Shown here piece after piece: positions 1-35,277 of a DNA stretch of 35,277 nt (its first letter is position 1; every line of letters begins with the position of its first letter). A program made the position numbers and the translations under genes. Source of the stretch: a virus. The DNA is taken from positions 1 through 35,277 of the IMG/VR virus record IMGVR_UViG_3300047469_000387; one strand, 5' to 3'. The notes under the pieces were generated by a model that was not told where the DNA came from, ran no database searches, and was given only the letters and a program-made list of their open reading frames with translations.

Positions 1-999
1 AGCGCCAGTATCATAAGTCACGTAAATCTGTGTAGTTATTGCTCCTAGATTTGTAACTGTTAGTGATCCTGCTCGCGCAACCGGGTAGTTCAGCGCGAGG
101 GTGGCATTGGCATTTGCTTGTTGTAGATATGGGCCTGTAGCTTGGATGTTGTTCAGGTCTGTACCGGCAACAATGTTCGTGGCGCGGTTGATGCCGAGCG
201 CTGCTTGAGCGTCGGCGACCGTTGCAGCACCTGTCCCGCCTTGCGCAATTGCGATGGCAGTCGTCAAAGCCGACAACGACGTAATGTCGTTATTCGCCCC
301 ACTATTTGCCTTGCTAGCAACGGTCGACGCGAGATCGGTGATCTGCTTCTGGATTTTGCCGAATCCCGCGATGACGTTATCCGTCGATACGATGGCCCCG
401 CCCGTAACGAGCGAAAGTCCACTCAGCACTGTGGCAAGAACCCGCGCGGCGGTGAAATAACGATTGGTTGTGCCTTCCGGCAAACTGTCGGTATTTGCAG
501 GGCCGCCGCCAGTAGCGCCCTGCATAACCCATTTGCTGTCGGTGGCGTCCCAGATATAACGCTGAACATCGGAGCCGACGCCCGCATCTACATCGCCATA
601 ATCACCCGCCACCGGAGTAGTGACACCAGATTGGAGCGCCGCCAGGGTCGTGAACGTGCCGCGATAGTGGCCTGGCTGTAGGCCTGCCAGTTTCGCCTTC
701 TCGCCAGTGGTGTAATCCTCGGTGCTCAGTCCTTTACCGGTGACCTTGTCGACCTTGAGGTCCAGAGCCTGATCCAATTGCTGCTGGTCAATCGCAGCGT
801 CAGCTGCTGCCTGCGCACTTGCTGCGGTTTCTGCGGCGGACTGAGCAACCTCGCCAGCCGAATCGGCCGTGGCCTGGGCCGTCGACGAGCGCTGATCCAG
901 TTCGGCAAAGTTCGCATTGATCACCTCGCCGCCTGAGCGCAGGTCTTGACCAGTGCCGTCGTTCGCAGTGGTGCCGATATTTAGCGGCGTGATCGTCAT
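1..999 (-). CDS. Phage tail fibre protein (3' end beyond the window)
   Basis: An uninterrupted minus-strand frame of 333 codons starts at ATG 999 and leaves the window with no stop. The N-terminus carries the segment NIGTTANDGTGQDLRSGG, common at the virion-proximal end of tail fibres. It is followed by an Ala/Gln-rich stretch likely to be coiled coil (about residues 35-75), then fibre-type segments such as LPEGTTNRYFTAARV and ITSLSALTTAIAIAQGGTG. The start overlaps the gpM stop as ATGA, so translation is probably coupled. The receptor-binding tip would lie outside the window. The family call is from sequence style, not a search. Confidence 0.8.
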   Translation of the reverse strand, partial: MTITPLNIGTTANDGTGQDLRSGGEVINANFAELDQRSSTAQATADSAGEVAQSAAETAASAQAAADAAIDQQQLDQALDLKVDKVTGKGLSTEDYTTGEKAKLAGLQPGHYRGTFTTLAALQSGVTTPVAGDYGDVDAGVGSDVQRYIWDATDSKWVMQGATGGGPANTDSLPEGTTNRYFTAARVLATVLSGLSLVTGGAIVSTDNVIAGFGKIQKQITDLASTVASKANSGANNDITSLSALTTAIAIAQGGTGAATVADAQAALGINRATNIVAGTDLNNIQATGPYLQQANANATLALNYPVARAGSLTVTNLGAITTQIYVTYDTGA

Positions 1000-1334
1000 G
1001 GGTGGAAAGCCTGTTCAAAGGTTGCGCTGAGGGTGTACATGTCTGCCCCCATGGGGGTGATTTGATAGGTCTTGCAGCGATACAGAAGCTGGTCAGCCAG
1101 AGGTGCGGTCCAGTAGAACGGGCTTGCTCCCGCCTGCCTGTCGAGGAAGTCTCGGATCTCTTTGATTTGCGCCTCCTTGGCGACGAACGTGAGCGGCCAT
1201 GATTGCGATTTGTTGTTGATGCCATCCTGTGCGCGCTGCTCATAGCCGTCGCCGAACTTTGACGATTTCACGCGAAAATCGACCTGCCCTACCGGCTCAA
1301 TCTTCGCGCACCAGGTGAATGTCTCAATGGCCAT
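996..1334 (-). CDS. Minor tail protein, lambda gpM-like
   Basis: 112-aa protein resembling the phage minor tail protein M family, which in lambda helps assemble the tail tip at the distal end of the tape measure. Visible features are MAIETFTWCAKIEP at the start and a middle of the type VKSSKFGDGYEQRAQDGIN, typical of this family. ATG 1334 is preferred over the in-frame TTG at 1349 because GGAG lies about 6 bases upstream of the ATG. It follows the tape measure gene after a short gap with a terminator-like hairpin and overlaps the tail fibre start. The gpL, gpK, gpI and gpJ genes that normally come next are not seen. Confidence 0.85.
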   Translation of the reverse strand: MAIETFTWCAKIEPVGQVDFRVKSSKFGDGYEQRAQDGINNKSQSWPLTFVAKEAQIKEIRDFLDRQAGASPFYWTAPLADQLLYRCKTYQITPMGADMYTLSATFEQAFHP

Positions 1335-1351
1335 ACTGGCTCCGCACAAAG

Positions 1352-1373
1352 AAAACCCCGCGCGGGGCGGGGT
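1352..1373 (-). terminator. Rho-independent terminator-like hairpin after the tape measure gene
   Basis: Read on the minus strand, ACCCCGC pairs with GCGGGGT around a 5-base loop and is followed by TTTTC. It lies between the tape measure stop and gpM. Late transcription must read through it, consistent with Q-type antitermination or partial termination. Confidence 0.6.
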
Positions 1374-1376
1374 GTT

Positions 1377-4223
1377 TTAACGACCGTTGATGGCGCGCCA
1401 AATGAGGCCGTTTGGTTTCAGCTCTTTGGCAATTTGCTCTGTTGCGCCCTGCTTTGCAGCAGAGGCGTACGCCTTGGCCACGGTCGTTGCTTGCTCATCG
1501 GAGCCCGAGCCATCGCCATCGACTGTGAAGCTCTGTTGAATGACGATCCCGCCGCGGGCGGCTGCCGGTGACGGCGCAGATCCGCCGCCTGTGGATAGGC
1601 CTACATAGCCACCGGCAGCAAAACCGGGCTTGCCGGATTTGTTCAGCCGCTCAAGGTAATCGCGCATGCCAGGCTGTTGGACCACCTCTTTGCGGATGAC
1701 GACCTCGCCACCGTGCACAACGCCCTTTGGCTCGTACTTACCGCCGTCTCCGGTGTAGCCGCCGTCCCAGTGCTGGGAAGACAGCCAGCTTTGATAAGCT
1801 GCACCGGTGTATCCCGATTGGGTTGAGCCGGCGGAACTCGAACCGCCGAAGTAAGCGCTAGCAGCTGAGGTTGCGAGCCCGAAAATAGCGCTGAGCCCAG
1901 ATGAAGCAGCTTGCCTCGCCTCAATTCTGATCAGGTCGGCAATCACGGACTTTGCGAAGTCGCCAAACGACGCTTTGCCTGTCAGGGCGAAATTCACCAA
2001 TGCGTCTTCCATTCCGCTGAATGCATTGGTGAACAGGTTCTTGGTCTGCCCGGCCACGTCCTTGGCGCTGCGCAGGTAGTCGTCATAGGCCGCCGATGCG
2101 CCATTGGTCCAATCTGCCTGGGCCGCATCAACGTCTTGGTAATACTTCTGCTGCATCGCCAGGCGCTGATCCAGCGCACTCTTGAGCGATGCCGTTTCCT
2201 GGTCGTACAGTTCGGTGCTGAACTGGTCCTTGTTGCTCTTGTTGTAATCGGAGTTCAGCTTGTCCAGCTGTGACTGGTATGACTGCTGGATGCCGCGCTG
2301 CTCCTGCAAGCGCTGCTTTTGCACATCACCCAGACCAGTACCGGCCAGGTTGTTGTCGAGCCCCTGTTGGGCGCTGGAAAGCTGGCTTTGCAGGTTCTCA
2401 TCGAACGCAGCGAGCTTGCGCCGGGTCTCCAGCGCCTTTTCAGTCAGCGTGTTTTGGGTTTCGAGCGCCGCATTTCGCTTGAGTTGGGCGGTGATCAGGT
2501 CCTGGCTCGCCAACAGCGACTTCTGGTCAGCCGTCAGCGTCTTCTTCGCCTTGATGTCGACGAGCTCCTGCTCCCACTCGACAAGCTTCTTGGCATTGGC
2601 GCCGAGTTGCTGGCTGGCGGCCGACTGATCGCCAATCAGAGCGTTTTGTTGCTGCAACACCGCGTATTGCTGCCGTGCGTCATCGAGCGCCTTGGTGCCT
2701 GCGTCTTCTCGATAGGCCTTCGGCGCAGACTCCTTGTACTTGTCGCGGATGCCAGCAAAACGGCGCTCTGCATCCGCATCACTCACGCCAGCCGTGCCGT
2801 TGACCTTCGCCGCGCGATTGATGTTTTCGATCTCGACGCGGGCCTTTTTCAGTTCGGCCGCCATTTTTTCCGATTTGCTCGCAGTGTCATCCAGACCCTT
2901 GTTGAAGCTCTCCTGCGACTTGATCGCTTTGTCCTGAATGTCCTGATAAAGCGCCTTCGCCGCAGCGCGGTTCAGCGTTTCCTGCTGAGTGAGCCCAAGA
3001 TCGGTTATGTCCGATTGAACCTGCGAGGTTCCGCGCCCGCCGCCGCCACGCGGTCCATTGCCCAACCGAGCAGCATTGTTCAACTGCTCCTGCAGCAACG
3101 CCATTTTCTCTTCGAACGTCTTTTCACGTCCGATATCGAGAATCGCGTCCCATGCACCCTTCGCGGCATTTTTAACGGTATTCCAACCGCTTTCGATGGC
3201 GCCTAAATTGCTCTTTATCTTGTCCGCTCGGCTGCTCAACGCAGAGGCATAGGCCTCTTCAGCCAGGGAGACGGCCCCTTGCTGATCGCCCTGGCGCACG
3301 AGCGCGTCGATCTGCTCATAGGTCGCCGCTGTCAAATAGTGGAGTTGATCATTGAGCGCCTTGGATGCTTTGACAGGATCCTCAGCCAGCTTTTCGAAGT
3401 CCGCGACCGTCTCGGACGCTGCTTTCCCGGTAGCCTCTTGCATCTTGAGCGCGGCGACAGCGATGGCGTCAAAACTGCCCACCGGGATCTTGCCGGTACT
3501 GGCAAGTTGTACCAGGACCTCCGACGCGGCTCCAACGGTGCCAGTTGTGCGGCTGACCGACTTTGCCAAGGTTTCCAAGCCGTCAACAGTAGCACCCGAC
3601 GCGTTACCCGTGAGGATAAGCGCCTGTTGGTATGCGCTGGCCTCGTCGCTCCCTTGTTTGTAGGCCAGCGCCAGCAAGGCGGCAGCGGCAGCAGCAACCG
3701 TGAACGGGTTGACCAAGCCAAGTACGTAGCCGCCCAGCGCCTTAACCGCCGGGCCTGCTCCGCCAAAACTGTCCTTGATCTGCCCGCCTTGCTGCAGGAA
3801 AACGCTCAGCGGGTTCTGCCCAGCCTGTAGCGAGGTGGTGATATCGGTGAACTGGGCCGGAAGCGTGCGCAAAGCGGCCTGATAGGCTTTCGCCGACTGG
3901 CCGCCCTTGGTCATCGCCGCATCAGCACCGCCAATCGCTGAGCGCTGATCGTTGAGTTTCTTCAGGTAGTCGTCGAAATCATCCTTGTCCAACCGGCCGG
4001 CAGCACGATGCTTGCGCAGCTGCTCTTCCATTTTGTCGAGGCGGCCATAAGCACCGACAACCGGGTCAATCTGCCCGACCAAGCTATCAAGCTGCTTGGC
4101 CTGCTTCTCGGCTTCGCGGGTGGCTGACTTGAGAGAGCGCTGGGCGCGGTCCATGCCTTTCTCGAAGCCGCCGGTGTTCGCCACTAGATCGACCGTCAAC
4201 TGGCCGAGCGAATCAACTGCCAT
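1377..4223 (-). CDS. Tail tape measure protein (lambda gpH family)
   Basis: 948-aa protein that would set tail length and be ejected with DNA. The N-terminus (LGQLTVDLVANTGGFEKGMD) and the block QFTDITTSLQAGQNPLSVFL near residues 125-145 are typical of the lambda-family tape measure. Residues about 170-200 are hydrophobic and Ala-rich; long helical, Gln/Lys/Ala-rich segments fill residues 280-720; the C-terminus is Gly/Ser-rich with a WDGGYTGDGGKYEP segment. The start at ATG 4223 has GAGGTGA just upstream. It follows the gpG/gpT frameshift pair, the usual lambda order, because those chaperones coat the tape measure before tube polymerisation. Confidence 0.95.
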   Translation of the reverse strand: MAVDSLGQLTVDLVANTGGFEKGMDRAQRSLKSATREAEKQAKQLDSLVGQIDPVVGAYGRLDKMEEQLRKHRAAGRLDKDDFDDYLKKLNDQRSAIGGADAAMTKGGQSAKAYQAALRTLPAQFTDITTSLQAGQNPLSVFLQQGGQIKDSFGGAGPAVKALGGYVLGLVNPFTVAAAAAALLALAYKQGSDEASAYQQALILTGNASGATVDGLETLAKSVSRTTGTVGAASEVLVQLASTGKIPVGSFDAIAVAALKMQEATGKAASETVADFEKLAEDPVKASKALNDQLHYLTAATYEQIDALVRQGDQQGAVSLAEEAYASALSSRADKIKSNLGAIESGWNTVKNAAKGAWDAILDIGREKTFEEKMALLQEQLNNAARLGNGPRGGGGRGTSQVQSDITDLGLTQQETLNRAAAKALYQDIQDKAIKSQESFNKGLDDTASKSEKMAAELKKARVEIENINRAAKVNGTAGVSDADAERRFAGIRDKYKESAPKAYREDAGTKALDDARQQYAVLQQQNALIGDQSAASQQLGANAKKLVEWEQELVDIKAKKTLTADQKSLLASQDLITAQLKRNAALETQNTLTEKALETRRKLAAFDENLQSQLSSAQQGLDNNLAGTGLGDVQKQRLQEQRGIQQSYQSQLDKLNSDYNKSNKDQFSTELYDQETASLKSALDQRLAMQQKYYQDVDAAQADWTNGASAAYDDYLRSAKDVAGQTKNLFTNAFSGMEDALVNFALTGKASFGDFAKSVIADLIRIEARQAASSGLSAIFGLATSAASAYFGGSSSAGSTQSGYTGAAYQSWLSSQHWDGGYTGDGGKYEPKGVVHGGEVVIRKEVVQQPGMRDYLERLNKSGKPGFAAGGYVGLSTGGGSAPSPAAARGGIVIQQSFTVDGDGSGSDEQATTVAKAYASAAKQGATEQIAKELKPNGLIWRAINGR

Positions 4224-4226
4224 AAA

Positions 4227-4532
4227 TCACCTCTTCACGCTCTGCAACAGCGCCAGCAGATCCTGCGGCGTTGCGGCTTTCGCCGCTGGCTTGAGTTCAC
4301 GATCCGGCAGATAGTCCGAGAACTTGCCCTTGCCGCCCATGACGTTGTTGAAGACCGTGGCCAACATCGCGAAACCGTCCTCGAGACGCAGACCATGATT
4401 CAAAGGCCCGGTTTGTCGCCGGTACCGCATCCAGTCCATCGCCTCGACGTAGGTCATTCTTTGCTTTGCTTCCGCGACCGTGGCGCCGAGGACGATGGCG
4501 AGCTCGAACCAGAGCTCTTCCTCGGGCTCGAT
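4227..4532 (-). CDS. Tail assembly chaperone T domain, made as a -1 frameshift fusion (gpGT)
   Basis: This frame is entered from gpG by a -1 shift at the A8 run (4532-4539). After the shift the reading continues IEPEEELWFELAIVLG and into MTYVEAMDWMRYRRQTG, for 101 residues to the TGA at 4227. The fusion would be 119 + 101 = 220 aa. In lambda, gpGT is made at a few percent of gpG; the T part binds the tube protein while G coats the tape measure. An internal ATG at 4457 could start a 76-aa T protein alone, but no good ribosome site is seen there and the coding sense upstream of it supports the fusion. Confidence 0.85.
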   Translation of the reverse strand: MEPEEELWFELAIVLGATVAEAKQRMTYVEAMDWMRYRRQTGPLNHGLRLEDGFAMLATVFNNVMGGKGKFSDYLPDRELKPAAKAATPQDLLALLQSVKR

Positions 4533-4888
4533 TTTTTTTCGAGGGTGCCCTCCGAAATCTTGTTGACCTCACCGATAGCCGCCAGGAGCACGATAGCCAG
4601 CTCAGCGCAAAGCGGGCCGTGATCGGTTTCTGGCCCACCCACGATGTCGTCGACCGTAAAAACAGGAACGCCGTTTTTGTCGGTAATACACGACGCGATA
4701 CGTTGCGCGGCGAGATCGCCGCCACGGTCCTGCGCATCCCAGCGCTGGGTCAGCGAGATGAACGACTCCTGAAGCACGTGGACGGTTGCTGTCTGCACCT
4801 TTCCATTTGCGTGCCAGGTGACTTCCTTCCTGACTGGAGGCGCGATGAATGCGCCTGCAGCCTTGAGCGATGCAATACTGAGATCCAT
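4454..4888 (-). CDS. Tail assembly chaperone G (lambda gpG-like)
   Basis: 144-aa zero-frame product between the tail tube and tape measure genes, the position of lambda gpG. It starts at ATG 4888 with AAGGAAGG upstream. Residues 1-118 look like a folded domain; after the A8 slippery run (residues 117-119, EKK) the zero frame turns into a Ser/Arg/Lys-rich tail, the low-complexity appearance expected where the real coding constraint lies in the -1 frame. Known role of the family: binding the tape measure protein during tail assembly; it is absent from the virion. Confidence 0.88.
   Translation of the reverse strand: MDLSIASLKAAGAFIAPPVRKEVTWHANGKVQTATVHVLQESFISLTQRWDAQDRGGDLAAQRIASCITDKNGVPVFTVDDIVGGPETDHGPLCAELAIVLLAAIGEVNKISEGTLEKKSSPRKSSGSSSPSSSAPRSRKQSKE
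4532..4538 (-). other. Programmed -1 ribosomal frameshift slippery heptamer
   Basis: Minus strand reads GAA AAA AAA TCG in the gpG frame, giving the slippery heptamer A AAA AAA inside an 8-A run. A one-base backward slip joins gpG to an open frame that continues 101 codons through the T gene. The layout matches the conserved G/GT frameshift of long-tailed phages. No attempt was made to fold a stimulatory structure. Confidence 0.85.
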
Positions 4889-4897
4889 GGACCTTCC

Positions 4898-5620
4898 TTA
4901 TGCGGCAGTTTTCGCGATCAGCTCGATCTCACCAGAGACCTGGATGCCGACGTTGGACTTCACGACGTCACCGAGCCCGAAGGTGAACGGGAATGCGTTC
5001 ATGTAGCCCCCGAAGGTGAGCCAAGTGCGGGTTCCTGGCAGCTCAAAATCAGCGCCTTCATTCACCAGCGCGCGGGCCGAAGCGCCGGTGCCGTCTCCAC
5101 CCGTCAGCTCGACGGTTGGAGCGGTGGTGTAACCCGAGCCGGCGTCGGTGATGGTAAAGCCGGTGACTTTGCCGTCGGCAATCTGCGCCGTGGCAGTTGC
5201 ACCGGTGCCACCGCCGCCGGTAATCGCGACGACCGGCGCTGTCGTGTAGTCGGCCCCTGCGGAATTCAGAACCAATGCGGCCAACGAACCTTCCGCGCCC
5301 ACCAGCGGCGCAACGCCTTCTTCGGTGTCGAAGTTGTATCCATCCGACCAGCCCACGACCCATTTGAGTTTTGTGCCTGCTTTCTTCAGTTGGTGCAGGC
5401 GCAGATGCGCAGGATTTTTCGGATCAATGTTCAGCCCGAAAGATGCGGAGCCTGGCTCAGCCAACCCGGCTTCATACTCGCGCGCCCGAGACTTGGTGCA
5501 GGTCACGTCGACCTGGGCGATTGTGGTGTCGATGCCGTCCAGCGAGGTGAAGCACCCCACGTCGATGATGGAATTATCCGCCGGGTCCAGCGCGAACAGC
5601 TCCGTGCCTTGGGTATTCAA
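4898..5620 (-). CDS. Major tail (tube) protein with an inserted repeat domain
   Basis: 240-aa protein in the tail tube position, directly before the G/GT chaperones. The first half (residues 1-100, with [20 protein letters not shown] and [14 protein letters not shown]) and the end (residues 195-240, [20 protein letters not shown]) look like one tube fold. Between them, about residues 115-188, lie two similar Gly/Thr-rich repeats, each with a YTTAPxVxxTGGxGTGA core, which look like an inserted surface domain. No ATG fits; TTG 5620 is chosen because GGGGAG lies about 7 bases upstream and an in-frame stop lies just further up. Confidence 0.85.
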
Positions 5621-5664
5621 TTTGGTACTCCCCGATTTCCTGCGAAATCACATATGAGTGGGCA

Positions 5665-5687
5665 TAAAAAAACCCGCCGAGGCGGGT
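5665..5687 (-). terminator. Rho-independent terminator upstream of the tail tube gene
   Basis: On the minus strand, ACCCGCC pairs with GGCGGGT around a 1-base centre (CCCGCC TC GGCGGG), followed by a run of seven or eight T. It lies between the DUF3168-like gene and the tail tube gene. Confidence 0.75.
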
Positions 5688-5706
5688 CGTCTTTCAGGTT
5701 TTCCGG

Positions 5707-6072
5707 CTAAACACTCACCAGCCAGGCAACATCGAAACCTTTGCGATAATTCTTCGTTTCGGTGTCGCGCGTGTCGACCCCGAAACCTGTGACATAGGCG
5801 TAGCGGCCGATTGATTTGCGCATCGCCGTGACGACGGCGTCAGCCGAGGTCGCGGTGTCCGCGTAAACATCGATCTGCAGGCCGTATCGGTCGGTGTTGG
5901 GTTGACCGTTCAGGTAGTTGATCGGTGATCCGCTGACCACCTGCCAGACCGCGTAAGGCTTGCCAACGTTTTGCGGAGCATCACCGTGCGGATAAAGGCG
6001 GATCGGAGTGTCTCCGAGTAGCGCGGTCACCGATGGCGATGCCTTGCAGACGGCCACGATAGGAGCCAGCAT
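5707..6072 (-). CDS. Tail completion/terminator protein (DUF3168-like, HK97 gp17-type)
   Basis: 121-aa protein with the DUF3168 pattern: an N-terminal helix ending VTALLGDTPIRLYPHGDAP, then YAVWQVVSGSPINYLNG, RYGLQIDVYADTATSAD and a C-terminal YRKGFDVAWLV. The family forms the ring that caps the tail tube or joins it to the head. ATG 6072 overlaps the preceding stop as TGATG; an in-frame TTG one codon upstream is less likely. It sits between the HK97 gp10-like gene and the tail tube gene, the usual place. Confidence 0.85.
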   Translation of the reverse strand: MLAPIVAVCKASPSVTALLGDTPIRLYPHGDAPQNVGKPYAVWQVVSGSPINYLNGQPNTDRYGLQIDVYADTATSADAVVTAMRKSIGRYAYVTGFGVDTRDTETKNYRKGFDVAWLVSV

Positions 6073-6515
6073 CAATCCACCCCAAGTTTCAGCATCTGGT
6101 ACTTGGCTGAACTCAAGAACTCCTTGAACACAGCCTCCCGGTTGTTCTGCAAAGCCGGACGCAAGAACGGATGTGCCCTGTTTTTTTCGGTGCCGAGCTC
6201 AACCCACCACCAATAGAACGTGTTGCCACCGCCCTGCCCACGACTTCGCTTGCGCACGCCGACAGACATCACAACCGTGCCATCCTCCAGCCCCAGGGCT
6301 TTGCGCTCGATCAGCGCTATGTTTTTGGGAATGAAGTTAGCCGTTTCCGGGTCATCGATACGGGACGCGCGGTCCTTCGCGTCATTGAGAACGACCTCCA
6401 TGGCGTCTTTCGCAGCGGGAGTGACGACCTTGCGGCGCATTTCGTCGCTCAGTGTCTTGAACCGGGCGGACAGCTTGTCAGCGCCGGTGAGTTTGTACTC
6501 GACCCAATCAACCAT
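6072..6515 (-). CDS. HK97 gp10-like head-tail/tail completion protein
   Basis: 147-aa protein matching the HK97 gp10-like family in length and pattern: an N-terminal GADKLSARFKTLSDEMRRKV helix, then a beta-rich part, and the family signature near the end where a WWVELGT segment is followed by HPFLRPAL. These proteins act at the neck during joining of heads and tails. ATG 6515 lies inside the end of the upstream gene (8-base overlap), and its own stop overlaps the next start. Confidence 0.9.
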   Translation of the reverse strand: MVDWVEYKLTGADKLSARFKTLSDEMRRKVVTPAAKDAMEVVLNDAKDRASRIDDPETANFIPKNIALIERKALGLEDGTVVMSVGVRKRSRGQGGGNTFYWWWVELGTEKNRAHPFLRPALQNNREAVFKEFLSSAKYQMLKLGVD

Positions 6516-6840
6516 CGTTTACCCCCTCGCTTGCCGGGAAGGTCAGGTACTCCTTTCCAGAAACCGGGTCGCGCAAAACACCGTGCAGGTTGTAGGTTTT
6601 TCCGGCGCAACGCGCGCGCATTGTGGCGTCGAACCCGTCACGGTAACGGGTCACGATCCTGCATGTGGCTTCCGACTGGGTCGACTGCGCGGCGATGAAC
6701 TCGCGCACGCTCAGATCCTTGATTGCTGCCCAGACAGTGGCAAATTCGACCCACGCCACCAGCGGTTCATTTGAATCCGGATCGTAGGTCGTGACCTTTT
6801 GCTCGAACGTAACGCGGTCTCGAAGATCGCCTGCTCTCAT
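6508..6840 (-). CDS. Head closure protein (phage head-tail adaptor, SPP1 gp16-like)
   Basis: 110-aa protein with the typical start MRAGDLRDRVTFEQKV and a middle VWAAIKDLSVREFIAAQ, then a C-terminal GKTYNLHGVLRDPVSGKEYL strand pair. The family closes the portal after DNA packaging and presents the surface for tail docking. ATG 6840 overlaps the gp6-like stop as TGATG, so the two are translationally coupled. Confidence 0.9.
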   Translation of the reverse strand: MRAGDLRDRVTFEQKVTTYDPDSNEPLVAWVEFATVWAAIKDLSVREFIAAQSTQSEATCRIVTRYRDGFDATMRARCAGKTYNLHGVLRDPVSGKEYLTFPASEGVNDG

Positions 6841-7130
6841 CAGAATCGCTTCCTGTACCAGAGCAACCGGCCGACTGCCAAGGGAACCTCGGTGAGTCCG
6901 CTCGCGACCGCTTCACGGTTGACGTACCAGTGCCCGACCAGCAGCAGTACGGCCTGCTGCACGTCCTTGGTCAGACCCATTTCCTCGGGCAGCACTGGCG
7001 TTTCCACCAGTACCCGGTCGCAATGCTGCTCGACGTGAGTAAGCGCTGCATCGAGATACCCCTGAATCAAGGCATCTTCGTCGCCGTGGTCGACGCGCAG
7101 GTGCGTTTTGACCAGAGATAGCTCGATCAT
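6840..7130 (-). CDS. Head-tail connector protein (HK97 gp6-like)
   Basis: 96-aa helical protein of the gp6-like connector family: MIELSLVKTHLRVDHGDEDALIQGYLDAALTHVE at the start (shown in parts: LRVDHGDEDALI, then AALTHVEQHCDRVL), and a C-terminal QAVLLLVGHWYVNREAV helix. The protein forms the first adaptor ring under the portal. It follows the repeat-bearing gene with a 1-base overlap and lies in the standard capsid-to-neck order. Confidence 0.9.
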   Translation of the reverse strand: MIELSLVKTHLRVDHGDEDALIQGYLDAALTHVEQHCDRVLVETPVLPEEMGLTKDVQQAVLLLVGHWYVNREAVASGLTEVPLAVGRLLWYRKRF

Positions 7131-7489
7131 TACTCGGTCTCTTTCTTAGCTTTTTCCTCGGCCTCGAGACGCTCCGCCTCAGCTTTCTCTGCCAGAAGCC
7201 GCTCAGCCTCGACCTTCTCAGCCTCCAGCCTTTCTGCTTCTGCTTTTTCCGCTTGAAGGCGCTCGGCCTCAGCCTTTTTTTCAGCCGGGGTAGCAGGTTT
7301 GGATTCATTGGCCTTGGCGGACTTCGATTTGCCGTTAGCACCGACTTCTTCCACCAGCCCCTTGCCAATCAAGGTGTGTGCGTATTCGTCGTCGACATCG
7401 TCGAAGACCTGGCCACGCTTCACCTTGGGTGATTCTGCTTTCAACAGATCCGCATTCCCCGTGAAGCCCCACAAAGCGCTGATTTTCAT
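7130..7489 (-). CDS. Hypothetical head-region protein with a charged coiled-coil repeat tail
   Basis: 119-aa protein. Residues 1-50 form a small domain (ISALWGFTGNADLLKAES, then VKRGQVFDDVDDEYAHTLIGKGLVEEV) seen in small phage proteins next to capsid genes, but I do not know its function. Residues 51-72 are a Lys/Ser-rich linker. Residues 73-112 are four nearly perfect 10-residue repeats (AEAERLxAEK), predicted to form a long charged helix. ATG 7489 has GGAGG 5 bases upstream. It sits between the capsid and connector genes; possible roles include capsid decoration or a scaffold-like helper, both guesses. Confidence 0.8.
   Translation of the reverse strand: MKISALWGFTGNADLLKAESPKVKRGQVFDDVDDEYAHTLIGKGLVEEVGANGKSKSAKANESKPATPAEKKAEAERLQAEKAEAERLEAEKVEAERLLAEKAEAERLEAEEKAKKETE
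7154..7273 (-). repeat. Four tandem 30-bp coding repeats
   Basis: Four in-frame 30-bp units encode AEAERLQAEK, AEAERLEAEK, VEAERLLAEK and AEAERLEAEE. The DNA copies differ at several third positions, so they are not a very recent expansion. The unit length keeps the helix charge pattern. Confidence 0.9.
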
Positions 7490-7502
7490 GCTGCCTCCAA
7501 AA

Positions 7503-7530
7503 ACAAAAAAGCCGACGCTATGCCGGCTTT
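7503..7530 (-). terminator. Rho-independent terminator after the capsid gene
   Basis: On the minus strand AAAGCCG pairs with CGGCTTT around a 9-base loop and runs into TTTTTTG. It lies between the capsid stop and the ribosome site of the next gene, a common place to set high capsid expression apart from neck genes. Confidence 0.75.
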
Positions 7531-7554
7531 GTGATGGTTACGTGCGTTTTAGGC

Positions 7555-8751
7555 TTACTTGGGGAAGTTGCCTTTCACCAGCGCTTCCTTGCGGCGCACA
7601 CCCAGGCCCAAGCGCTCTTCAGCCAGCAGCGCGATCATGTTCTTGATGAACATGTCGTTGATCAGACCCATCTTGAACAGGTAGGTCATGCGATCGAAGA
7701 GGATTGCGGCACGGGCGAAGTTCGCGATCAGGAACTCGCCGCCAGCGTCCGCATCACCCTCGTCCATGCTGTCCGAGGTGATAACCGGGCGACCCCAGAG
7801 GATCGGAGTAACCAGGCCTTGCAGGTTGGCAAACAGGTAGCGGTTTTCACCATCCTTCTGCAGTTCGATGTTCATCCAGTCGAGCTCGCTCATTACGACA
7901 CCATCAGCGGACAGCTTCGACTGCTTGCGCACCTGGTAGATACCGCGTCGGACGATGTCGATCGAGGTGTCGCCAGCCTTAGTCAGCGCCGCGCTGTAGG
8001 TAGTCGCCTGGGTCATCAAGCCGTTGAGGTTTTCGCCGGTGCCGTCGCCCTTCAGAATCTGGTTTTCTTCTTCCAGCTTCAGGTCATAGCGCAGCAATTC
8101 CTGGACGTAGCCCTGCATTTGAGGCACGTCGGACAACGCCTCTTCGGTTACCGGCATCCAGACCGCGATCTTTTTGACGCGGTCGGTTGCCGCTTCGAAG
8201 GTCACGTCGCTGGTTGGCTTGGTGCCACCTTCTGCTACCGGAGCAGCGCCACGGGTGTGCAGCAGCTCGCGGAAGTAGGTGTAGTTCTGCCCAGTAACCG
8301 GGATCGCGGTGAGGAGGTCGCGAATTCGCAGTTCTTGGCGAATGCCCGGCTGGATGATGGTGTCGTACACCGGCGCGACGACACCGGCGCTGGTGACCTT
8401 GACTTCCTTCATGGCAGCCAGATCAGACTTGGTGACCTCAATCTCGGCACGGTTAGCCGATTTCGAAGACAGGGACTTGTAGCTGTCGTCGCTCTTGATC
8501 ATGTCGATGAACGACTTGCCTTCGCCCGGGCCGCCGCGCAGCTTGACGCCCTTCTGTTCCAGGTCCTGGACCTGATCGATGACCTTTTGCAGCTCATCCT
8601 TCTGCGTCTGGATATCCTTTTTCAGCTCGGAGGCGACGGTATTGCCTTTTTCGACTTCCACCATGGCGGCGTCGTATTTGGATTGCAGGCCCTCGAAGCC
8701 TTTCTTCAGTTGCAGGTCGAGGGAATCTTTCAGTTCTTTCACTTCGCTCAT
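7555..8751 (-). CDS. Major capsid protein, HK97 fold
   Basis: 398-aa HK97-family capsid protein. Residues 1-75 are a coiled-coil delta (scaffolding) domain rich in Lys/Glu/Gln that the prohead protease would remove. The mature part holds typical segments: VVAPVYDTIIQPGIRQELRI, then WMPVTEEALSDVPQMQGYV, GDGTGENLNGLM, and a C-terminal block with the strand IANFARAAILFDRM. It starts at ATG 8751, overlapping the protease stop as ATGA. The order portal, protease, capsid is that of HK97 and D3. Confidence 0.97.
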   Translation of the reverse strand: MSEVKELKDSLDLQLKKGFEGLQSKYDAAMVEVEKGNTVASELKKDIQTQKDELQKVIDQVQDLEQKGVKLRGGPGEGKSFIDMIKSDDSYKSLSSKSANRAEIEVTKSDLAAMKEVKVTSAGVVAPVYDTIIQPGIRQELRIRDLLTAIPVTGQNYTYFRELLHTRGAAPVAEGGTKPTSDVTFEAATDRVKKIAVWMPVTEEALSDVPQMQGYVQELLRYDLKLEEENQILKGDGTGENLNGLMTQATTYSAALTKAGDTSIDIVRRGIYQVRKQSKLSADGVVMSELDWMNIELQKDGENRYLFANLQGLVTPILWGRPVITSDSMDEGDADAGGEFLIANFARAAILFDRMTYLFKMGLINDMFIKNMIALLAEERLGLGVRRKEALVKGNFPK

Positions 8752-9392
8752 GGCGATACTCCGAAATGGTTGGCAAATAGGGTGGAAATGTCTTTCAGCT
8801 CTTCCACGATCGCCGTGGCCTCGCTGCCGCCGTCACGGCGCAGCGCGGAGTAGCCGAGCGAAGCGACCGCCGCCGCTTCCTTCTGCGAGAGCCCCATGCG
8901 TTCGCGCAGGGCGCTCTCGAAAAGCCTGATGTCCGACTTGACGCTGAGGACTTGGGCATCCGGGTTCATGCCAAACGGCACGAATGATGCCTCCCACAGC
9001 TCTGCGGACTTGATGACGCGGACCTGCCGGCCGGCGCGCTGCTGGAAATCCGCTTCCAGCGTGTTGAAGCCGATGGACATGCTGTCCAGAGAGCCGTCTT
9101 TCATCAGCTCATAGGCGTCACGGGCGTAGCTGACCTTGAGGTTAACCTGGCCTTTTACGTACAGCCCGTGATCGTCCTGGTTGAAGTCAGCCGTGCCAAC
9201 CAGCCGAGTCAGGTCGTGATACAGCGCAAGCTTCAGTTTCCCGTTGCGAGCGGTCTTCACGCTGGTGAACGCGCCCTTCACGATGACGTCATCGCCCAGG
9301 TCGACGTTTTCGAACACCGCGGCGTAGCCCTCAAAGTTGCCGGCGTCGTCGGCCGCCTTCACCTCGAACGGGCAGTCAAGTTTGCTGAGCAT
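8748..9392 (-). CDS. Prohead maturation protease (peptidase family S78)
   Basis: 214-aa serine protease that cuts the capsid delta domain during head maturation. The start MLSKLDCPFEVKA at ATG 9392 has GGGAG upstream and overlaps the portal gene by 17 bases. The catalytic His lies in LALYHDLTRLVGT and the catalytic Ser in LDSMSIGFNT, in the expected order and spacing for the family. An upstream extension of the same frame lies inside the portal gene and is not needed. The C-terminal 60 residues are helical and less conserved. Confidence 0.93.
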   Translation of the reverse strand: MLSKLDCPFEVKAADDAGNFEGYAAVFENVDLGDDVIVKGAFTSVKTARNGKLKLALYHDLTRLVGTADFNQDDHGLYVKGQVNLKVSYARDAYELMKDGSLDSMSIGFNTLEADFQQRAGRQVRVIKSAELWEASFVPFGMNPDAQVLSVKSDIRLFESALRERMGLSQKEAAAVASLGYSALRRDGGSEATAIVEELKDISTLFANHFGVSP

Positions 9393-10593
9393 TTTTCTGC
9401 ATCTCCCACCGGGTAACCTGGTTGTATTCATCGCCTTCCAGCGGCAATTCGTTTTCCTTCTCACGAACCTCGTTGATGGTCATCCACCCTGAACCACCAG
9501 ACCCGCCGAGCGCTGCCTGATAGTACGAAGCACGCCCGGCGCTGTCGGCGCGCAGCAGGCCCTCGACTTTGAACTCGACGAAGCGCGAGAAGGCGCCATA
9601 GACCTTGTCGTTGAACTCGTCCTCAACCACATCGATGTAAGGTTTCAGGCCGAAGGTGATGAAGCCCGTGAGCTGTTGCTCAAGGTTTGAACCCATGATC
9701 GAGGTCTTGCCAGCACGGTTGGCAAGCCAAAGCGGCACACCGTAGATACCGGCCATGGCTTCTTCCTGAAACTGCTGGGACTCGATGAACTGGGCGTCTT
9801 TCTGGCTCAGGCCGGCGGGTACGATCTTGGGGTTGCCCTGCAGGATGGCCATTTTTCCGATGTCGTCCGCATCGCCCTTACGGACGTCCGGAAACTTGGC
9901 CATGATCTGAGCTTCCTGCTGCTTGTTCAGGAAGTTTTCGTAGATCACGTAGCCGCCAGTGAACCCGCCCTTGCGCATGAAACGGGACGACCACTGCTGG
10001 CCTGCTTTGGCGAGGCCCATCGTCTCCGCCTGATATTCGATCGGCGAGAGCCCGACAATCCCGTCCAGGCTGAACAACTTGAAGTGGAGCATGTTCTCCG
10101 GGGATACCGGAAATGGGGCGCCTTCTGCGGGTGTCACCACATAAATCAGCCCGTCCTCGACATTGATTTTCACAGTGTCGTACTTCAGCGGCACAAAACC
10201 GATCGGCTCGCCATGAACGTTCCGCTCAATCAGCGCGAATGCGTTTCCTCGGATTGCCATGTTCACCACGACGAACTTCAGAAAGTTGAGCATTGTCATG
10301 TAGGGGTTTGGCTTTCGGAGCAGCTTCAACGCCCGATCTTTTCCGATTACCTGTTTACGACCGTCCTTTCCGTCTTCGTACAGCTTCAGCGGAAGGCCGC
10401 TCAGGGACTCCGAGAGAATCTTCACACAGGACCAAACCATGCTGATCGAGAGCGCAGTCTTGGTGGTGACCCGGATTCCCGCCTTGGTAGTTTTTCCTCC
10501 GACTTCCATGTCGACTTCGACATAGTTACCCGTTGCCGGATCGGTGTAGCCGAAGAAGCTCCAAGTACTTGGGTTGTACCAACGAAATGCCAT
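9376..10593 (-). CDS. Portal protein (HK97 family)
   Basis: 405-aa portal protein, the twelve-subunit ring through which DNA is packaged and ejected. Family-typical segments are the N-terminal VWSCVKILSESLSGLPLKLY, then FLKFVVVNMAIRGNAFALIE, a GLSPIEYQAETMGLA block and GIYGVPLWLANRAGKTS. Start ATG 10593 lies 2 bases beyond the terminase stop with AGG upstream. Length is usual for the family. Confidence 0.96.
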   Translation of the reverse strand: MAFRWYNPSTWSFFGYTDPATGNYVEVDMEVGGKTTKAGIRVTTKTALSISMVWSCVKILSESLSGLPLKLYEDGKDGRKQVIGKDRALKLLRKPNPYMTMLNFLKFVVVNMAIRGNAFALIERNVHGEPIGFVPLKYDTVKINVEDGLIYVVTPAEGAPFPVSPENMLHFKLFSLDGIVGLSPIEYQAETMGLAKAGQQWSSRFMRKGGFTGGYVIYENFLNKQQEAQIMAKFPDVRKGDADDIGKMAILQGNPKIVPAGLSQKDAQFIESQQFQEEAMAGIYGVPLWLANRAGKTSIMGSNLEQQLTGFITFGLKPYIDVVEDEFNDKVYGAFSRFVEFKVEGLLRADSAGRASYYQAALGGSGGSGWMTINEVREKENELPLEGDEYNQVTRWEMQKNAQQT

Positions 10594-10595
10594 GG

Positions 10596-12281
10596 TCAGC
10601 CTACTAATCCGAAGAATCCGTTGTTGAGGTAGTCGTCCATGCCGCCCTTCGCCTCTGGATTCAGAGAAAGCAGCGAAACGGCGTTGAACGTGGCCATGAG
10701 TGGGTCGATTTTCGCGGTGCCCGAAGCCTGTTTTGTGATGAGAAATGCGTTCGCGGACGGCACGCCCTTGGCGTTACCGCAGCTCCAGGCCATGAGCGGC
10801 TGGCCGCAGTGCTGAAGCGTTCCCTCGGCGAGCCTTCGCTCAGTGGTTTTGATTGCGCCGGTGAGCTTCCAGCCTTGGGAAATACCGATGATTTGGTCTT
10901 CTTCGATGCCGACATCAGCCAGTGCGTCGAGGAGAGCACCGATACCCGCCGGATCAAGGCCGACCTTGTCCAGCAGGCCTACACCATTGACACGAGCAAC
11001 TAGAGCCGCCAACTGCTCAACGTCGTCACCGATCCTGTTCACAATGGTCAGGTCGCCAGTCTTCTGCAGATCCAGCAGACGAGGCGCCTCCGACTTGCGC
11101 CGCTCCAACACCGATGGGTGTGCCCAGGCATGAGCCCAATGCAGCCATGTGCGTGACTCGCGAACACGCCCAATCACCGACAACCCGAGCAAGTCATCAA
11201 GCCCGCCGCCGTCCACACCGACGACAACGACCTCACACTGATCGAGCAGACTGTCCAGAGTCAGGCCAGGCAGCGCCTGCGCTTCCCAGAATGAGGCACC
11301 CACCCAATGGTCGGACATGAGCGCAAGCCCGATCTCGACATTGAGGTGCTTCGCCAGGAACCCCCTGAACGACTCCTCGCCATCCATTTGAGACTGTGCG
11401 TAACCCCGCTCGATGAAAGCTTCGTCGACAGACAGCCCGAGATTTGGGTTGGTGATGTATGCGTTCGAGGCCTCACGGTGCGCACCGGCGTCCAGCAGGT
11501 GTTTCGGGAATTCGTAGAGCACCGGGAGAAAGGATTTGTCTTCGATCTTGCCGTCGCGCACTTGGCGGGCGTACAGCAGCTTCTGCCGAAATACGCCGGC
11601 GGGTGGTTCATCCGACTGAGTGGTCGCCCAGATGATGAAACCCTCCGGACGAGAAGCCAGGCCGCCGGTGGCCTCCCTAAGCATGGCCTCAGCGTTGGCA
11701 CGCTTGCCAAACACCCAGAGCTCGTCCACGAAAACTCCGATGGCCTTCTTGCCTGACACCGTTTCGCTGTCGGCGGCCACGACTTTCAATGTCGCGCTGG
11801 TTTCATGGTGAGTGACGAGGCGCAGGTGATCCTGCACTTTGAACAGTGCGGAAAGCTCTTCGTCCGCCTTGATCATGTCCCGGATCGGGATATAGGAGTT
11901 GTCTGCAATCTCCTTAGTCGGTGCCAGGATGATGAACTCCCCCGACGACCTCCAGTTCAGCACCATGGCCGTGAGCATGATCCCGGCGGCAATTGTAGAT
12001 TTGCCATTCTTCTTGCTGATCAACAGCAGAAACTCGCTGATCATGCGCCTTCCGCTGTCCGGGTCGTAGGCGCCGAAGATCGCGGCAACAAACTGGTTTA
12101 CCCAGTCACGCACCGTCTCACACATCAGTGGGCTACCGGTGGCATCCACCATGCGCAGGGCGCCGAACACCTCCAAGGCCTCTGCCGCCTGATCGGGGAA
12201 AAGTGGCTCGAAAGGGATCAGGGTCTGACGGGCGACAATGCGCTTCTCCCAATCAGGGCAGGCTGTTGTCCACTCCATCAT
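10596..12281 (-). CDS. terL: Terminase large subunit
   Basis: 561-aa packaging motor and nuclease. An ATPase Walker A variant SKKNGKS lies at residues 89-95 and Walker B VFVDE at 183-187, followed by a coupling segment WATTQSDEP. The nuclease domain in the second half begins with VVVGVDGGGLDDLLG, whose Asp residues would bind metal, and another Asp lies in KVGLDPAGIG. This is the HK97-like TerL type. The first ATG (12281) overlaps the small subunit stop as ATGA; a second ATG follows at once. Confidence 0.96.
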   Translation of the reverse strand: MMEWTTACPDWEKRIVARQTLIPFEPLFPDQAAEALEVFGALRMVDATGSPLMCETVRDWVNQFVAAIFGAYDPDSGRRMISEFLLLISKKNGKSTIAAGIMLTAMVLNWRSSGEFIILAPTKEIADNSYIPIRDMIKADEELSALFKVQDHLRLVTHHETSATLKVVAADSETVSGKKAIGVFVDELWVFGKRANAEAMLREATGGLASRPEGFIIWATTQSDEPPAGVFRQKLLYARQVRDGKIEDKSFLPVLYEFPKHLLDAGAHREASNAYITNPNLGLSVDEAFIERGYAQSQMDGEESFRGFLAKHLNVEIGLALMSDHWVGASFWEAQALPGLTLDSLLDQCEVVVVGVDGGGLDDLLGLSVIGRVRESRTWLHWAHAWAHPSVLERRKSEAPRLLDLQKTGDLTIVNRIGDDVEQLAALVARVNGVGLLDKVGLDPAGIGALLDALADVGIEEDQIIGISQGWKLTGAIKTTERRLAEGTLQHCGQPLMAWSCGNAKGVPSANAFLITKQASGTAKIDPLMATFNAVSLLSLNPEAKGGMDDYLNNGFFGLVG

Positions 12282-12772
12282 TTCACCGATCGCAGCGGAC
12301 CGCGCCGGGTCCCGAATTTGCCGTTAGCCACTTCAGCGGCTTTTTGCTTCGCTTGTTCTTTCTTGCCGCCTTCGCCTTTGCGCTGATGGACGAAAGGCAT
12401 CAGAGCCTTGGCGGCATCGACCCGCAATTTGGCCTCGGTGCCTAGGTCGTTCATCACTGCGAGGAGGAAGTCTTTCGGATCGCGGTGGGAGAGCGCAGCG
12501 CCCAAATCAAAGTCGGCCGCATCAGGCTGACCAGCATCAGGCTCAGGGCATTCTTCTGCGCCTTCGGGTTTAACACCTTTAACAATCTTGTTAACGGGGT
12601 GCAGGGCGTTCAGTTTGAACAGCTCGGCGACAACATCAGGGTCTTTCGCCAAACGCGAACCCGCCGCAGAGGCCGATTTATCGGGACATCCGGCGGCAAT
12701 AGCTGCGTCTTTGTTGGACGCACCTCCCCTCACCGCGTCGATGAAGGCGCGTTTCTTGGGTGTTAAAGCCAT
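12278..12772 (-). CDS. terS: Terminase small subunit
   Basis: 164-aa protein. N-terminal residues 1-45 (LTPKKRAFIDAVRGGASNKDAAIAAGCP) form the helix-turn-helix with which terminase small subunits bind the packaging site. The middle is an acidic Pro-rich linker (residues 70-90), and the basic C-terminus (KGEGGKKEQAKQKAAE) may contact TerL. ATG 12772 is chosen over in-frame TTG two codons upstream; only a weak AGG is seen. It is coupled to terL by a 4-base overlap. Confidence 0.9.
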   Translation of the reverse strand: MALTPKKRAFIDAVRGGASNKDAAIAAGCPDKSASAAGSRLAKDPDVVAELFKLNALHPVNKIVKGVKPEGAEECPEPDAGQPDAADFDLGAALSHRDPKDFLLAVMNDLGTEAKLRVDAAKALMPFVHQRKGEGGKKEQAKQKAAEVANGKFGTRRGPLRSVK

Positions 12773-12932
12773 TAACAAAAACCTGAGCGAGGAAAAAAAT
12801 CTGCGAATGGGATCGGGCGCGGTCTGGAAGTGATCGACCCCCTATATTTAGCCCCCCCCCGTGATAGAGCCAGCCTAATGCACCTTTTCGGTGCGGATTT
12901 GAATGTGAATCTATCGCATTAACGACGAGCGG
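12773..12932 (-). other. Non-coding gap between HNH and terS; candidate cos region
   Basis: No gene is seen in these 160 bases. They contain a C9 run (12852-12860) and a CCCCC tract around 12838-12842 separated by an AT-rich TATATTTA. In HK97-type phages the cos site lies beside the terminase and HNH genes, so this is the natural place to look. The assignment rests on position and unusual composition only. Confidence 0.4.
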
Positions 12933-13271
12933 TCATACCCTGCGGTCCGTTGCCTCTTCGGCCTGCTTGACCGAGTCATGGCAGGGCTTGCAGAGGGTCT
13001 GCCAGTTCGACCTGTCCCAGAACAGAGCCATGTCGCCACGGTGCTGAACAATGTGGTCAACCACCGTGCCTGAGGTCACGCGTCCCTGGCGATCGCAGTA
13101 CACGCAGAGCGGGTGAGCGTTGAGCCAGCCCTCGCGCGCCTTCTGCCACTTGTAGCCGTAGCCGCGCTCGTGGGCCGTGGTCTTCGTCGCACGCCATGAG
13201 TTCGTGTTAACGACCGTGACGCGCTCACCTTGGGTCTTCACCCTGCTTCCCAGCGTCTTCAGCCTTGGCAT
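12933..13271 (-). CDS. HNH endonuclease (packaging-associated)
   Basis: 112-aa HNH protein. A HERGYGYKWQKAREGWL segment (residues 34-50) precedes a treble-clef zinc site formed by Cys56/Cys59 and Cys94/Cys97. The catalytic DH pair is Asp72-His73 in TVVDHIVQ, with Asn89 and His98 completing the motif. Phages with this gene next to terminase (HK97 gp74 type) need it for cos cleavage and packaging. ATG 13271 lies inside the end of the upstream 51-aa gene. Confidence 0.9.
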   Translation of the reverse strand: MPRLKTLGSRVKTQGERVTVVNTNSWRATKTTAHERGYGYKWQKAREGWLNAHPLCVYCDRQGRVTSGTVVDHIVQHRGDMALFWDRSNWQTLCKPCHDSVKQAEEATDRRV

Positions 13272-13380
13272 CAGGTTCGACCTTGCGTGATGGGTTGATC
13301 AGTGAGCGGGCTCGATCAGCTGCAATGGCGAACCACTTCGCTGCCCGTGCACGACGCGCGGCGCAGCCTGAGCAGGTCAA
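13225..13380 (-). CDS. Small Cys-motif protein (51 aa)
   Basis: Short frame with a TTG start whose TTGA overlaps the stop of the 53-aa gene, and an end that overlaps the HNH gene by 47 bases. The N-terminus TCSGCAARRARAAKWFAIAA has a CxxC pair followed by Arg-rich residues, a pattern I associate with small proteins in Pseudomonas phage lysis-to-packaging regions. The function is unknown. No ATG fits; the coupling argument is the main support for the start. Confidence 0.6.
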   Translation of the reverse strand: MTCSGCAARRARAAKWFAIAADRARSLINPSRKVEPDAKAEDAGKQGEDPR

Positions 13381-13538
13381 GGGCTGACCCGCAACTTCCA
13401 GCCTCGCACGAGCGTGCGGCAGAACCGGTCCATGTCAGGCGGCTTGCCCGTCAGCCGATAACGCAGGCTGTGGTAGTGGATGAATAACATCACCCACCAA
13501 GCACGCTTGATGGTGAACTTCAGATTGACTGAGGCCAT
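13377..13538 (-). CDS. Small basic protein (53 aa)
   Basis: Starts at ATG 13538 two bases after the Rz1 stop and ends with TGA overlapping the next TTG start. The sequence MASVNLKFTIKRAWWVMLF has a basic N-terminus followed by a hydrophobic, Trp-rich stretch, then LRYRLTGKPPDMDRF and a basic end. It looks like the small proteins often found between lysis and terminase genes in Pseudomonas phages. Whether it associates with the membrane is uncertain; function unknown. Confidence 0.65.
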   Translation of the reverse strand: MASVNLKFTIKRAWWVMLFIHYHSLRYRLTGKPPDMDRFCRTLVRGWKLRVSP

Positions 13539-13540
13539 AC

Positions 13541-13813
13541 CTATTTGCTCTTGCTGCGTTGGATCTGCGCATCGACCTGGTCAGCGCAGGTATCAAGCAG
13601 GTTCACTGCCCGATCCTTCAACGCCCAGAGGTCGCCGTTCAAAGCCACGTCTTCATCGCTCTCACTGATGCGCTCACACGGAATCAGTTCAGGGGGTTCG
13701 ACCCTTACTGCGATCTGCTTTATCGGCGCTGGCTGGCTTGCCGCGCAGGCCGTCAGGCAAAGGCTGATCAGCCCACTTACGAACAGCCGGGCTCTTACGC
13801 TTGAGGTCTTCAA
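13541..13813 (-). CDS. Rz1: Rz1-like outer-membrane spanin lipoprotein
   Basis: 90-aa lipoprotein whose 5' part overlaps the end of Rz in another frame, the hallmark of spanin pairs. It has a short basic N-terminus, a hydrophobic stretch VSGLISLCLTAC and a lipobox LTAC at residues 20-23 that would be cut before the Cys. After maturation it would sit in the outer membrane and join Rz across the periplasm to fuse the membranes at lysis. TTG 13813 is the only reasonable start and has AAGGAAAGAC directly upstream. Confidence 0.85.
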   Translation of the reverse strand: MKTSSVRARLFVSGLISLCLTACAASQPAPIKQIAVRVEPPELIPCERISESDEDVALNGDLWALKDRAVNLLDTCADQVDAQIQRSKSK

Positions 13814-14075
13814 AGTCTTTCCTTGCCTGTAGGGCTTTCTGTTCGCTGGCCTTAAGCCGACTGCTCAGGTCCGCCTGATACGCAGCATTGCGTGCCGCCT
13901 CTGCGCGTAGCGTAGTGATGGTGGCCTGACTCTCAACGTTGGCAGCCACTGCTTCTGCCTTGGCCTTGGATTCCATAGCGACCTCACCACGCAGCGAGAT
14001 CACCCGGTACTGCTGAATTCCAACGAGCAGAATGCCGACCAGAGCGATGATGAATGCCGTTGCAAACGCCTTCAT
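13689..14075 (-). CDS. Rz: Rz-like inner-membrane spanin
   Basis: 128-aa protein with one N-terminal membrane helix (FATAFIIALVGILLVGI, residues 4-20), followed by a long periplasmic coiled coil (residues 25-95) and a Pro-rich basic end. This is the i-spanin layout. The start ATGA overlaps the holin stop. Together with Rz1 it would complete host lysis by outer-membrane disruption after the endolysin acts. Confidence 0.85.
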   Translation of the reverse strand: MKAFATAFIIALVGILLVGIQQYRVISLRGEVAMESKAKAEAVAANVESQATITTLRAEAARNAAYQADLSSRLKASEQKALQARKDFEDLKRKSPAVRKWADQPLPDGLRGKPASADKADRSKGRTP

Positions 14076-14389
14076 GCTGAGTCCGCCTTGCGTCCGAGGA
14101 AACGAATGATCAGCTCACGGATCGCCGTAACGCCGATGAAACCGATGGTGCCGCCAGCTGCAACCGAAAGACTCGACGGCCAGGCCAGCCACTCAATGAC
14201 GCTGCTGGCCGAGAGGCTCAGTGCGCCGCAGATCAACGCCTCCAGGATCACGCGCCATTTGTTGGCCTCTTTGCCTTCGTAAAGCACGCGCAACAGGGAA
14301 ATGGTTGTGGCCATGATCGCTCCTTGCCAGAGCGGTGTACTGAGGACGAGCCAGACCTGCGCCCAGAAGTCAGGATTTTTCTCAGGCAT
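14072..14389 (-). CDS. Phage holin (lambda-family holin 3 type)
   Basis: 105-aa protein with hydrophobic helices around residues 10-32 (FWAQVWLVLSTPLWQGAIMA), 48-68 (ILEALICGALSLSASSVIEW) and 72-92 (SLSVAAGGTIGFIGVTAIRE) and a charged C-terminus with GRKAD. This matches small holins that form membrane lesions at the set lysis time. ATG 14389 is used; the ribosome site is weak (GGAT). It directly precedes Rz; no endolysin gene lies between them, which is unusual. Confidence 0.85.
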   Translation of the reverse strand: MPEKNPDFWAQVWLVLSTPLWQGAIMATTISLLRVLYEGKEANKWRVILEALICGALSLSASSVIEWLAWPSSLSVAAGGTIGFIGVTAIRELIIRFLGRKADSA

Positions 14390-14589
14390 TTGGTAGATCC
14401 GACTGTCCTCCCCTTTGGGGAGCGGGAATGAATCAGCCCCGCAGCACTCCCAGCTCGGGGCGATGGGTGTGGCGGGGCCGAAAACGAAAAAGCCCAGCGC
14501 GATGGCTGGGCTTTGAGTTTGGGTGTCGCGCTGAATCAGCTGAACACCGTGGCATGAAAACAGAGCTATTCCATATGGACAACTGTTTT
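14390..14589 (-). promoter_or_regulatory. Late leader region between Q and holin
   Basis: About 200 bases with no gene. By analogy with lambda it should hold the late promoter and its early terminator. On the minus strand it contains a strong terminator (14488-14514) and nearer the holin a CTCCCC-TTT-GGGGAG hairpin around 14406-14420. I could not pick a convincing late promoter; a weak candidate has TTGTCC near 14577-14582. Confidence 0.5.
14488..14514 (-). terminator. Rho-independent terminator in the late leader (tR'-like)
   Basis: On the minus strand AAAGCCCAGC pairs with GCTGGGCTTT around CATCGC and is followed by more T. It lies downstream of the Q gene and upstream of holin, where a Q-dependent phage keeps its late terminator. 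Confidence 0.8.
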
Positions 14590-14973
14590 TTATGCGGCCT
14601 CTTTCAGGTTGTCCAAGGCGCAATCAATCCAGGCCACTCCAGCCTTTATGAGTTCGCGAGCTTTCATTTCGCTGACACCATAGTGGCGGCCGACGCGGAT
14701 GGCTGCCCACTTGGCGCCGAAGTAGAGCCATACCATATCCCCCATCTGAGCATCACGGCGGCACAGCCTGGCAACTGCGGCGTCAACAACACCGGCGAGT
14801 TCGTCGGTGATGACGTAGGACTTTGAGGTCGATGGCATCACGTCACGCATGATCGCCAATGACGGCGAGGTGTAGTGCGGGACGCCCATGCCATCCATGC
14901 GCCAGAACCCCCATTGCTCGAGCATGTGTTCGGTGTCGCCCAGCGGGCGGTGCAGCGGTTTACGCGTGTTCAT
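14590..14973 (-). CDS. Late antitermination protein Q-like
   Basis: 127-aa protein resembling the phage antitermination Q family. It begins MNTRKPLHRPLGDTEHMLEQ, contains WGFWRMDGMGVPHYTSPSLA, and has a helix-turn-helix-like C-terminal part (VGRHYGVSEMKARELIKAG, residues 93-111). Start ATG 14973 has GGGGA about 6 bases upstream; the frame continues further up but without plausible sequence. Its position, last of the early leftward genes and just before the late leader with its terminator, fits Q. Confidence 0.85.
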   Translation of the reverse strand: MNTRKPLHRPLGDTEHMLEQWGFWRMDGMGVPHYTSPSLAIMRDVMPSTSKSYVITDELAGVVDAAVARLCRRDAQMGDMVWLYFGAKWAAIRVGRHYGVSEMKARELIKAGVAWIDCALDNLKEAA

Positions 14974-14975
14974 GA

Positions 14976-15290
14976 TCAATCCCCTGTCCAATTCGATCCG
15001 CCGGCGCCGCGACGGTTGTTCTGTTCGTATTGCTCGTGGGCACCACCCATTGAGTGGCGAGCCCTGTTCAGCTCTGCGGCCATGTTGCGCAGTTTCATGC
15101 TCAGTTGTGGCACCAGGTCTTCGAGCGGCAACGCCTCGCCTGTTGTCTGGCAGACCCAGCCCGACGCATGGCAGCTGATGCAATCGATCTGGTGAAACAC
15201 GCCAGTGGTGACACCGGTACCGCGACAGGTACCGCAGTGCATCAGGGGCTTCAGTTCTTTCCGGAATGCAGGACCGTGGTTCTTCTTCAC
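14976..15290 (-). CDS. Small zinc-finger protein (DnaJ-like CxxCxGxG pairs)
   Basis: 104-aa protein with two half-sites of the DnaJ type: CGTCRGTG (from residue 19) and CISCHASGW (from residue 37), which together can bind one zinc. The C-terminal part has a helix QLSMKLRNMAAELNRARHSM and a Gly/Asn-rich end. GTG 15290 is the start: GGAGG lies about 8 bases upstream and GTGA overlaps the preceding stop. Small proteins like this precede Q in several Pseudomonas phages; function unknown. Confidence 0.75.
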   Translation of the reverse strand: MKKNHGPAFRKELKPLMHCGTCRGTGVTTGVFHQIDCISCHASGWVCQTTGEALPLEDLVPQLSMKLRNMAAELNRARHSMGGAHEQYEQNNRRGAGGSNWTGD

Positions 15291-15493
15291 TTGCTGGCCT
15301 CCATTAGCTGAGCGTGGACAGCATCAATGCTCACCTGACCACTGTCGTTTGTGCCCGGAATATGTATCTCCTGACCTGAGGTCATGGTCAGCACCAAGGC
15401 CCGGCCTCCACCGACCAAATAGGTGATCTTCATCGAGCTGATATCGCCGGGCTGAACCGCCAATTTGCTTCGAGGATCGATCAGAACCATCAT
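15287..15493 (-). CDS. Small hypothetical phage protein (68 aa)
   Basis: Start ATG 15493 overlaps the recombinase stop (ATGA) and has GAGG 7 bases upstream. The sequence is a compact beta-rich pattern (MKITYLVGGGRALVLTMTS, then QEIHIPGTNDSG) followed by a C-terminal helix. No motif recognised. Its tight coupling on both sides supports it as a gene. Confidence 0.7.
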   Translation of the reverse strand: MMVLIDPRSKLAVQPGDISSMKITYLVGGGRALVLTMTSGQEIHIPGTNDSGQVSIDAVHAQLMEASK

Positions 15494-16779
15494 TTTGAAA
15501 CCTCGCCTATGGTTGATTCGCGGGAAGGCTCGCAGCCCTTATCAAACGTGGCTTCCAGAGGATTACCAGAATCTCCGAATCTATCCTCTGTCAACTTATG
15601 GATGAGGGTCAGGCCCTTGCTATCTAACAGTGTGTGCCAGCGTTCCAAGGCATCCCGCTTGCGGCTCATCACGTCCGACTGGATGTACACCTTCACGTTG
15701 TGGCCCATCGCATGGTTGATCAGCAGCTCACCGATCAGATGGTCAATACCGATGTCTGCCCAGCCGGTGCGCGCCACCTTGCGTAAGTCGTGGCTGGTCC
15801 AGTCACCACCACCCAGCCGGGCAAAGACGGCGCTGGCCTGGCCTTCGCTCAGTGGTTTGCCGTTGCGGGCCGAGAACAGGTACTGACCGTCGTAGCCGTT
15901 CGCGTGCTGCCATTCGCGGTAACGGATGAGGATGGCGCAGACCTGCTCAGTCAGAGGCAGGTGATGCTCGACGCCGGTCTTCGTGTGCTCGCCAGGGATG
16001 AACCACTCGCGCTCGGCCAACGTAATGTGTGGCCACTGCGCCAACCGGCTTTCACCGATCCGCGTGCCGTGGCAGAGCATCAGCAGCGCCAGCATGGCGT
16101 CCTTGGGGCTGCTGTCGAACACATGCGCCAGCTGCGTCAGAAGGTCAGAGAGTTGCACGCCGCGCAGCCTCGACGGCTTGATTCCGACCCGGGCCTTCGA
16201 GAAGTCGCTGAACTTGATGTCTTTCATCGGGTTCGCCGTGATCAGGCCCAACCGGTATGCCTGCCGGAACGCCAGCGCCAGCAGCTGGAAGACCAGCCGC
16301 ACGTAATCGATGGAAAGCGTTTCCTGTAGCGGCCACATCAGCTCGGTGTCCAGCGTGGCCTTGGTTATGTCGATAAGACGTGTATCTGCCAGGCGCGGGC
16401 GCAAGTGGCACTTTATCGCCGAGGCGCCGGTCTTCTTGCGCTTGGCTGACAGGTTTCGGTCTTTCGACATCCGGTCGGCGTACCAGTCCAGCAGCTCACC
16501 GGTGGTTTCCCACTTCGACAGCGCCGTGCGGGCGCCCTCTTCCACTCGAAGCCTGATGCCGGGCAACGCCGCGACGACCTGCTTGGTGGTCAGCTCGGGG
16601 AACGCGCCGATCCGGCTCCAACGGCGCTTGCGGACGAGATACCAGACCGGGCGCGACCTGTCCTGACCGAACCGCAGGTACAGGCCCTTGTTTTCCACAT
16701 CGCGCAGATCCCGGACGGTTCCAGCTGCCTGCCGCTTGATCTCCGGATCGGTAATTTTCACCGCTGCTGTGCTGGTCAT
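15490..16779 (-). CDS. Tyrosine recombinase (second, internal integrase-like protein)
   Basis: 429-aa phage integrase-family protein. Residues 5-90 look like the N-terminal arm-binding domain of the DUF4102 type (ENKGLYLRFGQDRSRPVWYL, then SRIGAFPELTTKQV), followed by a SAM-like core-binding domain. In the catalytic domain the first Arg is in CHGTRIGESRLAQW, the HxxR in WTSHDLRKVART, the second His-type box in LLINHAMGHN, and the nucleophile Tyr probably in KVYIQSD. It is locked by overlaps between VRR-NUC and a small gene in the lytic arm, far from the attachment site, so it is probably not the integrase of this prophage. A recombination or resolution role is inferred. Confidence 0.85.
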   Translation of the reverse strand: MTSTAAVKITDPEIKRQAAGTVRDLRDVENKGLYLRFGQDRSRPVWYLVRKRRWSRIGAFPELTTKQVVAALPGIRLRVEEGARTALSKWETTGELLDWYADRMSKDRNLSAKRKKTGASAIKCHLRPRLADTRLIDITKATLDTELMWPLQETLSIDYVRLVFQLLALAFRQAYRLGLITANPMKDIKFSDFSKARVGIKPSRLRGVQLSDLLTQLAHVFDSSPKDAMLALLMLCHGTRIGESRLAQWPHITLAEREWFIPGEHTKTGVEHHLPLTEQVCAILIRYREWQHANGYDGQYLFSARNGKPLSEGQASAVFARLGGGDWTSHDLRKVARTGWADIGIDHLIGELLINHAMGHNVKVYIQSDVMSRKRDALERWHTLLDSKGLTLIHKLTEDRFGDSGNPLEATFDKGCEPSRESTIGEVSK

Positions 16780-17207
16780 GCTGCCACCACGGTCTGAGGG
16801 AGCTTGAGATAAGCCCGGATCTGCTCCATGGCGTCGAAGTGGCCCCGGCACACAATGGCGAGATAGCCCTGCTCGCTCAGTTTGCGAATCCATGCGTGCT
16901 GACTTTCCGAAACCTGCGCAGCGTTCGGTGGCGTGGCCTTGAACTCCAGATACAGGCCGAAATAACCGCCACGGGCCATCGGTAGCACCAGGTCAGGTAC
17001 GCCCGCTTTCACGCCTTGCTCTTTCAGCTTGATAGCGACCAGCTTGTGCCGCTGCCCTCCGTTGGGGACGTGATAGATCAACGCCTCGACGGCGGGCATG
17101 CGCAGTTTCAATTCCCGCAACAGTGCAGCCTGTTCCAAACCCTCACGGTCGACAGGTTTGGCGCGGGTGCGCTTCGGCTTAAACAGCGTCGGTTTTGAGA
17201 GAGTCAC
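16776..17207 (-). CDS. VRR-NUC domain nuclease
   Basis: 143-aa nuclease of the VRR-NUC (PD-(D/E)xK) family. Active-site elements are GVPDL (Pro71-Asp72) and LEFKA (Glu88, Lys90), with QVSESQHAWIRKL after them, as expected. Stand-alone VRR-NUC proteins of phages are thought to cut branched DNA such as Holliday junctions. GTG 17207 overlaps the YbcO stop as GTGA; no closer ATG fits. Confidence 0.9.
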   Translation of the reverse strand: MTLSKPTLFKPKRTRAKPVDREGLEQAALLRELKLRMPAVEALIYHVPNGGQRHKLVAIKLKEQGVKAGVPDLVLPMARGGYFGLYLEFKATPPNAAQVSESQHAWIRKLSEQGYLAIVCRGHFDAMEQIRAYLKLPQTVVAA

Positions 17208-17509
17208 GCTGCCACCTTCCCTTCGTTGACCAACACATCGAGGGTGCGCAGGACGCCTTCCAGGTGCATAAGTCGGAGTTCGTCGTGGCTGAACTCAGTC
17301 CTGCTGCGCGCATCGACAGCGTCATGGCAGGCCGAGCACGACCAAGCACCCTGCAGGTCGTGCGGCTTGATGCCCATGCCGCTGCGCGTACCGGACATCC
17401 GAAAATGCGCCAGCACGGTGGTTTCCGGGTCGCCGTTGCACACGCCTGGCACTCGGATCTGGCAGTCGCGGCCGCGTGCGGCTTTGGTCAGCTTCGTTTG
17501 CTTCCTCAC
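17204..17509 (-). CDS. YbcO-family (DUF1364) nuclease
   Basis: 101-aa protein with the family pattern: ARGRDCQIRVPGVCNGDPET near the N-terminus, LAHFRM, then WSCSACHDAVD. Cys16, Cys24, Cys58 and Cys61 probably bind zinc, with His35 and His62 at the active site as in His-Me finger nucleases. In lambdoid phages ybcO-like genes sit in the nin region and are thought to act on recombination intermediates. GTG 17509 has GGGAG 6 bases upstream and overlaps the 37-aa gene stop. Confidence 0.88.
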   Translation of the reverse strand: MRKQTKLTKAARGRDCQIRVPGVCNGDPETTVLAHFRMSGTRSGMGIKPHDLQGAWSCSACHDAVDARSRTEFSHDELRLMHLEGVLRTLDVLVNEGKVAA

Positions 17510-17619
17510 AGCACACTCCCGAGCTGGTATTCAGCTGGAGTGACCTCATGCGTATAACTTTTCTCAAGTAGTACACATGTGTAATTAATAGCATTGATCA
17601 AGGCAGCAATGGTCATCAT
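17506..17619 (-). CDS. Small peptide gene (37 aa)
   Basis: A short frame, MMTIAALINAINYTCVLLEK and then SYTHEVTPAEYQLGSVL, fills the gap before ybcO. Support: GGGAGG lies 6 bases upstream of ATG 17619, the start overlaps the previous stop (ATGA), and its stop overlaps the ybcO start (GTGA). The protein looks like a short amphipathic helix. Function unknown. Confidence 0.7.
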   Translation of the reverse strand: MMTIAALINAINYTCVLLEKSYTHEVTPAEYQLGSVL

Positions 17620-17804
17620 GGGCACACCTCCCAAAGGTCAACGATTTCGTGAGTGGTGGGCCATTTGGCCCGGGCGTAGCTGGATGCGATATCGCGGTCA
17701 ATAAACAGCGCTTGCGGCTGCTCCGGCTCGGCGGTTAGGTCGAGCTTGTAGGCGCCGCTGTACACGGCGAACTGGTAATTGCTGGTGACCGGTGCGGCCA
17801 GCAT
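17616..17804 (-). CDS. Hypothetical small phage protein (about 62 aa)
   Basis: Protein of the form MLAAPVTSNYQFAVYSGAYK, then TAEPEQPQALFIDRDIASSY and WPTTHEIVDLWEV. It reads as a real small globular domain, but no family is recognised. The start is uncertain: ATG 17804 lies 5 bases past the P-gene stop without a clear ribosome site; in-frame GTG codons at 17816, 17825 and 17831 would overlap the P gene. Translation is probably coupled to P. Confidence 0.7.
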   Translation of the reverse strand: MLAAPVTSNYQFAVYSGAYKLDLTAEPEQPQALFIDRDIASSYARAKWPTTHEIVDLWEVCP

Positions 17805-17808
17805 CGGG

Positions 17809-18501
17809 TTACGCACGCTGTACACCAGCACGCATGGCGCGGATCTTGGCCAGAGCGTTGTTACCAACCGCTGGCGTGCGCCGGGCTTCGACCTCGGCAG
17901 GCAACGCCAATGGCATCTTCTGCAGAGGCAGGCCTTCGATGAGGCGGCGAACAGTGATGGCGTAGTTGCGCTCGAAAAGTTTCAGGCTGAGGGAGGTCTC
18001 GAGCTTGTTCAGGCTTTCGAATCCGCACTCTTTCGCCGTGTGCCAAACAGCATCGTGGCTCCACTTCGCCCGTCCCGCCATGCACGGATGGACATTACGG
18101 CAGGCCTCGCGGTGCGCAGCCTCAAGCGTTGGCAAGCCCAGCATTTCTGCGGTTGGCGTACACCAGCCGATGAACACACCAGGGGCCGGAATGAAATCTC
18201 TGCCGGACTGGCGCGCGCCCATGAGCCCGAACTGCAACTGGTCCAGGCTGCGCAACCCTGCTTCAAGAAATGCCTGAAGCCATTCCTTCTTCGCCGCCTT
18301 GTACGCCGGCATGTCGGGCCAAGCCTGCTTCCAGGCCGGGAATATCGCCCGCAACTGGCGGAACAGCCCATTGATCACCACGGCTGTCTCACGGTTGAGC
18401 TCAGCCTGCACGTCAGCTGGCAGCGGCTCATCCTTGGCAATGAACTGGCCAGACTGAACCTTTGCCCACAGCCCCGAGGTAACAGTCGCAACAGATTTCA
18501 T
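17809..18501 (-). CDS. Replication protein P-like helicase loader
   Basis: 230-aa protein, the length of lambda P, which brings the host DnaB helicase to the phage origin. Recognised by its position right after an O-like protein and by the P-family pattern: an N-terminal helix (VINGLFRQLRAIFPAWKQAW) with YKAAKKEWLQAF, and a middle block of the type FIPAPGVFIGWCTPTAEMLG followed by HPCMAGRAKWSHDAVWHTA. ATG 18501 overlaps the O-like stop (ATGA). The upstream in-frame extension lies wholly inside the O-like gene and is rejected. Confidence 0.88.
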   Translation of the reverse strand: MKSVATVTSGLWAKVQSGQFIAKDEPLPADVQAELNRETAVVINGLFRQLRAIFPAWKQAWPDMPAYKAAKKEWLQAFLEAGLRSLDQLQFGLMGARQSGRDFIPAPGVFIGWCTPTAEMLGLPTLEAAHREACRNVHPCMAGRAKWSHDAVWHTAKECGFESLNKLETSLSLKLFERNYAITVRRLIEGLPLQKMPLALPAEVEARRTPAVGNNALAKIRAMRAGVQRA

Positions 18502-19241
18502 TGGCCAATCCCCTGATCGTTCCAGTCGGTGCTGTCGTCGTCGAAATCTTGGGTCGACTGGCGGGGGGCGAATGGCTTGACGTTCGAAGCGCGGTTCAGG
18601 TCGTTGCGCACCCACTTCACGAGCATGCTGACCCATTCAGCCTCGGTGTTGACCTGGCCCTTCGGTTCGTAATGCCCGGTGAACGCCTTCAGCACGTTGT
18701 CAGTGAACTGGTCCATGGACACACCCTGATGCAGTGCGTAGGTCTTCAGGATCTTCGGATCAGGTATCCAGGCGAGGGTCATTTCGTTGGGCATGCGAGG
18801 GTCTGTCGCACCACGCGCAGAGAGAGGTTCTTTATTCTTCTCTACATCTTCTTTAGGTAACGCATCGCTAACGGTAAGAGCGTTACCCTTTGCGTTAGCA
18901 GACTTGTGATTCGCTACACGCTTTGCCGTTAGAAGCCTGTTTTTGGCTGTCTTGCCGTTATGTCGATCGAAGTGAGGCAGGCTTATCACGCCGTCGGCCT
19001 CCTCCATCCAACCCACCGATTTCATGTGATCGCAGAAACCGGTAACGCCTACCATGCGGTCGAGTAACTTTTTGCTAACGCTCGGAGCGTTACCTTTTTC
19101 GGTCTGCTGATCGAACCATCCCCATACGCGCATCAGTTTGCCGACGGCCGCATCTGGATCGATGTCGGCCGCGTCTGCGATCTGGCAGACCTCAGGCTTG
19201 TCCAGGGTGGTGAGTTCGAACTTGATCCAATCGCCAGCCAT
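18498..19241 (-). CDS. O-like replication initiator with C-terminal DnaT-like domain
   Basis: 247-aa protein. Residues 1-110 resemble a winged-helix replication domain (WIKFELTTLDKPEVCQIADA, then KLMRVWGWFDQQTEKGNAPS). A low-complexity linker around residues 105-150 is encoded by repeats that look like an origin. Residues 158-215 resemble a DnaT-type DNA-binding domain (LAWIPDPKILKTYALHQGVS, AEWVSMLVKWVRND). The acidic C-terminus could contact P. Start ATG 19241 overlaps the upstream stop as TGATG; GTG 19244 is also possible. Confidence 0.85.
   Translation of the reverse strand: MAGDWIKFELTTLDKPEVCQIADAADIDPDAAVGKLMRVWGWFDQQTEKGNAPSVSKKLLDRMVGVTGFCDHMKSVGWMEEADGVISLPHFDRHNGKTAKNRLLTAKRVANHKSANAKGNALTVSDALPKEDVEKNKEPLSARGATDPRMPNEMTLAWIPDPKILKTYALHQGVSMDQFTDNVLKAFTGHYEPKGQVNTEAEWVSMLVKWVRNDLNRASNVKPFAPRQSTQDFDDDSTDWNDQGIGQ
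18858..19095. other. Candidate replication origin repeats inside the O-like gene
   Basis: The motif GSCGTTA / TAACGSC occurs at about 18858, 18868, 18880, 18892, 18925, 18954, 19043, 19075 and 19086, in both orientations, mostly in the linker-coding part. The pair at 19075-19091 forms AACGCTC-C/G-GAGCGTT. Lambda also keeps its origin iterons inside gene O. The role is inferred. Confidence 0.5.
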
Positions 19242-19981
19242 CACGCGCGCTCCTGGAAGATTTCAGCAAGACGGGTCAAGCCCTTCGGGGTTACCAACGG
19301 CTGCATCGCGGCACGCTCGATACCGGTTTCGATGTCGGGCTTGAGGGCGGTCACCTTGTGTTTGAGGTAGCCCGATTGAATGCGAGGCTGCATGGCGATC
19401 CAGCGCTTCGACCCGCCGCGACGGAAGATCCAGCGGTTCTGCTCCATCCAGTCGAAGAGCTTGTGCGGTGGCATGCCGAGCTGCTTGGCGGCATCGGTGA
19501 TGCAGATCGCGCCCTCGGCGGCGGCCAGGCGCTTGATGGCGGCTACCTTCGGCGCCTGAAGCTCGATCACGCCGAGCAACCGGCTGTTCTCGCGGGCTTG
19601 GTCGGCGGCCAGCTGCAGGGCCTCGGCGTAGTTCGCGGGGATACGTGGCGCGGCCTGCTCTTCCAGCTCTCGCCAGCGACGAACAACAGCCAGGCGCATC
19701 TTGGCGCTGTAGCCAGTCAGCAGCGTGTCGGTCAGTTCGCGATCGAGGTTGAAGCATGGAAGGCTGCGGCCGGTGCCGTCTTTGTACTGGGCTGAAAATC
19801 CAGCCCAGTCGATTGCCAACTCACTCAGCATGGCGCGGATGTCCGCAAGGACGTTTTTATGCGCTTTGCCGGTCAGTTCAGCGATCTCGCGAGATGACAT
19901 GACCTGACGCGTCATGTTTTGATTCGCTGCCAAAACTGACGAATCAGGCGGGCTATTGCTCTGGGTGGTCGTGGTGTGCAT
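19241..19981 (-). CDS. Rha-family regulator fused to an antirepressor (KilA-C/ANT) domain
   Basis: 246-aa two-domain phage regulator. Residues 24-105 match the Rha pattern (MTRQVMSSREIAELTGKAHK, ending LAVVRRWRELE). Residues 125-240 match the C-terminal antirepressor domain (LQLAADQARENSRLLGVIEL, then ITDAAKQLGMPPHKLFDWME and LVTPKGL). Such proteins bind DNA or repressors and tune the lysis-lysogeny decision. ATG 19981 has GAGG 7 bases upstream. It is the first of the replication-block genes, coupled to the O-like gene. Confidence 0.9.
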   Translation of the reverse strand: MHTTTTQSNSPPDSSVLAANQNMTRQVMSSREIAELTGKAHKNVLADIRAMLSELAIDWAGFSAQYKDGTGRSLPCFNLDRELTDTLLTGYSAKMRLAVVRRWRELEEQAAPRIPANYAEALQLAADQARENSRLLGVIELQAPKVAAIKRLAAAEGAICITDAAKQLGMPPHKLFDWMEQNRWIFRRGGSKRWIAMQPRIQSGYLKHKVTALKPDIETGIERAAMQPLVTPKGLTRLAEIFQERA

Positions 19982-20008
19982 AATCGGACCTCACAAATGT
20001 TGTTGAAG

Positions 20009-20034
20009 AAGCCGGTCTAGCCACCGGCTTTTTT
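20009..20034 (+). terminator. Rho-independent terminator, plus-strand oriented
   Basis: AAGCCGGT pairs with ACCGGCTT around CTAGCC, followed by TTTTA on the plus strand. On the minus strand the downstream side is only CTTCTTC. It could stop antisense transcripts or partly stop the leftward transcript, as lambda tR1 does in a similar place. Confidence 0.6.
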
Positions 20035-20053
20035 ATTGCCTTCGATTTAGGTC

Positions 20054-20109
20054 GGAACCACCTGCTACGCTGGGAAGCTCTCACCCAACACAGCGAACCA
20101 GGAGGTTCC
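20054..20109 (+). promoter_or_regulatory. Long hairpin that includes the ribosome site of the zinc-ribbon gene
   Basis: GGAACCACCTG (20054-20064) can pair with CAGGAGGTTCC (20099-20109) with one mismatch; inside it CGCTG (20069-20073) pairs with CAGCG (20091-20095), and GGG with CCC within that. The 3' arm contains the AGGAGG Shine-Dalgarno of the next gene, so folding would hide it. Confidence 0.6.
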
Positions 20110-20110
20110 G

Positions 20111-20329
20111 ATGTCTGTAATTCCGTTAGGTACCGCGAACGTCAGATGCCCCAACTGCGGAGGCACAGAGCTCTCGAAGTCCGGCGATCTCGAAGAAGCC
20201 AATACAGTTATCACTTGCGCTGGATGCAGCAGCACGTTCACGGTTGATGCCCTCAGAACCGCAGCCAGTAAAGACGAGGTCATCAGGCAGCAGGCCCTGA
20301 ACAAGGTCAGAGACCTGCTGAAGAAATGA
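20111..20329 (+). CDS. Small zinc-ribbon protein (ECs_2282-like)
   Basis: 72-aa plus-strand protein inside the leftward operon. Cys13-Pro-Asn-Cys16 and Cys36-Ala-Gly-Cys39 form a zinc ribbon; the C-terminal 30 residues are helical and basic (QQALNKVRDLLKK). It resembles small zinc-binding proteins of prophages (the ECs_2282 type), of unknown function. A strong AGGAGG lies 6 bases upstream of the ATG, within a hairpin. Its own promoter was not identified with confidence. It is antisense to any CII-distal leftward message. Confidence 0.8.
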   Translation: MSVIPLGTANVRCPNCGGTELSKSGDLEEANTVITCAGCSSTFTVDALRTAASKDEVIRQQALNKVRDLLKK

Positions 20330-20413
20330 TGTTCTGAGGTCGTCCGGAAGGGAGTTGGCTGTCGTCTCGATAAATTCGAACGGCGGCCGAACTTCGATAT
20401 AAAGTCGCCCCAT
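20126..20413 (-). CDS. Possible protein coupled to the CII-like gene (95 aa), antisense to the zinc-ribbon gene
   Basis: Starts at ATG 20413, one base after the CII-like stop, with AAGGTGG upstream. The first 35 residues (MGRLYIEVRPPFEFIETTAN, then SLPDDLRTSFLQQV) look protein-like and lie outside the zinc-ribbon gene. The rest is exactly codon-complementary to that gene and may only be its shadow. It could be a real overlapping gene; listed with low confidence. Confidence 0.35.
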   Translation of the reverse strand: MGRLYIEVRPPFEFIETTANSLPDDLRTSFLQQVSDLVQGLLPDDLVFTGCGSEGINRERAAASSASDNCIGFFEIAGLRELCASAVGASDVRGT

Positions 20414-20414
20414 C

Positions 20415-20837
20415 TCAAGCCACCTTCACTGAAGCTTTCAGGGTTGCCAGCGCCTCTTCGGCATGGGCGATCTCTTTCAGGATTCGCGCACGCTCCACCT
20501 GGTCAACACGGCCGTCCGCCATGGCGCTGTGCGTCTCCACGGTTACCTCAGCGAACTCGAGCGCGGCGCGGCCCAGCGCCTGATGGATGTCGATCGCGGC
20601 AGGCTGCACCAGCGGCGCGATCGCGTAGCCGAACTCACCCGCCAGCGCTTCCAGCGGACGCATGTCTTGGGTATGCAGCATCAGCGCGTAGAGGTGCTTC
20701 ACGTTGAACCAGTGCTTGTCGTAGTTCGCGTTCGCGCGTTGGAGCAAGCTCACTGGAGGCATGCCCATCAATGTCGCAAGATTCTTGGTATCCGCGTCGT
20801 CTACAACCGCGTCACACGCCTTCAGAAAATCCTGCAT
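20415..20837 (-). CDS. CII-like phage regulatory protein (CP76 family)
   Basis: 140-aa protein resembling the Phage_CP76 family of CII-type regulators: MQDFLKACDAVVDDADTKNL, then ATLMGMPPVSLLQRANANYD and a helix ALMLHTQDMRPLEALAGEFG. The N-terminal part is helix-turn-helix-like; the C-terminal 40 residues (DQVERARILKEIAHAEEALA) form a helix likely to mediate oligomers. ATG 20837 with AGAGG upstream is preferred to further upstream codons. It is the second gene of the leftward operon after Cro. In lambda, CII turns on the repressor and integrase promoters. Confidence 0.85.
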   Translation of the reverse strand: MQDFLKACDAVVDDADTKNLATLMGMPPVSLLQRANANYDKHWFNVKHLYALMLHTQDMRPLEALAGEFGYAIAPLVQPAAIDIHQALGRAALEFAEVTVETHSAMADGRVDQVERARILKEIAHAEEALATLKASVKVA

Positions 20838-20903
20838 CCCTAAAACCTCTGATTTGTTTAAGTGGCTGCGTGCCATCACACATTGCAAAATGTTTCTACC
20901 GGC

Positions 20904-21146
20904 TCAGCTGGCAACGGCCGAAGTGGATGGTCCGTCGTCCGGATACAGATCGGGACGCAGCTCATATCGGGTTACTTGTCCAGCCACGGCACGCTCGAAA
21001 GGGATCACGAGATCCGCTGGAACGCGCTGATTGCGGTGAACGCATTGCCAGATACGTGGCTGACTCGTGTTACACCGACGGGCCAACTCCGCTTGACCAC
21101 CGGCCAAACGAACCACCTTTTCGACTGGTCTTTCTTTCTTCGGCAT
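20904..21146 (-). CDS. Cro-like repressor (YdaS-type helix-turn-helix)
   Basis: 80-aa protein with a helix-turn-helix of the YdaS/Cro kind: VVRLAGGQAELARRCNTSQP followed by IWQCVHRNQRVPADLVIPFE. It begins the leftward operon, divergent from cI. ATG 21146 has GGGG about 8 bases upstream; an earlier in-frame Met lies in the promoter region. By position it would bind the three operators between it and cI and shut off the repressor promoter. Confidence 0.88.
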   Translation of the reverse strand: MPKKERPVEKVVRLAGGQAELARRCNTSQPRIWQCVHRNQRVPADLVIPFERAVAGQVTRYELRPDLYPDDGPSTSAVAS

Positions 21147-21174
21147 GTTCGTGCCCCTATGAGTCATACACGGA

Positions 21175-21202
21175 ATGATAACTCAAGTTATGAGCAAGGC
21201 AA
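21175..21202 (-). promoter_or_regulatory. Leftward early promoter (pR-like) for cro
   Basis: On the minus strand: -35 TTGCCT (21202-21197), 16-base spacer, -10 TATCAT (21180-21175). One operator covers the -10 and a second touches the -35, the arrangement expected for repression by CI. Confidence 0.7.
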
Positions 21203-21237
21203 ACATATGTTATTTGAAGGCCGATAACCTGTGTTTT
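21178..21237. promoter_or_regulatory. Operator cluster between cro and cI (three sites)
   Basis: Sites: ATAACTCAAGTTAT (21178-21191), CAAACATATGTTAT (21200-21213) and a weaker ATAACCTGTGTTTT (21224-21237). Centres are 22 and 24 bases apart. The same motif recurs three times at the rightward early promoter, so these are very likely CI/Cro operators. Confidence 0.8.
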
Positions 21238-21249
21238 ACCCTTCAAGGC

Positions 21250-21927
21250 ATGAATACAAAGCTCGAAACGCTCAAAGATCGAATACTGGGTAGGCGAACG
21301 GATCTGCAGCTGAGTCAGGCGCAGTTGGCCGAGCGAGCCGGCGTCAGCCAAGTGACGATCCAGCACCTTGAAAGCGGCCGGAATGCCACCTCCAAGAAGA
21401 TGGTGGACATAGGTCGCGCCCTAGGCGTGACGGCGGAATGGTTGACGACGGGCGAGAATGGCCGAGCGCACCACTCGAAACCTCCTGTTGACCAATCCAA
21501 CGTTGAACCCGGCCCGCCTATCACCACCGCCGCTCGAAGGATCGACATCATGGGCACTGCGCAGATGGGCCCGGACGGTCATTGGGTCGGCCTCGAGGAC
21601 GCCGGGGGCTGGGTTGAGACCTGGTCCCGCGACACCGATGCTTACGCCCTACTGCTGCGCGGCGACTCGATGGCACCAGCGATCCGCAGCGGCTGGGTGG
21701 CTGTGTGCGAACCGAATCACCGGCTCGTGCCAGGCGAATACGTGATGGTCACGACAGTCGATGACCAGAGCATGGTCAAGGAGCTGCTGTTTCAGAACGA
21801 TGAAGGCGTGAGTCTGATGTCGATCAACTCAGCCTACGAGCGAGTGACGATCCCATGGACGCAGATACAGACGATCCACTATGTAGGCGCAATTCTTGGA
21901 CCGAGCAAGGTTCTAGGGCGTATCTAG
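21250..21927 (+). CDS. cI: CI-type repressor (XRE helix-turn-helix + S24 peptidase domain)
   Basis: 225-aa lysogeny repressor. Residues 5-65 are an XRE DNA-binding domain (LSQAQLAERAGVSQVTIQHL, residues 21-40). Residues 95-220 are a LexA/CI-type S24 domain with catalytic Ser140 in LLRGDSMAPAIRSG and Lys177 in SMVKELL. This predicts RecA-stimulated self-cleavage and induction by DNA damage, though no standard Ala-Gly or Cys-Gly cleavage pair stands out near residues 85-105. ATG 21250 has AAGG upstream and lies after the operators; an earlier in-frame Met would begin in the operators and is rejected. Confidence 0.93.
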   Translation: MNTKLETLKDRILGRRTDLQLSQAQLAERAGVSQVTIQHLESGRNATSKKMVDIGRALGVTAEWLTTGENGRAHHSKPPVDQSNVEPGPPITTAARRIDIMGTAQMGPDGHWVGLEDAGGWVETWSRDTDAYALLLRGDSMAPAIRSGWVAVCEPNHRLVPGEYVMVTTVDDQSMVKELLFQNDEGVSLMSINSAYERVTIPWTQIQTIHYVGAILGPSKVLGRI

Positions 21928-22004
21928 GTGAGGGGCAAGGCCAGATGCTGCCTTCAAGCTCAATAAGGTGACATCATTGGCTCTCGCAGAGCGAGGACCC
22001 AGAA

Positions 22005-22217
22005 ATGATTCACAGCACATTGAAAGAGCTTTTGAATTTGGACGCTAAAGACGCAGCAATGGTAGCCGGATGTGCGACGCTGACCGGGGCGATTTGCTCA
22101 ATCGGAGTGCAGTGGGTGGCGCCATGGGTCGATAAGAACTCAGCAATTTTTCTGTTTGGTAGCTTGGGCGGCCTTGTAGGTCTCGTAGCCTTAGCGTATT
22201 GGCGTAGGAATCGATGA
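22005..22217 (+). CDS. Small membrane protein (70 aa) downstream of cI
   Basis: Two hydrophobic helices: residues 19-37 (MVAGCATLTGAICSIGVQWV) and 46-64 (AIFLFGSLGGLVGLVALAYW), then a basic end RRNR. GAGGA lies about 8 bases before ATG 22005. It is transcribed with cI and overlaps the next membrane gene (ATGATG). The position is that of lambda rexA/rexB, so a role in the lysogen such as superinfection exclusion is possible but unproven. Confidence 0.75.
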   Translation: MIHSTLKELLNLDAKDAAMVAGCATLTGAICSIGVQWVAPWVDKNSAIFLFGSLGGLVGLVALAYWRRNR

Positions 22218-22510
22218 TGGTCGAGTGGTTCATCACAAACCTAACCAACTGCTCGCTGACACTATTTCTACTCTCTGGCCTGCTTAGCTTTGCAGTCGAT
22301 GCCATATCACGCCGGCCGCTTTCTATCGAGCAGGCCGTTGTTCGCGGGCTGTCCATGTCCACAGCGCCAACTGGTTTGGCCTTTGTAATCTGCGCCTTCA
22401 ATCCGAAGTTGGTTTCTCAGATCGAAGGTGGACAGCTGAGCTTCATGCTGGCCGGCTGCATCTTCATCTTCATCTCCGTCAAATACGGATTACCCAGCAA
22501 AGCCTCGTAA
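22214..22510 (+). CDS. Small membrane protein (98 aa), second of the pair
   Basis: Coupled to the previous gene by overlap at ATG 22214. Three hydrophobic segments are visible: residues 14-29 (LTLFLLSGLLSFAVDA), 47-64 (STAPTGLAFVICAF) and 76-92 (FMLAGCIFIFISVKYGL). No family is recognised. A strong terminator follows directly, so cI and the two membrane genes form one unit that would be expressed in the lysogen. Confidence 0.75.
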   Translation: MMVEWFITNLTNCSLTLFLLSGLLSFAVDAISRRPLSIEQAVVRGLSMSTAPTGLAFVICAFNPKLVSQIEGGQLSFMLAGCIFIFISVKYGLPSKAS

Positions 22511-22526
22511 TGGGGCACACTCAACT

Positions 22527-22549
22527 GCCCGCCTTGCGCGGGCTTTTTT
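22527..22549 (+). terminator. Rho-independent terminator of the cI unit
   Basis: GCCCGC pairs with GCGGGC around CTTGC and is followed by six T. It closes the cI and membrane-protein transcript before the LexA-controlled gene. Confidence 0.85.
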
Positions 22550-22612
22550 GTGTCCGATTGGCAAAAGAGAACATTTGTACTCCGCTCACTTGAGAACCTT
22601 CTTACGATAGGA

Positions 22613-22632
22613 TACTGTTTATTTATACAGTA
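22613..22632. promoter_or_regulatory. LexA (SOS) box upstream of the DUF1654 gene
   Basis: TACTGT-TTATTTAT-ACAGTA: perfect CTGT-N8-ACAG with an AT-only centre, the standard LexA operator of gamma-proteobacteria. It lies just before the GGAGG and ATG of the next gene, where it would cover the promoter. Confidence 0.85.
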
Positions 22633-22646
22633 AACGGAGGTACAAA

Positions 22647-22898
22647 ATGGCAAAGGCAAACTCGATTCCCCCAGCAGCTCAGACCACTTACGGCATGCTC
22701 GGCATGCGCGTCCAGGCGATCATCAACTCTCCCAAGGCGCAGAAGGCCAAAGCCGCGCTCCTGGAGCGATTACCTACCGACAGGCCTGAGGACTGGGATC
22801 AACTGCTGGACGAGATTGCCGAGAATGACAATGTGACCATTGCTCACCGTGACGACGGTCATGTGCAGGTCTTCTGGACCCCCCCTAAAGAAGACTGA
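22647..22898 (+). CDS. DUF1654-family protein, predicted SOS-controlled
   Basis: 83-aa protein matching DUF1654, a family I know from Pseudomonas genomes and their prophages: MLGMRVQAIINSPKAQKAKA in the middle and LLDEIAENDNVTIAHRDDGH near the end. Function unknown. GGAGG lies 8 bases before ATG 22647. It has its own LexA box and terminator, so it would be expressed after DNA damage independently of the CI-controlled promoters. Confidence 0.85.
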   Translation: MAKANSIPPAAQTTYGMLGMRVQAIINSPKAQKAKAALLERLPTDRPEDWDQLLDEIAENDNVTIAHRDDGHVQVFWTPPKED

Positions 22899-22916
22899 AA
22901 ATTCGAATCCCTCTTT

Positions 22917-22939
22917 GCCCGCCATGTGCGGGCTTTTTT
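22917..22939 (+). terminator. Rho-independent terminator after the DUF1654 gene
   Basis: GCCCGC pairs with GCGGGC around CATGT and is followed by six T. It insulates the rightward early promoter just downstream. Confidence 0.85.
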
Positions 22940-22956
22940 ACGCCTGCTCAAAAATA

Positions 22957-23019
22957 AATAACCTTGGTTATTGACACAAAACAAACCTAGGTTATGATCA
23001 TTTCCATAACTTGAGTTAT
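22957..23019. promoter_or_regulatory. Operator cluster at the rightward early promoter (three sites)
   Basis: Sites: ATAACCTTGGTTAT (22958-22971, extended to AATAACC-TT-GGTTATT), CAAACCTAGGTTAT (22982-22995) and ATAACTTGAGTTAT (23006-23019). Centres are 24 bases apart. The third is the exact reverse complement of the first site in the cro-cI region. Confidence 0.85.
22971..22998 (+). promoter_or_regulatory. Rightward early promoter (pL-like)
   Basis: Consensus -35 TTGACA (22971-22976), 16-base spacer, -10 TATGAT (22993-22998). Operators overlap the -35 and the spacer/-10, so CI would block it in the lysogen. Confidence 0.9.
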
Positions 23020-23234
23020 CAAAACTCAAGCAAGCGGCACCGCTCTTTAAAAACCAGCAGACAGACCCTGACGCCGAACGGCAATTGAGTTCAGGGAACA
23101 GTACGCAACACAGCTTGCTCCCCTGCTCGACATGTCGGTAGGGCCGTTTGCTGAAGCGATACAAAAACAGATTTCACTGGCTGGCCTTCGAGGTTGAGGG
23201 CCAGACGGGAAATCCCCCAACCTGAGGCATCACC
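23020..23234 (+). promoter_or_regulatory. Leader of the rightward early transcript with boxA-like element
   Basis: No gene is seen in these 215 bases. CGCTCTTTAAAAA at 23041-23053 matches the boxA element read by NusB-S10 in rRNA and nut-type leaders. Further on, CTGGCC and GGCCAG can form a hairpin at about 23180-23203. Together with internal terminators downstream this suggests antitermination. No N gene was recognised. Confidence 0.5.
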
Positions 23235-23681
23235 ATGTTCGGAATTTTTGGAAAGAAGTTTAAGAAGGCGTCGGCCGAGGCCACTGCGGCCATGGCGAAG
23301 AACGTGAACCGCGACCTGATGCAAGCTGTGGTTTACGGCGCGATCTTCATCGCGGCTGCCGACGGCGACCTGGCCGAATCAGAACTCAAGAAAACCGAGA
23401 AGCTGATCGCCAACAACCCACTGCTCAAAGGCTTCGGCGCCGAACTGAGCGACACCATCGACCGTGCCGAAGCTGACTTCAAAGACGGCGGCCGCCGGAT
23501 CCTGCGCCAGAACGCAGAGAAAGAACTGAGCGATCTGAAGCACTCGCCGGAAGAGGCGAAGACGGTCATGAACATCATGCTGACCATCGCTGACGAGGGC
23601 GGCATCGATGACGCCGAGCGGAAAGCGCTGGAGCAGGCTGCGAAGTGGCTCGGCCTGAACCTGAAAGACTTCGAAGACTGA
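23235..23681 (+). CDS. TerB-like (tellurite resistance TerB family) protein
   Basis: 148-aa protein, first gene of the rightward early operon. A helical TerB fold is suggested by two acidic motifs: IFIAAADGDLAESELKKTEK (from about residue 37) and LTIADEGGIDDAERKALEQA (from about residue 116), each like the metal-binding loops of TerB. The family is named for tellurite resistance but is widespread in phages, where the role is unknown. TGAGG lies 7 bases before the ATG. Confidence 0.85.
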   Translation: MFGIFGKKFKKASAEATAAMAKNVNRDLMQAVVYGAIFIAAADGDLAESELKKTEKLIANNPLLKGFGAELSDTIDRAEADFKDGGRRILRQNAEKELSDLKHSPEEAKTVMNIMLTIADEGGIDDAERKALEQAAKWLGLNLKDFED

Positions 23682-23851
23682 TGTACTTAGTCCGAGAAAT
23701 GGTGGAACGCCTACGGGCGTTTTTCATCGTCGTCCTGCTCATCGGCGTAGTGGTGATCGATTCGGTTTCCCGGGTGATCAGCATGTGCGCCGACGGGTTC
23801 CTCGCAGTCCTGATCCTGCTGCTGGTCTGGCCGCTCATAAAAAGGCACTGA
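23681..23851 (+). CDS. Small membrane protein (56 aa)
   Basis: ATG 23681 overlaps the TerB-like stop (TGATG). The protein has two hydrophobic helices (AFFIVVLLIGVVVIDSV and FLAVLILLLVWPLI) and basic ends. Likely an inner-membrane protein acting early in infection, perhaps with the TerB-like protein given the coupling; function unknown. Confidence 0.7.
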   Translation: MYLVREMVERLRAFFIVVLLIGVVVIDSVSRVISMCADGFLAVLILLLVWPLIKRH

Positions 23852-24211
23852 TACATCCTTCTGCCCATTCACTAAGTGGGCAGCGGAATGCGCTCAGATG
23901 TAAGGCAGAACCTTACAACTCGCAGAACCGCGCGGATGAGCACACGCCAGCCCCGGCTGGCCCCCTGCGCAAACAACCGTCATGGATTGCTTGACGATTC
24001 ACTCTTACACGGAGGATTTGCAGCCATGTAAACGACAGTCTGCCGGCCTTGCCTCATGCAACGCCAGGCGAAACCGGTTCACGTACGGAGGCGTTGTGAA
24101 CCGCAATGAATGAAAAAGCCCTGCGTCGACGGGGCTTTTTTTCGCCTCGCCTTTATCCGTAAGCGCTCTCAGCGAGCGCTGACGAATGAACGCAACCATC
24201 GAGGAAAGGAC
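23852..24211 (+). other. 360-base non-coding leader with hairpins and minimal ORFs
   Basis: No normal gene seen. It contains a CTGCCCA/TGGGCAG hairpin (23861-23883), a start-stop element in which GGAGG (24011-24015) precedes ATG-TAA (24026-24031), a five-codon frame GTG-AAC-CGC-AAT-GAA-TGA (24096-24113) with CGGAGG upstream, and a terminator right after it. The layout resembles a leader with attenuation. Confidence 0.45.
24113..24142 (+). terminator. Rho-independent terminator inside the early operon
   Basis: AAAAAGCCC pairs with GGGCTTTTT around a 10-base loop and is followed by TT. It lies directly after a five-codon frame and 70 bases before the next gene, so early transcription must read through it or be attenuated there. 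Confidence 0.75.
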
Positions 24212-24499
24212 ATGCACCTACAAATACAGCAGAGCCTGGATGGCTATGCAGCCATGCGCGCTCGCGCTCAAAAAGCTACTGCGGAGCTCTACGCCATGAT
24301 CGGGAAAGAACAGCCAGCCCCATCGGTACGCTTTCAAGTTGTGGCCAAAGGCACTAATGCCTATCACATCGTTGACCGTCTCACCGACAAGGTGCGCGGC
24401 TTCCGCTTCGATCACTCCCGCGCCGTGGCATATGCCCAATCACTCGAAGAGCGCGCGGGCGCCGTGAAGATCAGCCTGTCACCGGAGGCGCTGCAATGA
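24212..24499 (+). CDS. Hypothetical early protein (95 aa)
   Basis: Starts at ATG 24212 after GGAAAGGAC. The N-terminal half is helical (LDGYAAMRARAQKATAELYA); the second half FQVVAKGTNAYHIVDRLTDK then VRGFRFDHSRAVAYAQSLEE looks like a small alpha/beta domain. No family recognised. The stop overlaps the next start (ATGA). Confidence 0.7.
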   Translation: MHLQIQQSLDGYAAMRARAQKATAELYAMIGKEQPAPSVRFQVVAKGTNAYHIVDRLTDKVRGFRFDHSRAVAYAQSLEERAGAVKISLSPEALQ

Positions 24500-24810
24500 T
24501 CGGGGAAAGCGTGCCGGACCAGCACAAGCAAGCCATCGTGCAGCTCGCCGCCCAGATCGATTACTTCCTGCTCACCGGCAAGAAGATTCAGCACGTCGAG
24601 CCAGGCGCCAGCGCCCACGCGCCGCTGCTCGGCACAACGAACCACATGGAAACGCTCAAGGCCAAGCGAGCCAAACGCGCGCCAAAGGTTCGAGCGCTTG
24701 CCAAGCAGGGAATGAGCGCCCGCGATATCGGCAAGAAGCTCGGCGTCGACACCCGGACCATCGCCCTGACCGCCAAAGAGCATGGCATCACATTCAGCAC
24801 GGCCAACTGA
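24496..24810 (+). CDS. Hypothetical early protein with C-terminal helix-turn-helix (104 aa)
   Basis: ATG 24496 is coupled to the previous gene and has GGAGG upstream. Residues 1-55 are of unknown type. Residues 58-104 contain a homeodomain-like helix-turn-helix (VRALAKQGMSARDIGKKLGV then DTRTIALTAKEHGI) of the kind found in small DNA-binding proteins. It may be a regulator of early genes; target unknown. Confidence 0.75.
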   Translation: MIGESVPDQHKQAIVQLAAQIDYFLLTGKKIQHVEPGASAHAPLLGTTNHMETLKAKRAKRAPKVRALAKQGMSARDIGKKLGVDTRTIALTAKEHGITFSTAN

Positions 24811-24910
24811 TGCGCCGAACCAGCCTTGGCGGCCGCATTCAGCAGCGCCGCAGACAGCCTCAACTCCAACTTCCACCCAGCGGGCTAAAGCCCATCCCGG
24901 AGAAAGCACC

Positions 24911-25258
24911 ATGCCTACACCAACCGACACCACCGAGTTCTTCGACGAGCTGAATGGTGGTGCTTTCGCCAGCCAGATCGGCCACGCCCTTTCCGAAGTC
25001 GCTGCCGGCGTCGTCGATCACGGCAAAGCCGGAAAGCTGGTGATCACCCTCGACTTCAGCCAGATCGGTGAATCCCACCAGGTGAAGATCAAGCACAAGC
25101 TCGACTACAAGGTGCCGACCAAGCGCGGCACCCGTAGCGAGAACACCAGCCTCGACACGCCAATGCATGTGGGCACCGGCGGCAAGATCTCGCTGTTCCA
25201 GGAGAAGCACGACCAGCTGTTCACGCGCGACGAAGCGCCAATCAAGCCGCGCAACTGA
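24911..25258 (+). CDS. Hypothetical phage protein upstream of the DUF2303 gene (115 aa)
   Basis: ATG 24911 with GGAG about 9 bases upstream. An acidic N-terminus (TEFFDELNGGAFASQIGHAL) precedes a beta-rich middle (LVITLDFSQIGESHQVKIKH) and a Thr/Arg-rich region. Pairs of this kind with a DUF2303 gene recur in prophages (compare the yfdP-yfdQ pair), which suggests the two work together. Function unknown. Confidence 0.75.
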   Translation: MPTPTDTTEFFDELNGGAFASQIGHALSEVAAGVVDHGKAGKLVITLDFSQIGESHQVKIKHKLDYKVPTKRGTRSENTSLDTPMHVGTGGKISLFQEKHDQLFTRDEAPIKPRN

Positions 25259-25300
25259 TCACCCTCGCTACATCCCCTCCCTCACGAAGAGAAATGACGA

Positions 25301-26113
25301 ATGTCACTGACCAAAGAAGCAATCCAGCTCATCACCGATACCGCGCTTGAAGCAACCGGCAAGTCGCTGAACACTTTCACGCCCACCGCCGTGCTGCCCG
25401 AAGGCGCAAAAGTGCTGGATCTGGAGAAATACCAGGAAGGCCGCAGCCGTTTCAGGGGTGTCTACTCCACGCACGCCCTGGCCGACTTCAGCGCTTACGT
25501 CGTGGACCGCGCCGAAGAAGGCGCGCGCGGCTTCATCAATCAGGACGAGATGAGCTGCGTAGTCCTCTTCAACCTGGGCACCACCAAGGCACCGGGCCAC
25601 GCGGACGACCGCGCCGTGCTCAAACTCAAGCCAACCGCCGGTTATGCCGCTGCGCAGGCCGTTGCCGGTAACCGTCTGGCTCAAAAGGATCTCAGCGACT
25701 GGATCGAGGACTGGCACCAGTACCTGACGCCAGTTGATGATCAAGGCAACGCCATCCCAGTCGCGAAGGCAATCGCGGCGGTCCGTACCATCACCGTGAA
25801 GGCCACCAGCGAATCGGAAACCACCGTTGGCGACACCAGCGCCAGCCGTAGCGCCATGGATCAGATCGAGGCGCGCAGCAAAGAAACACTGCCTACGGCG
25901 CTTCAGTTTCACACGATCCCATTCGAGGGCTTGACTGAACAGTTGATCACGTTGCGCATCTCGGTGATCACCAGTGGCGCACAGCCAGTTCTGAAACTGC
26001 GCTGGGTCGGCGAGGAAGTGCAGCGCGAAGCGATTGCTCAGGAATTCAAGGCAGTGCTGGAAGACCGGATCGGTGAATCAGCCAAGTTGGTTCTGGGCGG
26101 ATTTGTATTGTAA
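25301..26113 (+). CDS. DUF2303-family protein (YfdQ-like)
   Basis: 270-aa protein with the DUF2303 pattern: YSTHALADFSAYVVDRAEEG near residue 55, a middle LSDWIEDWHQYLTPVDDQGN, and a C-terminal strand-rich part ending LKLRWVGEEVQREAIAQEF. The family is common in prophages and early regions, without a known activity. Start ATG 25301 has GAAGAGAAA upstream. It is the last gene before the oppositely oriented membrane-protein gene. Confidence 0.88.
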   Translation: MSLTKEAIQLITDTALEATGKSLNTFTPTAVLPEGAKVLDLEKYQEGRSRFRGVYSTHALADFSAYVVDRAEEGARGFINQDEMSCVVLFNLGTTKAPGHADDRAVLKLKPTAGYAAAQAVAGNRLAQKDLSDWIEDWHQYLTPVDDQGNAIPVAKAIAAVRTITVKATSESETTVGDTSASRSAMDQIEARSKETLPTALQFHTIPFEGLTEQLITLRISVITSGAQPVLKLRWVGEEVQREAIAQEFKAVLEDRIGESAKLVLGGFVL

Positions 26114-26123
26114 TTAACTAAAT

Positions 26124-26150
26124 ATGCGTGACGCATAAGTCGTCACGCAT
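26124..26150. terminator. Perfect 10-bp inverted repeat between convergent genes
   Basis: ATGCGTGACG and CGTCACGCAT flank a 7-base loop. It lies 11 bases after the DUF2303 stop and 15 bases before the end of the minus-strand gene. It may act as a two-way terminator, though the T-tracts are poor on both sides; a protein-binding site is also possible. Confidence 0.5.
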
Positions 26151-26164
26151 ACCAAACACCAACC

Positions 26165-26824
26165 CTACACACATGATATTTTTTTTCTTAATCCATAAAG
26201 CTCTGACATATCCTCTAGGCGACCCAAAACAAATTTTTTATATTTCTCCACATCCCCATCCCCTCTACTGTTGGCCGAGCCTAACAAAATATTTGGATCG
26301 AGGAGTTCAGCTGAAATTTCCGAAAATGATGAATGTGACTCAAGCCCTTTTCGAGCAGGGCCGCCCCACATGGTTGTAGACAAATAAAGCGTTTGCAGCA
26401 TCAAATCGATTACCTCTATGAAATCGTTCTTCAGGATACTTGTTGCGCCGATTCTCTCGGCCTCATGCACTATTCTCCAGAAGTCAGACTCTATTGCGCT
26501 TAACCCTTTAGTCCATGGCAGATGAGCATTGATGAAGGGCTTGGCATGTAGCATTAATCTCAGTATTTCTATCTGAGTAACCTTTAAGAGGTTAACGGAA
26601 GCAACAACATCATTTCTTACCTCCCTTAGCTTAACCAAGTTGCCAGCTATAGAGAATTCCTGAACTTCAGCTGCAAACGAAACCAATAAGCCTATTACCG
26701 CAAATGCGATCATCAACGCCACAAATTCTGAACCCGCAATCATTTGTCTGTTCAGCAGGTACAAACCTAAACCCGCTGTACTCAAAAAAATAATTGCCCC
26801 AACAGCTGTTAAAGCCTTCTTCAT
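26165..26824 (-). CDS. AT-rich membrane protein of unknown function (moron candidate)
   Basis: 219-aa protein encoded against the direction of its neighbours. Two membrane helices at residues 4-26 (LTAVGAIIFLSTAGLGLYLL) and 31-55 (FVALMIAFAVIGLLVSFAAE), then a cytoplasmic-looking helical domain to residue 219 with no motif I recognise. ATG 26824 is used: GAGGGAG lies 6 bases upstream. Codon use is clearly more AT-rich than the flanking genes, suggesting acquisition from elsewhere. Probably expressed from its own promoter in the lysogen; superinfection exclusion or defence is a reasonable guess only. Confidence 0.75.
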   Translation of the reverse strand: MKKALTAVGAIIFLSTAGLGLYLLNRQMIAGSEFVALMIAFAVIGLLVSFAAEVQEFSIAGNLVKLREVRNDVVASVNLLKVTQIEILRLMLHAKPFINAHLPWTKGLSAIESDFWRIVHEAERIGATSILKNDFIEVIDLMLQTLYLSTTMWGGPARKGLESHSSFSEISAELLDPNILLGSANSRGDGDVEKYKKFVLGRLEDMSELYGLRKKISCV

Positions 26825-26877
26825 CACGCTCCCTCGATTGGCATCAGACTCATCGGTAACAAATACCCCACTTCCAC

Positions 26878-26903
26878 GAATCACGCCACTGGCGAGGATC
26901 AGC
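26878..26903 (+). repeat. 26-base direct repeat, copy 1 (leader of the PP-loop gene)
   Basis: Identical to 28727-28752. It contains the small hairpin CGCC-ACT-GGCG and the ribosome site GAGGA. Each copy ends just before a start codon. Confidence 0.85.
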
Positions 26904-26904
26904 G

Positions 26905-27675
26905 ATGTCCGAAATATCGAAAGCTCCCGTCATGGTCAGCTATGGCGGCGGAACGAACAGCACGTCGATGCTGGTGGAAATGGTCAGACGCGGCGAACAC
27001 GTAGACCTGATCACCTTCGCGGATACCGGTGGTGAGGGCCAAAAGATCTACGACTACATCAGGCTCTTTAGTACCTGGCTGCAAGAGCAAGGCTTCCCGC
27101 CGATTATCACGGTAAAAAAAGGTGGTCGAGTGGAAACGCTTGAAGAGAACTGCCTGCGCATGAAGATGCTTCCTAGCGTGGCGTACGGGTTCAAATCCTG
27201 CTCGCAGAAATTCAAGATTGAACCCCAGGAGAAGTTTGCCAACAACCACCCTCTGACGCTTGCTGGTTGGGGATCTGGATTGAAGGTCATCAAGTGCATC
27301 GGCTACGACGCAGGCGAGCCGCACAGAGCGAAGTTCCACGAAGACAAGAAGTACCATTGGCGTTATCCATTGCTTGAATGGGACATGGGTCGAGAAGAAT
27401 GCGTGGAATCGATTCGCGCCGCTGGTTTGCCACTGCCTGGTAAGAGCAGCTGTTTTTTCTGTCCTAACTCAAAGGTGCCTGAGATTCTGGCGCTGCCGGC
27501 TGATCTGCAAAACAGGGCAATCGCCATGGAGAGAAATGCCGAGCTGACTAGTATTAAGGGCCTTGGGCGGAGATGGCGCTGGGAGGATTTGATCGCGTCG
27601 GACCGGCAGCAGATGGACATGTTTTCTCAACCTGCCGACATGCCCTGCGGCTGTTACGACGGCGACGCCGCCTGA
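26905..27675 (+). CDS. PP-loop/PAPS-reductase-like protein
   Basis: 256-aa protein of the adenine-nucleotide alpha-hydrolase superfamily, the group of PAPS reductases, DndC and tRNA thiolation enzymes. The PP-loop is SYGGGTNS at residues 12-19, followed by ITFADTGGEGQKIYDYI and SVAYGFKSCSQKFK. Cys183/Cys186 (CFFC) and Cys248/Cys250 (CGC), with Cys99, could bind a metal or iron-sulphur cluster. It heads a block with two DNA methyltransferases, so a part in nucleic acid modification is possible; sulphate assimilation is less likely in this setting. GAGGA lies upstream of ATG 26905. Confidence 0.85.
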   Translation: MSEISKAPVMVSYGGGTNSTSMLVEMVRRGEHVDLITFADTGGEGQKIYDYIRLFSTWLQEQGFPPIITVKKGGRVETLEENCLRMKMLPSVAYGFKSCSQKFKIEPQEKFANNHPLTLAGWGSGLKVIKCIGYDAGEPHRAKFHEDKKYHWRYPLLEWDMGREECVESIRAAGLPLPGKSSCFFCPNSKVPEILALPADLQNRAIAMERNAELTSIKGLGRRWRWEDLIASDRQQMDMFSQPADMPCGCYDGDAA

Positions 27676-27870
27676 TCACTCCATCGCATCCACCGCCACC
27701 TCAATCTCATTGATGGCTATCGGCACATGCTCTGAGTCGTAAGCCTTGTATTGCAGTAGCTCGTCGGCGGCTGCTTCGGACAGCTCGTCCAGATTCAGGC
27801 CCTGCTTTCGCGCAACGCTGAGCACGGCCTTGAGTGCCAAGTGCAATCCCTTTTCCCTGTCTTCGCTCAT
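27676..27870 (-). CDS. Small hypothetical protein (64 aa), opposite strand
   Basis: ATG 27870 has GGAGGG 7 bases upstream; another ATG at 27876 lies too close to that site. The protein is helical and acidic (LALKAVLSVARKQGLNLDEL, then VPIAINEIEVAVDAM). No family known. It lies tail-to-tail with the PP-loop gene (adjacent stops) and head-to-head with the methyltransferase, within the rightward operon. Confidence 0.65.
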   Translation of the reverse strand: MSEDREKGLHLALKAVLSVARKQGLNLDELSEAAADELLQYKAYDSEHVPIAINEIEVAVDAME

Positions 27871-27916
27871 GACCATCCCTCCTGTGGAGGGGTAAGCGTA
27901 GGCCATTACCAACCGC

Positions 27917-28711
27917 ATGGAATCCACGATGGATTACGAACTGCACCTGGGCGATTGCCTTGAAGTACTGCGATCCCTGCCCGATGCCAGCGTCGACATG
28001 GTGCTGGCTGACCTACCCTACGGCACAACCCAGTGCGCGTGGGATGTGATTATTCCTTTCGCTCCGCTGTGGGAGCAGTACTTAAGGATTGCCAAGCCAA
28101 ACGCAGCCATCGTGCTATGCGCGGCGCAGCCATTCGCTTCCATGGTCGTCGCCAGCAACCCGGCGCACTACCGGTACGAATGGATTTGGGAGAAAGGCAA
28201 CGCTACCGGCTTCCTCAACGCCAAGAAGCAGCCGTTGCGGGCCCACGAAAGCGCGCAGGTCTTCTACCGGCGCCAGCCAACGTACAACCCGCAAATGTCC
28301 GGCGGGCACCAGCGCCGTACGGCAAAGCGGAAAACGGTCAACTCGGAGTGTTACGGCAAGGCGCTCTCACTCACCGAGTACGACTCAACAGATCGGTACC
28401 CGCGTTCAGTGCAGTACTTCAGAAGCGATAAACAGAAAGCCTCGTATCACCCTACGCAGAAGCCCGTTGCTTGGATGGCCTTCCTGATCGCCACTTACAC
28501 CAATCCGGGCCAGAGGGTGCTGGACAACACCATGGGTAGCGGAACGACTGGTGTCGCCTGCATGCAGCTCGGGCGACGATTCATCGGCATCGAGCGCGAC
28601 CTCGATGAGAAAGGCCAGCGGCTTGGTTACTTCGATCTGGCGGCCCATCGCATTGCAGAAGCCAAACAGATCGCCGACACGCCCTCGCCGCAACTCGAAA
28701 TTTTCGCCTGA
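27917..28711 (+). CDS. DNA methyltransferase, N6-adenine/N4-cytosine (beta class)
   Basis: 264-aa enzyme of the N6/N4 methyltransferase family. The catalytic motif is DLPY (residues 32-35, in VLADLPYGTT), placed before the AdoMet motif DNTMGSGTTG (residues 203-212), the beta-class order; HPTQKP at 178-183 is also typical. It would methylate an unknown DNA sequence, probably protecting phage DNA. No partner restriction gene is seen. Start: ATG 27917 without a clear ribosome site, or ATG 27929 with GGAA upstream. Confidence 0.9.
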   Translation: MESTMDYELHLGDCLEVLRSLPDASVDMVLADLPYGTTQCAWDVIIPFAPLWEQYLRIAKPNAAIVLCAAQPFASMVVASNPAHYRYEWIWEKGNATGFLNAKKQPLRAHESAQVFYRRQPTYNPQMSGGHQRRTAKRKTVNSECYGKALSLTEYDSTDRYPRSVQYFRSDKQKASYHPTQKPVAWMAFLIATYTNPGQRVLDNTMGSGTTGVACMQLGRRFIGIERDLDEKGQRLGYFDLAAHRIAEAKQIADTPSPQLEIFA

Positions 28712-28726
28712 CCCCTTCCCCACTTT

Positions 28727-28752
28727 GAATCACGCCACTGGCGAGGATCAGC
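28727..28752 (+). repeat. 26-base direct repeat, copy 2 (leader of the C5 methyltransferase gene)
   Basis: Same 26 bases as 26878-26903, ending directly at the ATG. It is preceded by CCCCTTCCCCA, a pyrimidine-rich element found also before the DHH phosphoesterase gene. Confidence 0.85.
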
Positions 28753-29676
28753 ATGACCACAGCAATCGATTTGTTCGCCGGTCTCGGCGGATGGTCTACC
28801 GGCGCCCGCTCGGCGGGTGTCGAAGTTCTATGGGCGGCAAACCACTGGCCGGTCGCGGTCGAATGGCACAGCGCCAACCACCCGGACACACAGCACATTT
28901 GTCAGGACCTGCACCAAGCCGACTGGACGAAGGTTCCGAGCCATGACCTGTTGCTGGCCTCGCCTTGCTGCCAAGGCCATTCGAAGGCTCGCGGAAAATC
29001 GTCTGGCAACCCGCAGCACGACTCCAGTCGATCCACAGCGTGGGCTGTTGTTTCGGCGCTGGAGTTTCACCAGCCAGAGCTTGGTCTTCTTGAGAACGTT
29101 CAAGAATTCACCGAATGGGCGCTCTACCCGGCATGGGTCGCTGCCGTCCAGGCGTTGGGCTACCAAGTCGCGCCGCACATCGTCGACTGCGCAGATCTAG
29201 GCGTGCCGCAACATCGGGTGCGCCTATTCTTGGTGCTGACCCGTAGCCGCGCGCCGCTGATGCTCGAGCTGCACAAGCGCCAACACGTTCCAGCTGCCAG
29301 CTTCCTCGACTTCGATGCCGGGAAATGGTCGCCTATCGTGAAGCCTGGTCGAGCCCAAGCCACTTTGGATCGGGTGCGTAATGGCCGGGAGCGCTTCGGC
29401 GACCAGTTCATCATGCCCTACTACGGCAAAGGCTCCGGCCTTACCGGTCGAGACATCAACCGGCCGATCGGCACCATCACCACACTCGACCGTTGGGCCC
29501 TGGTGCGCGGTGATGAGATGCGGATGCTCAGTGCCAACGAAGCACTGGCGGCGCAGACCTTCCCCGCCGACACGCTTCGCCCGGACAGCCACCGACTGAC
29601 GATGCACATGGCCGGCAACGCAGTTCCCCCGCTTGCCGGCCAACGCGTCATTGAAGCGCTGATGGCCGCCGCCTGA
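28753..29676 (+). CDS. DNA cytosine-5 methyltransferase
   Basis: 307-aa C5 methyltransferase. AdoMet motif I is IDLFAGLGGWSTGA (from residue 5); the catalytic loop is ASPCCQGHS with Cys72; ENV is at residues 114-116; QHRVRLFLVL is motif VIII; and GNAVPP near the C-terminus is motif X. The recognition region between VIII and IX is moderate in length, so the target cannot be predicted. Phage enzymes like this protect DNA from host restriction. GAGGA precedes the ATG. Confidence 0.94.
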   Translation: MTTAIDLFAGLGGWSTGARSAGVEVLWAANHWPVAVEWHSANHPDTQHICQDLHQADWTKVPSHDLLLASPCCQGHSKARGKSSGNPQHDSSRSTAWAVVSALEFHQPELGLLENVQEFTEWALYPAWVAAVQALGYQVAPHIVDCADLGVPQHRVRLFLVLTRSRAPLMLELHKRQHVPAASFLDFDAGKWSPIVKPGRAQATLDRVRNGRERFGDQFIMPYYGKGSGLTGRDINRPIGTITTLDRWALVRGDEMRMLSANEALAAQTFPADTLRPDSHRLTMHMAGNAVPPLAGQRVIEALMAAA

Positions 29677-29687
29677 CCAACCCCAAA

Positions 29688-29733
29688 GTAACCTCCATAG
29701 GTTACATATCGAAAAGTAACCTGTTCGGGTTAC
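29688..29733 (+). repeat. Two tandem 18-bp inverted repeats
   Basis: GTAACC-TCCATA-GGTTAC (29688-29705) and GTAACC-TGTTCG-GGTTAC (29716-29733), each preceded by AA, 28 bases apart. They lie just after the methyltransferase stop and just before the next start. Half-sites resemble the TAACC halves of the CI operators, but the spacing is 6 instead of 2. They may be RNA hairpins or binding sites of another regulator. Confidence 0.8.
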
Positions 29734-29745
29734 AGGGATATCCAA

Positions 29746-30288
29746 ATGTCTGAAGTAACGAATAACGCCGCAGTCAGCGGTGAGTGCAAGCTTGTGCCTG
29801 TGACACAGCTGAAGAAGTGGCATCGCGATCTGGATGCCTGCCAGAAAGTTATCTGGCTGCAAGGCGGTTTTGATCCGGCGTACTGCATGGATGCGCAGGA
29901 TTGCTTGAAGGAAATGGATACGGTGCTCATGGCTCCAGAGTTGCCCACCAACTTCATCGCCTGCAAGGTTGACGAGAGTTGCGTTGGTGCCATTCCTGCA
30001 CCAGACGAGGATATTGGCGAGCTGTTGATGATGGCAGACATGGCGGATAACTCAGAAGACCATGAGGATCACGCCATGTACATGCGCTGGGTCATTCGCA
30101 TGCGCAAAGACGAAAGCGCGATCACCCGCCTACAGGCCGAAGTCGCCGCCCGCGATCAGCGGATTGCTGAGCTGGAAGCGGCACTAGGAAGTGCTGCAAT
30201 TATTGTGCGTAGACACGTAACTTCTAACTGGTCGGCAGATGTTCGCGATCAGGTTGACGCAGCCCTGTCCAAAGGTGAGCCGAAATGA
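29746..30288 (+). CDS. Hypothetical early protein with C-terminal coiled coil (Ead/Ea22-like)
   Basis: 180-aa protein. The first 100 residues have segments such as VPVTQLKKWHRDLDACQKVI and acidic DEDIGELLMMADMADNSEDH. Residues 118-145 form a coiled coil (ITRLQAEVAARDQRIAELEA). The build resembles the modular Ead/Ea22 early proteins of lambdoid phages, of unknown function. The ribosome site is GGGATA, weak; paired hairpins lie just upstream. Confidence 0.7.
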   Translation: MSEVTNNAAVSGECKLVPVTQLKKWHRDLDACQKVIWLQGGFDPAYCMDAQDCLKEMDTVLMAPELPTNFIACKVDESCVGAIPAPDEDIGELLMMADMADNSEDHEDHAMYMRWVIRMRKDESAITRLQAEVAARDQRIAELEAALGSAAIIVRRHVTSNWSADVRDQVDAALSKGEPK

Positions 30289-30836
30289 CCATCAAGAAAC
30301 CTTCAGTCCACACGGCTAACGTATTTCTTCCGGGATGCTTAGGTCCTAGAAAACTTGACGTAGTCTTGGCCGATGACTTCGAACGCTACGTTGAACTTTT
30401 CGCCGCGCCGCCCGTGACGGGTGGGTTTCCGGAGCTTGTGTTAATCCAAGCCGTAGCAGTTACCCGCGAGGATGAAGACGACGGCATGTGCCTAGAATGG
30501 CTTCTTGAAGGCGGTATCTCAGAGCTTGAGTTTGTAGGTACTGTGCTTTTCGCCATGCCCGAAGCCAACGACCTGTGCGACGAGAATGGCAGCGCTGAGG
30601 TTTATCTTGCCCCGCTCGTTGCCCGGTTGCAGGGTGACAACGACAGCATCCGAGAATGGGCAAGAGAAGCCTCGGCAGAAATTGACCGTTTGCAGAACAT
30701 TGAATCCGACCTGACCAAGGCGCTGGAATTACTGCGGCGCTCGAAAACTTCGATGGGGCCTTTCTATCCGCTTGCACAAGAAATCACCGAATTGCTCGCC
30801 AACCAATCCGCGCCGGTCGCGAAGGGTGGTGTGTAG
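30285..30836 (+). CDS. Hypothetical early protein (183 aa)
   Basis: Coupled to the previous gene (ATGA). The N-terminus VHTANVFLPGCLGPRKLDVV and an acidic region precede a C-terminal helical part (IREWAREASAEIDRLQNIES, then LTKALELLRRSK). The C-terminal half resembles the coiled-coil ends of neighbouring proteins. No family recognised. Confidence 0.7.
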   Translation: MTIKKPSVHTANVFLPGCLGPRKLDVVLADDFERYVELFAAPPVTGGFPELVLIQAVAVTREDEDDGMCLEWLLEGGISELEFVGTVLFAMPEANDLCDENGSAEVYLAPLVARLQGDNDSIREWAREASAEIDRLQNIESDLTKALELLRRSKTSMGPFYPLAQEITELLANQSAPVAKGGV

Positions 30837-31006
30837 TGACGATGCAGCAACAGCTTCTTCCGCCCGCCTTCGTCCAGCCCAATCCTCCGCGTCATTGGGG
30901 CTTTCTCCAGCCTGAACGCGAAGTGCCCGGCTACACGATTGAGCAGATGAAGGAATACGGCGCCGCGTGCGTTGCGGCCTTCATCAAGCAAAACGCAAAG
31001 CAATAA
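30836..31006 (+). CDS. Small protein (56 aa)
   Basis: GTG 30836 overlaps the previous stop (TAGTG) with GGGTGG 5 bases upstream; an in-frame ATG lies two codons later at 30842. The protein MQQQLLPPAFVQPNPPRHWG is Pro-rich at first and ends in a helix (YTIEQMKEYGAACVAAFIKQ). Codon use and coupling support it. Function unknown. Confidence 0.65.
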   Translation: MTMQQQLLPPAFVQPNPPRHWGFLQPEREVPGYTIEQMKEYGAACVAAFIKQNAKQ

Positions 31007-31055
31007 CCTCCCCTATCCCCATTTGCCTGCTGCGTATGCGGCGAAGGACGAAGTC

Positions 31056-31379
31056 ATGCCTGAAGCAACCGTTTTGATTCAACCCATGCCGGTCGAGCGC
31101 GACGAGTCGGGCTGCTGGACTCATCCGGCGTGGCCATCCATGGATGATGAGCTGATCCCATATGCCTGGTTCACAGAACGAGGCCTTGAGGTTCGTGAGC
31201 GCTCTTTCGAAGGTGACGCTCCTGATGAGCTGCAAGCTGCCTGGTTTTTGAGTGGAATTGCCGACTGCACTGCATGGTCGCCTACGAAGCCTGCCGGTGA
31301 TGGCTGGTTCATCTTCTCAATTCACGACGCTGACGATGGCCCTATCTGCGTTTGGGTCAGACCACTGGTGACGCCATGA
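31056..31379 (+). CDS. Hypothetical early protein (107 aa)
   Basis: ATG 31056 after AAGGACGA. The sequence has Trp-rich segments (CWTHPAWPSMDDELIPYAWF, then TAWSPTKPAGDGWFIFSIHD) and ends WVRPLV, a pattern of small phage accessory proteins. Function unknown. It is preceded by a pyrimidine-rich leader with a small hairpin and overlaps the next gene (ATGA). Confidence 0.7.
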   Translation: MPEATVLIQPMPVERDESGCWTHPAWPSMDDELIPYAWFTERGLEVRERSFEGDAPDELQAAWFLSGIADCTAWSPTKPAGDGWFIFSIHDADDGPICVWVRPLVTP

Positions 31380-31519
31380 CCCGCCTCGTCTACCTCCCCG
31401 CCCAGTACGGCAACCCTGCCCGCTGGGTTGAATGCATCGTCGATGACTTCGGCGTCTGGCGCTGCAATGGCATGTACATGGCCGCGCCCTCGAGTGATCG
31501 CATCAAGGAGGTGGCATGA
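31376..31519 (+). CDS. Small protein (47 aa)
   Basis: MTRLVYLPAQYGNPARWVEC followed by IVDDFGVWRCNGMYMAAPSS. Both ends overlap neighbours as ATGA (start 31376 with the previous stop, stop with the start at 31516). It is a compact sequence with two Cys. No function known. Confidence 0.7.
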   Translation: MTRLVYLPAQYGNPARWVECIVDDFGVWRCNGMYMAAPSSDRIKEVA

Positions 31520-31953
31520 CGCTGCCTTACGAAAACGCAACGAGCGGCGACAAGGCCTTCGCCGAAATCCAAAAGATTCTTGGCCGCTTCGGCTGCGACA
31601 ACTACGGGATCATGCACAAAGCGCGAGAGCAGATCACTTTGGTGCAGTTCGAGCATCGCGGCCGCACGGTCCAGCTCCCCGGACACTGGGGCGGTTACGC
31701 AACCGCCTGGCTCAAGGTGCATCCGCACACAAACCGCATGCGCTCCACGCTGGCAGAGCATCGACAGAAAGCCGCCGATATCGCCCAGATCGCCGTGTGC
31801 TCGCTGCTGCGCGACTGGGTGAAAGCCCAAGTGACCGCTGTTGAATGTCAGCTCATGACATTCGAAGAGGTGTTCATGCCTCACATGCTGCTGCCTGACG
31901 GACGCCGCATGGTCGAGCACGCTCTGAAGATCCTACCGCCGCCGGCGGAGTAA
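31516..31953 (+). CDS. Hypothetical phage protein (145 aa)
   Basis: ATG 31516 has AAGGAGG 6 bases upstream, inside the end of the previous gene. Segments: FAEIQKILGRFGCDNYGIMH, LVQFEHRGRTVQLPGHWGGY and LRDWVKAQVTAVECQLMTFE. It reads as a single alpha/beta domain common among Pseudomonas prophages, with no assigned activity. Confidence 0.75.
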   Translation: MTLPYENATSGDKAFAEIQKILGRFGCDNYGIMHKAREQITLVQFEHRGRTVQLPGHWGGYATAWLKVHPHTNRMRSTLAEHRQKAADIAQIAVCSLLRDWVKAQVTAVECQLMTFEEVFMPHMLLPDGRRMVEHALKILPPPAE

Positions 31954-32007
31954 CCCCTTCCCCATCTATCCACATGCCTGCCGGTGTACGGCGGGCGAGG
32001 AATCATC

Positions 32008-32937
32008 ATGTCTAATATTCAAAGAAAAAAGATGTGCATCTATCACGGTAACTGTGCCGACGGCTTCGGCGCGGCCTGGGTTGTTCGCAAGGCCTTGGGC
32101 ACCGAGGTCGAGTTCGTGGCAGGCGTCTATGGCCAACAGCCGCCGGACGTGACCGGCAAGGACGTGATCCTGGTCGACTTCAGCTACCAGCGGGAGGTCC
32201 TGGCCGAAATGGGCCGCGTGGCCAACCAAGTGCTGATTCTAGATCACCACAAAACGGCCATGGATGATCTGGCCTGCTTCGATCCATTTGACCCCGGCGT
32301 GCGCAGTGACCGGGCCGACTCGATGGGAAACCACAAAGAACTGGGCTGGGAGACGGCAATCCAAGTGGCCAAGGAGCGCGGCGCGCCGCGGGTGGCTGCG
32401 TGCTTCGACATGGAACACAGCGGCGCGATGCTGGCGTGGCAACACTTCTACCCAGGCCAGGAGCCGCCCCAACTGCTGCGCCACATCGAAGACCGTGACC
32501 TGTGGCTGTTCAAGCTGGATGGCACCCGCGAGATTCAGGCCAACCTGTTCAGCTATCCGTATGACTTCGAGGTCTGGGACCAGCTCATGGCGGCCGACGT
32601 GCAAACGCTTCGTTCTGATGGTGCCGCGATTGAGCGCAAGCACCACAAGGACGTCGCTGAGCTGGTAGCCGTGACCAAGCGTCGCCTGGTGATCGGCGGC
32701 CACGACGTGCCGGTCGCCAGCCTGCCTTACACACTGACGAGCGATGCCGGGCACCTGATGGCCCAGGGCGAGGCATTCGCCGCCTGCTACTGGGACACGC
32801 CAGATGGTCGAGTCTTTAGCCTGCGCAGCACCGACGAAGGATTCGACGTTTCTGAAATCGCCAAGCAGTACGGCGGTGGCGGCCACCGCAACGCCTCCGG
32901 CTTCCGCGTCCCGTTCGGCCACGAACTGACCCTGTAA
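32008..32937 (+). CDS. DHH-family phosphoesterase
   Basis: 309-aa protein with the DHH/DHHA1 layout of nucleotide phosphodiesterases. A first metal motif includes HGNCADGFGAAW (Asp18); VDFSYQ holds Asp57; the signature DHH is at residues 79-81 in LILDHHKTA; a later Asp lies in EDRDLW; and GGGGHRNASGF (residues 289-299) is the DHHA1 substrate-binding motif. Such enzymes degrade short RNAs or cyclic dinucleotides. ATG 32008 has GAGGAA upstream. Its role here may be nucleotide recycling or removal of a defence signal; both are inferred. Confidence 0.9.
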   Translation: MSNIQRKKMCIYHGNCADGFGAAWVVRKALGTEVEFVAGVYGQQPPDVTGKDVILVDFSYQREVLAEMGRVANQVLILDHHKTAMDDLACFDPFDPGVRSDRADSMGNHKELGWETAIQVAKERGAPRVAACFDMEHSGAMLAWQHFYPGQEPPQLLRHIEDRDLWLFKLDGTREIQANLFSYPYDFEVWDQLMAADVQTLRSDGAAIERKHHKDVAELVAVTKRRLVIGGHDVPVASLPYTLTSDAGHLMAQGEAFAACYWDTPDGRVFSLRSTDEGFDVSEIAKQYGGGGHRNASGFRVPFGHELTL

Positions 32938-32989
32938 CCATCCCTTCAAGTGCATCGCCTCCCGGGGGACCGGCGGGCTGGAGATACTC

Positions 32990-33571
32990 ATGTCCAAAGA
33001 AAACCCGATCCACCACCAAGACCAAGCCCTTATCGAGCGCATCCACGCTCGGCACATCGAGCGAATCGGCGTTCTGGGCGATGAGGCAATACAGTTTCAG
33101 GACGCCTCGTACGCCGTAGGCCGCCAACGTGGGGCGAAGGAAGCAAACGACGCTCTGCTGGCCGATCTGATCGAGGCGGCTGCAACCCTGCGGCGCTACG
33201 AAACTCTGCATCGCGCGAAAGGCACCGACGACAGCACCGGCAAGGCCGAAGTTAACGCAGCGCTTGCCACGCGCTTCGAGGCGACAGTTGGCAATTTTGG
33301 TCAGCTCCCAACGAAAGGCGCAGAGGATGCTGCGCGCCGCGTATCTGCCTGCATTGCTGCCTGCAAGAGCATCAGTACCAAGGCCCTGGAATCCGGCGAC
33401 CTGAACAACTTCGAACTGCAGCGTGATCGCATGGTGCTTACACAGCAGCGCGACGAACTGATCTCCGCCCTCGAAGAGGTCCTGCGCATCTCCGACCGGA
33501 AGCACGACGCGTGGGATCGTGCTCGCGCAGCCATAGCGAGCGCCAAAGCCGAACCACTCAACCCCGCATAG
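32990..33571 (+). CDS. Ead/Ea22-like early protein with coiled coil (193 aa)
   Basis: ATG 32990 with TGGAGA upstream. Helical throughout: LIERIHARHIERIGVLGDEA at the start, and a C-terminal block LISALEEVLRISDRKHDAWD followed by RARAAIASA, typical of Ead/Ea22-type early proteins. Function unknown. It lies between the DHH gene and xis. Confidence 0.75.
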   Translation: MSKENPIHHQDQALIERIHARHIERIGVLGDEAIQFQDASYAVGRQRGAKEANDALLADLIEAAATLRRYETLHRAKGTDDSTGKAEVNAALATRFEATVGNFGQLPTKGAEDAARRVSACIAACKSISTKALESGDLNNFELQRDRMVLTQQRDELISALEEVLRISDRKHDAWDRARAAIASAKAEPLNPA

Positions 33572-33590
33572 ACCCCGGACGGAGGTAGCC

Positions 33591-33935
33591 ATGTCGACCG
33601 CAGAGAAACTGCCAGAAAATTACCAGGTAGATGTCGTTCCCGAAGAAAAGATGGCGGAACTGGTGTTCACGACTCGACGCGCGCTTCAGAGCAGGCGCGC
33701 AAGGGGCGTCATTCCAAAAGGGGTTTGGAACACGATTGATGGGAAGGTGTACTACAGCATCAGGAGATATGAGCAATGGCTCGAAAGCCTTTGGGATTGC
33801 CCACCGGAGTTGAATTCATCGGGCAAACGATCCGAATCCGGTTCACATGGAAGGGTCAGCGGCGATGTGAAACCCTCGGCCTTCCCCAGACGCCAAAGGG
33901 GATCAAAACCGCATCAGATCTACGTGCTAACGTAG
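33591..33935 (+). CDS. xis: Excisionase
   Basis: 114-aa protein just before and overlapping the integrase gene. The middle (LVFTTRRALQSRRARGVIPK then GVWNTIDGKVYYSIRRYEQW) has the winged-helix excisionase pattern, in which a helix is followed by a 'wing' and YSIRRYEQWLES. It would direct the integrase to excise the prophage. GGAGG lies 7 bases before ATG 33591. The Ser/Arg-rich last 40 residues are read through the start of int in another frame. Confidence 0.85.
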   Translation: MSTAEKLPENYQVDVVPEEKMAELVFTTRRALQSRRARGVIPKGVWNTIDGKVYYSIRRYEQWLESLWDCPPELNSSGKRSESGSHGRVSGDVKPSAFPRRQRGSKPHQIYVLT

Positions 33936-34984
33936 TCAACCTCGCAAAACTCGGCGTGCTTGATGACAACAGGTACGCCGAATTCTTCCCAAACTCCAGC
34001 TACGCAATATCGTCGGCGATGCCCACATTCGCCGCGTACGCTCAGAGCTGGCTCAACGAGCGCAACATCGTCAAAGGGACGAGGGACAACTACCTCACGT
34101 CCCTGAACCTGTACTGGATGCCGGTTCTCGCGCCGCTGCCAATTGATCAGATCAGCTCGACGTTCATGCGCAAGGTGGTGGGTGAGATCGAATGGACGAC
34201 CACCCAGGTTAAGCGATCAGCGCTTCAGCGTCTCAACCCAATCTTCGAAACAGCGGTGCTCGATGGCCTCATCACAAGGAACCCACTGTCATCGATTGAA
34301 ACCCCATCGCCTGGCAGGAAAGATATCGACCCTTTTTCCGTAGACGAAGCGAACAGGATAGTGGCTCACATGTACGAGAAACTTCCGAAGTCGGTGAAGA
34401 TCTACGCTGTTTTAGCGGAGTTCGCATTTTTTACGGGCATGCGCCCCGGCGAGATTTATGCGCTGCAGTGGAACGATATCGATCTGGTCAAGCGGACTGC
34501 CCACGTGTACAAAATCGTTGCCGAGAGGCAAATCGAGATGCGTACGAAAACGAAACACGACAGGTTGGTGATGCTGAACAGCCGAGCGCTTCATGCGCTT
34601 GATGTGGCGAAAGAGATCGCCGCCATCAGGTCCAACCAATCATGGCGACAGGTTAGGAATTCGAGCTATGTATTTCCGCCCTCACGCCGACATGACTTCA
34701 TCCGCGACACATCGGTGACCGCCAGCTTCTTCGACGCTGCGGTAGATGAGTTGGCTATCCGGTCGCGCCCACAATACAATTGCCGCCATACCTACGCGAC
34801 CATGTGCCTGATGGCCAGCATGAACCCGGCGTTCATTGCCAGCCAGCTTGGACACAGCGTCCGGATGCTGCTCTCGACGTACGCCCGCTGGATCAACTCC
34901 ACAAATGACTGGAGTGAGATTGAAAAGCTGGAAGGTACGTTGAGTGGTACAAAATCGGTACGAGAAGACAACGACACGGTGTGA
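33776..34984 (+). CDS. int: Integrase (tyrosine recombinase)
   Basis: 402-aa integrase at the prophage end. Residues 5-60 are an arm-binding domain (GVEFIGQTIRIRFTWKGQRR). Residues 75-165 form the core-binding domain. In the catalytic domain the first Arg is in FFTGMRPGEIYALQW, His-Arg in YNCRHTYATM, then ASQLGHS, and the nucleophile Tyr in LLSTYARWI. ATG 33776 has AGGAGA 9 bases upstream and lies within xis. Start of the attachment region follows directly. It is the likely enzyme of integration and excision. Confidence 0.95.
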   Translation: MARKPLGLPTGVEFIGQTIRIRFTWKGQRRCETLGLPQTPKGIKTASDLRANVVNLAKLGVLDDNRYAEFFPNSSYAISSAMPTFAAYAQSWLNERNIVKGTRDNYLTSLNLYWMPVLAPLPIDQISSTFMRKVVGEIEWTTTQVKRSALQRLNPIFETAVLDGLITRNPLSSIETPSPGRKDIDPFSVDEANRIVAHMYEKLPKSVKIYAVLAEFAFFTGMRPGEIYALQWNDIDLVKRTAHVYKIVAERQIEMRTKTKHDRLVMLNSRALHALDVAKEIAAIRSNQSWRQVRNSSYVFPPSRRHDFIRDTSVTASFFDAAVDELAIRSRPQYNCRHTYATMCLMASMNPAFIASQLGHSVRMLLSTYARWINSTNDWSEIEKLEGTLSGTKSVREDNDTV

Positions 34985-35064
34985 AAACCGCGTATATCAA
35001 GACCTTTACGAAATGGCCGGGGATTGCGAGATAATCCCCGGCGATTTGATTCCGGAGTAACCCC
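34985..35064. other. Prophage-chromosome junction region with a 9-bp hairpin
   Basis: The 80 bases between int and the host gene probably contain the attachment core. They include CCGGGGATT/AATCCCCGG around a 7-base loop (35017-35041), which may be a terminator or part of the site. The exact core cannot be set without the other end of the prophage. Confidence 0.5.
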
Positions 35065-35277
35065 ATGAACCAGCAAGCCCATGTGCATGGTCCTGATTGC
35101 GACCACGATCACGACCACCACGATCATCACCATGACCACGGCCACGGCCACGTCCATGGCCCGCATTGCAACCATGAGCCTCAAGAGCCGGTTCGCAACG
35201 CGCTCAAGGACGTGGGTCGCAACGATCCCTGCCCTTGCGGCAGCGAGAAAAAATACAAGAAGTGCCACGGCGCCTGA
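35065..35277 (+). CDS. SEC-C motif metal-binding protein (host gene)
   Basis: 70-aa protein, complete in the window. The first 40 residues are His/Asp-rich ([20 protein letters not shown]), which would bind divalent metals; the end is a SEC-C zinc motif ([19 protein letters not shown]). Proteins of this build are common in Pseudomonas chromosomes. GGAG lies about 8 bases upstream of the ATG. It marks the host side of the junction. Confidence 0.9.

Follow-up and report, generated by a model that had tools for sequence, protein, structure and literature searches.

A positional precedent for the gene described here is sieB of phage P22, an exclusion gene that sits among the early-left genes but on the other strand and has its own promoter; its product, of 192 aa, is hydrophobic in stretches near the N-terminus. 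Membrane-anchored proteins that act on injection are documented in P22 SieA, a small inner-membrane protein encoded antisense to late genes that blocks DNA injection (PMC10883804), and in the SNIPE nuclease (PMC13190303). In Salmonella RNA-seq work, an antisense position with its own promoter has been treated as typical of moron loci (PMC7067206). The putAbiC family (PF16872) of putative phage abortive infection proteins combines an N-terminal TM pair with a helical C-terminus, and phrog_8083, a protein family annotated as of unknown function, has relatives in temperate phages of Acinetobacter such as Ab105-1phi, vB_AbaS_Ftm and vB_AbaSI_1.

The gene under study, here called gene Q, lies in a complete IMG/VR record of 35,277 bases, which was analyzed over its whole length and is referred to as the window. 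Its gene content, which includes terminase, major capsid, tape measure, repressor, CII-like, anti-repressor and integrase proteins, shows the source of the window to be a siphophage-like virus of temperate habit, or a prophage of such a virus. Similar phage DNA was found in Pseudomonas phages only (74–75% over 0.6–0.9 kb), and the host is most likely a Pseudomonas. The record carries two integrase genes, both phrog_1 (15490–16893, minus strand, and 33776–34984, plus strand), the latter adjoining an excisionase gene (33591–33935), and a plus-strand tellurite-resistance gene at 23235–23681 (TerB-like, phrog_632) annotated as a moron or host takeover function.

Table 1. Positions of gene Q and the associated features within the window.
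Feature	Position	Strand	Description
DUF2303 gene (phrog_210)	25301–26113	+	Pfam/PHROGs match; left border of the slot
Inverted repeat	26123–26151		Perfect 11-bp arms (26123–26133 and 26141–26151) around a 7-nt loop; separates the facing stop codons of DUF2303 and Q
Gene Q	26165–26824	−	Intact 219-aa ORF; stop 26165–26167, ATG 26822–26824
Upstream element, window copy TGGCGTGATTCGTGGAAGTGGGGTATT	26862–26888	−	One mismatch to the core; ends 37 nt before the ATG of Q
PP-loop/PAPS-reductase-like gene (phrog_424)	26905–27675	+	PHROGs match; divergent from Q and bordering the slot on the right
Eroded second element copy TCCTCGCCAGTGGCGTGATTCAAAGTGGGG...	28702–28747	−	3-nt deletion; between the N4/N6- and C5-methyltransferase genes

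Gene Q interrupts a plus-strand, early-type run made up of a phrog_204 gene, DUF2303, the PP-loop/PAPS-reductase-like gene and two DNA methyltransferase genes, and is oriented against it (Table 1). Its GC content is 0.421 overall and 0.43 at third codon positions, vs. 0.546–0.631 and 0.66–0.73 for seven other genes of the window, and the minimum of the GC profile (0.417 in 600-base windows) falls at 26101–26700. A reading made earlier from the letters alone (the sequence-only reading) had described an AT-rich gene opposed to a rightward operon, and both points were borne out. The start codon was placed at the ATG rather than at an in-frame GTG at 26884, which would give a product of 239 aa, because the ATG is preceded by a Shine-Dalgarno-like GAGGGA, the family alignment begins near it, and the upstream element would otherwise become coding sequence. 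The same reading had Q bounded by a perfect inverted repeat; the repeat is real, but it is present on the 3′ side only. A terminator scan of the window returned sites no more numerous than in shuffled sequence, and inspection by eye of the downstream flanks of nine Q homologues revealed no obvious counterpart. Given these three observations, we do not regard the repeat as an insertion boundary; a terminator is possible. As a repeated operator it was rejected, since the window offers no other good copy and the match count is not above chance.

We compared the region downstream of DUF2303 in 80 viral contigs carrying a close DUF2303 relative. The counts are approximate, as ORF calling followed a simple longest-ORF rule and near-duplicate loci are included. 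Of the ORFs of at least 95 aa whose start lies no more than 250 bp downstream of DUF2303, 58 were on the minus strand and six on the plus strand, and the median GC content of the minus-strand slot ORFs was 0.465, vs. 0.586–0.595 for plus-strand genes in other parts of the loci. An AT-rich antisense ORF was found near DUF2303 in 60 of the 80 loci, and the 72 such ORFs fell into 49 sequence clusters (E 1e-5). A single locus (L087) held, at this position and likewise antisense, a clear homologue of Q (31% identity over 153 aa); in others Q is replaced by different genes. The sequence-only reading had taken Q for a moron and proposed asking whether the slot holds different genes in related prophages. 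It does, Q is neither fixed among relatives nor matched to its neighbors in composition, and a promoter-like element lies just upstream of it. We therefore regard it as nearly certain that Q occupies a moron slot, a published description of which we did not find in a literature search. Slot, composition, orientation and upstream element together indicate an accessory gene that is probably expressed independently, most plausibly in the lysogen. A further antisense ORF of 83 aa lies at 27676–27927 on the minus strand; its tblastn relatives occur in many DUF2303 loci, always antisense and as many as three or four at a time (L021, L089), and form a repeated small gene family.

Slot genes without protein similarity to one another have in common an upstream sequence with the core TGGCGTGATTCGTTGAAGTGGGGTATT. 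A first scan of 1.6 Mb gave 54 matches, vs. zero after shuffling, and a consensus, CCTCGCCGGCTGGCGTGATTCGTTGAAGTGGGGTATTTGTG, was derived from 188 distinct contexts (300 loci, 2.7 Mb); the element includes the parts GGGGTATT and TGGCGTGATT. The window contains one core match, with one mismatch, vs. zero in shuffles, and the weight-matrix score of this copy is 47.8, vs. a shuffle maximum of −4.7. Across the 188 contexts the element precedes the ORF start by a median of 39 nt (middle half 35–41), and the 103 ORFs of at least 90 aa behind elements form 61 clusters. Of 180 elements, 145 were followed at 22–65 nt by a start codon that opens an ORF of at least 40 aa and has a Shine-Dalgarno-like sequence before it, vs. 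7.1% of random positions, and each of the 43 copies from loci oriented by DUF2303 lies on the minus strand. The exact core is present in at least 120 stretches of IMG/VR, and 14 of the 16 phage records matching the element are Pseudomonas phages; it also occurs in one of 390 genomes of an Acinetobacter-centered order sample, a figure that says nothing about Pseudomonas. The element string was not found in the literature searched. The outer part, GATCCTCGCC, overlaps, as read from the sequence, the Shine-Dalgarno region of the plus-strand gene that diverges from Q, and because of this coincidence may be conserved for another reason.

Upstream of other slot genes, including the Q homologues L107, L108, L109, L113, L115, L117 and L243, there is a second, compact cassette with a −10-like TATAGT, followed by an ORF in 15 of 16 cases. 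We read both the element and this cassette as putative promoters. For the element, this reading rests on position and is in our judgment likely; it did not score as a sigma-70 promoter, and a sigma-54 reading, considered by eye, was set aside since a −24-like TGGC is present but neither the spacing nor the −12 GC fits. The near-identity of some 27 bp ahead of unrelated genes, and the eroded copy in the window, behind which no antisense gene was recognized, would also be expected if the element were a recombination site or repeated operator for gene exchange in the slot, a role that would be compatible with Q as a moron. We consider such a role improbable: the fixed distance to the start codon, the consistent orientation and the shared leader argue for expression, and the sigma-70-like cassette occupies the equivalent position ahead of other slot genes and of family members. 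The eroded copy may mark a lost moron. In 83 of the 188 contexts (e.g., L051, L029), the presumed leader holds a hairpin, CCGGC-loop-GCCGG, before the start codon, most commonly with the loop AUGGA; a leader hairpin with GGA in its loop resembles RsmA/CsrA sites. The leader of Q does not contain this hairpin.

The genes that share the slot and the element bear on what Q might do. Pfam matches among the 61 slot proteins included DUF2971 (four), putAbiC (two) and one each of HEPN_AbiU2, DUF5677, DUF3800, DUF4238, PIN, 8xMP, a HYD1-type ADP-ribosyltransferase domain and DUF6082. We count putAbiC, HEPN_AbiU2, DUF2971, DUF3800, DUF4238, DUF5677 and PIN as defense-type matches. Around three quarters of the slot proteins matched nothing in Pfam (member-family matches numbered at most 14 for the 61). 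PADLOC recovered AbiP, a TIR effector, PDC-S31, PDC-M14B and PDC-M07B, the PDC models being candidate families and not proven systems. A second set of 40 ORFs, picked by the upstream element alone, again included putAbiC, DUF2971, AbiP and PDC-S31. Control searches with 61 plus-strand genes of the same loci also gave PADLOC matches (all methyltransferases among the 25 of 72 matches listed), and the apparent enrichment of defense-type matches among slot genes is for this reason qualitative only. Moron slots generally also carry lysogenic-conversion genes with benefits other than defense, such as in envelope stress, metabolism or competition, and many slot proteins here have no match; that Q is a gene of this kind nevertheless seems unlikely to us, as the recognizable slot mates belong mainly to abortive-infection or candidate defense families.

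Searched as a single sequence against the viral contigs, Q found nothing. The sequence-only reading could assign it to no family; that statement is superseded by a match to phrog_8083 (E 3.6e-18, Q residues 11–93 to positions 18–100 of the 226 in the profile). A profile built from nine sequences retrieved 60 loci in viral contigs, and matched in seven of the 390 Acinetobacter-order genomes, the query genome counted. By match to a 24-sequence profile at 1e-6, the family has at least 40 distinct sequences, with GC contents of 28–49% within loci of 35–59%. Residues 1–93 are more conserved than the remainder in all 276 family pairs (mean identity 0.41 vs. 0.21), and E56, S58, K65 and L66 (window numbering) are invariant across 24 aligned members. 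In the pair L003/L005, N-terminal identity is 0.92 and C-terminal identity 0.28 although, N-terminally, the two differ at 14 of 37 fourfold sites, which points to an anchor under constraint and a tail that is rapidly changing or exchanged. Such a pattern is as expected of an anchor joined to a diversifying specificity domain.

The Acinetobacter phage members of phrog_8083 resemble Q in the two-helix anchor, the motif EVQEFSIxGNxVKL, similar length and AT-rich composition, and differ from it in a strongly diverged C-terminal domain and in genome position, lying after the antiterminator Q gene and on the same strand. In Pseudomonas-like loci, family genes are mostly antisense to their neighbors. 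At four Acinetobacter chromosome loci the homologue follows a gene of ∼1,280 codons, which PHROGs did not recognize in the one case scanned (L003), so that these loci are not established as prophages. At L112 (3218–4690, plus strand), two diverged family copies stand in tandem. In L108, L109, L113, L114, L115 and L117, the homologue adjoins, in divergent orientation, a gene for a 618–719-aa protein with a C5-methyltransferase domain; it is likewise the gene after DUF2303 at loci in which we called no AT-rich antisense gene.

These neighborhoods bear on two further explanations. The two TM helices, together with the place of the Acinetobacter homologues after the antiterminator, near the start of the late region, would suit a lysis-related or early lytic membrane protein of holin or anti-holin type acting in the lytic cycle. 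We give this very little weight: in the window and its relatives the gene runs opposite to the early operon, its product has a large, probably cytoplasmic domain, it is patchily distributed and AT-rich, and no lysis gene was recognized among the neighbors examined. Q might also be the membrane part of a toxin-antitoxin or multi-gene defense system with partners elsewhere, as a second AT-rich gene near the L113 homologue and another element-driven ORF at the L243 locus could suggest, but no constant partner gene was seen across the homologues examined, and we consider such a system doubtful, though somewhat less so than a lytic role.

The protein itself has hydrophobic stretches at residues ∼3–25 and ∼27–52, and the AlphaFold2 model (mean pLDDT 87.6, pTM 0.66) places helices at 2–25, 31–49 and 51–94, followed by five shorter ones. 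The layout is thus two TM helices (∼2–25 and ∼31–49), the juxtamembrane motif EVQEFSIAGNLVKL (residues 53–66), a long helix to ∼94 and a variable helical C-terminal domain, in agreement with the two-helix anchor and helical domain noted from the sequence earlier. The product is probably an inner-membrane protein with its C-terminal domain in the cytoplasm. Q matched no Pfam family, no PADLOC-DB 2.0.0 family at E 5 and no nuclease, and the best hit to PDB sequences with the Q family profile (E 0.086) was chance-like. The structure search that the sequence-only reading had proposed, run with Foldseek against PDB and BFVD, gave no relative at E 0.001 or better, and a second look with VIA-align gave a best Z of 7.5 to helical bundles, in the range expected of unrelated helical models.

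Neither in sequence nor in fold did we find a match between Q and characterized exclusion proteins. SieB shares with Q a hydrophobic N-terminus, a cytoplasmic part (predicted for Q) and an orientation opposite to neighboring early genes, and is a positional precedent and possible functional analogue; its promoter is known, whereas that of Q is putative, and no homology was detected (hhalign probability 0.2%, 24-sequence profile against one SieB sequence). SieA is likewise a small inner-membrane protein, but has three predicted TM helices in 162–164 aa, in contrast to the two helices and large soluble domain of Q. The putAbiC proteins have a similar layout and occur in the same slot of relatives, and yet the PF16872 model matched neither Q nor 23 relatives at E 0.1 (hhalign 0.6%). 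Homology of Q to the putAbiC-like slot proteins, or to the two-TM slot protein of L055, was not detected.

On the strength of the slot mates and the sieB precedent, the most plausible function of Q is anti-phage, and we somewhat favor a lysogen-expressed inner-membrane exclusion or abortive-infection protein, carried as a moron in the slot. In the lysogen, the upstream element would drive Q in the direction opposite to the early operon, and the membrane anchor and variable helical domain suggest that it acts at the inner membrane. The two-helix anchor and juxtamembrane motif would form the common membrane part of the family, and the variable C-terminal domain would sense or block a component of the incoming phage at the membrane, perhaps the genome, the tail or an injected protein, with superinfection exclusion or membrane-triggered abortive infection as the outcome.

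Antisense morons and membrane exclusion proteins were already known; what is new is a conserved element shared by unrelated slot genes. The Q family is in addition a new family of membrane proteins, found in Acinetobacter phages as well as Pseudomonas-like ones, in which the anchor is conserved and the C-terminal domain changes fast. We tentatively propose, at somewhat less than even confidence, a lineage of temperate Pseudomonas phages with a standard expression cassette, in which a short promoter-like element points in the direction opposite to the early operon and anti-phage genes are exchanged behind it at more than one genome position. If this is true, the element would serve as a tag for locating new prophage defense genes independently of protein homology, and Q would be one of dozens of candidate families behind it. 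Should the element be a dedicated lysogeny promoter, a scan with some 27 bases would list candidate Pseudomonas prophage defense genes, most of them without a family, and the element makes testable how prophages express defense genes without disturbing the repressed early operon.
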